Source: Citrobacter enshiensis
Lineage (GTDB): Bacteria; Pseudomonadota; Gammaproteobacteria; Enterobacterales; Enterobacteriaceae
Direction: 5' to 3'
Assembly: GCF_029338175.1 (NCBI RefSeq)
Contig: NZ_CP119862.1
Location: 1,984,001 to 2,048,000, forward strand
Length of the DNA: 64,000 nt
Made by a program: the position numbers and the translations under genes. Shown one piece after another: positions 1 to 64,000 of the stretch (position 1 is the stretch's first letter; each line of letters opens with the position of its first letter). The notes beneath the pieces are model-generated. The model worked only from the letters and a program-made list of their open reading frames with translations. It was not told the DNA's origin and did no database searches.

Positions 1-368
1 GAGAATTAACGGGGCCGTCGTGAGTCCTTCACTGGTGAGCGCTGCTGTCACATACGGCAGATACCGCAACACGTTGGATGGCTTGGTGGCCGGGAACAAG
101 TTTTGCACATCATCTGCCCGCAGGCCCGAGGGAGGGAGCGTTTATCAGACCCAGCAGGCCTCTGGCAGTAGGGGCCAACAATACCATCGGCAAGGATACC
201 GATATTCGACTGCCAGTGGCGAACTGCGGCCACAAGCGTCTCATCGAACAGGTCATTCTTCGCCTGCAGGTCGAACATTTGTGCATCCGACCCCAATGTC
301 GCAGCCAGACACTTGCGGAGTTGAACAACTTCCGGCCCGGATGAGTCTTGCAACAGCAATTTAACCAT
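1..368 (-). CDS. Peptidoglycan-binding (PG_binding_1) protein, N-terminal part, cut by the window edge
   Basis: The first 65 or so residues form a peptidoglycan-binding domain of the PG_binding_1 type, with VRHWQSNIGILADGIVGPYC as the typical end of the domain. After it the frame breaks twice, near 157-160 and 123-127. Each is consistent with one extra C beside GG. After correction the chain reads on as LFPATKPSN, RYLPYVTAAL and leaves the window at base 1. I recall this linker from enteric proteins whose C-terminal part resembles GH19 chitinase or endolysin, but that part is outside the window. Start ATG at 368 has a GAGGGG ribosome site. Probable role: cell-wall binding or hydrolysis; inferred. 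Confidence 0.6.
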
Positions 369-487
369 GACTTTCCCCTCAAGTAAAGTGAGTACTTTGC
401 GTCGATATCAAGGTCGTGGAACCGTGATGTTGATATCGACTGTAGTGCAGCGCATCACTTTCAGCCAAATGACGTTAAATGCTGACG

Positions 488-1311
488 TCAATTGACGCTG
501 GTCCAGACTTCAAGAACACCCGGTGAAACTCTGGCGGTATATCCATCGACAAAGGCGACACTCAGCTTAATGAAGCCTGGCCATTCCGCCGTTGCGTTGT
601 ACTCTGTGGCTAATTGTTTGGCGAGCTCCGCATCTTCTTTATGAAAATAACGTACCTGATTGATTCCTACGGCCTGGGCTGTACGTTCACGCTCCTGCGC
701 GCGGCCTCCGGAATATTCCAGTGACGCTTTTCAAGCGCTGTTGAAACGTCTATTACCGCCTGTCGTGCTAGTGTCCCGGCAAATTGGACAGATACTGTAT
801 TGCGCGAATCCGGAAAAGGAAGGTTCTGTTTATTGCTGTTTTGCTCTTCTTTCCTGGGAGCTTCCACTATTGTTGTCGGGATGGATTTACCCAATGGACA
901 TCCCTGAGACCAGGGCTCGACAAAACATTTCGCCTCGACCACAAATACGGCGGGGGTGCGGAGCAGTGCCTGCATCCAGAACAGAGAAACCGTGATCAGT
1001 AAAAGGGTTGTGACATACCAAAGGATGATGCGGGGAAGGATACTGCCATCGAGGACTTTAAAAAAAATAACGATACCTGCAGCCAAAATTAAAAATATGA
1101 TTAAAGAGTAAGTGAGCTCAGAGAAACTCATTTCACTTATCTTGCCATAAGAACCCGTAATCCAGGTAAAACTTAAGAGCAAAAGAAGAAAGACCGAAAT
1201 CACCAGTCCCAATCGTGCGTCCTGGTGTTGAATATTAGTGAGTAGCCATTTAACAGGGGGGATACCGAAGCGCAAATTGTGTTGATCGGTGTTATCTGAT
1301 TTATCCGTCAT
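488..1311 (-). CDS. Inner-membrane protein of unknown function, one frameshift
   Basis: I do not recognise this family. Three hydrophobic segments lie at about residues 33-52, 66-86 and 92-113, followed by a soluble tail. The open frame stops at 667, but a neighbouring frame continues with clearly coding sequence (QVRYFHKEDAELAKQLATEY, then GFIKLSVAFVDGY) to a TGA at 488. The shift lies in the GC-rich run near 695-705. The gene sits 119 bases upstream of the peptidoglycan-binding gene on the same strand and may work with it at the envelope; that link is inferred from position only. Confidence 0.6.
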
Positions 1312-1650
1312 GTTTTTTATCTCTCAGTAAAATCAAATGTTGTTAATCATTTTGATAGATAAAAAACGTCTGAAAGGTAAGTGTGGCGTATGGTTTATTA
1401 TTTTAATATCAACCATATTGATTATGGATGAACCTGGCAGCACGTTTGGATGCAGGTATTTGCGAATTGTTTAAAAATATAAAACAGTTGCAGGTGTGAG
1501 TATATCCGTGATGATAAACACCTAATGCGTGATTTGCATTGCTAATAGCATGTCGAAATAAAAAGACTATTACTTTTATATTTGGGCGCTCAACAGCGAA
1601 TCGCCACGGATACTCCAGACATTTCAGATTGGCCTATGATGATGATCATG

Positions 1651-1674
1651 ACCCGGTAGACGATGCTACCGGGT
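1651..1674. terminator. Stem-loop, probable terminator after the YfcC-type gene
   Basis: A perfect 9-base stem (ACCCGGTAG/CTACCGGGT) with a 6-base loop lies 34 bases past the stop of the YfcC-type gene. No strong T-run follows on either strand, so the call rests on stem and position. The rest of the gap 1312-1707 is AT-rich and shows no gene I can support. Confidence 0.5.
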
Positions 1675-1707
1675 ATTACTGTCTGTTTCTGACACTCAGC
1701 TATCGGT

Positions 1708-3105
1708 TTAAACGGTCCCCCAGTTAATCGCCACGCCAATCAGCAGCATGATGACGCAAATGACAAACCAGATGGCGATCACCGGTGCCACAAAGCGCAA
1801 CCATTTGCCATAAGGCACACCGGCAGTGGCTAATACTGCCATCAGAACACCGGAGGTTGGGTTCATACAGTTAACAATACCTTCGCCGAGCAAGACCGCC
1901 TGGACCATCACTTGACGCGTCAGACCAAGGTTATCGCCAAGCGGGGAGAAGATCGGGATCAACAGTGCTGATTCGCCGGAACCCGAAGATATCCCGAAAT
2001 GAATCAACGCTGCACTGATAAACATCCCGAGGGTCGCCGCATGTATCGGCACTGGCTCCAGCAAATTGGATAAGCTCCCGACAATCGGGTCCAGCACGTT
2101 GCCTTGCTGCAACACCAGTGAAATGGCTGCGGCCATACCGACGATAAATGCGCCTTTTACCAGCTTCGAACAGCCCGTGAGAAAGGTATTCGCAATATCC
2201 GATCCGGACAGGCGGCCAATGAGTCCTACTATTATCGTCAGCAGGATAAACATCGCCGACATCTCATTGGTGCCCCAATGGAATTGTATCGTCCCGGCTA
2301 TAAACAGGATCAGTGCCAGCACGGTGGTGGCTAAAATCCATTTATGGCGCCCCGTCACGTTCAACACGTCTTTGCCTGAAGTTTCCTGAGTGGGGCGCAA
2401 AAAGCCCAGCTGCCGGGTACGGCGTATTGACCAAATCAAATAGGCGGCAGCAGTAATGATAAACAACAGGCAGGTGATGCTACGCAACAACATGCCGGAA
2501 AAGAGCGGTAACTGCGCCAGATGCTGTGTGAGTCCCGTCGTCGCAGGATTGAGGATCGCCACATTAAAGCCCGCGGCGCAGGTCAGATAGACTAACGATG
2601 CCCCCAGTATTGGCGGCAAGCCCATCGAACGCGCGATCAGCAACCCAATGGGCACAAACGCGACCACGGCATTCACCACGACGCCAGTGGTACCGAGAAG
2701 GCCGAAGATAGCGGCAAAGATCAGCACGAGCCATTTGTCGCTGAGTTTCGTGCTGTGTGATAAAGAGTTAAGCGCGGTAGCAATGGCACCGGTTTTTTCG
2801 ATAACGGCTAGCACGCCACCCGTAAACAGAATCAGAAAAATAATCGACGCTTGTTTTACCATGCCTTTGGCAATCGCCGTGAAGATTTCCAGCGGATAGA
2901 CGCCACTTTGCGCAACGGCATGCAGGCTGCCTTTCACCGCAAACTTGATACCGTCACGCGTTTCATAATCATAAACGCCAGCGGGAATAATCCAGGTCGC
3001 GACGGCGGCAAGCACCAGGATAATAAACAGCAACAGATAGGGGCTTTGCCCTTTATCCTGCAAGGAGACCGGAGGTGAGTACGAATCAACGTGGGATTGC
3101 GTCAT
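1708..3105 (-). CDS. YfcC-type transporter (DcuC/YfcC superfamily), probably for amino acids or short peptides
   Basis: An intact 465-residue membrane protein with about 12 hydrophobic segments. The N-terminus has the PYLLLFIILVLAAVATWIIP signature of YfcC proteins, and the second half carries the re-entrant-type motif SSGSGESALLIPIF followed by NCMNPTSG, both typical of this family. Relatives are thought to carry basic amino acids, dipeptides or dicarboxylates; the substrate here cannot be read from sequence. Its start overlaps the last four bases of the M20 peptidase gene (ATGA), so the two are translationally coupled. Import of a small peptide or acyl-amino acid for cytoplasmic cleavage is the natural inference. 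Confidence 0.85.
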   Translation of the reverse strand: MTQSHVDSYSPPVSLQDKGQSPYLLLFIILVLAAVATWIIPAGVYDYETRDGIKFAVKGSLHAVAQSGVYPLEIFTAIAKGMVKQASIIFLILFTGGVLAVIEKTGAIATALNSLSHSTKLSDKWLVLIFAAIFGLLGTTGVVVNAVVAFVPIGLLIARSMGLPPILGASLVYLTCAAGFNVAILNPATTGLTQHLAQLPLFSGMLLRSITCLLFIITAAAYLIWSIRRTRQLGFLRPTQETSGKDVLNVTGRHKWILATTVLALILFIAGTIQFHWGTNEMSAMFILLTIIVGLIGRLSGSDIANTFLTGCSKLVKGAFIVGMAAAISLVLQQGNVLDPIVGSLSNLLEPVPIHAATLGMFISAALIHFGISSGSGESALLIPIFSPLGDNLGLTRQVMVQAVLLGEGIVNCMNPTSGVLMAVLATAGVPYGKWLRFVAPVIAIWFVICVIMLLIGVAINWGTV

Positions 3106-4235
3106 GGTTTCCCCCCTTCAGCAATGATCCCCGCCACTAATGCCGCACGTAGTGGCACATCGGCGATGTTGATATGTTCATGCTTAGCATGGATCCCGGA
3201 ACCGGTCGCACCAAGGCCATCCAGCGTGGGTAAACCGAGCGCGGCAGTAAAATTGCCGTCGCTGCCGCCGCCAACGCTCTCGCCGTCCACGGTGAAGCTT
3301 AGTGCTTCTGCTACATGCTGCGCCCGTGTCAATAACGTGCGGGCTGCGGGCGTCTGGCGCATCGGTGGACGACCCTGACCACCGCTGACCTGCAGCGTGA
3401 TGCGCGGGTCGTAGGGGCGCAATTGGCAAATCGCTTCATGAATACTCGCGGCTTCTTCCTGCGAAGTGACTCGAGTGTCTATGCCGAGATAGGCGCGATC
3501 GGCCACCACATTGAAGCGGCTGCCGCCGTTGGCGATCCCTACGTTGACGGTAGTGCCACGCTCAGGCGCATTGAGGCTATTCAGATAGAGAATGTGCTGC
3601 GCCATCTCTTGTATTGCGCTGGCGCCTTCTTCTGGATTATTCCCGGCATGCGCCGCCAGCCCGTGGATGGTTATTTCATAGTGTCCCGTGCCTTTTCGCG
3701 CGACTTTAAGCGCGCCGCTGCCCGCGACGGCTGGTTCAACGACTAACACCTGCGCGGAACCGCGCGCATGTGTTTCAATCCATTCACGCGAGCTCGGGCT
3801 GCCCAGCTCTTCGTCACTGTTACACAGGAATACGATACGCTGGTGTCCGAGTAAGTTGAGCTGTTGCAACGCGCGCACCGCCCAGATGGCCTGCACCAGC
3901 CCGGATTTCATATCGAGAATACCCGGCCCATATAATTTACCGTCTTCCTCGCGAAGGACCAGCACACCCTTGTCCCATACCGTATCGAAGTGACCTATCA
4001 GCGTCGTTTGCGGCCCATCGCTACCAAGAGTGAATTTACGGTGGTTGCCGTAATGTAGTTGCTCATCGATTTCCGCCTGTACACCTAAACGCTCCCGAAA
4101 AATGTCCTCCAGAACCCGGCCACACGCATCAACGGCAGTTTTATCATGTGATGGGGATTCTGCCAGTACCAACCGTTTAATATCATTCAGGATGTCTGAT
4201 GCGTGTTGTTGCAGGTACGTTTTTATATTTTTCAT
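3102..4235 (-). CDS. M20 family metallopeptidase (glutamate carboxypeptidase-like)
   Basis: A zinc-dependent hydrolase of the M20 family, 377 residues. Metal and catalytic motifs are in order: GHFDTVW (His), GPGILDMKSG (bridging Asp), NSDEELGSPSS (catalytic Glu pair), VVEPA (Glu) and the terminal IHAKHEHIN (His). The dimerisation domain lies between (HGLAAHAGNNPEEG). I chose ATG 4235, which begins MKNIKTYL and fits the family; the frame could extend upstream to 4364, but that stretch is not conserved-looking and overlaps the divergent regulator. It is first in an operon with the YfcC-type transporter. Family members release glutamate or other amino acids from N-acyl or peptide substrates in the cytoplasm. 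Confidence 0.85.
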   Translation of the reverse strand: MKNIKTYLQQHASDILNDIKRLVLAESPSHDKTAVDACGRVLEDIFRERLGVQAEIDEQLHYGNHRKFTLGSDGPQTTLIGHFDTVWDKGVLVLREEDGKLYGPGILDMKSGLVQAIWAVRALQQLNLLGHQRIVFLCNSDEELGSPSSREWIETHARGSAQVLVVEPAVAGSGALKVARKGTGHYEITIHGLAAHAGNNPEEGASAIQEMAQHILYLNSLNAPERGTTVNVGIANGGSRFNVVADRAYLGIDTRVTSQEEAASIHEAICQLRPYDPRITLQVSGGQGRPPMRQTPAARTLLTRAQHVAEALSFTVDGESVGGGSDGNFTAALGLPTLDGLGATGSGIHAKHEHINIADVPLRAALVAGIIAEGGKP

Positions 4236-4317
4236 GTATTTTTCCGTCTGTCTTGGTTGTAACAGGCAGTATGCGCAGAATTGGCATTGTAAAAAATGAG
4301 GAGTGATGATTATTATT

Positions 4318-4334
4318 GTTGCCCTGTGAGCAAC
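4318..4334. promoter_or_regulatory. Candidate LysR-regulator operator between the divergent genes
   Basis: A perfect inverted repeat GTTGC-N7-GCAAC lies in the 114-base gap between the divergent M20 and LysR genes, 16 bases before the LysR ATG. The shape suits a LysR-type dimer site (T-N11-A class). Binding by the neighbouring regulator is inferred. Confidence 0.5.
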
Positions 4335-4349
4335 GAATAAGCCAAAAAT

Positions 4350-5262
4350 ATGGACGTTCTCCACCTATCCAGAAAAATCCATCGGGTATTTGTATGAAGT
4401 TGGCGTACATGGCGGTATTCGACGTGCAGCCGATGCGCTGGGAATTAATCCCTCGGTAGTGAGCCGTCAGTTATCCGAACTGGAAAGAACGTTACAACTG
4501 CCGTTACTCGAACGACGTGGCCGCAACGTGGTATTAACGGATGTCGGGAAATTGCTGGCAGAAGATTATGCGCTGACGGTGCAACGTCGCAAACAACTCG
4601 AACGTCAGTTACAGGATTTGCGCCATATGCGCGGTGGGTCGGTGAACTTGCGCGTCGGTCAGGGCATGGTGGAGGAGGTGGTCAGACATGTCATCAGTGA
4701 ATTTTCCCTGGCGTATCCTGCGGTCTTCGTCAACATTCAGTCGGGCGATATGCAAACCACCCTCACGCTATTGGCTAAAGGGGAGGTGGATATGTCGGTG
4801 AGTTTTGGTCCGTCCGCGCCACCGGGTTTGAAGTGTAACAGTTTCCGGCGTGGACCGATTTGCGCCATTGTACCGCCCAATCATCCTGTCGCCGCTTTCC
4901 CCGTTGTCACTGCCGAAGAATTAACGCGCCACCGCTTAATCGTCATGAGCGAAGATTTTGGTATACAGCGCTATTTGAACGCCATTTTTAAAAATGAGGG
5001 GCTTATTTTTACGCCCGCATACCGCTGTAATCTGTTTACCAGCGCTATCGCCTTATGCCAGACCGGACAAGGGGTGGCATTTATGACGCCGCAAACATTG
5101 AAAAGCATTCAATTTCGCGAGCAATTGGTGGCTGTCCCTATTGATCATCGTATTGCTCGTGAAAGTTTGTGTCATTTGTTGCGCTCTAATGATCACCGTA
5201 TGACGCCAGCGGCAAATTATCTGTGGCGTTTATTAAATAGTTATTTTGCCGGGTTACCCTAA
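4350..5262 (+). CDS. LysR-family transcriptional regulator, one frameshift near the start
   Basis: DNA-binding regulator with an N-terminal winged helix-turn-helix (GGIRRAADALGINPSVVSRQ, then LPLLERRGRNVVLTDVG) and a periplasmic-binding-like effector domain. The uninterrupted frame has only a TTG start at 4390, inside the helix-turn-helix. ATG 4350 gives the normal LysR beginning (MDVLHLSRK) if one G is removed from the GGG at 4384-4386, so the N-terminus is most likely hidden by an extra base. It is divergent from the M20/YfcC operon and is its likely regulator. Confidence 0.82.
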
Positions 5263-5316
5263 CGGTAATATTGATGGGGATTACGCTCACGAACGCCATA
5301 AACCGCGACGTTGCGG

Positions 5317-5712
5317 TTATCTGCGAATGGGCATAGTTGTCATGAACCCTCCGCGGGCGGGATTATTCATAAATCCGTTACGGGCGGGATTGTTCATAAA
5401 TCCATCACGTGCAGGGTTGCCGATGAAGCCATCGCGGGCAGGATTTCCGCTGCGCATACCAAAGCTATCAATGATGACGGGATCAACGATGACGACGTGG
5501 TGAGAACCAAAGGGGCGGATCTTCCTGTTTTGTGCGTTAAGCGTAAAACCGATGTCTCCACCGAGACTGTTTAGACCATTACCGGTAATCACCGCGATGC
5601 GTAATTCTCGCTCCCTTTCCGCCTGGTGCTGCAGGGCGCTGGCTGCGGCATAAGAGGAGGCCATCAGAAGTAGCGCAAGGGCGATGGATGAAGACGCCCG
5701 TAGCAGTTTCAT
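5317..5712 (-). CDS. Small secreted protein with four NPAR-x-GF nonapeptide repeats
   Basis: I do not recognise this protein. Its 131 residues start with a clear signal peptide (MKLLRASSSIALALLLMASS, cleavage near ASA at about 26). A middle part has LGGDIGFTLNAQN and VVIVDPVIIDSFG. The C-terminus has four tandem nine-residue units built on NPARDGF at residues 89-124, ending MPIRR. The frame is intact although neighbouring genes are broken, and a signal peptide plus repeats argue that it is real. It lies back to back with the DUF1571 gene, 94 bases apart. Location is probably periplasmic or extracellular; function is unknown. Confidence 0.6.
   Translation of the reverse strand: MKLLRASSSIALALLLMASSYAAASALQHQAERERELRIAVITGNGLNSLGGDIGFTLNAQNRKIRPFGSHHVVIVDPVIIDSFGMRSGNPARDGFIGNPARDGFMNNPARNGFMNNPARGGFMTTMPIRR
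5341..5448 (-). repeat. Four 27-base tandem units coding the NPAR-x-GF repeats
   Basis: Four in-frame 27-base units encode GNPARDGFI, GNPARDGFM, NNPARNGFM and NNPARGGFM. The protein copies are more alike than the DNA copies, which suggests the amino-acid pattern is what is kept. Confidence 0.75.
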
Positions 5713-5806
5713 GATTAATCCTCATTTAAAGTGTGGTTAATAAAGTATAGCTTTTTGCTGGCACGACACTCGGTTTGGGCGGTTCAAATAAGCACTATAC
5801 TGACAA

Positions 5807-6559
5807 ATGACAGCAGGTGATGGTTCCTGTTTGCTGACCACCTTAAGGCAGGAGACGGTCATTAGCGGCTTAATCTCTCCAGCGGTAATGTGTGCGACAT
5901 TACTCTTCTTTAGCGGTATGACGCATCCGGCGGAAAATGTCGCCGTGGCATCTGCTTTTTCGCAAAACGTAAAGACGACCAACCTGATCGATCTCTCCCA
6001 GCAACAATTCGAACACATTCAATCTTACCAGGTACTGTTGCGCTCCTCGTCACCTCAGGATGAAAGCAAAGTTATTCGCTATAGCTATCGCAAACCGGGA
6101 TTTGTGAGGATGGATTTTACCCGGCCACACCCCGGCGCGGTTCTTACCTATAACCCGGTCAGTCGTAAAGTGAAGTTATGGCCCTTTGGGTTGGGGACAT
6201 TTCCGGTGTTGAACCTTTCCCCGACAGATTCATTGATACAAGACGATCACGGTCACCGGGTGGATCAATCAGACATCGGCGTATTGCTGAGCAATATTCG
6301 CCGGTTACAGCACGATGGGACAACCGTGACTGTCGGTGAAGAGACGCTGGCGGGACGCGCCACATTACATCTGTCCGTGACGGGACCCAAAGGTGTGAGT
6401 GTCGATGACGTTAATCGGTATGAGATTTGGTTAGATAAATCTCATGGACTCCCGGCCAAAGTTGTCAGCTACGACCGGCAGGGAAAACTGCTGGAAACCG
6501 TCCTGATGGATGCCATGGTGATCAACATTCAGTTCCCCGCTGATTTTTTCACACCGTAA
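5807..6559 (+). CDS. Exported DUF1571/LolA-like outer-membrane-lipoprotein-sorting fold protein
   Basis: A 250-residue protein with a hydrophobic N-terminal stretch (about residues 18-47) suggesting export, followed by a LolA-like or DUF1571-type domain: YSYRKPGFVRMDFTRPHPGA, then VLTYNPVSRKVKLWP, and a later YEIWLDKSHGLPAKVVSYD. Such folds bind lipid-like molecules in the periplasm; the ligand is unknown. The start is uncertain: ATG 5807 has no good ribosome site, and internal ATGs at 5888 and 5918 would shorten the signal. The SRPBCC gene follows after 15 bases, so the two are co-transcribed. Confidence 0.6.
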   Translation: MTAGDGSCLLTTLRQETVISGLISPAVMCATLLFFSGMTHPAENVAVASAFSQNVKTTNLIDLSQQQFEHIQSYQVLLRSSSPQDESKVIRYSYRKPGFVRMDFTRPHPGAVLTYNPVSRKVKLWPFGLGTFPVLNLSPTDSLIQDDHGHRVDQSDIGVLLSNIRRLQHDGTTVTVGEETLAGRATLHLSVTGPKGVSVDDVNRYEIWLDKSHGLPAKVVSYDRQGKLLETVLMDAMVINIQFPADFFTP

Positions 6560-6574
6560 TGGGAGTTTAGGTTT

Positions 6575-7061
6575 ATGGCTGAATACCAGTTTACTACCAC
6601 CTGGCGGGTTGAAGCGTCGGTACAGGAGGTGTGGGACGTGCTCTCACATCCTGACCACTGGCCTGAGTGGTGGGCAAGTCTGGAGCGGATCATTGAAATC
6701 GAAAAAGGGGATATTCAGGGGATCGGGGCGTTGCATCGTTATACCTGGAAAGGGGGCCTTACCTTATCGATTAACCTTCGACATCCATGTATTGAACATC
6801 ACCCCTTTTTATCTGCTGGAAGGGGAAGCCAGTGGTGAAGTTGAAGGGCGCGGAGTGTGGTCATTTTCAGGTAATGGGATGGAAACGATTGTCAGGTATG
6901 ACTGGAATATTCGGACCAACACCCGGTGGATGAACTATCTTGCGCCCCTGGCGGCTCCCGTTTTTCGCTGGAACCATCTTACCGTGATGCGCGATGGTGC
7001 AAAGGGGTTGGCCCGAAAATTGGGCAAAAATGTCGAAATGTACTGTGTCGACAACGGGTAA
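6575..7061 (+). CDS. SRPBCC (START/Bet v1-like) ligand-binding protein, one frameshift
   Basis: The N-terminus FTTTWRVEASVQEVWDVLSH, with PDHWPEWW after it, is the hallmark of SRPBCC proteins, which enclose a hydrophobic ligand. The frame breaks at 6757-6758, where one extra C in a GGGGGCC run shifts reading; the next frame continues LPYRLTFDIHVLNITPFYLL to the end (GLARKLGKNVEMYCV). Corrected length is about 161 residues. ATG 6575 has a GGGAG ribosome site. It is paired with the DUF1571 gene upstream; two lipid-handling folds together suggest a shared small hydrophobic ligand, which is inference. Confidence 0.75.
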
Positions 7062-7085
7062 TACACGATCGTATTACCCTTTTTT
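7056..7085 (+). terminator. Rho-independent terminator of the DUF1571/SRPBCC operon
   Basis: A perfect 9-base stem GGGTAATAC/GTATTACCC with a 6-base loop and six T residues overlaps the SRPBCC stop codon. It separates this operon from the convergent sigma-factor gene. Confidence 0.85.
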
Positions 7086-7094
7086 GACATCACC

Positions 7095-7814
7095 TTACTC
7101 TGTTTTTGGGTTGGACAGCCCTTCGGCTTTTGCTCTGTCCAGCACACCTGCAACGATCCTATCGCACCGTGCGCCATCAAACGCGAAGGTGTCGTTCAGT
7201 GCGATATCCATTTGGCTGGCCAGTCCCTCACGGAGCAGGCTGCGGGCGCGAAAGAAACGGGTTCGCACCGTCGCTTCGGGGATATCCAGCGCGTGAGAAA
7301 TCTGTTCCACGCTCAGTTCCTCGACCGCCCGGAGCATGAAGACCGTACGAAAAGCCTCGGGCAGTAAGTCGATACGGGCTTCCAGAAGTTGGCGCATTTG
7401 GGTTTGCATCACGGCATAGTCCGGGTGATGTTCAGGATTATCGCTTAACGATGCCTGGATGTCAGAGTCAATGGCATTCATGGCAGCATCCAGGGGAATT
7501 ACGGAAGCGGTTTTTCGCCTCAGACGTCCCAATGATTCATTCACCACAATACGCACCAGCCAGGTTGAAAGCGTGGCCTCAGAACGAAACCCCTTCAGTG
7601 CGCGCCAGGCGTTCAGATAGGCTTCCTGCAGCGCATCTTCGGCCTCCGCATCGTTCTTTAAAATGCTGCGTGCGGTCCGAAACAGGAGTCGGTTGTGGCG
7701 ACGCATGATTTCCGTAAATGCCGACGTATCCCCCAATGCTGCTCGTGAGACGAGATCAGGATCGGGGGTATGGGCCGACAGCAGGCCAGATGACTGAGAT
7801 TGTGTATTCGGCAT
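7095..7814 (-). CDS. ECF-family RNA polymerase sigma factor
   Basis: An alternative sigma factor of about 239 residues with region 2 (AFTEIMRRHNRLLFRTARSI, DAEDALQEAYLNAWRAL) and region 4 (LLPEAFRTVFMLRAVEELSV, ISHALDIPEATVRTRFFRAR). The tail after region 4 is about 40 residues longer than minimal ECF factors. No anti-sigma gene is visible next to it: the gene upstream on the same strand is a flavin reductase, followed by two membrane proteins. It may direct its own operon; the inducing signal is unknown. Confidence 0.88.
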   Translation of the reverse strand: MPNTQSQSSGLLSAHTPDPDLVSRAALGDTSAFTEIMRRHNRLLFRTARSILKNDAEAEDALQEAYLNAWRALKGFRSEATLSTWLVRIVVNESLGRLRRKTASVIPLDAAMNAIDSDIQASLSDNPEHHPDYAVMQTQMRQLLEARIDLLPEAFRTVFMLRAVEELSVEQISHALDIPEATVRTRFFRARSLLREGLASQMDIALNDTFAFDGARCDRIVAGVLDRAKAEGLSNPKTE

Positions 7815-7865
7815 AGTGTCTCCCGTGTTCGGTACCTGTTTTTCGCGGCGACAGTGGATACCGCG

Positions 7866-8591
7866 TTAGTAACCGTAAAACGTTTCACTGCGCACGTTGT
7901 CCTCATCGATGCCGGACATCGTGAGCGTTTGGCGCATGGCCTCAACCAACGCGGGTGGACCGGAAACGTAGAAGGCCGGGTTATCCAGCCCTGTGACAAC
8001 CTGCTTAATCCAGTCACTGTCGATGATCTGCGTTGCGCCATCCCAGGATTGGGTCGAATGCGCCATATCCGTCATGGTCGCCATTAACTGAAATCGCTGA
8101 TTCTGCTGCTCCAGCTGCTGTAACTCCTCCAGAAAGGCTGTGTCTTCGGGGTGATGATTGCTATACAGCAGGATCAATTGCTGCGGCGTTTGCTGTTGGG
8201 CTGCGTGGCGTAACATGCCCATGAAGGGAGTGATCCCGATCCCCCCGGCGATGAGAACAGCCGTGCGTTCTGTATTTTTGGGTAAGGTGAATGATCCAAA
8301 AGGGCCATTGATCTGAACTTCAGTCCCAATGGGCAAGGCACACAACGTACGTTTAAAAACGCTCTCGCCGATGCGAGTCGCGACCACCAGTTCGTCCTCC
8401 TCGGGTGCAGTGACAATGGAAAAGGTGTGGCGGGTATCCGATGACCGGGTGTCAGTTTGATGTCCCGGCAGAATGAGATCTATGGCTTGCCCCGGTTTGT
8501 GGCTGAACCCGACGGGTTTTTCGAAGTGGAAGGCCATAGTGCCTTTTGCAATCTGGCGGCATGCAGTCAGATGAACGTTATACTCGGCCAT
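7866..8591 (-). CDS. Ferredoxin-NADP reductase-type FAD/NAD(P)H oxidoreductase
   Basis: A 241-residue flavoprotein. The FAD-binding barrel shows RHTFSIV (flavin contact of the RxYS class, with F in place of Y). The nucleotide domain shows LIAGGIGITPFMGMLRH and the terminal YVSGPPALVEAM, the standard pyridine-nucleotide motifs. There is no iron-sulfur or haem domain, so it must pass electrons to or from a separate partner. Encoded just upstream of the sigma factor (51 bases), it probably shares its transcript. The electron partner is not evident here. Confidence 0.83.
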   Translation of the reverse strand: MAEYNVHLTACRQIAKGTMAFHFEKPVGFSHKPGQAIDLILPGHQTDTRSSDTRHTFSIVTAPEEDELVVATRIGESVFKRTLCALPIGTEVQINGPFGSFTLPKNTERTAVLIAGGIGITPFMGMLRHAAQQQTPQQLILLYSNHHPEDTAFLEELQQLEQQNQRFQLMATMTDMAHSTQSWDGATQIIDSDWIKQVVTGLDNPAFYVSGPPALVEAMRQTLTMSGIDEDNVRSETFYGY

Positions 8592-8691
8592 GATGAAACT
8601 CCGGTGTTAAGCTGATGAAGGTGTTTTTACCCTGAACAAAACACCTTCTCTCAGCACCTCAGCGTCGATCTTAGGGATAATGACCTTGTGA

Positions 8692-9138
8692 TTATTTTAC
8701 GGATGGGGGCGGATTCTGGTTACTGGAGCGCCCTACGCCATGATGATAGACGAGCGTTCCGCCAAGCCAGCCTCCCGCCATCAGGCAAATAAATCCTGCG
8801 GCATCTAACAGTAAAGATAGCGTGTCCGGCTCCTGCAGGCGCATATTCTCAAGGCCCGTCACCAGACGGGTACAAAACAGCGCGAAAGCAACGCACATCA
8901 GGCCCATGTGCCACCAGACCATCCGCATCGGCGCGCCTTCTGGCACATGAGACAGCTCGAACATGCCCGCAATCATGGCGATTAACGCCATCAAACAGCC
9001 AATGGCAAGCAGCCCGCCAGACCAGCGCCAGGCCGTCTCACCAAACCACAGCCCGGCAACATCGGCGGCAACGGCCAGTGACCAGCAGGCGATGGGAAAA
9101 TGGACCAGCGCCGGATGAAGCGGATGACGGGACATCAC
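8692..9138 (-). CDS. DUF2231 four-helix membrane protein
   Basis: A 148-residue inner-membrane protein with four hydrophobic segments. It begins HPLHPALVHFPIACW, the conserved DUF2231 motif, whose paired histidines suggest cofactor or metal binding. It overlaps the preceding gene by four bases (ATGA). With the flavin reductase downstream it could form an electron-transfer pair, but this is inference; no haem site is proven from sequence. Confidence 0.75.
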   Translation of the reverse strand: MMSRHPLHPALVHFPIACWSLAVAADVAGLWFGETAWRWSGGLLAIGCLMALIAMIAGMFELSHVPEGAPMRMVWWHMGLMCVAFALFCTRLVTGLENMRLQEPDTLSLLLDAAGFICLMAGGWLGGTLVYHHGVGRSSNQNPPPSVK

Positions 9139-9476
9139 AGGAACACGCTAACCAGCGTGAGAAAACCCACGACAGCGACGCTGGCATGAACGGCCACGAT
9201 GGCTTTCGGCGGTAACTTTTTGCGCAAATGGAACGACGCCAGAAAGAATCCGCCCAACGCTGCCGCCAGTAGCAAGGCAAAGGCGATGAAGACTTGCTGC
9301 GGCGCATTGCCTGAATAAGCATCAGGAGGCAGCAAAATCAGCCCCGTCGCGCCTACATCCGGCAGTGCAAAAGCGACAGTAACCAGGGGGGCAAATTTGT
9401 TGCGTAGCACATGTGCGGCCAGCACCAGTCCACCGAGTGCGCCGATGGCAAAAACGAGGATTGCGTAATTGAGCAT
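9135..9476 (-). CDS. Small four-helix inner-membrane protein
   Basis: I do not recognise the family with certainty. The 113-residue product (from ATG 9476) has four hydrophobic segments and begins MLNYAILVFAIGALGGLVLA. ATG 9476 has a GGGAG site seven bases upstream, so it is preferred over the upstream ATG at 9536. It is the first gene of the sigma-factor operon and is translationally coupled to DUF2231. Confidence 0.65.
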   Translation of the reverse strand: MLNYAILVFAIGALGGLVLAAHVLRNKFAPLVTVAFALPDVGATGLILLPPDAYSGNAPQQVFIAFALLLAAALGGFFLASFHLRKKLPPKAIVAVHASVAVVGFLTLVSVFL

Positions 9477-9708
9477 GTGTTTCTCCCAGAGAAGCTGAGG
9501 ATAGTGCTGCTCGTCATTGCCCGGGGCGTAAGGCAATCTCTCCGGTATTGACGGATCGTTTTTTTAATCTGTCAGGCAGACAGATTTGCTTCATTTCTTA
9601 CCATTAGATGGCGTGAGGTTCGGTTGCGTTCCCGAAAAGAGAATTTTGTGAGTGCGTGTATGGCGGGCTGAGCAATGGTGTCAGAACGCCATAGAGCGAT
9701 AATCAGGG

Positions 9709-10416
9709 TTACTCTTCAATAATCAACGCATTAATCGCAGAGGAGAAATGTTTTTGCATTGCCAGGGCCGCACCTTCAGCATCTCTCTGACAGACTTTGT
9801 CCAGGATTGCCTGGTGCACGTCAATAATTTGCTGACGACGGTCATGGATATCATGAGCATGCAAACCTGCGGAGATCGATTTTTCCAGCGGCACCCGAAG
9901 TGCCTGTAAGAGCAGGGCGTAGAGAGGGTTGCCGGACGCCTCGGCTAAAATCATATGAAAGCGTGCATCATGATAAATAAAAGACTGATGATCGCCGAAG
10001 ACTTCACTTATCTTAGCCATCTCTATGCGTAAACGGGAAAAATGGTCTTCTGTACCATTTTGCGCCGCCAGCACAGCACTGTGAACTTCAAGGGTGCTGC
10101 GCAGTGAAAGTATCTGGCTTGCTGAAATCTGTTGCGTCACGACAGAATAGTTGAAAATCGTTTCCAGCGCCGCAGAGTTCAGTGATTGCACTCGCGGATA
10201 TTTACCGCTGCTGATGTCCCAGATGCCAAGAATCGACAACGCCTGAAATGCCTCCCGCACTACACCCCGACTGACCCCCAGCGTTTCGGTCAATTGTTTT
10301 TCACTGGGCACTCTGGCGCCGGGTTCAAGCTGTTGCGTGGTGATGACATTGAGGATGTAGTTACGGACCTGTTCGGAGAGCGTGCTTTTCTCAATGATGG
10401 GTTTACTCATGTTCAT
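9709..10416 (-). CDS. GntR/FadR-family regulator (FCD effector domain)
   Basis: A 235-residue repressor-type protein. The N-terminal winged helix reads RVPSEKQLTETLGVSRGVVR (the GntR recognition motif), followed by an all-helical FCD domain with YHDARFHMILAEASGNPLY and HQAILDKV, whose Asp/His residues usually bind metal and a carboxylate ligand. It is divergent from the RraA/MFS/dehydratase operon, and a GntR-type palindrome lies in that operon's leader. Relatives sense sugar acids, which fits the neighbours. Confidence 0.85.
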   Translation of the reverse strand: MNMSKPIIEKSTLSEQVRNYILNVITTQQLEPGARVPSEKQLTETLGVSRGVVREAFQALSILGIWDISSGKYPRVQSLNSAALETIFNYSVVTQQISASQILSLRSTLEVHSAVLAAQNGTEDHFSRLRIEMAKISEVFGDHQSFIYHDARFHMILAEASGNPLYALLLQALRVPLEKSISAGLHAHDIHDRRQQIIDVHQAILDKVCQRDAEGAALAMQKHFSSAINALIIEE

Positions 10417-10602
10417 GCGGCAACTCTCCCTCTCTTCGTAAGCGGTCGTTCCGTATCCATCTGGGACAGGATGTTCGGGCTGAAATTCTGCATATGTTAT
10501 CGACTCATCTTCACTATTACCAACAACATGCCAGTGTAAATTTTTGCTGAGTCTGTCACATCATGGCGATCTGGGTATTTTCTGATCACTTGATCCTGGC
10601 TA

Positions 10603-10617
10603 ACCTGTCCTACAGGT
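10603..10617. promoter_or_regulatory. Candidate operator of the GntR-family regulator
   Basis: A perfect palindrome ACCTGT-CCT-ACAGGT contains the GT-N3-AC core of FadR-subfamily operators. It lies 43 bases before the RraA-like start codon, where a bound protein would block transcription. Assignment to the adjacent regulator is inferred. Confidence 0.6.
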
Positions 10618-10659
10618 AGACAGTAAGGTTGTTTTAATTTAACCACACAGGAATGAATT

Positions 10660-11348
10660 ATGCACTCAGAAGAAAGGCAATTTTTTGAAAAGATAAAGAA
10701 CAATCTCAGTACCGCTCTGCTGGGTGATGTCATGGACGCCATTGGTCTACAGAATCAATTCCTCAACCCACGACTGCAGCCACTGGAAAAACAGATGCGC
10801 ATCGCCGGGCGTGCGATGCCGGTGCTGGAGGCGGACTACGCGACTTTCCCCGGTTCGCATTCCAACGGCCCCCTCGGCGATAAAGCGTTTGGCGTGATGT
10901 TTGAGGCGCTGGACAGCCTACAAGAAAACGAGGTGTATATTGCCAGCGGTTCGTCCCCGACGTATGCCTTATGGGGGGGATTGATGTCGACTCGCGCTGT
11001 TCACCTTAATGCGGCAGGGGCAATTCTTAACGGCTATTCACGGGATAAGCACGAGATCCTTGAACTCAATTTCCCTGTCTTTTCCCTGGGTTCTTATTCT
11101 CAGGATCAAAAAGTTCGCGGAAAAAGTTCTCGATTATGGGGTTCCGATTACGATTGATGGCGTAATGATAACGCCAGGCGATCTTATTGTGGCAGATGAA
11201 GAGGGCGTACTGGTGATCCCGAGACGGGTCGAGCAAGAGGTTTATCGGTCTGGCGTTGGAAAAAGGCGTAACGGAAAACAAAGTTCGCGATGCCATTCGT
11301 GGTGGCATGGGTGCTGTTGAAGCATGGAATCGCTTTGGTGTGATGTAA
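10660..11348 (+). CDS. RraA-family protein (4-hydroxy-4-methyl-2-oxoglutarate aldolase/RraA-like), two frameshifts
   Basis: The fold signature is visible as LLGDVMDAIG near the start, SGSSPTYALWGGLMSTRAV in the middle, and ITIDGVMITPGDLIVADEEG near the end. Members cleave or hydrate 2-oxo acids using a divalent metal; some inhibit RNase E. The context of sugar-acid genes favours an aldolase or decarboxylase role. The frame breaks at the A-run 11121-11125 (one extra A) and at about 11247-11251 (one extra base); the restored C-terminus ends RGGMGAVEAWNRFGVM at 11348. Confidence 0.75.
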
Positions 11349-11383
11349 ATACCCTTCGATCTTGATGATATGAGGACATCAGT

Positions 11384-12682
11384 ATGCTCAAAAGTAAACG
11401 CTGGAGTATTGTTTTCCTACTCTCGCTAGGTGGGGCGATCAATTACATGGATCGCTCTGCCTTTGCTATCGCAGCCCCCATGTTTGCTAACGACTTGCAA
11501 TTAACGCCAGGTGAATTAGGCATTATTTTTAGTAGTTTCTCTATCGGCTATGCGCTTTTTAACTTCGTTGGCGGTTATGCCTCTGACCGTTTTGGTCCCA
11601 AAATGGTCTTTGCCGTCAGTATGGCATTTTGGTCATTCTTCTGCGGGTTGATTGGCGTCGCCGTCGGATTTACCTCAATGCTCATCATCAGGGTATTGTT
11701 TGGTGCCGGGGAAGGGCCGTTTGCGTCGACCTTGAATAAAATCGTCAGTAACTGGTTTCCCCGTCGTGAAGTCGCCAGCGCCATTGGCGTCGCCACTGCA
11801 GGCAACCCGCTTGGCGGTGCGCTGGCAGGACCTATCATGGGATCGCTGGTGCTGATTATCGGCTGGCGAATGGCGTTTGTTGCGATTGCCTGTTTAGGCA
11901 TTGTTTGGCTGCTGTTTTGGATAAAAATTGCGAAGGACAAGCCGGAAGAACACAAAACCATCAGCCGTGAGGAATTAGCCTTAATTCAGGAAGGACAGCA
12001 GGAGCAAAGCGATAATAATCAAGAGACTGAAAAAGTATCCATGCCGCTCTCTTTTTATATCAAGCAGCCTACGATACTGGCAACGGCATTTGCATTTTTT
12101 GGCCTGAACTACATTCTCTTTTTCTTTCTCTCATGGTTCCCAAGCTATTTGTCGAACTCACAACATCTCAGCCTGAAGGACATGAGTATTGTGAGTGTGA
12201 TTCCGTGGCTGCTGGGTTCTGTCGGGATGGCGGCTGGTGGCTTCCTGTGTGATTACGTACTGCGTAAAACCGGGCGTCCTCTGTTTTCCCGTAAAATAGT
12301 GCTCGTGACTTGCCTTGGTGCTTCGGCGATTTTTGTTATGTGCGTTGGCAATGTTTCCAGTGCCGCAGGGGCGGTATCCCTGATGGCATGTGGCATTTTC
12401 TTCCTCTATTTATCCGCAACAACGTATTGGGCTATTTTGCAAGATACCGTCGCACGCCAAAATATGGGCGCAGTAGGAGGTATGGTTCATGCAACAGCGA
12501 ATATTGCCGGAATATTAGGACCTATTGTGACGGGTTACATTATTCAATGGACAGGGGCTTATAATGCGGCGTTCTTTATTGCTGGGGGTATTGCCGTACT
12601 TGGCGCACTTGCCGTGGCTGTCTTTGTTAAACCCATTCCGATGCAGCGCGAAAATGTTGCCGATGTAATCAGACAAGAATGA
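11384..12682 (+). CDS. MFS transporter of the anion:cation symporter (hexuronate/galactonate) group
   Basis: An intact 432-residue protein with about 12 membrane segments. N-terminal GGAINYMDRSAFAIAAP and the ASDRFGPK loop are typical of the ACS group that imports sugar acids such as galactonate, glucarate and hexuronates with protons. It lies 36 bases after the RraA-like gene and 29 before the mannonate dehydratase-like gene, so it supplies substrate to that pathway. The exact sugar acid is not readable from sequence. Confidence 0.85.
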   Translation: MLKSKRWSIVFLLSLGGAINYMDRSAFAIAAPMFANDLQLTPGELGIIFSSFSIGYALFNFVGGYASDRFGPKMVFAVSMAFWSFFCGLIGVAVGFTSMLIIRVLFGAGEGPFASTLNKIVSNWFPRREVASAIGVATAGNPLGGALAGPIMGSLVLIIGWRMAFVAIACLGIVWLLFWIKIAKDKPEEHKTISREELALIQEGQQEQSDNNQETEKVSMPLSFYIKQPTILATAFAFFGLNYILFFFLSWFPSYLSNSQHLSLKDMSIVSVIPWLLGSVGMAAGGFLCDYVLRKTGRPLFSRKIVLVTCLGASAIFVMCVGNVSSAAGAVSLMACGIFFLYLSATTYWAILQDTVARQNMGAVGGMVHATANIAGILGPIVTGYIIQWTGAYNAAFFIAGGIAVLGALAVAVFVKPIPMQRENVADVIRQE

Positions 12683-12710
12683 TAATTTCTTTCCACCGGA
12701 GATTCAGAAC

Positions 12711-13774
12711 ATGAAATTAGGCTTTGGACTGTACCGCCACATGCTGGATGACGAGCATTTCGCCTTTGCCAGACAATGTGGTGCGACGCATATTGTCGTT
12801 CATATGGTTGATTATTTTCATCAGAATGCGCGTTTTTCCCGTAGCGATCAGCCGGTTGGTGATACCGGCGGTTGGGGTACGGCGCAGGCAGATGTCTGGA
12901 CAACAGAAGAATTGTTAGATATTCGCGCCAGAATGGCGAAATACGATTTAACCTTTTTTGCTATTGAAAATTTCGACCCTTGCCACTGGGATGACATCTT
13001 ATTTGACGGTCCCCGGAAAGCAGAACAAATCGAGACGGTGAAACAGATCATCCGTAATGTCGGTGCTGCGGGTATCCCTGTTTTTGGTTATAACTTTAGT
13101 CTGGCGGGCGTCGCCGGAAGAATTCAGGAAAATAAGGCGCGCGGCGGAGCCAAAACGGTCGGCTTAAACGGCGTAAACGAACAAACCGAAAGTCCGTTAC
13201 CGGCCAGTATGGCGTGGAATATGGTGGTGGATGAAGATGCTGAGGGTATAAGAGCACCGGTGACTAAAGAGCAACTCTGGCAACGGCTGGAAGCGTTCCT
13301 GAAAGAGATTGTGCCGGTGGCAGAAGAAGCCGGTGTGAGACTGGCCCGCGCATCCTGACGAATCCGCCGCTTGAATTCGTGCGTGGACAACCGAGACTGG
13401 TTAACCAACCGCATCTCTATCAAGACTTGCTGGATCTGGTTCCCAGCTCCTCTAATGCGCTTGAGTTTTGTCTGGGCACCATTGCCGAAATGTCAGAGGG
13501 CGATGTCTACGAGGCGGTAGAACAGTATTCTCGTCAGGACTCTATTGCGTATATGCATTTCCGTAACGTAAAAGGGAAAGTTCCTCACTATCACGAAACC
13601 TTTATCGACGAAGGGGACATTGATATGGCGAAGGTATTACGGATACTGAAAGAAAATAACTTTGATGGCGTATTAATTCCGGATCATTCGCCACAAATGA
13701 CCTGTCCTGCGCCATGGCATTCAGGAATGGCCTACGCAATGGGATACATGAAAGCCTTAATGCAAGTTTTATGA
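12711..13774 (+). CDS. Mannonate dehydratase (UxuA)-like sugar-acid dehydratase, two frameshifts
   Basis: The protein begins MKLGFGLYRHML and contains AIENFDPCHWDDILF, VFGYNFSLAGVAG and, after repair, the strongly conserved HPDEPP, then YMHFRNVKGKVPHYHETFID. These are the metal and substrate motifs of the UxuA family, which dehydrate D-mannonate or related aldonates to 2-keto-3-deoxy acids. The frame breaks at 13345-13347 (extra C in GGCCC) and about 13363 (extra T). It is the last gene of the GntR-controlled operon. The segment around residues 110-170 should be compared with true UxuA before naming. Confidence 0.75.
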
Positions 13775-13887
13775 TGACCTTTGCGTAAAGAATAAAATGT
13801 CGATAAGAGGGGATGACTGACATTCAACACAAAACCGTGGAAACATGAATTTTTAGGCGTCGTACAGTCAGACCTTTTTTAATAAAA

Positions 13888-13913
13888 AATAGCCGCTTTT
13901 TACAGCGGCTATT
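13888..13913 (-). terminator. Terminator downstream of the liv-type operon
   Basis: A 9-base stem (AATAGCCGC/GCGGCTATT) is followed on the minus strand by a T-run. It lies between the convergent dehydratase and livF-type genes and ends the ABC operon. Confidence 0.8.
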
Positions 13914-13933
13914 GTTATTTAGCTTCGAAATCT

Positions 13934-14652
13934 CTATGCACCGCCCAGATACGCTTTTCGCACTTCGGGATCGACCAACAGTTCCTGACCGCTGCCGCTA
14001 AGGCGAATTTCGCCATTGACCATCACATACGCGCGATCCGAAAGTTTAAGCGCGTGGTTGGCGTTTTGTTCGACTAAAAAAAGCGTCATCCCGGCCCGTG
14101 TTAACTCGCGCAGCGTCTGGAAAATTTGTTTCACCACCAGCGGCGCTAATCCCAGACTCGGTTCATCCAACAGCAGTAATTTGGGGCGACTCATCAGTGC
14201 GCGGGCAATAGCCAGCATCTGTTGCTCGCCTCCCGAGAGCGTCATGGCGCGCTGATTGCGCCGCTCCTCAAGGATGGGAAAGAGGTGATACATCCGTTCT
14301 TTATCCTCTTTATGGTAACGGTCGCCGATAGGAATACTCCCCATCAGGATATTTTCTTCGACCGTCATGTCCGGGAAGATTCGCCCGTCCTTCCGGGACC
14401 TGAGCAATCCCATTAGTGGCGATAAAGTGGGTGGATTTGTGGCTGATATCGTCATTACGGTAAAAAATCTGCCCGCGCGCGATGCGTGGTTGCCCAAAAA
14501 TGGACATCAGCAAGGTCGATTTTCCGGGCACCGTTGGCGCCAATCAACGAGACGGTTTCTCCTTCATTTACCGTTAGCGAAATCGCTTTCAGCGCCTGAA
14601 TCGGGCCATAAAAAACGTCCACATGGCGAAACTCCAGCAATGGCTGACTCAT
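13934..14652 (-). CDS. Branched-chain amino acid-type ABC transporter ATPase (LivF-like), two frameshifts
   Basis: An ABC ATPase of about 238 residues. After repair it shows Walker A ([11 protein letters not shown]), signature LSGGEQQMLAIARAL, Walker B LLLLDEPSLGL and H-loop LVEQNAN. Breaks are one extra base at 14526-14528 inside Walker A and one at 14384-14386 before IFPDMTVEENIL. The start ATG overlaps the upstream livG-like stop by four bases. It pairs with the LivG-like ATPase to power import by LivH/M-like permeases. Confidence 0.8.
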
Positions 14653-15531
14653 CCGGCAAGCTCCTCTTCATCTGTCCCCAGATAGGCGGCGATCACGCTG
14701 ACGTTGTGCTGGATCTCCGCGGGCGCCCCCCGGGCAATCACATCGCCATGATCAAGCACGATAACGTGATCGGAAATCTCCATGACCATGCTCATATCAT
14801 GCTCGATCAACAACACGGTAACGCCATGCCGTTCACGCAGGACGCGCACAATGCTGCTGAGCGCCTCGGTTTCCACCGGGTTGAGTCCGGCTGCCGGTTC
14901 GTCGAGACAAATCATCTCCGGTCCCGTGCACATGGCGCGAGCAATTTCCAGCCTGCGCTGTTGGCCATAGGAGAGGGTCCCGGCCAGGCGGTTTGCACAA
15001 TCCACAAGGTTCACCACCTCCAGCCAGTAAAAGGGCGCGGTCGTGAGCGCCCTGATTTTCGGCTTTTTGATACGCCGGTGTGTTAAATATTCCGGCAATC
15101 AGGTTGCGGTTCGCCTGCATATGCTGGGCCACCATCAGATTTTCGATCACCGACATTTCGCGAAACAGGCGGATGTTCTGGAAGGTTCGCGCCAGTCCGG
15201 CACGGTTGACCAGATGTGTGCCGCCGAACATTTTGTAGTAGATGCGTGAGGCCAGACGGCCAGGATTGAAAAAATCAGTGGCGTGGATTTTTTGCCCTTA
15301 CACCTGAATCACATCGGTGGTTTTGGCGCGGGTTATTAAACACAATCGCCCCCGCCGAAGCCTGATTAAAATCCGGTCAGGCAGTTTGAACACCGTGGTC
15401 TTACCGGCACCGTTTGGACCAATCAACGCCGTGATTGAACCCCGGGTAACCTCCAGATTGACATCGTTGAGCGCTTTTATCCCGCCAAAGTGCATCATCA
15501 GATTTTCAACACGTAAAATGCTGTCAGTCAT
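14649..15531 (-). CDS. Branched-chain amino acid-type ABC transporter ATPase (LivG-like), several errors and an in-frame stop
   Basis: N-terminal Walker A ([13 protein letters not shown]) is followed by a garbled stretch at about 15305-15400 best explained by three extra bases, then an in-frame TAA at 15298-15300. Reading resumes in the same frame with [20 protein letters not shown]. An extra base at 15050-15052 shifts to the frame with [15 protein letters not shown], Walker [13 protein letters not shown] and [10 protein letters not shown]. All motifs survive, so error is more likely than decay, but the stop makes this the most damaged gene of the operon. The C-terminal EEEL tail is typical of LivG. 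Confidence 0.72.
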
Positions 15532-16825
15532 GGCGCGACCCCTTTGCGAATAGCGAAACCGGCGCGGCTGGTGCGGACCAGCCCACGGGGACGCCAAATC
15601 ATCATTAACACCATTAAGACGCCAAACAGCAGTACCCGGTATTCGGCAAAATCCCGGAGTAACTCGGGGGCGACGGTCAGAACAAAGGCCGCCAGCACCA
15701 CACCGAGCGTGGAGCCCATCCCGCCGAGTACGTACGATGGCAAGAATGAGCGCAGACTCGAAGAAGGTAAACGAAGTCGGATTAACAAACCCTTGATAAG
15801 TCGCGAAAAAGACACCGGCAATCCCGGCCGTCGAAGCCCCCATCATAAAGGCGGAAAGTTTGACTAATACATGGTTTAAGCCCAGTGAGCGGCAGGCAAC
15901 CTCATCTTCGCGAAGCGCTTCCCAGGCCCGGCCAATGGGCATTTTGGTTAAGCGATGTTGATGAACAGCACCAGCAACACCACCAGAACCAGGACCGTGT
16001 AGATAAAAATAAACTTCAGGTTAGGGTTGTACGTCAGACCGAAAAACTCATGAAACGGCACGCCGCCGTCCTTCGCCCGCCGGCCAAACTCAAGGACCAA
16101 AAAGCGTGGGGGCAGGCACGGACACTCCATTGGCCCACCGGGTTAAAACTCAGCCAGTTGTTCAGGATCAGACGGATAATTTCACCAAATCCCAGCGTCA
16201 CAATCGCCAGATAATCCCCGTGCATTCGCAATACCGGAAACCCCAGTAGCGCGCCAGCCAGCGCCGCCATAGCAGCGCCAATGGGCAACATGACCCAAAA
16301 ACCGAGCCCCAGATACTGATATCCCAGCGCCAGCCCATAAGCGCCAATGGCGTAAAAGGCCACGTAACCCAAATCCAGTAATCCGGCGAGCCCGACCACA
16401 ATGTTCAGGCCCAGTCCCAGCAGCACGTAGATCAGCCCCAGAATCGCCACCGTCAGCAGATACTTGGTCGCCACAAAGGGGAAGGCGATAGCCAGCAGCA
16501 TCAAGCCAGGAATTACCCAGCGCATGCGGGAGGCGTAACCCACCGGGCGGACGTACACACCGTCGTCAGCGCCTTCAAACCGGCTGGCAAACTTCTGCCC
16601 GATCTGAGTTTGCAGCGCCAGGCTGACGAGAAAGCGTCCTGCCATGACCACGGCAACCAGCCATGCCACGCGGGTCGGGGCAAGCGTGAAACTGTAGCCT
16701 TTTAAAACCACCCCCACGATGGGGCCAAACACAATCAGCGCGCACAGTCCGGCTAATACGGTGTCGACCAGGCATTTTTTAATATCAATTTCTGATTTCA
16801 CGACGGCCTCTGTCATCTCTGTCAT
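15528..16825 (-). CDS. Branched-chain amino acid-type ABC permease (LivM-like), multiple frameshifts
   Basis: A polytopic permease. The N-terminal two thirds is open ([60 protein letters not shown]). From 16150 down to 15770 at least five indels move the reading through all three frames: [20 protein letters not shown], then [20 protein letters not shown], then [20 protein letters not shown]. The stop overlaps the LivG-like start. The conserved order of pieces supports a full-length original gene. Cluster density of errors is the highest in the window. Confidence 0.75.
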
Positions 16826-17751
16826 CGTTTTGCCCTACCACCTTCACGACCATTGGGACGTCCCAACAGCCCCTGCGGGCGGAAGATCAGGATGACCACC
16901 AATAATGCAAAGGAGAACACGTCCTTATAATCGGAGTTAACGAGCCCGGCGAATTGCGCCTCTGCGACACCAAGCAGCATGCCGCCGAGCATGGCGCCGG
17001 GAAGTGAACCGATCCCGCCCAGTACCGCGGCGGTAAACGCCTTGATGCCGATGATAAAGCCAGCATAAAAGTCAAACGTACCGTAGTTCATGGTCACCAG
17101 AACGCCCGCCAGCCCCGCCATCGACGCGCCCATCACAAACACCAGCGAGATAACCCGGTCAGTGTTAATGCCCAGAATGGAGGCCATGCGCCTGTCCTGC
17201 TGCGTCGCGCGACAAATTCGTCCCAGTCGCGTGTACTGGATAACCCAGGTCAGGACCGCCATACCGACAAACGCCGCCAGCAGAATAAAGATTTTGGTCC
17301 AGGTGATTTGCACCATTCCGTCGCCGACATTGAAACGCAGCACGCCGCTCATCAGCGTCGGGATGCCTTGCTGGTTGGGCCCCTGACTGATTTGCACATA
17401 GTTTTGCAAAATGAGTGACATACCGATGGCAGAGATGAGTGGCGCCAGACGGGTTGAATTTCGCAGGGGGCGATAGGCAATACGTTCGATGACCCAGCCG
17501 TAGACCCCCGTTATCACGATAGTGAAGATCAGGGTGCCAAAAATCAGCAGAGGGAAAGAGTGAATGCCAAAGTAGGAGAGCAGGCCCAGGCCAATAGCAC
17601 AGAGGTACGCGGAGATCATGTAAACTTCGCCATGCGCGAAATTGATCATGCCGATGATGCCGTAGACCATGGTGTAACCGATGGCAATCAGGCCATACAC
17701 CGCTCCCAACGTCAGACCGTTGATCATCTGTTGTAAGAAGAAAGCATCCAT
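16822..17751 (-). CDS. Branched-chain amino acid-type ABC permease (LivH-like)
   Basis: An intact permease of about 309 residues. LTLGAVYGLIAIGYTMVYGI and GMINFAHGEVYMISAYL are the LivH signature, and LGGIGSLPGAMLGGMLLGVAE is the conserved cytoplasmic loop. I chose ATG 17751 (MDAFFLQQMINGL), the usual family start, over the ATG nine codons upstream. It overlaps livM by four bases and forms the membrane channel with it. Confidence 0.85.
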   Translation of the reverse strand: MDAFFLQQMINGLTLGAVYGLIAIGYTMVYGIIGMINFAHGEVYMISAYLCAIGLGLLSYFGIHSFPLLIFGTLIFTIVITGVYGWVIERIAYRPLRNSTRLAPLISAIGMSLILQNYVQISQGPNQQGIPTLMSGVLRFNVGDGMVQITWTKIFILLAAFVGMAVLTWVIQYTRLGRICRATQQDRRMASILGINTDRVISLVFVMGASMAGLAGVLVTMNYGTFDFYAGFIIGIKAFTAAVLGGIGSLPGAMLGGMLLGVAEAQFAGLVNSDYKDVFSFALLVVILIFRPQGLLGRPNGREGGRAKR

Positions 17752-17861
17752 TTGAAATTCCCGCCAGTGGTAAGGCAACCGGCTCGCACAATCCGGTTGC
17801 CTTCAGGGTTGCAATGCCTCACCCGAGAGGGGAGCGAGAAGTCAGAACCGACCTGACGGTA

Positions 17862-18977
17862 TTAGAGTTGGTGATATTTACCTTTGTCATCCCACTGGTA
17901 AACCACATAATCAGACACTTTCAGATCGCCTTTCTCATCCCAGGATTTGGGGCCCATCACCGTGTCAACGGAGTGTGATTTCAGCCATTCGCCCGCTTTG
18001 GCGTTGTCTTTTCCTGCGGCGCCGTAGGCGGCAGCAATGGCCTGAATTGAGGCATAGGCATACAGGGTGTAGCCTTCCGGTTCAAAACCGCTGGCGCGGA
18101 ATTTCTCAATGACCGCTTTGCCTTCCGCAATGGTGCGAGGATCTTTACCAAAGGTCATTAACACACCATTGGTATACTGCGCGCCACCGGCAGCCGTCAC
18201 CATCTCCTCCGTCACCACACAGTCGCCGGAGAAGAATTTAGCCTGTACTCCTTGCTCGCGCATTTGACGCACCAACGGACCCGCTTCCGGATGGCAACCG
18301 CCAAAATAGACAACGTCCGGCTTCAGCGCGCCGATTTTGGTCACCAGGGCATTGAAATCTTTTTCACCGCGCGACAGTCCCTCATACAGGACTTCTTTGG
18401 TGCCCCGTTTTTGCAGTGCGGCTTTCGTTGCGTCGGCTAAGCCCTGACCGTAGGTATCTTTGTCGTGAATGACGGCGATCTTTTTCGCTTTCAGGACGTC
18501 CAGCATGTAGTTTGCCGCCGTGACGCCTTGCTGATCGTCACGACCACACATGCGAAGCATGCCTTTCATTCCGCGTTCGGTAATCAGTGGGTTGGTTGAC
18601 CCCGGGGTTATCGTCAATACTCCGGCTTCATCATAGACTTCGGACGCTGGCATGGTGGAGGAAGAACAGAAATGACCGACCACGGCAGAGACTTTGGATT
18701 CATCGACCAGGCGGTTTGCCACCGCGACGGCCTGCTTCGGCTCACAGGCGTCGTCGCCCTGCACCAGCACAATTTTCTCACCTTTAATACCGCCTGCCGC
18801 ATTGATATCCGCTGCCGCCTGCGATGCCCCTTTCCAGTATTGCGCTCCATACGTGGCATTGGGACCGGTAAACGGCCCGGCCACGCCAATCGTGATATCT
18901 GCCTGCGCATAAAATGCGGTACTTAAACAACCCATAACGGCAATCTGCAGAGGTAACTTAATCATTTTAATAGACAT
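17862..18977 (-). CDS. Periplasmic amino acid-binding protein of the Liv type
   Basis: A 371-residue type I solute-binding protein with a signal peptide (about residues 1-26, ending YAQA). Mature start DITIGVAGPFTGPNATYGAQ; ligand-loop motifs DDACEPKQAVAVA and GHFCSSSTMPASE match LivJ/LivK. It also has extra cysteines in MCGRDDQQG, GGCHPEAG and GDCVV that resemble BraC-like proteins of pseudomonads and Burkholderia more than the enteric LivK I know. It is first in the operon, with a GAGGAA ribosome site. Ligand is probably a branched-chain or other hydrophobic amino acid. Confidence 0.83.
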   Translation of the reverse strand: MSIKMIKLPLQIAVMGCLSTAFYAQADITIGVAGPFTGPNATYGAQYWKGASQAAADINAAGGIKGEKIVLVQGDDACEPKQAVAVANRLVDESKVSAVVGHFCSSSTMPASEVYDEAGVLTITPGSTNPLITERGMKGMLRMCGRDDQQGVTAANYMLDVLKAKKIAVIHDKDTYGQGLADATKAALQKRGTKEVLYEGLSRGEKDFNALVTKIGALKPDVVYFGGCHPEAGPLVRQMREQGVQAKFFSGDCVVTEEMVTAAGGAQYTNGVLMTFGKDPRTIAEGKAVIEKFRASGFEPEGYTLYAYASIQAIAAAYGAAGKDNAKAGEWLKSHSVDTVMGPKSWDEKGDLKVSDYVVYQWDDKGKYHQL

Positions 18978-19446
18978 TTGGATATTCCTCAGTACTGTTC
19001 AATACCAGGCGCCGGGAGGCGCGGGGAAAATCATAAACTTCGTCATTTATTGCGTTATCAAGCGGGCCGCGTACGGCTGTCATTTTTTAAGCAAAAACTC
19101 CGCCAGGTTGATAAATATCGACATTGTTATCTGACAGACGTAGCAGTGCGATGTGAAATACGACGTCGCAATTTCATCAGGTCAGTGTCAATCGTTATCT
19201 AAGGAGGAGGTTGCCTTCACGTGGCAGACTGGGATGCGTGGTATCCAAACCGTCCAGAATCTTAAACATAGCTGCAGAAAAGTCAGGCTGCGCACCTTGT
19301 CGGTGCAAAAATGCGGAGAGGATCACTTGAACGATGCGCAAGGCTCAGGAAGGCCGGGCTTCTGAACTCCCCGTTTTGTTTAGAATAATCCCCGTCTACC
19401 CTGTAAGATGAGCCCAGGCAAGCGTATTTCACTGAGGATTAGCGTT
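18978..19446. other. Gap between the liv-type operon and yecA
   Basis: I see no convincing gene. A small stem GCACC-TTGTC-GGTGC followed by AAAAATG lies near 19292-19306. The tRNA cluster (leuZ-cysT-glyW) that precedes yecA in E. coli is not here. The promoters of both flanking operons must lie in this stretch. Confidence 0.5.
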
Positions 19447-20113
19447 ATGAACACGGGACCATTGAACGAAAGCGAACTGGAGTGGCTGGATGATGTACTG
19501 ACGAAGTACAACACCGAACACGCGATTCTGGATGTGTCAGAGCTGGATGGTCTGCTGACGGCGGTTACTCAGTTCTCCACGTGAGATTGAGCCGGAGCAG
19601 TGGCTGGTGGCAGTATGGGGAGGACCGCAATATGTGCCGCGCTGGTCATCGGAAAAAGAGATGACGCGCTTTATGAATCTTGCGTTCCAGCATATGGCTG
19701 ATACCGCCGACAGACTGAACGAGTTTCCGGAGCAGTTTGAACCTTTATTTGGCCTGCGTGAAATTGAAGGCCATGAGCTGACGATTGTCGAAGAGTGGTG
19801 TTTTGGTTATATGCGCGGAGTGGCGCTTTCTGACTGGTCAGCGTTGCCCGATTCGCTGAAACCGGCGCTGGAGGCGATTGCGTTGCACGGTACGGAAGAG
19901 AACTTTGCCGTGGTAGAGAAGATGACGCCAGAGGCATTTGAAGAAAGCGTAGAGGCTATCCGGATGGCGGCGCTGGATCTTCATGCCTGGTGGATGGCGC
20001 ATCCGCAAGAAATTCTGCCGCAGGTACCTGTGAAAGTGGAAGCCAAACCAGGGCGTAACGATCCCTGTCCTTGCGGCAGCGGCAAAAAGTATAAGCAGTG
20101 CTGTCTGCACTGA
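19447..20113 (+). CDS. yecA: YecA, UPF0149 family protein with C-terminal SEC-C zinc motif, one frameshift
   Basis: The N-terminal UPF0149 domain reads [20 protein letters not shown]. The C-terminus is [20 protein letters not shown], the SEC-C motif with Cys ligands for zinc, also found at the end of SecA. In E. coli YecA binds ribosomes and zinc. The frame is broken by one extra A in GTTACTC near 19565; without it [14 protein letters not shown] matches the E. coli protein. It is convergent with tyrP. Confidence 0.9.
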
Positions 20114-20132
20114 TAGTACGTTAAGCTCAGAC

Positions 20133-20158
20133 GGCGCTTAAACCGCAGTTTAAGCGCC
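20133..20158. terminator. Bidirectional terminator between yecA and tyrP
   Basis: A perfect 11-base stem GGCGCTTAAAC/GTTTAAGCGCC with a four-base loop lies between the convergent genes. Confidence 0.8.
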
Positions 20159-20179
20159 ATCTTCTGCATTCAACCTGGT

Positions 20180-21382
20180 TCAGGGCAGCAGTCCCGCCGC
20201 GATAGAGAACTGAACCCCGATCACCACAATCCCGCAAAGAAACACCAGACCTAACGCCACTGAGCCTCCCTTCACGCGGTATCCCGCCTGAGGATTATGC
20301 TTTCGGCTTTGCCATGTCAGCAAAGAAGGGATCAGCAACGCCAGTACCGCCAGCGCTACACCGGCATAACCCAGCGCCATGACAAATCCGCGCGGATAGA
20401 AGAGGGCAAACGCCAGCGGCGGCAAAAAGGTAATCGCGCCAGTTTGCAGGCGTCCGCCAGCGGTATTGCGACGCTGGAACAGATCCGCCAGGTAATCAAA
20501 TAATCCCAGCGCAACGCCGAGGAACGAGGTCGCCAGTGCCAGATCGGCGAACAGGTGTACCGCCAGCTCAACGTGAGGTGAGGCAACCACTTCCCTTAAT
20601 GCCTGAAGCAGACCGTTTAATCCGGCGTGATCGGCCAGCAGCCCCATAAATGTTGAGGAGTCGATACTACCGAGGGTCGCGAGCTGCCAGAAGATATAGG
20701 CGATCAGCGGGATTGCGCTGCCGGTGATAAACACCCAGCGCAATTTGCGAATATTGCCGTCCATATAGCTGACAATGCTGGGCACGCTACCGTGAAAACC
20801 AAACGAGGTAAAAATCACCGGAATGGCGGACCATGCCAGCCCTTGTTGCAGCGGCAGGGTGAGAAGATTGACTTTGTGGATATGCGGCATCAGCAGCGCC
20901 AGCATCACCACCAGGAAGATAATTTTGGCGCTGAACAGAAAACGGTTGAACAGATCGACAAGCGACGTTCCAACGCAGACCACGCCACCGGCAACAAAGG
21001 TGAACAGCAGTACGCCAGCGGCTGGCGACATTTCTGTGCCAGTCCAGTCGTTGATACTGGAGGCGAGCAACTCACCGGCGCCGCTAATGTAGGCCGCTGT
21101 CAGGGCATACATTAAAAACATCATGCTAAACCCGGTCACCCACTGACCGTAGCGTCCCAGATACCGTTTTGCCAGCGTACCCAGCCCCGTATCTGCCGGA
21201 ACATGTTGATACACTTCGAGAAGTAACAGCGCGGTGTAACACATCAGCGCCCACAGCCCAATCAATAACGCCAGCGTGACGCTGAAACCCACACCCGCTG
21301 CCGCCAGCGGCATGGCCAGCATACCTGCACCGATTGTGGTTCCCGCCACGATAAAAACACTTCCCAGAGTTCTATTCTTCAC
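20180..21382 (-). CDS. tyrP: Tyrosine-specific transport protein TyrP
   Basis: Proton-coupled tyrosine importer of the aromatic amino acid transporter family, about 400 residues and 11 membrane segments, intact. [20 protein letters not shown] and [18 protein letters not shown] are near-identical to E. coli TyrP. I use the GTG at 21382 as start (VKNRTLGS, aligning with E. coli MKNRTLGS); an in-frame ATG at 21439 would add 19 unconserved residues. TyrR boxes lie just upstream. Confidence 0.93.
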
Positions 21383-21450
21383 GCTTTCCTCTGTCCCAGA
21401 GATAATCAATAGTGGTATCTGCGGCGCAGGGTAAGGCATTACGCGATTTT

Positions 21451-21491
21451 CGTCAAATCGGCGTTACAATGAGTGTGAAGTTTTATTTACA
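21451..21491 (-). promoter_or_regulatory. Paired TyrR boxes upstream of tyrP
   Basis: A strong box TGTGAA-N6-TTTACA at 21474-21491 matches the consensus TGTAAA-N6-TTTACA with one mismatch. A weaker box (CGTCAA-N6-GTTACA, three mismatches) lies at 21451-21468, exactly 23 bases nearer the gene. A strong-weak pair is the known tyrP arrangement, giving repression with tyrosine and activation with phenylalanine in E. coli. Confidence 0.65.
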
Positions 21492-21611
21492 TTTTTTTAT
21501 GGGTGTGGGAGGACCCGCATCATGCCAGTGGCCAAAGGATGTAAACCTGCGTTAGCGCAAAGCAGAATACCCCGCTTCATTTTAGGCTAGGCGCTTTATT
21601 GAGGAGGATGT

Positions 21612-21851
21612 ATGGATTCGATTCACGGCCACGACGTGCTTAACATGATGATTGCATCAGGCGAGCAATACACACATGCCAGTCTTGAGGCGGCGATCGT
21701 TAAGCGGTTTGGCGCGCAGGCGCGTTTTCACACCTGTTCAGCAGCAGAGATGACGGCGGCTGAACTGGTGGCATTTCTGGCGGCGAAGGGGAAATTTATT
21801 GCGAAGGATGACGGTTTTACGACGCACGAAAGCAAAATCTGCCGTCATTAA
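21612..21851 (+). CDS. yecH: YecH family metal-binding protein
   Basis: An intact 79-residue protein of the DUF2492/YecH family. MDSIHGHDVLNMM, FHTCSAAEMTAAELVAFL and the C-terminal SKICRH carry conserved His and Cys residues suggesting metal binding. It matches E. coli YecH closely and has the same place between tyrP and ftnA. A GAGGAGG ribosome site precedes the ATG. Function unknown. Confidence 0.9.
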   Translation: MDSIHGHDVLNMMIASGEQYTHASLEAAIVKRFGAQARFHTCSAAEMTAAELVAFLAAKGKFIAKDDGFTTHESKICRH

Positions 21852-21856
21852 AAGAG

Positions 21857-21891
21857 TCCGGTGAAGTGGGCAGAAAACCCGCTTCACCGGA
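21857..21891. terminator. Bidirectional terminator between yecH and ftnA
   Basis: A 14-base stem TCCGGTGAAGTGGG/CCCGCTTCACCGGA, one wobble pair, in the 46-base convergent gap. Confidence 0.8.
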
Positions 21892-21897
21892 GCGAAA

Positions 21898-22397
21898 TTA
21901 ATTCTGCGTATCCAGGGTCGACAGTTCTTTGTCGATGAAGTAAAGACCTTCACCGCTTTTACCTGCCAGCGTCAACTTATCAATGACCGATTTAAATAAC
22001 TTCTCTTCTTCATGCTGTTCAGCCACGTACCACGGCAGGAAGTTAAAGGTCGGATAATCCTGGTTGGTCATCGCCGCGTGAGCCAGTTCGTTAATTTTCT
22101 GGGTGATCAATTGCTCGTGTTCGTACGTAACACGGAACAGTTCATCCAGTGATGTATATTCAGCTGAAAGGAGAAGCGACGGTATTAATCCGCGGCAGAC
22201 TACCGGTATCGGTCAGATAATCGAACAGGACGCTGCATATGCGTCATCTCTTCCTGAGCGTGACGGCGCAGGAACGCGGCAGCACCTTCAAAGCTGTTAT
22301 AGCTGCACCACGCACTCATTTGCTGATAGAGCAGAGACGAATATAACTCGAGGTTCATCTGTTCATTCAGTTTTTCGATCATTTCTGTTTTCAGCAT
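21898..22397 (-). CDS. ftnA: Ferritin FtnA, two frameshifts
   Basis: Bacterial non-haem ferritin that stores iron as a 24-mer. N-terminal [20 protein letters not shown] carries ferroxidase Glu17 and the motif [13 protein letters not shown] carries Glu50 and His53; the C-terminal part has [17 protein letters not shown] (Glu126-130 region). The frame breaks at 22228-22229 (extra base before LFDYLTDTG) and near 22165 (extra base before EYTSLDELF). Corrected length is 165 residues as in E. coli. ATG 22397 is preferred over an upstream in-frame ATG at 22412. Confidence 0.92.
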
Positions 22398-22557
22398 TGT
22401 TCTGCTCCACACATGTTAATGATATGTCGATGTGGCGCCACTATAATTTGTTATTTAATTATTTGCAAAAGGTAAAATAATAAAATCAATTATTAAAAAT
22501 GCGAATGGGAATAAAACGCATTAACGCTATTAAATTAAAAATACAGAAATGTCGGCA

Positions 22558-22589
22558 TAATAAAAGGCCAGTTATTAATAAACTGACCT
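22558..22589 (-). terminator. Terminator of yecR
   Basis: On the minus strand AGGTCAGTT and AACTGGCCT pair (one wobble) across an AT loop, followed by TTTTATT. It lies just past the corrected yecR stop. Confidence 0.75.
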
Positions 22590-22595
22590 GGATGT

Positions 22596-22932
22596 TCAAT
22601 AATAGGTTGGCGGTTGTAGAGGGGATCGCCATGCCCTGGCACTGATACGATAAGGTTATTTTCGTATTCAGGCACAGAGAGCCCGCATAAACACTGCAGG
22701 TGGAGACTGGCTGGCCGAATCCGACGGCGTTAGCGTAGCCCATTTGCTGGCATTCACGCGTGGCGGTCCCTTTCGCGACATAGTCGTCAGTGCGTGCCGT
22801 TTGCAGCATCGCCTGATTCCAGGTGAGGCGAACAATCCCACTGGTGGCGTTGACTTCGCTGACGTTTGCTTGTCGGGTGATGGTGCATCCCGCCAGCATT
22901 AACAGCGAGAGGGCAAGAAAAAGGCTCTTCAT
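22596..22932 (-). CDS. yecR: YecR lipoprotein, probable frameshift near the C-terminus
   Basis: A small lipoprotein with lipobox LMLAGC at residues 12-17. The body SEVNATSGIVRLTWNQAMLQ and AGSLCLNTKITLSYQC match E. coli YecR, a gene of the flagellar regulon with unknown role. In the raw sequence the frame runs on to 22486, 148 residues, through an obvious terminator hairpin. If one C is removed from CCCC in the codons for AIP, it stops at 22596 after about 111 residues, close to the E. coli size. I therefore take 22596 as the true end. Confidence 0.82.
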
Positions 22933-23201
22933 GATATCGCTCTGAAAGTTCGGTGATACGCTATCCTATCTGATACCCCCTCCGTCCAATGGCTTGAATA
23001 GCCTGAGGATCACCCGTGTTTAATGGCAACGAGCGGGGGAATGAACAAAAAATGCCCCACAGGCAGGAAAAGCGTGAGCCTGTTTTTGTCTTTTAAAACC
23101 ACCTTTCATTAAATTTGAAAATACGTTCATTGCGTAGTAATGTGGCGTCAATTTCAAAGACTCACGTCGGGGTTTATCGCGACGCATCCGGGAGACACAG
23201 T

Positions 23202-23841
23202 ATGAAAATTGCACTGATGATGGAAAACAGCCAGGCAAGCAAAAATGCCATCATTCATAACGAACTCAAGGCCGTCGCGGATGAGAAGGGATTTCCCGTC
23301 TTTAACGTGGGCATGAGCGATGAGAATGACCATCATCTGACTTATATTCATCTTGGCATTATGGCCAGTATTCTGCTCAATGCTAAAGCGGTTGATTTTG
23401 TCGTGACCGGTTGCGGCACGGGTCAGGGGGCGCTGATGTCCCTGAACATCCATCCGGGCGTTATTTGCGGATACTGTATCGATCCGGCTGATGCGTTTCT
23501 GTTTGCCCAGATCAACAACGGCAATGCGCTTTCTCTGCCTTTCGCGAAAGGTTTTGGCTGGGGTGCCGAGCTGAATGTGCGTTTCATCTTTGAAAAAGCG
23601 TTCACGGGCCGTAAAGGGGAAGGCTACCCGCCGGAGCGTAAAGAGCCGCAGGTTCGCAACGCAGGCATTCTGAACCAGGTGAAAGCGGCCGTGGTAAAAG
23701 AGAACTATCTGGATACCTTGCGTGCTATCGATCCTGAGCTGGTGAAAACCGCTGTGTCGGGTCCGCGTTTCCAGCAGTGTCTTTTCGAAAACGGCCAGGA
23801 CAAAGGCAATCGAAGCGTTCGTGCGTGAAATCCTGGCGTAA
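23202..23841 (+). CDS. RpiB/LacA/LacB-family sugar-phosphate isomerase, one frameshift at the end
   Basis: About 212 residues. MKIALMMENSQASKNAI, DHHLTYIHLGIMASILL and VDFVVTGCGTGQGALMSLN show the RpiB fold with the catalytic-loop Cys in GCGTG. Members interconvert aldose and ketose phosphates of four to six carbons. The C-terminal 80 residues (RKGEGYPPERKEPQVRNAGI) are beyond classical RpiB and mark a longer subgroup. One extra G near 23807 changes the tail; corrected, it ends AIEAFVREILA at 23841. ATG 23202 has a GGGAGA site. It is not part of this locus in E. coli K-12. Confidence 0.8.
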
Positions 23842-23859
23842 GATAGTGTGATGGCATAG

Positions 23860-23905
23860 GGATCGGATAGCGCAACGCGTTTATCCGGTCTGCAAGATGC
23901 TACAT
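23860..23905. repeat. Degenerate REP-like palindrome
   Basis: The stretch with CGGATAGCGCAACGCGTTTATCCGG resembles the REP/BIME palindromes of enteric intergenic DNA, weakly. It follows the isomerase gene. Confidence 0.35.
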
Positions 23906-24144
23906 GTCGGCCCGGCCAGCGTTGAGCGACCGGGCGACAGTAATGTGTTTTTGTTCGATTCCGTACTTCCTCTATTGCGGGCTAACGTCTGCGTAACAAG
24001 CATCCTGCGAGATCCCAGCCCCTGTCGCCAATCATCGGTTGTTATCAAAAAAAATTATAAAAATTTACCAAAACCTGCAATGAAATAACCTTCTGATTTC
24101 TAGACTAAAAACATAAAAATCGAAAGGATTTACACATTTTCATG

Positions 24145-24160
24145 TGTGATCTACGTCACA
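24145..24160. promoter_or_regulatory. Perfect CRP site upstream of azuC
   Basis: TGTGATCTACGTCACA is an exact TGTGA-N6-TCACA CRP operator, 83 bases before azuC. Whether CRP activates or represses cannot be read from sequence. Confidence 0.75.
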
Positions 24161-24174
24161 TAAATATTGATTTT

Positions 24175-24190
24175 TGTGACGGATGTCATA
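24175..24190. promoter_or_regulatory. Second CRP-like site upstream of azuC
   Basis: TGTGACGGATGTCATA matches the CRP consensus with one mismatch and lies 30 bases downstream of the perfect site, roughly three helical turns, so both would face the same side. Confidence 0.5.
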
Positions 24191-24242
24191 TTATATTGCT
24201 CGTAGACAATAAACCTGAACAACAATCAAACGGAGCAATGCT

Positions 24243-24326
24243 ATGAAACTGCGCAAAATTCTGAAAAGCATGTTCGAAAATTATTGCAAAACATTCAAAG
24301 ATGTACCGCCAGGCGGTATGTTCTGA
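24243..24326 (+). CDS. azuC: AzuC small protein / AzuCR dual-function RNA
   Basis: A 27-residue protein starting MKLRKILKSMF and ending VPPGGMF, nearly identical to E. coli AzuC (28 residues), an amphipathic membrane-associated helix. In E. coli the transcript also acts as the base-pairing RNA AzuCR, and the protein binds glycerol-3-phosphate dehydrogenase GlpD. ATG 24243 follows a GGAG site. A strong terminator comes immediately after. Confidence 0.9.
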   Translation: MKLRKILKSMFENYCKTFKDVPPGGMF

Positions 24327-24331
24327 TAAAA

Positions 24332-24355
24332 AAACCTGCTACGGCAGGTTTTTTT
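24332..24355 (+). terminator. Terminator of azuC
   Basis: Stem AAACCTGC/GCAGGTTT with a four-base loop and seven T residues, six bases after the azuC stop. Confidence 0.9.
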
Positions 24356-24440
24356 ATACCTGTATTTCTGCTGCGTTTACGCTGCTATCGTTTCTGCTCC
24401 TGAATAGGTACTATGGCGGACCTTCTATAAGGAGCTCACT

Positions 24441-24697
24441 ATGTCCCAAACACTGAACGCCGATCAGGAACTGGTCTCTGACGTTGTTGCCTGCCAACTG
24501 GTTCTCAAACAAATTCTGGACGTTCTCGACGTGATCGCCCCCGTCGAAGTTCGCGAGAAAATGAGGCCACCCAACTGAAAAACATCGGATTTTTCAAGCC
24601 ATCCTGCCGCAGCCGATCCCGTGACGAGGCGCGCTATCCAGAAAGCTATCGCCTTGAGTCGGAGCTGAAATTCACGCCGCAGGGCGAAGCACACTAA
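24441..24697 (+). CDS. yecJ: YecJ (DUF2766 family), several frameshifts
   Basis: The start [20 protein letters not shown] with [20 protein letters not shown] matches E. coli YecJ. The frame then stops at about 24578, but pieces in other frames restore [22 protein letters not shown] and KFTPQGEAH, ending in TAA at 24697. At least three indels are needed, the first in AGGCCACC near 24562. Function is unknown. Corrected length is about 83 residues, as in E. coli. Confidence 0.82.
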
Positions 24698-24873
24698 ATA
24701 AATCAATGTGTTAGATTGCTGAAGAATGTTTATTACGCCTCCTGAATCAGGGGGCGTAATCGTTTCTGAATCATTGGGGGAGTCGGTGTGATGCCTACGG
24801 TTGCCCGGCCTGCGGTAGAGGTTCTTACAGGCCAGACGGGAGATTATGACGTTATTCCGACGCTATACCGCCA

Positions 24874-25378
24874 TTAATGGTGCTGGTGGTTGACGACATT
24901 GAGTAAGTGCTTGTCTGTTTGCGCCATGCACAAACCCGCACGTCGGGCGCTTCGAACCTCATCGAGGATCGTTTGCAATAACACGCCATCATGGCTGCTG
25001 TTCTTTTTTCAGGTCGTGGAGAAAATCAAGCGTGAGGGCGTCATTCAACGCTTTTGCTTCGCGGGTTAAACTCGACAAGGTGCTGGAACGTTGCTGATAA
25101 TCGTCGAGTGTTTTCTGAAATAACTCTTCAAGTGACGTTAACTCATTGCCGGGAATATCAATCGCTTTAACGATGGGGTTAGCGCCTGCGCTCTTCATAA
25201 AATTAAACATGCGCATCATTTGGGTGATGTTACTTTGCGCCTGGGTGCGCAGAAACATCGCAGTGCCCGTCAAACTGTTTTCCGCACACCACTCGCTGAG
25301 GCGAAGGTAAAGATTGGATGCGTTAAACTCAAGATTCATCTGAGCGTTGAGTTTGTGAACCATTCCAGCTGCAGCCAT
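24874..25378 (-). CDS. ftnB: Ferritin-like protein FtnB, one frameshift near the end
   Basis: A 167-residue ferritin-like protein (after repair). [20 protein letters not shown] and [20 protein letters not shown] match E. coli FtnB; several ferroxidase ligands of FtnA are replaced (SNITQ in place of EEMTH), as in the family. One extra C in CAGCCATG near 24992 produces the early stop; the repaired tail is [20 protein letters not shown], ending at 24874. In Salmonella FtnB helps repair iron-sulfur clusters. ATG 25378 is the family start. Confidence 0.9.
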
Positions 25379-25423
25379 GTCAATATCCTTATTTCCAGAA
25401 AAGGGAATGTGCGTAACCAGCAT

Positions 25424-25943
25424 CAGCGCAAAAGGCCGCTGCCAAACTTAACATCTACGCACAAGTGAAACTGTTAGCAGAATAAATCCGTTCTGCCGGT
25501 CCTTTATGTGATCACGCAGTCAATTCCGTTGATGATCGAAATAAGCATACCGCCTGCATGGATATAAGAAAATCCTTATAGTGAAATGTTTAAAGTTTTT
25601 TACATATTTTTCTTAAAAATTGGTTGTGAAGCAGAAATTTTAGAAATTATGCATCATCGACGCAACGCCATGATTTTACACTGGTTAAAGTGGATGTTAT
25701 TTTTTGAAACGTTATTTCATGTCACAAAATGGAATAGTTCCAGAGGGTACTATTGGTTCAATGATAATTATCCATTATGGCTGTTTCGGGAATTGTTAGA
25801 TGAAGCTGTACTGGCTGCTCTCACACCAGGGCTGAAGTTTGCGCCAGACCATTTTTAGAAACGTGAAAACGTAAAGCCAATGACCCTTTCGTCATCGACT
25901 GTTTGAACTGCACGGATACACGGATACAAGAGAGGAGTAGTGA
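25424..25943. other. Gap between ftnB and the DJ-1 family gene
   Basis: AT-rich. A 90-codon frame at 25586-25858 (+) could encode a tryptophan- and phenylalanine-rich peptide (ILHWLKWMLFFETLFHVTKW), but it lacks a ribosome site and I recognise no relative, so I do not call it a gene. The ftnB promoter must lie near 25380-25560. Confidence 0.4.
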
Positions 25944-26502
25944 ATGAAAAAGGTAGCTGTTCTGTTGGCCCCTGGATTTGAAGAGGCAGAGGCCATTGTT
26001 ACCATCGATATTTTGCGTTCGACTGCATATCGAAGTTGAAACATTAGCCTGTGCGGAGTCTCGCGCCGTGGTGAGTTACCACAACATTCCTGTGGTGGCG
26101 GACAGTACGCTGACGGAACGACTGGACACGCTTTTTGACGCAGTGGTGTTGCCTGGCGGCCCCCTGGGCAGCGTGAATCTGGCCGCCAGTGCTGAAGTGA
26201 TCGATTTTGTTTCCCGTCATGACGCGGCAGGCAAATTTGTTTGCCCGGTCTGCTCTGCGGCGGCCCGTGTTCTCGGGGGGAATGGCTTGCTGAAGGGACG
26301 TCGCTACGTCTGTTCCGGTGAGTTGTGGGAGAATGTAACCGATGGCGAATACGTGGATGCGCCGGTTGTTGAAGATGGCAATCTGATCAGCGGTAAAGGG
26401 TTAGGCCACATATTTGATTTTGCATTGACGCTCAGCACCCGTTTGCTTGGCGACGACGTTGCGGTTCGCGATCATGCGGACCATATTTACTATCGAGGGT
26501 AG
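25944..26502 (+). CDS. DJ-1/PfpI family protein (YajL-like), one frameshift
   Basis: About 185 residues. MKKVAVLLAPGFEEAEAIV is the family N-terminus with Glu in the active site, and VCPVCSAAARVLGG is the nucleophile elbow, the second Cys being the likely catalytic one. LPGGPLGSVNL and the terminal IFDFALTLSTRLLG complete the fold. Relatives act as chaperones, glyoxalases or deglycases against carbonyl stress. The frame is broken by one extra T near 26021 (ILR then LHIEVETLACAES). It precedes araF and is not in this position in E. coli. Confidence 0.82.
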
Positions 26503-26821
26503 ATAAAACGTTCCCGAATACACCCGTATTCGGGAACAAGGATTCGCTGGCTGACCTTATGGACTAATCTGCTACATCTCTTTTTATTTGTCTGACAAAT
26601 TCCCATTTTCTTATGTCATTTCCGCCTGAATTTATGCACGCAATTACTGTAATTCTGTGATGTGATGCCGCTCTCCTATGGAGAATCAATTTCCCGCTAA
26701 AACTTATTCCAGCACTGGCATTAATCGTCGATATAAATGGTAATGCCTTGTTTTTCGTCTGAATTACAAAAACTCGTTCGTTTTTACCCTACATAAAAGA
26801 ACGCTAAAGCTGGAGTTAACC
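26503..26821 (+). promoter_or_regulatory. araFGH promoter region
   Basis: The stretch 26645-26710 (TTCTGTGATGTGATG, then CTCTCCTATGGAGAATCAA) resembles the E. coli araF control region where CRP and AraC bind; TATGGAG is the reverse of the TCCATA half of the AraC site. The upper part of the gap, from 26503 to about 26600, shows only a small inverted repeat (TTCCCGAATAC and its complement GTATTCGGGAA, 26511-26538), a likely terminator for the DJ-1 gene. Confidence 0.5.
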
Positions 26822-27817
26822 ATGCACAAATTCACTAAAGCGCTGGCGGCCATTGGCCTGGCTGCCGTTATGTCACAATCCGCTATCGCAGAAACCATGA
26901 AGCTCGGTTTTCTGGTGAAACAGCCAGAAGAACCCTGGTTCCAGACGGAGTGGAAATTTGCTGATAAAGCCGGAAAAGATTTGGGCCTTTGAAGTGATCA
27001 AAATTGCCGTCCCTGATGGCGAGAAGACCCTGAATGCCATCGACAGCCTGGCCGCCAGCGGTGCGAAAGGGTTTGTCATTTGTACACCGGATCCGAAACT
27101 CGGCTCGGCCATCGTCGCCAAGGCGCGCGGTTACGACATGAAAGTCATCGCGGTGGATGACCAGTTTGTTAACGCCAAAGGCAAGCCGATGGATACCGTT
27201 CCTCTGGTCATGATGGCGGCGACCAAAATTGGCGAACGTCAGGGGGAAGAGCTGTACAAAGAGATGCAAAAACGCGGCTGGGATGTGAAAGAGACCGCGG
27301 TAATGGGCGATCACGGCGAATGAGACTGGATACCGCGCGCCCGTCGTACCGGTGGGCTCAAATGGACGCGCTGAAAGCCGTTGGCTTCCCGGAAAAACAG
27401 ATCTACCAGGTGCCGACGAAATCCAATGACATCCCCGGTGCATTTGATGCCGCGAACTCCATGCTGGTTCAGCATCCGGAAGTGAAACACTGGCTGATTG
27501 TCGGTATGAACGACAACACCGTACTGGGCGGCGTGCGCGCAACGGAAGGCCAGGGCTTTAAGGCCGCCGATGTGATCGGTATCGGTATCAACGGCGTGGA
27601 CGCAGTCAGTGAACTGTCGAAGGCGCAAGCGACCGGTTTCTACGGTTCGTTGCTGCCAGACCCGGACGTACATGGTTATAAATCCAGCGAAATGCTCTAC
27701 AACTGGGTGACCAAAGGCGCGGAACCGCCAACATTCACCGAAGTGACTGACGTGGTGTTGATCACGCGTGACAACTTCAAGGAAGAACTGGCCAAAAAAG
27801 GGTTAGGCGGTAAGTAA
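26822..27817 (+). CDS. araF: L-arabinose-binding periplasmic protein AraF, several frameshifts
   Basis: The solute-binding protein of the AraFGH importer. Signal peptide MHKFTKALAAIGLAAVMSQS, then KLGFLVKQPEEPWFQTEWKF, almost identical to E. coli. The frame breaks at 26984-26987 (extra C in GGGCCTT) and again through 27305-27370, where about five extra bases fall; ANELDTARRR and MDALKA restore the E. coli sequence. The rest (QHPEVKHWLIVGMND, GINGVDAVSELSKAQATGFY) is in one frame to the stop. The gene was surely full length in the organism. Confidence 0.92.
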
Positions 27818-27898
27818 TCGGCAGTAGAAAACACGCTCTGTCGCTGCGGCGGCAGAGGGTTTGATTAACGACTAACGACCCAGATTCACGGAGACGTT

Positions 27899-29422
27899 AT
27901 GCAACAGTCTACCCCGTATCTCTCATTTCGCGGCATTGGGAAAAACCTTTCCTGGCGTCAAAGCGCTAACGGATATCAAGTTTTGACTGTTATGCCGGTC
28001 AGGTGCATGCGCTGATGGTGGAGAATGGCGCCGGGAAATCAACACTCTTAAAAATTCTCAGCGGTAATTACGCGCCTACCACGGGTTCTTTGGCGATTCT
28101 CGGGCAGGAGGTCACGTTTGCTGACACCACTGCCGCATTGAACGCCGGTGTCGCTATTATTTATCAGGAATTACATCTCGTGCCGGAAATGACCGTCGCG
28201 GAGAATATCTATCTTGGTCAGTTGCCGCATAAAGGCGGAATTGTAAACCGATCGCTGTGCTTAATTATGAGGCCGGGTTGCAGCTAAAACATCTGGGTAT
28301 GGACATTGATCCTGACACCCCGCTGAAATATCTCTCGATCGGGCAGTGGCAGATGGTGGAGATCGCCAAAGCGCTGGCGCGTAATGCCAAAATTATCGCC
28401 TTTGATGAACCGACCAGTTCACTCTCAGCCAGAGAGATTGAGAACTTATTCCGCGTCATTCGTGAACTGCGTAAAGAAGGCCGCATCATTTTGTACGTTT
28501 CGCACCGTATGGAAGAAATTTTCGCGCTGAGCGACGCCATTACCAGTGTTCAAAGATGGCCGCTACGTCAAAACATTTGCCGACATGCAGCAGGTGAACC
28601 ACGATGCGTTAGTGCAGGCGATGGTAGGGCGCGATCTCACGGCGATATTTACGGTTGGGAATCCAGGCCCTATGGTGCAGAGCGTCTGCGTCTGCATGAG
28701 GTGAAAGCGCCAGGTGTAAGAACACCGATCAGTTTGTCGGTGAGCCAGTCGGCGAAATTGTCGGGCTGTTTGGCCTGGTTGGCGCCGGACGCAGTGAGCT
28801 GATGAAAGGGTTGTTCGGCGGCACGCGTATCACCGGAGGTCAGGTGTATATCGATGAAAAACCAATTGATATCCGCAAGCCTGCCAATGCCATTGCGGCG
28901 GGCATGATGCTCTGCCCGGAAGACCGTAAAGCTGAGGGGATCATCCCGGTGCATTCTGTACGCGACAATATCAACATCAGCGCGCGTCGTAAGCACGTCC
29001 GGGGCGGGTGCCTTATCAATAACCGTTGGGAAGAGACTAACGCCGACCACCATATTCACTCACTTAACATTAAAACACCGGGCGCGGAGCAACTGATCAT
29101 GAACCTCTCCGGGGGGAATCAGCAGAAGGCAATCCTGGGGCGCTGGCTGTCGGAAGAGATGAAAGTCATTTTGCTTGATGAGCCAACACGCGGCATTGAT
29201 GTGGGCGCAAAACACGAAATCTATAACGTTATCTACGCCCTGGCGGCGCGGGGCGTTGCTGTGCTGTTTGCCTCCAGTGATTTGCCGGAGGTTCTGGGCG
29301 TCGCCGACCGTATTGTGGTGATGAGGGAAGGGGAGATCGCCGGTGAATTGATTCACGAACAGGCGGATGAACGGCAGGCTCTGAGCCTTGCTATGCCAAA
29401 AGTCAGCCAGGCAATCGCCTGA
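27899..29422 (+). CDS. araG: L-arabinose ABC transporter ATPase AraG, multiple frameshifts
   Basis: A two-domain sugar ABC ATPase, about 504 residues after repair. First Walker [17 protein letters not shown], first Walker [13 protein letters not shown]; second-domain signature [16 protein letters not shown] and Walker [15 protein letters not shown]. Breaks fall at about 27945-28000, 28245-28260, 28545 and 28660-28760; each piece matches the E. coli protein in order. It couples ATP hydrolysis to arabinose import through AraH. Confidence 0.9.
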
Positions 29423-29436
29423 GTAAGGAGAGTATG

Positions 29437-30428
29437 ATGTCTTCTGTAACTACATCGGGATCTGGCGCACCTAAGTCGCCGTTTAATATTGGGCGCATTT
29501 GGGATCAGTACGGAATGTTGGTTGTGTTCGCGGTACTGTTCCTGGCCTGCGCTATTTTTGTGCCGAACTTTGCCACCTTTATTAATATGAAGGGGCTGGG
29601 GCTGGCTATCTCCATGTCAGGCATGGTGGCCTGCGGGATGTTGTTCTGTCTGGCATCCGGCGATTTCGACCTCTCTGTCGCCTCCGTCATTGCCTGCGCC
29701 GGGGTGACGACCGCTGTGGTCATCAACATGACCGAAAGCCTGTGGATCGGCGTGGCGGCAGGACTGCTGCTCGGCGTGCTGTGTGGTCTGGTGAACGGTT
29801 TCGTGATTGCCCGCTTAAAGATCAACGCCCTGATCACCCACCGCTTGCCACGATGCAGATTGTGCGCGGGCCTGGCGTATATCATCTCTGACGGGGAAAG
29901 CGGTCTGGTATGAAGACCGAGCGTTCTTTACCCTCGGCTATGCGAACTGGTTCGGGCTGCCTGCGCCGATTTGGTTAACGGTCGCCTGCCTGGTCATCTT
30001 TGGTCTGCTGCTGAATAAAACCACCTTTGGTCGTAATACGCTGGCGATTGGCGGGAATGAGGAAGCGGCGCGCCTGGCCGGGGTTCCGGTCGTTCGCACC
30101 AAAATCATCATCTTTGTGCTCTCGGGGTTGGTTTCTGCCGCAGCTGGGATCATTCTGGCATCGCGTATGACCAGCGGTCAGCCGATGACCTCGATTGGTT
30201 ATGAGCTGATTGTGATTTCTGCCTGTGTACTTGGGGGCGTATCCCCTCAAAGGGCGGAATCGGAAAAATCTCCTATGTGGTGGCCGGGGTGTTGATTCTG
30301 GGGACAGTGGAAAACGCCATGAACCTGCTGAATATTTCTCCTTCGCGCAGTACGTAGTTCGTGGTTTGATCCTGCTGGCCGCGGTGATCTTCGACCGTTA
30401 CAAACAAAAAGCGAAACGTACCGTGTAA
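29437..30428 (+). CDS. araH: L-arabinose ABC transporter permease AraH, multiple frameshifts
   Basis: The membrane channel of AraFGH, about 328 residues after repair. The first 135 residues are open (WDQYGMLVVFAVLFLACAIF, LASGDFDLSVASVIACAG). Indels near 29840, 29890, 30240 and 30345 split the rest: TFGRNTLAIGGNEEAARLAG, SGQPMTSIGYELIVISACVL and FAQYVVRGLILLAAVIFDRY lie in different frames. GGNEEAA-LAG is the conserved cytoplasmic loop of this permease family. Confidence 0.9.
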
Positions 30429-30466
30429 CGTTTTTATCAGCCAACCTTTTAGTATAGTTCCTCCTG

Positions 30467-30500
30467 ATCGCCAGCCCCTGGTACGGCTGGCGATTGTCTT
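30467..30500 (+). terminator. Terminator of araFGH
   Basis: A perfect 10-base stem ATCGCCAGCC/GGCTGGCGAT with an 8-base loop and a short T-rich tail, 39 bases after araH. Confidence 0.8.
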
Positions 30501-30547
30501 TCAAAATGGCGAGCATTGTCACACTGTCTATACTTACATGCTAATGA

Positions 30548-32790
<2,243 letters not shown>

Positions 32791-32807
32791 CATTCGCTCA
32801 GCGGCGC

Positions 32808-33237
32808 TTATTCTTTCGCCAGCGGAACCAACAAAACATCTACCTGGCTGGCGCTGACCACACTTTTCGCAGAGCAGGAGCTCGCGAAAAGAGAACTGTG
32901 GTTATGATTCCCGTAAAATGACCAAATCCACCGCATGTTTTCGGCACACATCCAGAATATGTTCGTTGAGCTCCCCATAAGTAATAAAGGTTTGCTCAAT
33001 GGGATAACCCGCGTCACGACTGAGTGTATTAAGAAAGTCCTGTGTCTCCTCACGCATCACCTCGCGTAAATCCTCCAGCATCGGCGCAGCGAACTGGTTA
33101 TAGATCTCAGGGTCGGAGGCGAGAGTAATCAGACTAATGCGGGCATTGACAGGGCGCGCAATGGAAACGGCTTTGGCTAAAAGTTGGCGGCTTTCTGGCG
33201 TAACGGCAACGGCGACAAGAATATGGGTGTAGCTCAT
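32808..33237 (-). CDS. uspC: Universal stress protein UspC, one frameshift
   Basis: A 142-residue Usp-family protein. MSYTHILVAVAVTPESRQLL and IARPVNARISLITLASDPEI match E. coli UspC (YecG), which supports motility and osmotic adaptation. One extra T near 32915 shifts the end; the repaired tail GNHNHSSLFASSCSAKSVV, VDVLLVPLA contains the G-x-H-G-like nucleotide region. Convergent with otsA, 17 bases apart. Confidence 0.92.
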
Positions 33238-33740
33238 AACTCGCTCCTTAATTGCAAGAATATGAGGTGGTAGTTCAGCTTTACTCTGTTTAAACCAATA
33301 CTGCAACGCTTAGATAGGGCAATTGTGTGAGGGTTATCATAATTATTCATTAGATATTCTTATGGTTGAAATCGTGACAAAAATCACCAGGAAGACATTA
33401 TTGTACGATTTAAATTAAATTTTGTGGGTATGAAAATGAAATGTTAATTGCAATGTAACAAAAATTAACATATAACCTATGGTAACTATGGGGTATTAAT
33501 TAACGCGTCTTAATTTTTAAGTTATTGTTTTAGTGGAATTAAGTGTTTTTTCCCAAAAAGCACTATACCCAATAATTTTATATTTTCATAAAGTGATATT
33601 CACTTATTGAAACAAATGGCTTGTGTCTATTTCTTGAGCGCCTGGTCGGATCTCTGGAATACAAAGAATGCTCAATTGGCTATTAAACACACAAAATAAA
33701 AGCTTAACTGATGGGTTTATGTTAAGTATTTGAGCAATAT

Positions 33741-33756
33741 TGTGACGTAGATCACA
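33741..33756 (+). promoter_or_regulatory. CRP site of flhDC
   Basis: TGTGACGTAGATCACA is an exact TGTGA-N6-TCACA operator, about 80 bases before the inferred transcription start, matching the cAMP-CRP activation of flhDC known in E. coli. Confidence 0.85.
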
Positions 33757-33823
33757 TATTTTTCAAATTCGCAGCCCCGCTCCGTTGTATGTGTCGGTGG
33801 TGGCGAGTAGAGTTGCGTCGAAT

Positions 33824-33837
33824 TAGGAAAAATCTTA
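33824..33837 (-). promoter_or_regulatory. RcsAB box of flhDC
   Basis: Read on the minus strand, TAAGATTTTTCCTA matches the RcsAB consensus TAAGAATATTCCTA at 12 of 14 positions. In E. coli the same box just past the start site mediates repression of flagella under envelope stress. Confidence 0.7.
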
Positions 33838-34029
33838 GGTATTTGTAAGAATTGATTAAAACGTGTAAATGGCGAGTGTTCCCTGGAGGGAGTGCTTTCC
33901 AGTGCGCGTTTGTACCTGAACACTGCTATGTATTTGACCTTTTTGATTTTTTTACCGGGGATTCCCGGCAACATCACGGGGTGCGGTTTTACCGCATAAA
34001 AATAAAATGGGTTATTCTGGATGGGAACA

Positions 34030-34382
34030 ATGCACACATCCGAGTTGCTGAAACATATCTATGACATCAATTTGTCATATTTACTTCTTGCACAGCGTCT
34101 GATCGTACAGGACAAAGCATCCGCGATGTTCCGCCTGGGCATCAGTGAAGAGATGGCGAACACGCTGGGGGACTTTTAACGCTTCCGCAAATGGTCAAGT
34201 TGGCCGAAACAAATCAGTTAGTGTGTCATTTCCGCTTTGACAGCAGCCAGACGATCACGCGTCTGACGCAGGATTCGCGTGTCGACGATCTTCAGCAAAT
34301 TCATACCGGCATCATGCTGTCAACGCGTCTGCTCAACGACGTGAATCTGGCTGACGATGCGGCGCGTAAGAAAAGGGCCTGA
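34030..34382 (+). CDS. flhD: Flagellar master regulator subunit FlhD, frameshifted
   Basis: Dimeric partner of FlhC in the FlhD4C2 activator of class II flagellar promoters. [20 protein letters not shown] and [18 protein letters not shown] are as in E. coli. The raw frame stops after NTLGDF because of two extra bases (an A and a T) in GGGGACTTTTAACG near 34169-34178; without them it reads [17 protein letters not shown] and continues to KKRA. An in-frame ATG at 34021 would add three residues. Loss of flhD would abolish motility, so error is likelier than mutation. Confidence 0.93.
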
Positions 34383-34384
34383 TG

Positions 34385-34963
34385 ATGAGCGAAAAAAGCA
34401 TTGTTCAGGAAGCGCGCGATATCCAGTTGGCCATGGAATTGATCACCCTGGGCGCCCGTTTGCAAATGCTGGAAAGCGAAACGCAGTTAAGCCGTGGTCG
34501 TCTCATCAGGCTGTACAAAGAATTACGCGGTAGTCCTCCGCCAAAAGGGATGCTTCCGTTTTCCACCGACTGGTTTATGACATGGGAGCAGAACATTCAT
34601 GCTTCCATGTTCTGTAACGCCTGGCAGTTCTTACTCAAAACAGGACTCTGCAGCGGCGTAGATGCGGTGATCAAAGCGTATCGACTTTACCTGGAACAGT
34701 GCCCGCAACCGGAAGAAGGGCCGCTGCTCGCGCTAACCCGTGCCTGGACACTCGTACGTTTTGTTGAAAGTGGTTTGCTCGAAATGTCGAGCTGTAACTG
34801 CTGTGGCGGCAATTTTATTACCCACGCACATCAGCCGCTGGGCAGCTTTGCCTGCAGTTTATGCCAGCCTCCTTCCCGCGCCGTAAAAAGACGTAAACTT
34901 TCCCGTGATGCTGCCGATATTATTCCACAACTGCTGGATGAACAGGTCGAACAGGCTGTTTAA
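34385..34963 (+). CDS. flhC: Flagellar master regulator subunit FlhC
   Basis: Zinc-containing subunit of FlhD4C2, intact at 192 residues. [20 protein letters not shown] and, near the end, [15 protein letters not shown] with [17 protein letters not shown] supply the four-cysteine zinc site. It is coupled to flhD (the flhD stop lies three bases upstream). An ATG one codon earlier (34382) is an alternative start. Confidence 0.95.
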
Positions 34964-34988
34964 CCGATACGGTGTGGACAAACACTCC

Positions 34989-35021
34989 AGCAGCGGTAAG
35001 TGATTACCGCTGCTTTTTTTT
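34989..35021 (+). terminator. Terminator of flhDC
   Basis: A perfect 11-base stem AGCAGCGGTAA/TTACCGCTGCT, four-base loop and eight T residues, 25 bases after flhC. Confidence 0.92.
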
Positions 35022-35087
35022 GCCTCGCGTACGTGTTAACGCCCCGACTGCGCATCCTGCCATAGTCAACAGCGGAAGGATGATGTC

Positions 35088-35983
35088 GTGCTTATCTTAT
35101 TAGGTTACCTGGTGGTTATCGGTACAGTTTTCGGCGGTTATGTGATGACCGGCGGACACCTTGGGGCACTCTATCAACCAGCTGAACTGGTCATCATCGG
35201 TGGCGCGGGTATAGGGGCGTTTATTGTCGGTAATAACGGCAAAGCCATCAAAGGGACGATGAAAGCGATCCCGTTACTGTTTCGTCGTTCCAAATACACG
35301 AAAGCAATGTATATGGATTTGCTGGCGCTGCTCTATCGCCTGATGGCCAAGTCGCGGCCAGCAGGGGATGTTCTCGCTGGAGCGGGACATTGAAAATCCA
35401 GGGGAAAGTGAAATTTTCGCCAGCTATCCGCGCATTCTTGCCGACGCGGTGATGCTTGATTTTATTGTCGATTATTTGCGTCTGATCATCAGCGGCAACA
35501 TGAATACCTTCGAAATTGAAGCGTTGATGGATGAAGAAATTGAGACGCACGAAAGCGAATCAGAAGTCCCGGCCAACAGCCTGGCGTTGGTTGGCGACTC
35601 GTTACCGGCGTTTGGCATCGTGGCGGCGGTGATGGGGGTGGTGCATGCACTGGCCTCGGCTGACCGTCCGGCCGCCGAACTCGGCGCATTGATTGCGCAC
35701 GCCATGGTGGGAACATTCCTCGGGATCTTACTGGCTTATGGTTTTATTTCACCGCTGGCCAGTGTCCTGCGCCAGAAAAGTGCGGAAACCAGCAAAATGA
35801 TGCAGTGCGTGAAGGGTCACTCTGCTCTCGAACCTGAACGGTTATGCGCCGCCGATAGCCGTCGAATTTGGCCGCAAGACGCTCTATTCCAGCGAACGTC
35901 CTTCCTTTATTGAGCTGTGAAGAGCATGTGCGTGCGTGAGAAACCCGAAACCAGCAGCAGACGACGGACCCGAGGAAGCATGA
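35088..35983 (+). CDS. motA: Flagellar stator protein MotA, several frameshifts
   Basis: With MotB it forms the proton channel that drives the flagellar motor. GTG start at 35088 (MLILLGYLVVIGTVFGGYVM). The frame breaks near 35356 (extra base in GCGGCCAGC), so MFSLERDIENPGESEIF follows in another frame, and again near 35812 and 35915-35930; the repaired tail ends with GPEEA at 35983. The charged loop (LERDIENPGESEIFASYPRI) and the membrane helix LVGDSLPAFGIVAAVMGVVH are intact. The stop overlaps motB. Confidence 0.93.
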
Positions 35984-36910
35984 AGGAATCAGGCCCATCC
36001 CATCATCGTCGTAAAACGACGAAAGCATAAAGGACACGGCGGTGGGGCGCATGGCTCATGGAAAATTGCCTATGCCGACTTTATGACCGCAATGATGGCG
36101 TTTTTTCTGGTCATGTGGCTGATTTCCATCTCCAGCCCGAAAGAGTTGATCCAGATTGCCGAATACTTTCGCACCCCGCTGGCAACGGCAGTGACGGGGG
36201 GCAACCGCATATCGAACAGTCAAAGCGCCATTCCTGGCGGCGGCGACGACTACACCCAGCATCAGGGGGAAGTCAACAAGCAGCCGAACATTGATGAGCT
36301 GAAAAAGCGCATGGAGCAAAGCCGTCTGAGCAAGCTGCGCGGCGATCTCGATCAGCTGATTGAATCTGACCCCAAACTGCGCGCGTTACGCCCGCATTTG
36401 AAGATTGATCTGGTTCAGGAAGGGCTGCGCATTCAGATTATCGACAGCCAGAATCGCCCGATGTTTAAAACCGGTAGTGCCGACGTTGAGCCGTATATGC
36501 GCGATATTCTGCGCGCCATCGCGCCCGTGCTTAACGGTATTCCGAATCGCGTCAGTCTTTCCGGGCATACCGATGACTTCCCTTATGCCAACGGTGAGAA
36601 AGGCTACAGCAACTGGGAATTGTCTGCTGATCGCGCCAATGCTTCGCGTCGGGAGTTGGTCAGCGGCGGTCTGGATGATGGAAAAGTGTTACGGGTGGTC
36701 GGCATGGCTGCCACGATGCGTCTGAGCGATCGCGGTCCCGATGACGCCATCAACCGCCGTATCAGCCTGTTAGTTCTCAATAAACAGGCAGAAGAGGCCA
36801 TTTTGCATGAAAACGCTGAAAGCCAGAATGAGCCAGTAAGTGTCTTACGACAGCCAGCGGCAGTGCCGTCGGCAAGCGTTCCCACATCGCCACCAGCCAA
36901 TCCGAGGTGA
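35980..36910 (+). CDS. motB: Flagellar stator protein MotB, one frameshift at the start
   Basis: Stator subunit anchored to peptidoglycan. [20 protein letters not shown] carries the proton-binding Asp (Asp32 of E. coli), and the C-terminal OmpA-like domain has [20 protein letters not shown] and [14 protein letters not shown]. One extra G in ATGAAGGAATC at 35980-35990 hides the start; corrected, it opens [13 protein letters not shown]. The open frame from 36083 lacks these residues. Confidence 0.94.
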
Positions 36911-36914
36911 TAGC

Positions 36915-38938
36915 GTGAGCATGGATATTAGCGATTTTTATCAGACATTTTTTGATGAAGCTGACGAATTGTTGGCTGACATGGAGCAGCACCTGCTTGA
37001 TTTGGTGCCTGAGGCCCCGGATTCAGAGCAGCTGAATGCGATTTTTCGTGCGGCGCATTCGATAAAAGGTGGCGCAGGCACGTTTGGTTTTACCGTTTTG
37101 CAGGAAACCACCCACTTAATGGAAAACCTGCTGGATGAAGCCCGGCGCGGTGAGATGCAGCTCAATACCGACATTATCAACCTGTTTTTGGAAACGAAAG
37201 ATATTATGCAGGAACAGCTCGACGCCTATAAAAGCTCTGAACAGCCGGATACCGCAAGCTTCGAATACATCTGCAATGCGTTACGTCAGTTAGCGCTGGA
37301 AGCCAAAGGCGAAACAGCGCCTGCCGTCGTGAGCGCCGCCAAACTGAGTGTTGTCGACAGTATGGCGATTCAGGAAGAGACCGCGACGCCGCAGAGTGGC
37401 GAAGAGACGCAATTGCGTATTGTGCTTTCTCGTCTGAAAGCCAATGAAGTCGATTTACTGGAAGAAGAACTGGGCAATCTGGCCACATTAACGGATGTCG
37501 TCAAAGGGGCCGATAGCCTTTCTGCGACGCTGGACGGCAGCATTGCGGAAGATGACATTGTCGCGGTGCTCTGCTTTGTGATTGAAGCAGACCAGATTGC
37601 GTTTGAGCAGGTGACTGTCGCGCACGAAGAGCCGCCTGTGGCCGTCGTGGCGTCGCCACAGACGCCAGCGGTCGTTTCTGCGGTGAAGAGTGCGGCCAGC
37701 GAACCGCAGCCCGCGCGCGCGGAACGTGAAAAACCGGCCCGTGCAAGCGAATCGACCAGCATTCGCGTGGCGGTTGAGAAGGTGGATCAACTGATCAACC
37801 TGGTGGGCGAACTGGTGATTACCCAGTCGATGCTGGCGCAACGATCCAACGAACTTGACCCGGTGAATCACGGCGATCTCATCACCAGCATGGGTCAGTT
37901 ACAACGTAACGCCCGCGACCTGCAAGAGTCGGTCATGTCGATTCGTATGATGCCGATGGAGTATGTTTTCAGCCGTTTCCCGCGCCTGGTGTGCGCGATC
38001 TGGCAGGCAAACTGAACAAGCAGGTTGAGCTGACGCTGATCGGTAGCTCGACGGAACTGGACAAGAGCCTGATTGAACGCATTATCGATCCCCTGACGCA
38101 CCTGGTGCGCAACAGTCTCGACCACGGTATTGAGTTACCGGAAAAACGCGCCGAATCTGGCAAAAGTGCGGTCGGGAATCTGATCCTTTCTGCGGAACAT
38201 CAGGGCGGGAATATCTGCATTGAAGTGACCGACGATGGGGCGGGGCTTAACCGTGAACGCATCCTCGCAAAAGCGATGTCGCAAGGAATGGCGATCCACG
38301 AAAACATGACCGATGACGAAGTCGGCATGTTGATTTTTGCCCCAGGCTTCTCGACGGCGGAGCAGGTAACGGATGTGTCTGGCCGTGGCGTCGGCATGGA
38401 CGTGGTGAAACGTAACATTCAGGAGATGGGCGGCCACGTTGAGATCCAGTCAAAACAGGGCTCCGGCACCACCATTCGCATTTTGTTGCCGCTAACGCTG
38501 GCCATCCTCGACGGGATGTCGGTTCGCGTGGCAAATGAAGTTTTCATTTTGCCACTGAATGCGGTGATGGAGTCGCTCCAGCCGCGCGAAGAAGATTTGC
38601 ATCCGTTGGCGGGCGGCGAACGCGTACTGGAAGTGCGCGGGGAATATTTGCCGCTGGTGGAACTGTGGAAACTGTTCGATGTGGTCGGCGCGAAAACAGA
38701 AGCGACCCAGGGCATCGTCGTGATCCTGCAAAGCGCCGGACGACGTTATGCGCTGCTGGTCGACCAGCTTATTGGCCAGCACCAGGTGGTGGTTAAAAAC
38801 CTGGAGAGCAACTATCGCAAAGTGCCGGGCATTTCGGCCGCAACCATTCTGGGTGACGGCAGCGTCGCGCTGATTGTGGATGTTTCTGCGCTGCAAGGTT
38901 TAAACCGCGAACAACGTATGGCGATCACCGCCGCCTGA
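36915..38938 (+). CDS. cheA: Chemotaxis histidine kinase CheA, one frameshift
   Basis: Kinase that phosphorylates CheY and CheB. P1 carries phospho-His in [17 protein letters not shown]2 follows, then P3 with [21 protein letters not shown]4 with [12 protein letters not shown] (N box), DDGAGL (G1) and [11 protein letters not shown] (G2), and the CheW-like P5. GTG start 36915 ([10 protein letters not shown]) as in E. coli. One extra T in GGTGTGCGCG near 37992 stops the frame after PRLV; the rest ([15 protein letters not shown]) follows in the next frame. About 674 residues. Confidence 0.95.
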
Positions 38939-38960
38939 TTGAGTGAGGAAGGAAAGAAAT

Positions 38961-39465
38961 ATGACCGGTATGAGTAATGTAACCAAACTGGCCGGCGAGC
39001 CGTCAGGCCAGGAATTTCTGGTATTTACGCTGGGAGACGAAGAGTACGGCATCGACATTCTGAAAGTGCAGGAAATTCGCGGCTACGATCAGGTGACACG
39101 CATCGCGAACACGCCATCGTTCATCAAAGGGGTGACCAATCTGCGCGGCGTCATTGTGCCGATTGTTGATCTGCGTGTGAAATTTAGCCAGGGCGACGTC
39201 GATTATAACGACAATACGGTGGTGATTGTCCTGAATCTGGGGCAACGCGTTGTCGGTATCGTGGTCGATGGCGTGTCTGATGTATTGTCGTTGGCCGCGG
39301 ATCAAATTCGCCCGGCCCCGGAGTTTGCCGTGACCTTATCGACGGAATACCTGACGGGCCTGGGGGCGCTGTGACGACCGTATGCTGATTTTGGTGAATA
39401 TCGAGAAATTGCTGAATAGCGATGAGATGGCGTTGCTGGATATCGCGGCCTCTCACGTGGCGTAA
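38961..39465 (+). CDS. cheW: Chemotaxis coupling protein CheW, one frameshift near the end
   Basis: Links receptors to Che[21 protein letters not shown] and [20 protein letters not shown] are near-identical to E. coli. The raw frame stops at 39374 after TGLGAL; one extra base in CTGTGACGACC shifts it, and the repaired end [28 protein letters not shown] runs to 39465. In E. coli tar follows directly, but here about 2.4 kb of other DNA intervenes. Confidence 0.94.
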
Positions 39466-39570
39466 TGCTGCTCAGTTAAGGAATTATCGAGAACCTGTCA
39501 CTCTGGTGAAGGGTGACGTTCACCTTATGTCCACTGCTTCTCTGCAATCACCCTACCTGTGAACGTGCAA

Positions 39571-40186
39571 GGGAGGCTCGCCGCCGCCTCCCTCGCAACC
39601 CTGGCTCCCGGCGGGAAAATCGTCGCTTCGCGATATATTCGCCTTATTCCGTCTGCCTGTCGGGTCGGGGTCGAGCCTGCATCCTTGCAGGCCGTCCCCT
39701 CCGCCCGCGTCCGTGCGGGCGGACCCGGTCAGCCGTCAACGTCTCATCGATTTTCAGCCGGACCGTGGTGTCGCTTCCGAATTCTGGCTTTCAGTGATTT
39801 CCGTTTGGCTGTTTAACCAAAAACTCAGATGGTCAGGTGGGGGAAGGGTCCGGGCCGAAAATTGCCGACGTGTTTCCGTAAGGTCGGGGGGAACCCGCAG
39901 GGATGCGGGGTTCAGGGCGCGTTTTACAGGGATGTTACCTCGCGCCCGACCCAGTAGCCTGGAGGAATAAACGGAGGGACAAAATTGCAGGGAGCAATTT
40001 TGAACAGTTCCTGAACTGGCCCCGAAGGGGTGAGCCCCAGGGATGGGGGCGAATATTCCGCGAAGCGGCAATTTTCCTGCCGGGAGCCGGGATTGTTAAG
40101 GGTGCGGCGATAGCACCCTTAACCCGTTCACGGGACATGAAATGCCAGAGAAGCGAGGAACATAAGGTGAACGGAACCTTGTTCCG
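39571..40186. repeat. Hairpin-rich non-coding element between cheW and the DAACS gene
   Basis: A GC-rich, non-coding stretch packed with stem-loops: GGGAGGC/GCCTCCC at 39571-39592, GCCTGCA/TGCAGGC at 39675-39692, TCCGCCCGC/GCGGGCGGA at 39700-39723, GAACCCGC at 39891-39913, AAAATTGC/GCAATTTT at 39981-40001, GCCCC/GGGGC at 40034-40050, an 11-base stem at 40095-40123 and CGGAAC/GTTCCG at 40172-40186. Several loops show AGGGA(T), or its complement in the left part. A 43-base inverted repeat at 39601-39643 and 40048-40090 (37 of 43 matching) brackets most of it. Long frames here lack coding character. It may be a dispersed repeat or a structured RNA; unresolved. Confidence 0.65.
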
Positions 40187-40236
40187 GAGTCAAAAATTTC
40201 CCAAAAAAAAGCATGACTCCTCAGAGCGTATGACTA

Positions 40237-41539
40237 TCAGGCCTCCACCTGCTCTGTCCCGCTTTCGCGGACATCATCTTCTTCTTCCAGTAACCCTTCG
40301 TCCTGCGCCAGCATGGCCGTGGCGATGCCGTTTCCTAACACGTTAATGGCGGAACGCCCCATATCGAGGAAGTGGTCGATACCCATCAGCAGCAGGATCC
40401 CGGCAACCGGAATATTAAAGCTCGGGATCGTGGCCGCCAGTACCACCAACGCGGAACGCGGTACGCCCGCGATCCCTTTCGATGCCAGCATCAGCGTCAG
40501 CATCAGCACGGTAATCTCGGCGAAAGAGAGATGAATATTGTAGGCTTGCGCGATAAACATCGAGGCAAACGAGCAGTACACCATCGAGCCGACCAGGTTG
40601 AAGGAGTAACCAATCGGCAGCACAAACGACACGATGTTGCGCGAACAGCCGAATTTGGTAAGTTGTTCGAGGGTCTTCGGGTAGGCCGCTTCCGAGCTAC
40701 TGGTCGTGAACGCCACCAGCACAGGGTCCTTCAGCATGCTGAGCAGGCGAAACACCTCTTTTTTCAGCACCAGGTATCCCACCGCTAACAACACCAGGCA
40801 GGTCATCAGGATAGCGGCGTAATAGCCGCCAATAAAGGAGGCGTAGTGAAGTAAAATGCCCAGCCCCTCATTGGCGATAACCGATGAAATAGCGGCAAAA
40901 ATCGCCAGCGGCGCGACGTACATGACGTACCCCGTGACCTTCAGCATAATGTGTGAAACCACGTCCAGCGCGGCAACCAGCGGGGCGTTGAATTTTTCAC
41001 CCAGTGACGCGCCGCCAATACCGAAAAACAGCGAGAACACGACGATTTGCAAAATTTCATTATCCGCCATCGCCCCTGCAATACTGGTTGGAATAGTATG
41101 AGACAAAAAGCCTTTTAAGCTCATGCCGCCCAACCGCAAGACCGGTATCCACCGATTCCGCAGGGATCGCCAGATTTAACCCGCCGCCCGGTTGCTCAAT
41201 CATCACGATAAAAAGCCCCACCAGAATGGACAGGACGGACGAACTGATAAACCAGATCATGGCTTTCCCCCCCACACGGCCAATGGTGGCGGTTTCTCCC
41301 AGACGCATAATCCCTACGGTCAGCGTGCTGAAAACCAGCGGCGCAATCACCATTTTTATCAGTCTGAGGAAGATATCGGTGAGGAGAGTAATGTTGTCAG
41401 ACCATGCGGCAATCGTTTCCTGGGTGGTGTATGAATGAATCGCCGCCCCCGACAGAATGCCAGCCAGCATGAAGATCACGATAAATAACGTGAGTTTGTT
41501 TGCGTTTGCCACTAAAAAGCTCCCAGCTCGATTTAACAT
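40237..41539 (-). CDS. Dicarboxylate/amino acid:cation symporter (DAACS family), one frameshift
   Basis: About 434 residues and eight membrane segments plus two hairpin loops. Family motifs are VAFTTSSSEAAYP (serine-rich hairpin 1) and FNLVGSMVYCSFASMFIAQA (transport core), with LMGIDHFLDMGRSAINVLGN near the end. Relatives DctA and GltP import C4-dicarboxylates, aspartate or glutamate with H+ or Na+. One extra G in GTTGGGCGGC near 41135 breaks the frame between DTGLAV and GGMSLKGFLSHTI. It is divergent from tar. Which substrate it takes cannot be read from sequence. Confidence 0.85.
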
Positions 41540-41678
41540 TTTGTTTTCAGTGATACATGTATTTTATTTATTTAGAGGCACTGAATTATTCATTACCTAA
41601 ATTGGAGTAAAGCCGAGGAGGGGATACAACTATTTTTTAGTCTTTATCCATTTTGTTGCGTTCTGCTGGGCGCAATTA

Positions 41679-41694
41679 TGTGATCTTGATCGCA
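41679..41694. promoter_or_regulatory. CRP-like site between the DAACS gene and tar
   Basis: TGTGATCTTGATCGCA matches TGTGA-N6-TCACA with one mismatch, 140 bases upstream of the DAACS start. Catabolite control of dicarboxylate uptake would be usual. Confidence 0.55.
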
Positions 41695-41852
41695 TAAAAA
41701 TGAACGCGACCGCCTGATACATCATTTTTCATTCCGCAACTAAATGTTAATTTTTTGATACTTATGGTGTTTTTATGTCAACGCATCATAAATATGACTC
41801 CGGTATGCCGACGCCGGAATCGCGGTAGTCGTTTTTTTCCTTTTCGCAAATG

Positions 41853-41879
41853 TAAAGTTCTGCCCCGGGGTGCCGATAA
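41853..41879 (+). promoter_or_regulatory. Sigma-28 (FliA) promoter of tar
   Basis: TAAAGTTC, 11 bases, then GCCGATAA: an essentially perfect FliA promoter, 31 bases before the tar ATG. It would make tar-cheRBYZ a class III flagellar operon, independent of the motA transcript. Confidence 0.92.
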
Positions 41880-41910
41880 CGGAGATAACTCGTTTTCAGG
41901 AAGGTGCCTT

Positions 41911-43572
41911 ATGTTTAACCGTATCCGCGTTGTCACAATGCTGATGATGGTGCTGGGGGTTTTCGCACTGCTACAGCTTGTTTCCGGTGGTCTGTTGTTT
42001 TCTTCATTGCAGCAGAATCAGCAAAGTTTTGTTATTTCTAACGATTTACGCCAGCAGCAGAGTGAACTTACCTCGACATGGGACCTGATGCTGCAGACGC
42101 GTATTAACCTGAGTCGCTCTGCCGCGCGCATGATGATGGATGCCAGCAACCAGCAGAGCAGCGCAAAAAGCGATCTGCTGAAGAATGCCAAAAACGTTCT
42201 GGCGCAGGCGGCGGAGCATTACAACACGTTCAAAAACATTACGCCTTTGCCTGAAATGGCGGAGGCCAGCGGCAATGTGGATGAGAAGTTCCTGCAATAC
42301 CATGCAGCGCTGGCAGAACTGATTCAGTTCCTGGAGCGCGGCAACATGGACGCGTACTTTGCCCAACCCACTCAGGGGATGCAAAACGCGCTGGGCGAGG
42401 CGCTGGGCAAATATGCCAGCGTCAGCGAGAAACTGTACCGCCAGGCGTTTGACGAAAGCGCCCGTGATTATCACTTTGCGCAATGGCAGCTTGCCATTCT
42501 TGCGGTGGTGCTGGTGCTGATTCTGGTGGTTGTCTGGTACGGCATTCGCCATACCTTACTGAACCCACTGGCAAAGGTGATTGGTCACATTCGCGAAATT
42601 GCCGGCGGCAATTTGACGAAGACATTAACCGTCGCTGGGCGTAATGAAATTGGCGAGCTGGCAGGCAGCGTTGATCACATGCAGCGTTCGTTAATTGATA
42701 CGGTGACCCAGGTTCGCGAAGGCTCTGACGCCATTTATTCCGGCACCAGCGAAATCGCCACCGGCAACACCGATCTCTCTTCACGCACCGAGCAACAGGC
42801 GTCGGCACTCGAAGAGACCGCCGCCAGCATGGAGCAGCTTACCGCAACGGTGAAACAGAACGCCGACAACGCGCGTCAGGCGTCGCAGCTCGCGCAAAGC
42901 GCCTCTGATACGGCGCAGCACGGCGGAAAAGTGGTCGACGGCGTGGTGAAAACGATGCACGAGATTGCCGACAGCTCCAAGAAAATTGCCGACATCATTA
43001 GCGTTATTGACGGTATTGCCTTTCAGACCAACATCCTGGCGCTGAACGCCGCCGTGGAAGCAGCTCGTGCCGGAGAGCAGGGGCGTGGGTTCGCGGTGGT
43101 CGCTGGCGAAGTGCGCAATTTGGCCAGCCGAAGCGCACAAGCGGCGAAAGAGATTAAAGCGCTGATTGAAGATTCCGTGTCGCGGGTTGATACCGGCTCC
43201 GTGCTGGTGGAAAGTGCGGGTGAAACGATGAACGACATCGTCAATGCCGTCACGCGCGTCACCGACATCATGGGGGAAATTGCCTCCGCGTCTGACGAAC
43301 AGAGCCGCGGTATCGATCAGGTGGCGCTGGCGGTGTCTGAAATGGATCGCGTCACGCAGCAAAACGCCTCGCTGGTACAGGAGTCTGCGGCGGCCGCGGC
43401 GGCGCTCGAAGAGCAGGCCAGTCGTTTAAATATGGCCGTCTCGGCATTCCGGCTGGCGTCACGCCCCCCTGCAACAAAACCGCGTGATGCGCATCGCTCA
43501 GGCAATACGCCTCACGCCGCACAATCCCGTCCACCGACAACGGAGCCGGACACCCATTGGGAAACATTCTGA
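41911..43572 (+). CDS. tar: Methyl-accepting chemotaxis protein Tar (aspartate receptor)
   Basis: Transmembrane receptor, intact, about 553 residues. The N-terminus [20 protein letters not shown] is the first membrane helix. The ligand domain has [20 protein letters not shown], with the three arginines at the positions that bind aspartate in E. coli Tar (64, 69, 73), and [13 protein letters not shown] with the Thr of the site. HAMP, methylation helices ([20 protein letters not shown]) and the hairpin tip [19 protein letters not shown] follow. The C-terminal HWETF pentapeptide tethers CheR and CheB. A longer frame to 41755 covers the promoter, so ATG 41911 is the start. Confidence 0.95.
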
Positions 43573-43669
43573 TGGTCGTTTAAACCTGAAGTGCACGTCG
43601 TACCACTATAAGCACCGGCACCGTGATAAGCGGTGTCGGTTGCATCCTGAATGTGATTGAGAAGGCGCT

Positions 43670-44535
43670 ATGACATCATCTCTGCCCACTGGGCAAACGT
43701 CATTATTGTTACAGATGACACAGCGCCTCGCGCTGTCTGACGCGCATTTTCGTCGGATATGTCAATTAATCTACCAGCGCGCGGGTATCGTGCTGGCGGA
43801 CCACAAGCGGGATATGGTCTATAACCGCCTGGTCCGCCGCTTACGTACGCTGGGACTGGACGACTTTGGTCGCTATCTCAGCACGCTGGAGGCCAACCAA
43901 AACAGCGCCGAGTGGCAGGCGTTCATTAACGCACTGACCACCAATCTGACCGCTTTCTTTCGTGAAGGTCATCATTTTCCCGTGTTGGCGGAACATGCGC
44001 GTCGGCGTAACGGCGAATACCGGTATGGAGCGCGGCGGCCCTCCACCGGAGAGGAGCCTTACAGTATCGCCATCACCCTGGCAGACACGCTTGGCACCGA
44101 GTGCCAGGACGCTGGAAAGTGTTTGCCAGTGATATCGACACCGAAGTGCTGGAAAAGGCGAGAAGCGGGATTTATCGCCTCGATGAACTCAAAACGCTAT
44201 CGCCACAGCAGTTGCAGCGTTACTTCATGCGGGGAACGGGCCCCCACGAAGGACTGGTGCGCGTACGTCAGGAACTGGCTAATTACGTCGAGTTTTCCAG
44301 CGTCAATTTACTGGATAAACAGTACAAACGTGCCGGGAACCGTTTGACGCCATATTTGCCGTAACGTGATGATCTATTTTGATAAAACGACGCAGCAGGA
44401 CATTTTGCGCCGTTTTGTTCCACTCCTTAAACCTGATGGACTGCTGTTTGCCGGTCACTCAGAAAACTTTAGCCACCTCGTGCGCGATTTTAGCCTGCGC
44501 GGACAGACGGTGTATGCGCTAAGTAAGGATAAAGC

Positions 44536-44539
<4 letters not shown>
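43670..44539 (+). CDS. cheR: Chemotaxis methyltransferase CheR, several frameshifts
   Basis: Methylates receptor glutamates using S-adenosylmethionine. [20 protein letters not shown] and [20 protein letters not shown] are as in E. coli. Breaks occur near 44020-44042 (a lost G and an extra C around the cofactor site), 44098-44112, 44325-44360 (two extra A, one lost T); [20 protein letters not shown] and [20 protein letters not shown] are recovered. Ends at 44539, overlapping cheB by four bases. This is one of the few genes with clear deletions as well as insertions. Confidence 0.92.
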
Positions 44540-46001
<1,462 letters not shown>

Positions 46002-46011
46002 GGGTGTGACG

Positions 46012-46659
46012 ATGATGCAACCATCAATCAAACCTGCGGATGATCACTCGGCAGGGGATATCATCGCGCGCATCGGCAGTCTGACCCGAATGTTGCGCGA
46101 CAGCCTGCGGGAACTGGGGCTGGATCAGGCTTATGCCGAAGCCGGCAGAAGCGATTCCGGACTCAGCCGCGATCGTCTGGATTATGTCGTGCAGATGACG
46201 GCGCAGGAGGCAGAACGCGCGCTGAACAGCGTTGAAGCGTCTCAGCCGCACCAGGATGAAATGGAGAAAGGGGCGAAAGCGCTATCCCAGCGTTGGGATG
46301 CGTGGTTTGAAAACCCGATCGAACTTTCTGACGCCCGTGAACTGGTCACCGATACGCGGAAATACCTTGGCGATGTGCCGGGGCATACCAGTTTTACCAA
46401 TGCGCAGCTGCTCGACATCATGATGGCGCAGGATTTCCAGGATCTTACCGGTCAGGTGATCAAGCGCATGATGGATGTGATTCAGGAGATCGAGCGTCAA
46501 CTGCTGATGGTCTTGCTGGAAAACATTCCCGAGCAGGGCGCGCGTCCGAAACGCGAAAATGAAAGCCTGCTGAATGGCCCGCAGGTCGACACCTCGAAGG
46601 CAGGCGTTGTCGCCAGCCAGGACCAGGTGGATGATTTGCTCGACAGTCTTGGTTTCTGA
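46012..46659 (+). CDS. cheZ: CheY-phosphatase CheZ
   Basis: Speeds CheY dephosphorylation. The frame is open for about 215 residues. [20 protein letters not shown] contains the catalytic Gln147 and Asp143 region, and the C-terminal [13 protein letters not shown] helix binds CheY. Residues about 43-56 ([17 protein letters not shown]) do not match; removing one C and a GC pair restores [16 protein letters not shown] as in E. coli. The segment is therefore a compensated triple insertion. Confidence 0.93.
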
Positions 46660-46670
46660 TCCCCTCCCCA

Positions 46671-46730
46671 GGATGCGCTTCGCTTGTCTGACCTGCTGCT
46701 GTTCAGGTCGGATAGGCGACGCCGCCATCC
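46671..46730. repeat. REP/BIME-like palindrome after cheZ
   Basis: Two arms, GGATGCGCTTCGCTTGTCTGACC and GGTCGGATAGGCGACGCCGCCATCC, separated by a short linker, resemble enteric REP sequences in opposite orientation. It marks the end of the che operon and the left boundary of the inserted region. Confidence 0.6.
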
Positions 46731-46926
46731 CACAATACTGCCCTATTTCCTGAAATGACGCTAATGTCACAACGGCTTACGCCTGAGTGACAGTAAGGTA
46801 TATAGACTTGTCATCACTATTGCGGTTAAATGGTAACCAGCATAACGCAGGACAATATCTGAAGTATGAAACCTTGTTTTTATTAATAGCGGGTAAGACT
46901 GATTTTAATAAAGAATAGGAGGGCAT

Positions 46927-47783
46927 ATGCGAATTTTACGGGACAGTGATTTCTTTCTCTCTGAACAGCATGCATTATGTCTTTTCTCCATGAATCATCA
47001 ATTAATGGAGGATGTGCATGGGCATGACTTTGATGAAATTGTCATTGTCCGTAACGGCAGCGGATTTCATATTATTAATGATGCGGTGAGATTTATTTGC
47101 CAGGGGGATTTCTTCCTCGTGACAACCAATGACACACACAGTTATATTTCCACCAATAATCTTTCAGTTATTAATGTATTAGTACGCAAGGTGCGTAACT
47201 TTCATTTTTTACAATCTATCGATACGCTGGCTGGGCTTATGTTAAGGAAAACCTCCAGCGCAGAATGAGATGACATTATCACCTGCGGTTATTGGCGAAG
47301 GGTGGGAGAAGCTGGAGTCAGGAGATCATTTCACACAATGAAAGTGATTATGACGACCTTTACTTTGCGATGCTCGAAGCTTCATTTCTCAATATTATTA
47401 ATGCGCTGTGCCACTGCGGCCGCCAGCCAGAGCCCCAGACCGTCGAGGAGCGAGGACGGTCTAATCTTATTAAGACGCTAAAGACCTGCGGCCTGCGACA
47501 TCTCGACTGGAATGCACTGAGCGAGGATAACGGTATTGCCAGTCGGACCTTGTTCCGCTTTATTAAACGCATAACAGGCTATACGCCGGTCAGGTTTCAG
47601 ATGTTATATCGAATATTAAAAGCGCATGAAATGCTGCGTACGACAGATAACAGTATCAGTGAAATTTCGGTACGTTGTGGCTTTACCAATGCCATTCGTT
47701 TTACGGAATCTTATAAGCGTTATTTTAATTATTCACCATCACATGAACGCAAGTTGCAATCGCGAATTCTAACGGTCATCTGA
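46927..47783 (+). CDS. AraC-family regulator (RhaS/RhaR-like), several frameshifts
   Basis: An N-terminal cupin-like sensor (HDFDEIVIVRNGSGFHIIND, RFICQGDFFLVTTNDTHSYI) and a C-terminal double helix-turn-helix (DNGIASRTLFRFIKRITGYT, SISEISVRCGFTNAIRFTES) form the RhaR/RhaS layout. Breaks lie near 47240, 47270 and 47322; the repaired linker reads MTLSPAVIGEGWEKLESEII. AGGAGGGC precedes ATG 46927. It is the first gene of the sugar module and probably activates it with rhamnose or a rhamnoside as inducer; the inducer is inferred from the neighbouring rhamnosidase. Confidence 0.8.
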
Positions 47784-47887
47784 TTTCTGGTTAATAACAT
47801 TATTCAAATAGGGATTTTTGTATCACAGTCAGGGTAAATGAGCGAGTGTATACCTCTCTTTACTTTCTATGAATTTAAGGACCCGAT

Positions 47888-49188
47888 ATGTCAAAAAATA
47901 AAACACCTAACCCTTGGTATATTGGGGTGGTGTCAGGAATGGCATCGTATATTGACTCCGCGGCAATTGTTTCTAACGGAACGGCACTGGTTATTTATCA
48001 AAAAACAATTGGCATCACGGCTCTGGAGATTGGCATTTTATCCGGTTTATTAACCCTGAGTATTGCCGCCGGGGCATTTTGCGGCGGCCGTCTTGGTGAC
48101 CGCATCGGGCGACGCAATGTATTTATCACCACTATGGCGATGATCTTACTGGGATCGCTGGCACTCGCTTTCGGCCTCAGTTTTCCGTTTCTGGTACTGG
48201 GCACGCTGTTCATTGGTTTGGCGACCGGCGCGGATTTACCGGTTTCGCGTGGCGACGATTTCTGAAGCCGCTGATGACCAGAATCGTGGCAAAATTATCG
48301 GTCTCTCCAATTTGCTCTGGTTGGTGGGGATTGGCGCGACCATGGGCGTTTCCGCCCTCGTGGGGGACTGGGGCAAGATTGGCGCGCAAATCATGTATAT
48401 GCATGTTGGTCTGGTGGCGCTGGTGCTGATGAGCCTACGTTGGTCTATCCCGGAATCTCCGCTGTGGCTGGTGGCGTGTGATGAACTGCGCCGGGGCGTG
48501 GCGACGGTGCGGGCGCAAAAAAATGGCTGGCGCGACCTGCTCGAGCGCAAGTACCTGTGGCCGTTTCTCTCACTGTGCGCCTTTTACACCTTCACTAATC
48601 TCGCGGCCAACACCGGCGGGCAGTTCTGGTACCTACCGTTGCCCGTCAACGTGGTCGGGATTTCGGTCAGCACCAACTCGCTGTGGGGCTTGCTGATTTT
48701 GCCGGTCAGCGTGGGGTCAGGGCTTATTTTTATGCGCATTGTCGACACCGCTAAGCGCATTCCGTTTTTTGTCTTCGGGGCGGTGATGATGTCCGTCGGT
48801 TACTTCGCGCCGGTGGTCCTGAACTTCTCTCCGCTCTCCTGGTTCTGTTGTCTGCTGTTTACCAATATCGGGACCGGCTTTGCTTTTGAAGGGATCATGA
48901 AAGTGTGGGCGCAGGAGTCGTTTCCTACCATGTTGCGCGCCACCGCGCAGGGCGTCATCGTCGGGGTGGCCCGGCTGACCTGCGGGCTGTTGGCTCTCGT
49001 GACGCCAGTGCTGCTCAGTGCAGGGCCGATGGTGCTCTACTGCCTGCTGACGACGATTGTGGTCGTCGGGATGGTGATTGGCTGGCTCTGTTTCCACGGC
49101 AAACAGCGCAACGAGTTTAATGACGAAGCGGAGATTGTCTCCCATCAGCCAGCCCGCGATGCACGGTGTGGTGAATACGCACGGTTAA
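47888..49188 (+). CDS. MFS sugar transporter, frameshifted
   Basis: About 432 residues after repair. GGRLGDRIGRRNVFITTMAM is the MFS loop 2-3 motif, WSIPESPLWLVA is the family's central signature (PESPRWL-like), and FPTMLRATAQGVIVGVARLT the second-half loop. A break near 48237-48250 splits it. A second extra base (GCACGGTG near 49164) removes the true stop and runs the frame into the rhamnosidase gene; corrected, it ends VVNTHG at 49188. It probably imports the rhamnoside that the next gene cleaves. Confidence 0.8.
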
Positions 49189-49205
49189 TCATTGAGGGAA
49201 TAACG

Positions 49206-51865
49206 ATGTTAGCGGTAGAAAGAATCACATTAGATTATGAGTCAACCTTGTCCGGCTGCGAAACGTTGCCGGTGCTGGGCTGGATTATCGCAAGCGCACA
49301 GCGCAACGTCGAACAGACGCAGTGGCGCGTGCAGATTGCGCAGTGCGCTGACTTCGCCACGCTGTGTTACGACAGTGGCGAGGTGCAAAGCGAGGAGTCG
49401 AACAATACTCGTGCTCCCCGCGATGCCGCTGATGTCCTCGGCATTTTACTTCGTGCGGGTGAAAATCCGCGACAACCAGGGGGAGCGGAGCGACTGGAGT
49501 CCGGTGGCGCGCTTTCTTACCGGCTTGCCCGCCGCGCAGTGGCAGGCTGCCTTTATCTCGGCGGAAACGCCTGCCGACAAAGACAAATCAAAAGGAACCT
49601 TGCTGCGTCGTGTGTTTTCCCTGCCACCTGCGCAGGCGATTGTCTCTGCGGTTATCCATACCAGCGCGCTGGGACTTTATCAGCTCTATCTCAACGGCCA
49701 GCGGGTGGGCCAGGATGAACTGGCACCGGGCTGGACCAGCTATCATCACCACCTGTGCTATCAGACCTACGATGTCACGGCGCTGGTGAAATCCGGCGCT
49801 AACGCGTTGGGCGCGATGGTTGGGGCAGGCTGGTATAAAGGCGACATGAGCTTTAACCGCTATCGCAACTATTACGGCGATCAAACCGCGTATATCGGCC
49901 AACTGGTGGTGCGCTACTGCGATGGACAGGAAGTGATTATCGCCACCGATGCGCAGTGGCAGGCGTCGGATGCGCCGGTACTCTTTTCTGAGTTCTATGA
50001 TGGCGAAATCTACGACGCCCGCCAGGAACAGCCGGGCTGGGATCGGGAGGGGTTTGACGCCAGCCAGTGGCATGCCGTAAGTGTTGTGGCGGCGGACAAA
50101 TCCGTACTCACGCCGCAAACCACCTGCGCGGTGAAGGCCATTGAGCGCCTGGCGCCGCTTGCTATTTTCACTACTCCTCAGGGCGACACGGTGCTGGATT
50201 TTGGTCAAAATATGAGTGGCTGGGTCGATTTCACCGTCTGTGGCGAGCGCGGGCAGAAAGTGGTTCTTCGCCATTTCGAGGTGTTAGACGCGGCAGGGAA
50301 TGTTTATCTCGATAACCTGCGAACGGCGAAGCAGTGCGTGGAATACACCCTGCGCGGCGGCGAGCCGGAACAGTATCATCCGCATTTTACCTTTCAGGGA
50401 TTTCGCTACGTGTGCGTCGATGCGTGGCCGGGAACGCCGACGTTGGCTGATTTCAGCGCTCTGGTACTCCACTCGGCGATGGCCCCGACCGGGTCGCTGG
50501 AGACCTCGCGGGAGGATCTTAACCAACTGCATCACAATATCCTTTGGGGGCTGAAAGGAAACTTTGTCGATGTCCCGACCGATTGCCCGCAGCGCGACGA
50601 GCGTCTGGGGTGGACGGGCGATGCGCAGATTTTCTGTCGCACCGCCAGCTACCTGATGCAGACGCGTAATTTTTTCGCCAAATGGCTGCTCGACCTTAAA
50701 TACGATCAAAACGCAGGAGGGCGGGGTGCCGCACGTGGTGCCCGATATCCTGACTGGAAAATGCGATAACGACCGCTTTCTGTCGCACGGGCGGACTCAC
50801 TCCGCCGCCGCGTGGGCTGATGCGGCGGTGATTAACCCGTGGACGCTTTACCTGATGTATGGCGATAAAGCGATTCTACGCCAGCAGTACGACAGCATGA
50901 AATCCTGGGTCGATTTTATGCGCGCGCATGCGGTTGACCATATGTGGAGCTACCGTTTGCAGTTTGGCGACTGGGTGGCGCTGGATGCTAAAGAGGGGAG
51001 CTATTTTGGCGCGACGCCGAATGAACTGACCTGCATGGCCTACTATGCGTACTCCACCCGACTCTTCGCCCGTGCGGCGCAGGTTTTGGGCAATGATACT
51101 GACTACGCGGAATATACCGCGTTGCATGCAGCGATTGTCGAACGCTTTCAGCAGGAGTTTTTCACCCCGACCGGGCGTCTGGCGGTCCGCACGCAGACGG
51201 CGCATATTCTTGCGCTCTATTTTGACCTGGTTCCGGAAGCGTTCCGTCAACGGACGGTGCAGACGCTGCTGCAACTGCTGGAGGAAAACGACGGGCACCT
51301 GGTGACGGGGTTTGTCGGCACACCGTATTTCTGCCACGCTCTGAGCGAAAATGGCCAGCCGCAGGCGGCCTGGCAACTGCTGCTGAAAGAGGATTTCCCT
51401 TCCTGGCTCTATCAGGTTCACGCTGGAGCAACCACCATCTGGGAGCACTGGGACGGGATTAAGCCTGATGGCTCAATGTGGAGTCCGGCGATGAACTCTT
51501 TCAACCATTACGCCTATGGTGCCATTGGTGAGTGGCTGTACCGCGCGGCAGCGGGGATTAACCCGGATGAACGCGCGCCGGGCTTTAAGCGTATTCACTT
51601 GCGACCTTTGCCGGGCGGCGATTTGCGCTGGCTGAAAGCCTCTTATCAGTCTAACTATGGCGAGATTGGTGTTCACTGGCAGCGTGACGGCGATAAAACC
51701 CTCACCCTGTCCGTCATCATCCCGCCGAACACGCAAGCTGATGTGGTACTGGATGGGGCGCGGGATATCCTGCATGACGATGGCGTCCCCCTGACATCCT
51801 GCCCTGGTGGTTTGCGTGCAACGCTGGGCTCTGGGCGTTACACCTTTACTTATCTGCCTGCATAA
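49206..51865 (+). CDS. GH78 alpha-L-rhamnosidase, frameshifted
   Basis: A glycosidase of about 885 residues that removes terminal L-rhamnose from glycosides or pectin fragments. The order is an N-terminal Bac_rhamnosid_N domain (HTSALGLYQLYLNGQRVGQD), a concanavalin-like domain (DFGQNMSGWVDF), and the catalytic (alpha/alpha)6 barrel with DCPQRDERLGWTGDAQ (general acid and binding residues) and ATTIWEHWDGI (catalytic Glu base). Breaks lie near 49418-49445 and at 50718-50722 (extra G in GGAGGGCGGGG). No signal peptide is visible, so it acts in the cytoplasm. ATG 49206 follows GAGGGAA. Confidence 0.9.
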
Positions 51866-51870
51866 ATTCT

Positions 51871-51911
51871 GCGGCGTATGCAGGGTATTTCCTGCGTGTT
51901 ACGCCGCTTTT
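51871..51911 (+). terminator. Terminator of the rhamnosidase module
   Basis: Nested stem GCGGCGTA/TACGCCGC with an inner GCAGG/CCTGC and four T residues, six bases after the GH78 stop. Confidence 0.8.
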
Positions 51912-51948
51912 CCCTCAATTCTGATTCTGTTGCCGGGCGGCTTCTCTC

Positions 51949-53124
51949 CTAGCGAAGTTCCATTTTCACGGTTACGTTGCCCCCAAATTTACCCGGTTCC
52001 GGTTTTTTCGGGGTGGTGCTGACCGGGGCGGCTTTCATGGCGATGCTGCCGTTTCCCCTGCTCATCCATTGTTACCGGTAAGTCCAGTGAACCGTCCAGC
52101 GCGATGTTACCGTTGTTTTTATCAAACATGCGCACAACCAACGTCATCCCGGCCCTCCATTTTGGCAATCAGACTGTTACTGCCCTGGGCAACTCCCTGA
52201 TCGGCGCTGAGTGTCAGTTTAATTTTCCCCGTGTTAGCGGCCGCCGGATCGTCACAATGATAAGAGATATCAACGTCTCTGAGCGTATAGCTTGCCGGGG
52301 GGACACCCTGTTCAACGAACTGTGAGGTCACAATATTGCCGAGTTCAACCTCAATGGTGCTGCCTGCGTTAATCGTACAGCTAAGCGGGGCGCTGAGTTT
52401 TCCCGCCAGCCGGAAATCGGAAACATGCTGCGTGTCGGTGACGGCACAATAGTTCCCGGTAGAAAGGCAGGAATAGTGTTGTGCGATAACGGTCAGTGGG
52501 ATGATTTCTTCGCCTAAAATAGCTTGCTTAACGTAGAGCGTGATTATAACAACGTTCCACTTAAACTCCCGCTTAATGCTGCTTCCATTGGAAGGGCGTG
52601 TTGCATCACTGCAAACATCGCTGGTTGCCTCTGTCGGTTTTATCGATTCACCGGTCTTATTCATGTTTGCGAAGGGGGTGGGGTAGATATCAATTTTGAT
52701 TGGCGTAATGCCATTGCCATCGGGTGAGTTTATGGCATCGCTGTAGGCGGTGACATCGATATCTAAATGATCGGTCAGGTAGCCATAGTTGGTTGTACCC
52801 GCAGGCAATGGGCTTCCGGCGGCGGTGGTTTCATAGACGATACCGGATGGGTTCATCCCCTTCGGGCAGGCACAGTTGGCGACCACCGATGGCCCTACGG
52901 CGACAAAATGGTAATCCGGATTGCTGATAATTTGTCCATCTTTATTACTTTCAGAGGAGAGTTCCGTATTGATGGTGGTGGTGTATTCCACCGGCGGCGG
53001 AAAACAATTGGTGAATATGACGGTGGCCGCCTGAGTAACGAGCGGTGAGGGCTAAAAACACCAGTGAGAGGGCGGATTTAAGCCCGATTCTGTAGAGTAC
53101 GCTGGCGAGGTGTTTATTCTGCAT
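51949..53124 (-). CDS. Fimbrial tip adhesin-type subunit, frameshifted
   Basis: About 390 residues. The signal-like start MQNKHLASVLYRIGLKSALS leads into a non-conserved N-terminal part (FTNCFPPPVEYTTTINTELS, NPDYHFVAVGPSVVANCACP) and a C-terminal pilin domain (SAPLSCTINAGSTIEVELGN, ISYHCDD), as in two-domain adhesins. Breaks are near 53033 (extra G), 52147 (extra T) and 52055 (extra G); the repaired C-terminus ends FGGNVTVKMELR at 51949. The paired cysteines and terminal beta strand suit donor-strand exchange. Receptor unknown. Confidence 0.75.
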
Positions 53125-55662
53125 GATTTGTCTCCGGCTTGCAGAGCGCACTGGCCTGGCGGATACCGCCGGGGGGCGTGTCAGAAGAAGATGAAAGCGT
53201 GATGTCAGCATGGCAGCGCTGTTCGGCGGAGTTTCCCCACTTCACTGTCAGGGAGATAGTTTCGCCGACGCCGGCGAGATACAGCACGCCGCGATCGTCG
53301 ACAATGCCGCTGAGCGAGAGGTCATCGACGCTGGCGACGGCACCAAAAGGAATCACCCGGCCATCAGGACGGCTGAGCGACAGCAGAACCCGGTAGCCAA
53401 CGTGTGCCGAAAATTGTGTGCTGACGGCGGCGTTGCGGCTGGGTACCCACGCTCATTGCGGTGGCATCTATATCCACATCAGTCGGCAAACTGGCGGTAT
53501 CGATGCGGATTACGTTTTCCTGATAAGGCGTCAGTGAAGGGATGATTGCGTTGCCAAAGAGATCGGTTTGCACACCGCGCTGGTTGGCAAAACGCACGCC
53601 AGACGCGCCTTTGGCGCTGACAATGGCGAATTGATCGCCTAAGGGCTGAGAAAGCGTGACGCCTGCCGGGTGAGCCACTATCCCACCGCTGATCCCGTAG
53701 CTCAGCTGCTGCGAGTTATCGGATGCATAAGCGTACCCGCGTTGAGATTGGCATATTGCGAACGATAACTGCTATAGACGCTACTGCTGTCTCCGCCGTC
53801 ATGGTTAGTCCGGCTTTGCTGGAGTGAATAACTGAGCCGATCATCGTCCAGCAACGTGCCATTAAGCCCCAGCATTATGCGTGGTGTATCCGTGTTTGCT
53901 GGTGCTGAGATTGTAGCTGGCCCAACTTTTAGGCAGCCATTGGGAGAGCGGCAGGCTAAAACCCAACGATAGCATCTGATCGCTGGGTTCATCGCTGGTT
54001 TTGCTATAGGTATAAGCCAGATTGACACTGACGCCGCCAATCATCCGATTGATGCCCGACGTGATGCTTCGCTCTTTGCGACTGGTTTGCCAGTAATCCT
54101 GTTGATAGCCGGAAATGTACACGCTGCTGTCGAGCACGGTCTGGCTAAGGTTGAGCTGGAATCTGCTGCGCTTGCTGTAGTTGTAAGGACCAGTCGTTAT
54201 CCACTGGCATCGTGCTTTTCGTTCGCATCGGCAAACGTGTAATAACCGTCGGTCGAGTATCGGTAGCTCGCCAGGGTGAAGTTAGTGTCTGTTGCCGCTA
54301 TCTGTTTGGAATACATCAGACGCCAGGACTGCCCGTCATGCTGTTCGTTATTATCCAGATGCGCGCGAGCCAGGGTCACATCCGTTGAGATGGCACCCAG
54401 CTCACCCAACATCACCCCTGTACCGCCATTGAGCGCCTGATAGTCCTGGGAAGTGGTTCCGCCGCCGAAAAACGTCAGGAAGTTATTCAGACCATAAATG
54501 ACGCTGGCCTGAGCGAAAAGGGGCTCATTGGCGGCTTGATTATCGTCTGCGCGATAGCGGGCGAGGGTCACTTCGTAGCGAATATTGCCTGGGCGCTGCA
54601 TGATGGCGACGCTTGAATAGGGCTGGGTGAAATGATGCTCGTCCCCGTCGGCTTCTTTAATCGTCACGTCAAGATCGCCACTATTGGTGGTGGAGTAGAG
54701 ATCGGTAATTTCAAAAGGACCTGGCGCGACGTTGGCCTGATAGATGACATAGCCATTTTGGCGCACCGAGACTTCGGCATTGGAACTGGCGATACCGCGA
54801 ATAATCGGGGCAAATCCCCGCTGATTATAAGGCAGCATTTGATCGTCAGACGCCACGTTGATGCCACGGTATTGCAGGCTGTCAAAGACTTCGCCACGGG
54901 TGCTGTTTTCACCGGCGATAAACTGAGCTTTTAAACAATGGATATCATGCTGGAGCCAGGTGTTAATGGTTTGCCAGGATTGTGTCTCATCGGACTGGGT
55001 CCAGGTTGAATAGTTGCGTAACCGCCAGCCGCCGAGATTGGCGCCGCTGCGCAGATTAAGATACTGACTGGAAAGGGTGGTCTGATCCTCACCGCTACGC
55101 TCTGAACCAGAGAACGCATAGTTGGTAAAGAGCACCGGCACACCGTCGTTCCAGGATGACGCCGCGATCTCATCGTCATGATGCACATCGATAGCCGCTT
55201 GCGGCATACTGATGCGTAAGGTCATGGTATTAAAATCAAACGTCACTGCCGCAAAGGGAATGTAATCGCCCAGAGGCTTTCCCAGTGGCTCATTGGTAGG
55301 CAATTGCGCCAGTTCAGCGTAATCATCGACACGAATTCCCCATTGCCGTAGCTGTTCAGGGGTTAACTGTGGCTGTAATGCCCCCGTTTTATCATTGATA
55401 TAGGTAATCGATTTATCATCGATATACCGTTTATTCATGGTCACTTTGGTGTGATATGTGCCGGGTAACTGTCCGTTTTCTTTTGGAAACAAAGAGAGAT
55501 CGATATCCTGTTGCGATAGCCCGTCCCCCTCAAGTGAGGAAGGCGCAAAGTAAAATTCCCGCGCATTGACGCCGCTCACCGCGACGAGGAGCAAACTACT
55601 CAAGCCTCTCAAAATAGGACTGAGTCGTCTCAAAGGGCGGAATGGGGACAGGCGCAATCCAT
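53114..55662 (-). CDS. Fimbrial outer-membrane usher (FimD family), multiple frameshifts
   Basis: Outer-membrane pore that assembles pili, about 840 residues. The N-terminal 480 residues are open: signal peptide, then REFYFAPSSLEGDGLSQQDI and FSKEN-like usher N domain, VAPGPFEITDLYSTTNSGDL (plug/barrel motif). Four later pieces in other frames (GGVSVNLAYTYSKTSDEPSD, MSVG, AGVTLSQPLGDQFAIVSAKG, RGVLYLAGVGETISLTVKWG) complete barrel, C1 and C2 domains. The true start is uncertain: TTG 55657 is in frame; ATG 55662 with an AAGGG site needs one indel. The stop overlaps the adhesin start. Confidence 0.83.
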
Positions 55663-55681
55663 TAGCAGCCCTTGAACACCA

Positions 55682-56374
55682 CTATTTCTGGGTTAAACGG
55701 GTGGTAAACTCAGCGGTTGCATTGCCATAGTCTGTAATGCAGCGCCAGGTCACCTTCGAACCATTCGCGGTGTTAGCGAGGGGAAATGTTGCGTTGGCTT
55801 TCGGTGCAACCATATCGACGTGGGGTATCGACTTACCGCTAATTCGCAGCGTATCGAAAACGCTGTAATAGTCGCCGTCATTGGTAATGAATACCTGACT
55901 CTCGCGCTGGCTAAAACGAAGGTTTTTGCAGGCATCAACTGGGGTGTTTTTCAATCCTTCTGGACGCCAGAACAGTTTTAGTCTGGTTTTGTAAATAAGG
56001 CGTAAAACGTTTTTTTGATTATTGTCTTTCTCGATGGCTGGGATGGTGCGCACGTTCATATAAAATAAAGATTCACGATCGGTGGGGAGTGCCTGCCCGG
56101 ACCAGGTAATACGCAGGCTTTGTTCTTTTTGTGGATCGAGTCGAAAGAGCGGAGGGGTCACAATAAATGGCCCCCGAGTTTTTCCGTCGCCGTTATCCGT
56201 CCATGACTGAATAAGCCAGGGCAGCTCTTTTTCTGTATTGGTGAGCGCCAGCGCCACTTCCTTTTTGTTTGCATCATAAATAACACGCGTGCGCCCCACC
56301 TGGATCCCTGCTGCATGGCTGAGCGTGGTAAAAGCATAAGTCGTAACACAGACGATGAGCAGAGGAAGTCGCAT
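55682..56374 (-). CDS. Periplasmic fimbrial chaperone (PapD/FimC family)
   Basis: Intact, about 230 residues, signal peptide ending at SHAA. Hallmarks: GIQVGRTRVIYDANKKEVAL (edge strand), LPWLIQSW, FIVTPPLFRLDPQKEQSLRI and the central motif ESLFYMNVRTIP. Arg and Lys of the cleft are at the expected places. It carries subunits to the usher. I chose ATG 56374 (MRLPLLIVC), which begins a clean signal peptide. Confidence 0.88.
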   Translation of the reverse strand: MRLPLLIVCVTTYAFTTLSHAAGIQVGRTRVIYDANKKEVALALTNTEKELPWLIQSWTDNGDGKTRGPFIVTPPLFRLDPQKEQSLRITWSGQALPTDRESLFYMNVRTIPAIEKDNNQKNVLRLIYKTRLKLFWRPEGLKNTPVDACKNLRFSQRESQVFITNDGDYYSVFDTLRISGKSIPHVDMVAPKANATFPLANTANGSKVTWRCITDYGNATAEFTTRLTQK

Positions 56375-56468
56375 ATAAATCCCTTTAATAAACGAGTGTG
56401 CCATGAAAATACGACTCACGCGTTATTAACGATATTGCTAAATAACGCGTGGGTAAGGGGTCCTACAT

Positions 56469-57013
56469 TTACTGATAAAGAATATTAATTGTTAAATCGG
56501 CATTGGCTTCACCTGCGGTTACCGTAGCAGCGACGGATTTATAGCGGGCGTCTATGTGGGTGGTAAGGGTGTCTGATGCACTGGCTGTCAGTGGGATAAA
56601 AACTTGTCCGGGCGACTTATCAAATGCAATTAGCGTCTCATCATGTCCTGTCTCGCTGAGGACGATGCCCACGCCACCGGCCGCAGAAACAGCCAGTTTG
56701 TCCGTTGAGCCCGCGATCGTCGTACCCGTAAAGGTGAGCTGAACATTCGCAAGCCCATCGCTTGTCACTGGGCAGTTCTTAAGTGAAATGGTCAACGGTA
56801 CGGGGTCTGTTTCCTTTCCCACCGTTGCGAAATACGACGTAGGGAAAGTCCCACACGCCACATTATAAGTTGTACCGGTATCGCCTACAATCACACAGCT
56901 TGGCGCAATAATTTCCCCGGTAAAGTGGATTGTTCCAGCGTTATCTTCTGGAGCAGCAAAGGCGGTTGATGTTGACAGGGCCAAAAGTAAGAAAACAAAA
57001 ATATTCCTTTCAC
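56469..57013 (-). CDS. Major fimbrial subunit (FimA-like pilin), start broken by a lost base
   Basis: About 180 residues. Signal end LSTSTAFAAPEDN, then GTIHFTGEIIAPSCVIV and VACGTF with the conserved disulfide cysteines, and a C-terminal TINILYQ donor strand with penultimate Tyr. The open frame begins inside the signal peptide; a GTG at 57013 with a GGAG site gives KRNIFVFLLLALSTST if one A is restored. It is first in the operon and would be the shaft subunit. Confidence 0.8.
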
Positions 57014-57565
57014 GCTATTATTCTCCAGAACGATTAAAACCAGTATATATATTAAATAAAAATATAGCTCAGGGATGTTCTACTTAAACTCGCAGCGCCA
57101 GTATACACTGAAGTTCCTAATTCGGAAGCGACTGTTATTTTTTCATGGAGCGAGGCCGTAGTTTTTTGATGTTTGTCATTTTTTATTTATTCTTAATTTG
57201 TATGTGTCCCTATTAGTTTATTTTTGAACTGGTGAAATAAAGGTTTTTCAGCGCAGGCATGAATGCTGCCGTAGGGGGGGTTATTTGTGTTTGCGTTGTT
57301 ATTGCGATTTTTTATATTTAAATGACTTCTGTAGAAAAATATTTTTTATTTTTATAAATATAAGTGCAGATATATTCATTTTAAATAAATAAGCGTTAGC
57401 AATTGATTGCAATGTTCCGTAATAACGTCATGCCTCAGCGCGGAAAAGCTCGCCTTAAACGTAAATCAATGGCCTAAAAAGAGCTGTTTACGGGGTCTTT
57501 TCGCGCCATTGGCAGGGGGCGCGTTCTGTCATCATAACGCAGACATCCTGGCTTGAGCGCGTGCT
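57014..57565. other. AT-rich gap between the fimbrial operon and flhB
   Basis: No gene. It must hold the divergent promoters of the fimbrial operon and flhBAE. No invertible-element inverted repeats of the fimS type were seen. The AT-richness of 57040-57410 contrasts with the GC-rich genes on both sides. Confidence 0.5.
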
Positions 57566-58720
57566 GTGGCAGACGAAAGCGATAACGACGACAAAACAGA
57601 AGCCCCCACACCCCACCGACTCGAAAAAGCGCGGGAAGAAGGGCAAATCCCCCGATCCAAAGAACTCACCTCACTGCTGATTTTGCTGGTGGGCGTCTGC
57701 ATTATCTGGATTGGCGGCGAGTCGTTGGCCGGACGGTTGTCAAACATGCTTTCGGCGGGATTACGTTTCGATCACAGCATGGTGAACGACCCCAATTTGA
57801 TACTCGGGCAAATTATTCTGCTGATCAAAGAGGCGATGTGGGCGCTGTTGCCGCTGATCACCGGCGTGGTGCTGGTGGCGCTTATCTCCCGGTGATGCTG
57901 GGAGACTGGTTTTTAGCGGCAAGTCACTGCAGCCCAAGTTCTCAAAACTGAATCCCTTGCCAGGCATCAAACGCATGTTCTCCGCACAGACGGGGGCAGA
58001 ACTGCTGAAAGCGATACTCAAATCCACCCTGGTGGGCAGCGTGACGGGGTTTTACCTGTGGCATAACTGGCCGGAGATGATGCGTTTAATGGCGGAATCG
58101 CCGGTGACGGCGATGGGTAACGCGATGGATCTCGTCGGGCTCTGCGCGCTGCTGGTGGTGCTGGGAGTGATTCCGAAGGGTGCCTTTGACGTTTTCTTCC
58201 AGATTTTCAGCCATCTGAAAAAGTTACGTATGTCGCGCCAGGATATTCGCGATGAGTTCAAACAAAGCGAAGGCGATCCGCATGTTAAAGGGCGTATTCG
58301 CCAGATGCAGCGTGCGGCTGCGCGTCGCCGCATGATGGACGATGTGCCGAAAGCCGATGTCCATTGTCACCAACCCCCACGCACTACTCGGTGGCGCTGC
58401 AGTACGACGAGAACAAAATGAGTGCGCCAAAAGTGGTCGCCAAAGGGGCGGGGCTGGTGGCCCTGCGCATTCGTGAGATAGGCGCTGAACATCGCGTGCC
58501 GACGCTGGAGGCGCCGCCGCTGGCGCGTGCGTTGTATCGTCATGCTGAAATTGGTCAGCAAATTCCTGGACAACTGTATGCCGCTGTGGCGGAAGTCCTG
58601 GCATGGGTCTGGCAGCTTAAACGCTGGCGCCTTGCCGGTGGGCAGCGTCCGCCACAACCTGAAAATCTACCGGTGCCTGACGCACTGGATTTTATGAACG
58701 AGAAGAATACCGATGGCTAA
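57566..58720 (+). CDS. flhB: Flagellar export apparatus protein FlhB, frameshifted
   Basis: Inner-membrane switch protein of the flagellar type III export system. DDKTEAPTPHRLEKAREEGQ is the conserved start (GTG 57566). Breaks are near 57893-57910 and, inside the autocleavage site, 58363 and 58378 (one extra C each); repaired, it reads TNPTHYSVALQYDENK with the NPTH cleavage motif intact. The cytoplasmic tail (GLVALRIREIGAEHRVPTLE) is open to 58720. It overlaps flhA by eight bases. Confidence 0.94.
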
Positions 58721-60793
58721 TCTGGTTGCGATGCTGCGCCTGCCCAACTCTATGAAGTCCACCCAATGGCAAATTCTTGCCGGGCCGATCCTCATCCTGC
58801 TGATTTTGTCGATGATGGTGCTGCCGCTGCCCGCGTTCATCCTCGACCTGCTGTTCACCTTTAATATCGCGCTGTCGATCATGGTGCTGCTGGTGGCGAT
58901 GTTCACCCAGCGTACGCTGGAATTTGCCGCGTTCCCGACCATATTGCTGTTTACCACGCTGTTGCGCCTGGCGCTGAACGTAGCGTCAACACGTATCATT
59001 CTGATGGAAGGACATACTGGCGCGGCGGCGGCGGGCAAAGTGGTTGAAGCATTCGGTCACTTCCTGGTGGGCGGGAACTTCGCCATTGGTATTGTGGTGT
59101 TCGTGATTCTGGTCATCATCAACTTTATGGTTATCACCAAAGGGGCAGGGCGTATCGCTGAAGTTGGCGCGCGCTTTGTGCTGGATGGGATGCCCGGCAA
59201 GCAGATGGCGATTGATGCCGACTTAAATGCAGGGTTGATCGGCGAAGACGAAGCGAAAAAACGGCGCACGGAAGTGACGCAGGAAGCCGATTTTTACGGT
59301 TCGATGGACGGTGCGAGTAAGTTCGTTCGCGGGGACGCCATCGCCGGTATTTTGATTATGGTGATCAACGTGGTGGGGGGACTGCTGGTGGGGGTTCTGC
59401 AACACGGAATGAGCATGGGTCATGCGGCGGAGAGTTATACCCTGCTGACCATCGGCGACGGTCTGGTCGCGCAAATCCCGGCGCTGGTGATTTCAACGGC
59501 GGCGGGTGTCATTGTTACCCGCGTCAGTACTGACCAGGATGTCGGTGAACAGATGGTCGGCCAACTGTTCAGCAACCCTCGCGTCATGCTGCTCAGTGCC
59601 GCGGTGCTGGGGCTGCTGGGACTGGTGCCCGGAATGCCGAACCTGGTCTTCCTGATGTTTACTGCGGCGTTACTGGGGCTGGCCTGGTGGATGCGGGGCA
59701 GAGAGCAAGCAGCGCCTGCCGAAGCGCAGCCGGTGAAGATGCCAGAAAACAATTCGGTGGTGGAAGCGACCTGGAATGATGTGCAGCTCGAAGATTCCCT
59801 GGGCATGGAGGTTGGCTATCGGTTGATCCCGATGGTGGATTTTCAACAGGATGGGGAACTGCTCGGACGTATTCGCAGCATTCGTAAAAAGTTTGCCCGG
59901 GAGATGGGGTTTCTGCCGCCAGTGGTGCATATCCGCGACAATATGGATCTGCAGCCTGCACGCTACCGTATTTTGATGAAAGGGGTGGAGATCGGCAGTG
60001 GCGATGCATACCCCGGACGTTGGCTGGCCATTAACCCTGGGACGGACGGCGGGGACGCTGCCTGGCGAACCGACGGTGGATCCCGCCTTTGGCCTGGAGG
60101 CTATCTGGATTGAAAGGCGCATTGAAAGAGCAGGCGCAGATTCAGGGATTTACGGTTGTGGAGGCGAGTACCGTCGTGGCAACGCACCTTAACCATCTGA
60201 TTGGTCAGTTTGCGGCTGAGTTGTTTGGCCGCCAGGAAGCGCAACAGCTCTTGGATCGCGTCTCGCAGGAGATGCCTAAGCTGACAGAAGATCTGGTACC
60301 CGGCGTGGTCACACTACACACGCTGCATAAAGTGCTGCAAAACCTGCTGGATGAGAAAGTGCCGATTCGCGACATGCGCACCATCCTCGAGACGCTGGCC
60401 GAACATGCCCCGATACAGAGCGATGCGCAGGAACTCACCGCCGTGGTGCGTGTGGCGTTGGGGCGCGCCATCACTCAGCAGTGGTTCCCGGGCAATGATG
60501 AAGTGCATGTCATTGGTCTTGATACCCCGCTTGAACGCTTGCTGCTGCAGGCGTTACAGGGCGGTGGCGGTCTTGAGCCAGGTCTGGCAGATCGTTTGCT
60601 GGCGCAGACGCAAGAGGCGCTGTCGCGCCAGGAAATGCTGGGGGCTCCGCCAGTGCTGCTGGTGAATCATGCGTTGCGTCCCCTGTTGTCACGTTTTTTA
60701 CGTCGCAGCTTGCCGCAACTGGTGGTGCTTTCGAACCTGGAACTCTCGGATAACCGTAACATTCGCATGACCGCGACCATCGGAGGCAAATAA
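58713..60793 (+). CDS. flhA: Flagellar export apparatus protein FlhA, frameshifted
   Basis: The main export gate, about 692 residues after repair. MANLVAMLRLPNSMKSTQWQ, then eight membrane helices, the FHIPEP region (GHFLVGGNFAIGIVVFVILV, GAGRIAEVGARFVLDGMPGK) and the cytoplasmic domain that docks chaperones. Breaks lie at about 60040-60052 and at 60115-60118 (extra G in GAAAGGCGC); the end is VVLSNLELSDNRNIRMTATI. Confidence 0.94.
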
Positions 60794-61189
60794 TGCGTAA
60801 ATTACTCAGCGTGCTGTGCCTGCTACCGTCGATGGCGCTGGCTGCCGGAGAAGGGGCGTGGCAGGACAGCAGTACCGGTATTACCCTGAATTATCGCGGC
60901 GAGTCCGCCTCTTCATCGCCGTTGTCCTCGCGACAACCGGTTTCCGGGTTAATGACGCTGGTGGCCTGGCGTTATACGTTGAACGGCCCTACGCCCAGCG
61001 GGTCTGCTGGTGCGCCTGTGCTCACAATCTCGCTGTGTGGAGTTAGAAGGGCAGAGCGGAACCACGCGCGGATTCGCCAATGTGCCCGCCATCGAACCGC
61101 TGCGCTTCGTCTGGGAAGTGCCGGGGGGAGGACGCCTGATCCCGGCGCTTAAGGTCCAGAGTAACCAGGTGATCGTTAACTACCGCTGA
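60793..61189 (+). CDS. flhE: Flagellar protein FlhE, one frameshift
   Basis: A periplasmic protein with signal peptide MRKLLSVLCLLPSMALA. In Salmonella it limits proton leak through the export gate. EGAWQDSSTGITLNYRGESA matches E. coli. One extra T in GCGGGTCTGCTGG near 61001 causes a wrong tail; corrected, it ends RLIPALKVQSNQVIVNYR at 61189. It starts on the last base of the flhA stop. Confidence 0.9.
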
Positions 61190-61211
61190 TGGTCAATCGC
61201 CGCTATTTCAG

Positions 61212-61354
61212 GCGGTTGGCCGGTGAAAATGCCAACCGCTTCGCAATTATGCGCCCTCTTTTTTGATTATCAAGAAACGCTGTTTTATAAATCGGTGACA
61301 CGTGTTGCCGGACTCTTTGTATTTCTGCCACCACACGAAATGCGGTGGCAGAAA
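61212..61354. terminator. Two stem-loops after flhE
   Basis: GCGGTTGGC/GCCAACCGC (61212-61239) and TTTCTGCCACC/GGTGGCAGAAA (61322-61354), both perfect, lie in the 308-base gap after flhE. Neither has a strong T-run. They probably insulate flhBAE from the transporter gene, whose promoter should lie at 61360-61490. Confidence 0.5.
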
Positions 61355-61496
61355 CAAAAAGGTATCACTTCCTGTAAGCTTCTATTGTAGCCGTGTATGA
61401 ACGCCTCCTGGCCTTTCACTCACTCCTCCGTTCGTCTGGTGGGGCTGGTGAGGTCCAGCGTTGGCGATCTCTATCATCTTTGCAGGGTTAACGGCA

Positions 61497-63063
61497 ATGA
61501 ATACACGTAAAATTGGATTGGTGAATTATTTTGCTTACGGTGCTGGTGACTTTTTAGGTGCCGGAACGACCGCGCTAACAGCTGCCTGGCTTCTTTACTT
61601 CTATACGACGTTTTGCGGGTTAACGCCGATCGAGGCGACGTTCATTTTTGCCGTCTGCAAGGGTACTTGATGCCGTTGTGAGCCCGCTGATGGGCTTTTT
61701 AACCGATAACTTCGGCTCTACGTGGCTTGGTAAACGTTTCGGTCGTCGTAAGTTCTTTATTCTGCTGGGGATCCCTTGCGTATTCAGCTACTCACTGATG
61801 TGGGTTGGCGACATGAGTTTCTGGTACTACCTGCTCACCTATCTGGTATTTGATGTCGTTTACACCATGATCCTGGTGCCTTACGAGACGCTGGTGCCGG
61901 AAATGACCGATGACTTTAAGCAGAAGACCAAGTTCTCCGGGGCACGTATTGCAATGGCGCAAATGTCCGCCATTCTGGCCTCCTTCCTGCCAGGCATTCT
62001 GCTGACGACCTTTGGTAAAGACAATCCGGTCTCCTTTTTCTATGCCAGCATGGTGTTCTCGGTACTGTGCGCGCTGATGCTGACGTTTGTATGGTTCTTT
62101 ACCTGGGAGCGCCCACGTGAAGAGTGGACGGAAGCGGCTCTGCGTGCCGAGGAAGAGAAGAAGAATCTGAACTTCCGCCAGAGCATGAGTCGTCTGTTCG
62201 TTGAACTGAGTTCGACGCTGCGCATCAAAATTTTCCGTCAGCATTTGGGGATGTACCTTGGCGGATACATCGCGCAGGACGTCTTCAACGCGGTCTTTAC
62301 CTACTACGTGGTCTTCGTTCTCATGCAGGAAGCCTCAATGGCGTCGAATCTGCTGGGCACGATGGCGATTTTCAGTTTCATTGCGGTTATCGGGATGATC
62401 CCGCTGTGCATCCGTTTTGGGCCTGCGGCCGTCTTACCGGATGGTGGTTGTCCTGTTTGGTCTGAGTTCGCTGTCGTATGCCGTTCTCTATTATGCTGGT
62501 ATGAGCGATGTGTACACTCTGTTACTGCTGGTTTCTGCGATTGCGGGTCTGGGACGCGGCGGTATCAACTATGTGCCATGGAATACCTACACTTATATTG
62601 CCGATGTCGATGAAGTCGTTACTGGACAGCGTCGTGAAGGGATCTTCGCAGGCATTATGACGCTGACCCGTAAAGCGTCTCAGGCGGGGGCGGTGAATGC
62701 TGGTGGGGATTGTGATGCAAATGTCGGGCTTTGTATCAGGGCAGAGCACGCAGCCTGAAGCCGTCAGCCACACCATTCTGTTGATTCTGAGCTGCGGCAC
62801 GCTAATCGTACTGGCGCTGGGCTTCCTGGTTTCCCTGCGCTTCAAGCTGAATTTACAAACGCACAGCGTTCTGCGTGAAGAGACCGCCAAAATGCGTAAC
62901 TCGGGCCGGGCAATGCCAGAAGAGATTACGCCCGCAGGCACGCGCCACCGTTGAGATGCTTGCAGGCATACCGTACGAATCACTTTGGGGTAACAACAAT
63001 ATTGGTTACCTGAACCGTAATAAACCGGCTGCGCCGTCTCTTAAGCAGAGGCGCGGGCAATGA
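61497..63063 (+). CDS. GPH-family sugar transporter, rhamnogalacturonide (RhiT)-like, several frameshifts
   Basis: Glycoside-pentoside-hexuronide:cation symporter, about 510 residues after repair. MNTRKIGLVNYFAYGAGDFL, MGFLTDNFGSTWLGKRFGRR (family loop) and PYETLVPEMTDDFKQKTKFS are diagnostic. Breaks fall near 61665, 62425-62440, 62690-62700 and 62935; the end is ARATVEMLAGIPYESLWGNN and then KPAAPSLKQRRG. Being next to a GH105 hydrolase, it probably imports unsaturated rhamnogalacturonan disaccharides, as RhiT does in Dickeya. Confidence 0.82.
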
Positions 63064-63089
63064 ATTCGACATACAATAGAGGTTAAGAT

Positions 63090-64000
63090 ATGAAAGTTTG
63101 GCCCGTCAAACACAGCCCATTATTACGTCAACCGGAGCGTTTTATCTCACGGGAAGCGCTGAAAGATTTGATTCAGACGGTGACTAAAAACCTGGTGGAG
63201 ATCAAGGATGAGACAGGTCAATTTCTGCTACGACTGGATGATGGCCGGGTAATTGACACCAAAGGTTGGCCGGATTGGGAGTGGACCCACGGCGTCGGCT
63301 TGTACGGGATGTACCAGTACTACCAGCAGACCGGCGATGAGGCGACGCGCGACACCATCGGACAGCTGGTTTGCCGACCGTTTCGCCGAGGGCGCAACCA
63401 CCAAAAACGTCAATACGATGGCGCCGTTTTTAACGCTGGCCTATCGTTACGAAGAAACCCGCAATCCGGGGTATCTGCCGTGGCTTGATAGCTGGGCCGG
63501 AGTGGGCGATGAATGAGATGCCACGCACCGACCACGGCGGTATGCAGCACATCACGCTGGCGGAAGAAAACCATCAGCAGATGTGGGACGACACGCTGAT
63601 GATGACGGTGTTGCCGCTGGCGAAAATTGGCAAACTCCTCAATCGTCCGGCGTATGTAGAAGAAGCGACCTATCAGTTCCTGCTGCATGTGCAGAATCTG
63701 ATGGATAAAGAGACAGGGCTGTGGTTCCACGGCTGGAACTATGATGGACACCATAACTTTGCCAATGCCCGCTGGGCGCGTGGCAACAGCTGGCTGACCA
63801 TCGTGATCCCGGATTTTCTGGAACTATTGGATCTGCCTGAAAACAACGCAGTCCGCCGTTATCTGGTGCAGGTGCTGAATGCGCAAATTGCTGCGCTGGC
63901 GAAATGTCAGGATGAAAGCGGGTTGTGGCATACCTTACTGGACGATCCGCAATCATACCTGGAAGCGTCGGCCACGGCGGGATTTGCCTACGGTATTCTG
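63090..64000 (+). CDS. GH105 unsaturated rhamnogalacturonyl hydrolase (YteR/RhiN-like), cut by the window edge
   Basis: Cleaves the unsaturated uronic residue from rhamnogalacturonan disaccharides made by pectin lyases. MKVWPVKHSPLLRQPERFIS, DTKGWPDWEWTHGVGLYGMY (binding site) and HHNFANARWARGNSWLTIVI (substrate-contact WARGN) mark family 105; the catalytic Asp is expected in QMWDDTLMM. Breaks at about 63360 (extra G in ATCGGACAG) and 63497-63500 (extra G in GGGCCGGAG). Only about the first 300 residues are inside the window. Confidence 0.88.

Follow-up and report, generated by a model that had tools for sequence, protein, structure and literature searches.

A narrowly distributed, putatively exported enterobacterial protein family with strongly constrained NPARxGF repeats

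INTRODUCTION

CsgF (PF10614), a curli accessory protein, is small and exported and contains a short NPxxGxF-like peptide, properties that liken it to the probably exported NPAR-repeat protein (NPAR) described here. The CsgF segment, NPNFGGNPNNGAF, is N-terminal, as seen in CsgF loci, and binds inside CsgG, whereas the NPAR repeats are C-terminal. We rejected a relationship between the two proteins on an hhalign probability of 0.3% and an E value of 0.13 (3 of 6 CsgF loci).

NPAR members share with YajC (PF02699) a short stretch of the form Q..R...L..L..G..V...GG that follows a hydrophobic helix. Pfam scores to YajC were weak in 9 of 19 NPAR members and below the cutoff wherever shown (the best reached 14.9 bits, against a cutoff of 28.2), and hhalign, with 22 YajC loci used out of 30 obtained for 37 matches, gave a probability of 5.6% over 23 of 118 columns; eight column-shuffled controls gave 0.1 to 0.5%. 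NPAR repeats were not seen in the four YajC sequences inspected, and this relation was also rejected.

The LolA/RseB superfamily is represented at the locus by a neighboring gene, which Pfam and a fold search place there; NPAR itself had no match to it. An earlier note, drawn from the letters of the DNA, had described NPAR as belonging to no recognized family, and database searches agree. In the window, by which we mean the whole 64,000-nucleotide stretch of Citrobacter enshiensis DNA analyzed, the protein had no match that was significant or above the cutoff in Pfam, NCBIfam, PHROGs, or PADLOC (0 families), and a sequence search of the PDB returned no match to it. The 19 known members produced only Pfam matches with E values of 0.016 or worse; 10 were scanned singly, all with scores below the cutoff. 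The papers searched contained no occurrence of NPARDGF or NPARGGF; a search by the names of the neighbors found nothing, and a broad one brought up a single unrelated review. We tentatively propose that NPAR is an envelope protein expressed under stress and that its repeated linear motif may bind one conserved partner, with copy number tuning avidity.

RESULTS

NPAR is encoded on the minus strand (5317 to 5712) by an ORF of 131 amino acids with an ATG start and homologues in other genomes. Residues 1 to 26 (5635 to 5712, minus strand) form a probable signal peptide, with a lysine at position 2, a hydrophobic core at residues 8 to 18, and the sequence ASA before a likely cleavage point near residue 26; by inspection and hydropathy, a comparable signal-like N terminus occurs in 19 of 19 NPAR sequences, in agreement with the earlier note. 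A lipoprotein cysteine at the cleavage site is not conserved (none of the 19 sequences has a cysteine from residue 26 onward, and 5 have one at residue 21). The middle region (residues 27 to 89; 5446 to 5634, minus strand) is moderately hydrophobic and, judging from charge-hydropathy, possibly folded; its AF2 model is of low confidence. The four repeats that the earlier note had counted are nonapeptides of the form NPARxGF at residues 90 to 125 (5338 to 5445, minus strand; units at 5419 to 5445, 5392 to 5418, 5365 to 5391, and 5338 to 5364). They read, in order, NPARDGFIG, NPARDGFMN, NPARNGFMN, and NPARGGFMT and are followed by the C-terminal tail TMPIRR and the stop codon (5317 to 5337, minus strand). 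At the DNA level, the copies are 27 nt each, at an exact 27-nt spacing, and are 63 to 74% identical to the reference copy when computed in a register offset by 2 nt from the protein units. When the mature part was shuffled 200,000 times, at least one NPAR.GF match arose in 11 trials and two arose in none.

The homologues indicate that NPAR is a real gene and a member of a narrowly distributed family. Including the window's own, 19 NPAR sequences were found, in all three genomes sampled from the window's genus (the window's own, Citrobacter sp. R56, and Citrobacter sp. Awk 4) and in 16 of 17 genomes of a second genus of Enterobacteriaceae. The earlier note would have counted its reading as refuted had no other strain carried a homologue with intact signal and repeats; each of the 18 further sequences has a signal-like N terminus and at least two motif copies. 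The exception, second-genus genome G399, in which NPAR was not found, suggests that the protein is dispensable. A search with the single protein matched 8 of 392 family genomes, of which 7 were real (3 from the window's genus and 4 from the second); the eighth, G139, was a weak chance match (E value of 0.006, with 35% identity across 40 residues in a frame of 371). Plus-strand matches were excluded from the homologue count. When a profile built from the 19 sequences was run against 394 genomes of the order and 321 of the class, it hit two of the former, which belong to the known genera, and one of the latter, that of the window, with none elsewhere; these collections, like the family set, are samples, and rare occurrence elsewhere is possible. 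At the DNA level, E. coli had no match to window positions 4700 to 8600. We also considered a mobile-element origin and rejected it: a plasmid search gave no NPAR match, a phage search with the second-genus protein gave none, and the 30 viral-contig stretches that fit a pattern yielded no confirmed NPAR.

Copy number follows genus. Each own-genus protein contains four copies in 131 amino acids (3 of 3), and the second-genus proteins have two in 112 to 114 amino acids (16 of 16), so that the survey of repeat number proposed in the earlier note, carried out across the sampled species, revealed no variation within either genus. In 5 of the 16 second-genus sequences, GRF or GSF replaces GGF at the end of the second copy. 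One second-genus homologue (L033, 1501 to 1842) starts at the same place with GTG instead of ATG.

Constraint is concentrated in the repeats. We calculated pN/pS as Nei-Gojobori proportions, pooled over pairs sharing ancestry and without a tree; the own-genus values, including 0.18 for the whole gene, come from three sequences, and the alignment used for comparisons with the second genus has a gap opposite the two inner own-genus copies. On this basis, the repeat region (residues 89 to 124) had pN/pS values of 0.023 within the window's genus, 0.118 within the second genus, and 0.113 between genera, the lowest of four regions in all three comparisons, and the middle region had values of 0.268, 0.259, and 0.445. 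Synonymous divergence in the repeats was substantial, with pS values of 0.355, 0.650, and 0.772, respectively, the highest of any region in the second-genus and between-genera comparisons and, within the window's genus, second to the short tail (0.388). The combination of low pN/pS and diverged synonymous sites points to selection on the peptide and not on the DNA, which substantiates the protein-level conservation across diverged DNA units that the earlier note had perceived. All 19 sequences share the residues N90, P91, A92, R93, G113, F114, N117, P118, A119, R120, G121, F123, P128, R130, and R131. Units that bear an aspartate are charge-neutral, and thus the constraint does not merely serve to maintain a basic tail.

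The flanking genes differ between the two genera. A divergent LolA/RseB-superfamily gene with a hydrophobic N terminus lies at 5807 to 6559 (plus strand; PF03888 [MucB_RseB], 25.6 bits against a cutoff of 22.3), and Foldseek, run on a low-confidence model of its product, placed DUF1329, LolA, RseB, and MucB among the leading matches at TM-scores of about 0.2 to 0.3. A CTATACT box (5795 to 5807, plus strand) is directly upstream of the first ATG of this gene, and the true start is therefore probably further downstream. Next is an SRPBCC (Polyketide_cyc2) gene (6575 to 7061, plus strand), which in the window is divided into two frames of 87 and 150 amino acids (6575 to 6838 and 6609 to 7061) and in both genus relatives (L018 and L019) is a single frame of 161 amino acids; the split reflects either a genuine frameshift or a mistake in the assembly. 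The LolA-like and SRPBCC genes are the only neighbors found near NPAR in both genera.

In the window, the NPAR set sits between a LysR gene and an extracytoplasmic function (ECF) sigma factor gene. NPAR and the LysR gene are adjacent there; in Citrobacter sp. R56 (L018) they are separated by about 6.5 kb (approximately 660 to 7200), an insert that carries transketolase-domain and major facilitator superfamily (MFS) transporter genes. The stretch from 7095 to 8591 holds the ECF gene (NF008888) and, ahead of it on the same strand, a gene with an NAD-binding oxidoreductase domain, and no anti-sigma factor was recognized among the 10 window proteins scanned. In the second genus, the set lies beside a cluster of Gly, Cys, and Leu tRNA genes with pgsA and uvrC (the latter two identified by inspection) in 7 of 10 stretches; in the remaining 3 of 10, the tRNA cluster, pgsA, and uvrC were not in view. 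A transglutaminase-like gene (PF01841) lies beyond the set in all 10 stretches and was not found in the three own-genus genomes, in a search made without a positive control. Four second-genus stretches (L014, L055, L056, and L057) have a variable region by the LolA-like, SRPBCC, and transglutaminase-like cluster, beside the tRNA genes. L014 contains an IS1 transposase there, and a patatin-like gene occurs in L014, L055, and L056, with a piece in L057; these were not found in the other stretches.

One candidate partner is the LolA-like protein, and it is conceivable, if unlikely, that NPAR is its client or regulator, docking there through its tail in a pair that would sense or carry lipid. The neighbor has a LolA/RseB fold by Pfam and Foldseek, the pair is divergent in 3 of 3 own-genus genomes, and among the 16 second-genus genomes with NPAR the LolA-like gene is near full length in 10. 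In the other six, however, it is a C-terminal remnant (two genomes) or missing from the locus (four genomes), and a whole-genome search, in which the positive controls G399, G024, and G342 matched, found no LolA-like gene in those four and only remnants in the two. The gene also occurs where NPAR was not detected, in G399 (together with the SRPBCC gene) and in three genomes of other genera (G415, G065, and G073). Mature NPAR had the same pN/pS, 0.22, in the six genomes without an intact LolA-like gene (15 pairs) as in the 10 with one (45 pairs). Co-occurrence is thus not obligate, and since NPAR is kept under equal constraint without it, the LolA-like gene is a frequent companion of NPAR and not a needed partner. 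Of the earlier remark that NPAR sits back to back with lipid-fold genes, the identification of the neighbors (LolA/RseB type and then SRPBCC) stands and a functional link is not supported.

The repeats might instead fold within one small domain, in which case their conservation would be structural and not for binding. We regard this as rather unlikely. The middle region has sufficient hydrophobicity for folding, and NP turns at a regular nine-residue spacing could form a solenoid or hairpins, but two copies suffice in one genus where four are used in the other. In charge-hydropathy analysis, the middle region fell on the folded side and the repeat-plus-tail segment on the disordered side in 19 of 19 sequences. 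AF2 gave no confident fold for NPAR (pLDDT of 48.7 with 19 sequences), which is uninformative: the LolA-like neighbor, whose fold family is known, reached no more than 50.9 from a comparably shallow alignment (11 sequences), so the low value is no evidence of disorder.

Quite improbable, in our estimation, is the hypothesis that NPAR is a multicopy precursor from which proteases release NPARDGF-type peptides as signals or as growth inhibitors directed at neighboring cells. A signal-like N terminus and tandem units of very high conservation would suit such a precursor, as would the regularity of the residue after NPAR, which is aspartate in the first copy of 18 of 19 sequences (asparagine in one) and glycine in the last copy of all 19. 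No cleavage site is conserved, however: the two linker residues between units vary (IG, MN, IN, RN, RS, RH, or SS), and we found no positive evidence for the processing at the repeats that the earlier note had entertained. Nor do the two neighbors common to both genera favor it, the transglutaminase-like gene being the one that the own-genus search, run without a control, did not find; copy number, moreover, is fixed within each genus in our sample. Because no processing-like site is conserved between units, the precursor model is weaker than the binding model. We give little credence to a further reading in which NPARxGF would be a dedicated recognition code, carried by a stress-induced, exported protein that acts as a multivalent ligand or as a source of short secreted peptides, and read by a conserved enterobacterial receptor. 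To our knowledge, such peptide signaling has hardly been described in Enterobacteriaceae.

Upstream of NPAR is a sigma-S-like −10 element, GCTATACTTTA (5741 to 5751, minus strand), whose first base is 39 nt upstream of the start codon. The box occupies this position in 18 of 19 sequences and is at 40 nt in one; 16 of 19 sequences agree with KCTAYRCTTAA at 10 of its 11 positions, and the other 3 do so at 9. The stretch from box to start is conserved; further upstream there is little similarity between the two genera, and no common −35 element is evident by eye. In its treatment of sigma-S promoters, PMC5650638 gives KCTAYRCTTAA as the −10 consensus and CTATACT as an earlier version, and it describes these promoters as held to lack a −35 consensus, with dissenting proposals. 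Chance matches are common in 64 kb (6 one-mismatch sigma-S matches in the window against 4.07 expected, with 21 of 100 shuffles reaching 6), and a single match is accordingly not significant alone; TATACT also suits sigma-70. We take the box as moderate evidence that NPAR would be expressed in stationary phase. It might alternatively be an operator, since in 12 of 16 second-genus genomes (and 0 of 3 own-genus genomes) it lies within an inverted repeat, GCTAT-N6-ATAGC, which makes a repressor site possible. A sigma-70 scan of 5200 to 5900 detected one promoter-like site, on the opposite strand (0.9 expected). The one Rfam match (E value of 0.047, 19.7 bits against a cutoff of 38) was taken as chance.

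It is very unlikely that the nearby ECF sigma factor, and not sigma-S, drives NPAR expression. The ECF gene is about 1.4 kb from NPAR in the window and is near it in both genus relatives, but it was not found in any of the 10 second-genus stretches (15 to 18 kb each), where the upstream box is conserved. On the basis of these stretches, the ECF gene whose proximity the earlier note had remarked on is not supported as functional context.

Scarcely credible, and largely refuted, is the idea that the importance of the repeats lies in their DNA or in a product of the antisense strand. A plus-strand ORF (5246 to 5503) does read NPxRAGL repeats that resemble the protein's own, and in 3 of 3 own-genus genomes no stop interrupts its frame across the repeats. 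The synonymous sites of the repeats are unconserved, however, and 15 of 16 second-genus sequences have a stop among the first 45 codons examined in that frame. Codons for NPARxGF yield NPxRAGF/L when the opposite strand is translated, so that the ORF is a coding shadow, with a curious self-complementarity.

DISCUSSION

We speculate that the binding model introduced above would operate as follows. A sigma-S-type promoter would direct the production of NPAR in stationary phase or under stress, and after removal of a Sec-type signal peptide the protein would remain in the periplasm or exit the cell. Its C-terminal tail would then display two or four NPAR-x-G-F copies (with a PIRR end in the window protein), every copy offering an identical NP turn, arginine, and phenylalanine to a single conserved target in the envelope, and a higher copy number would confer higher avidity. 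The target may be a protein or a surface polymer encoded outside the NPAR locus; a near-invariant repeated motif on a probably flexible exported tail, retained without any obligate neighbor, points to a target encoded elsewhere.

NPAR represents a lineage-restricted family that has no name in the libraries we searched and whose short repeat is under unusually strong constraint. Motifs like NPARxGF usually mark one specific binding surface, which makes the repeat a ready-made bait, and the natural two- and four-copy versions, together with species that have or lack the LolA-like neighbor, provide built-in controls.
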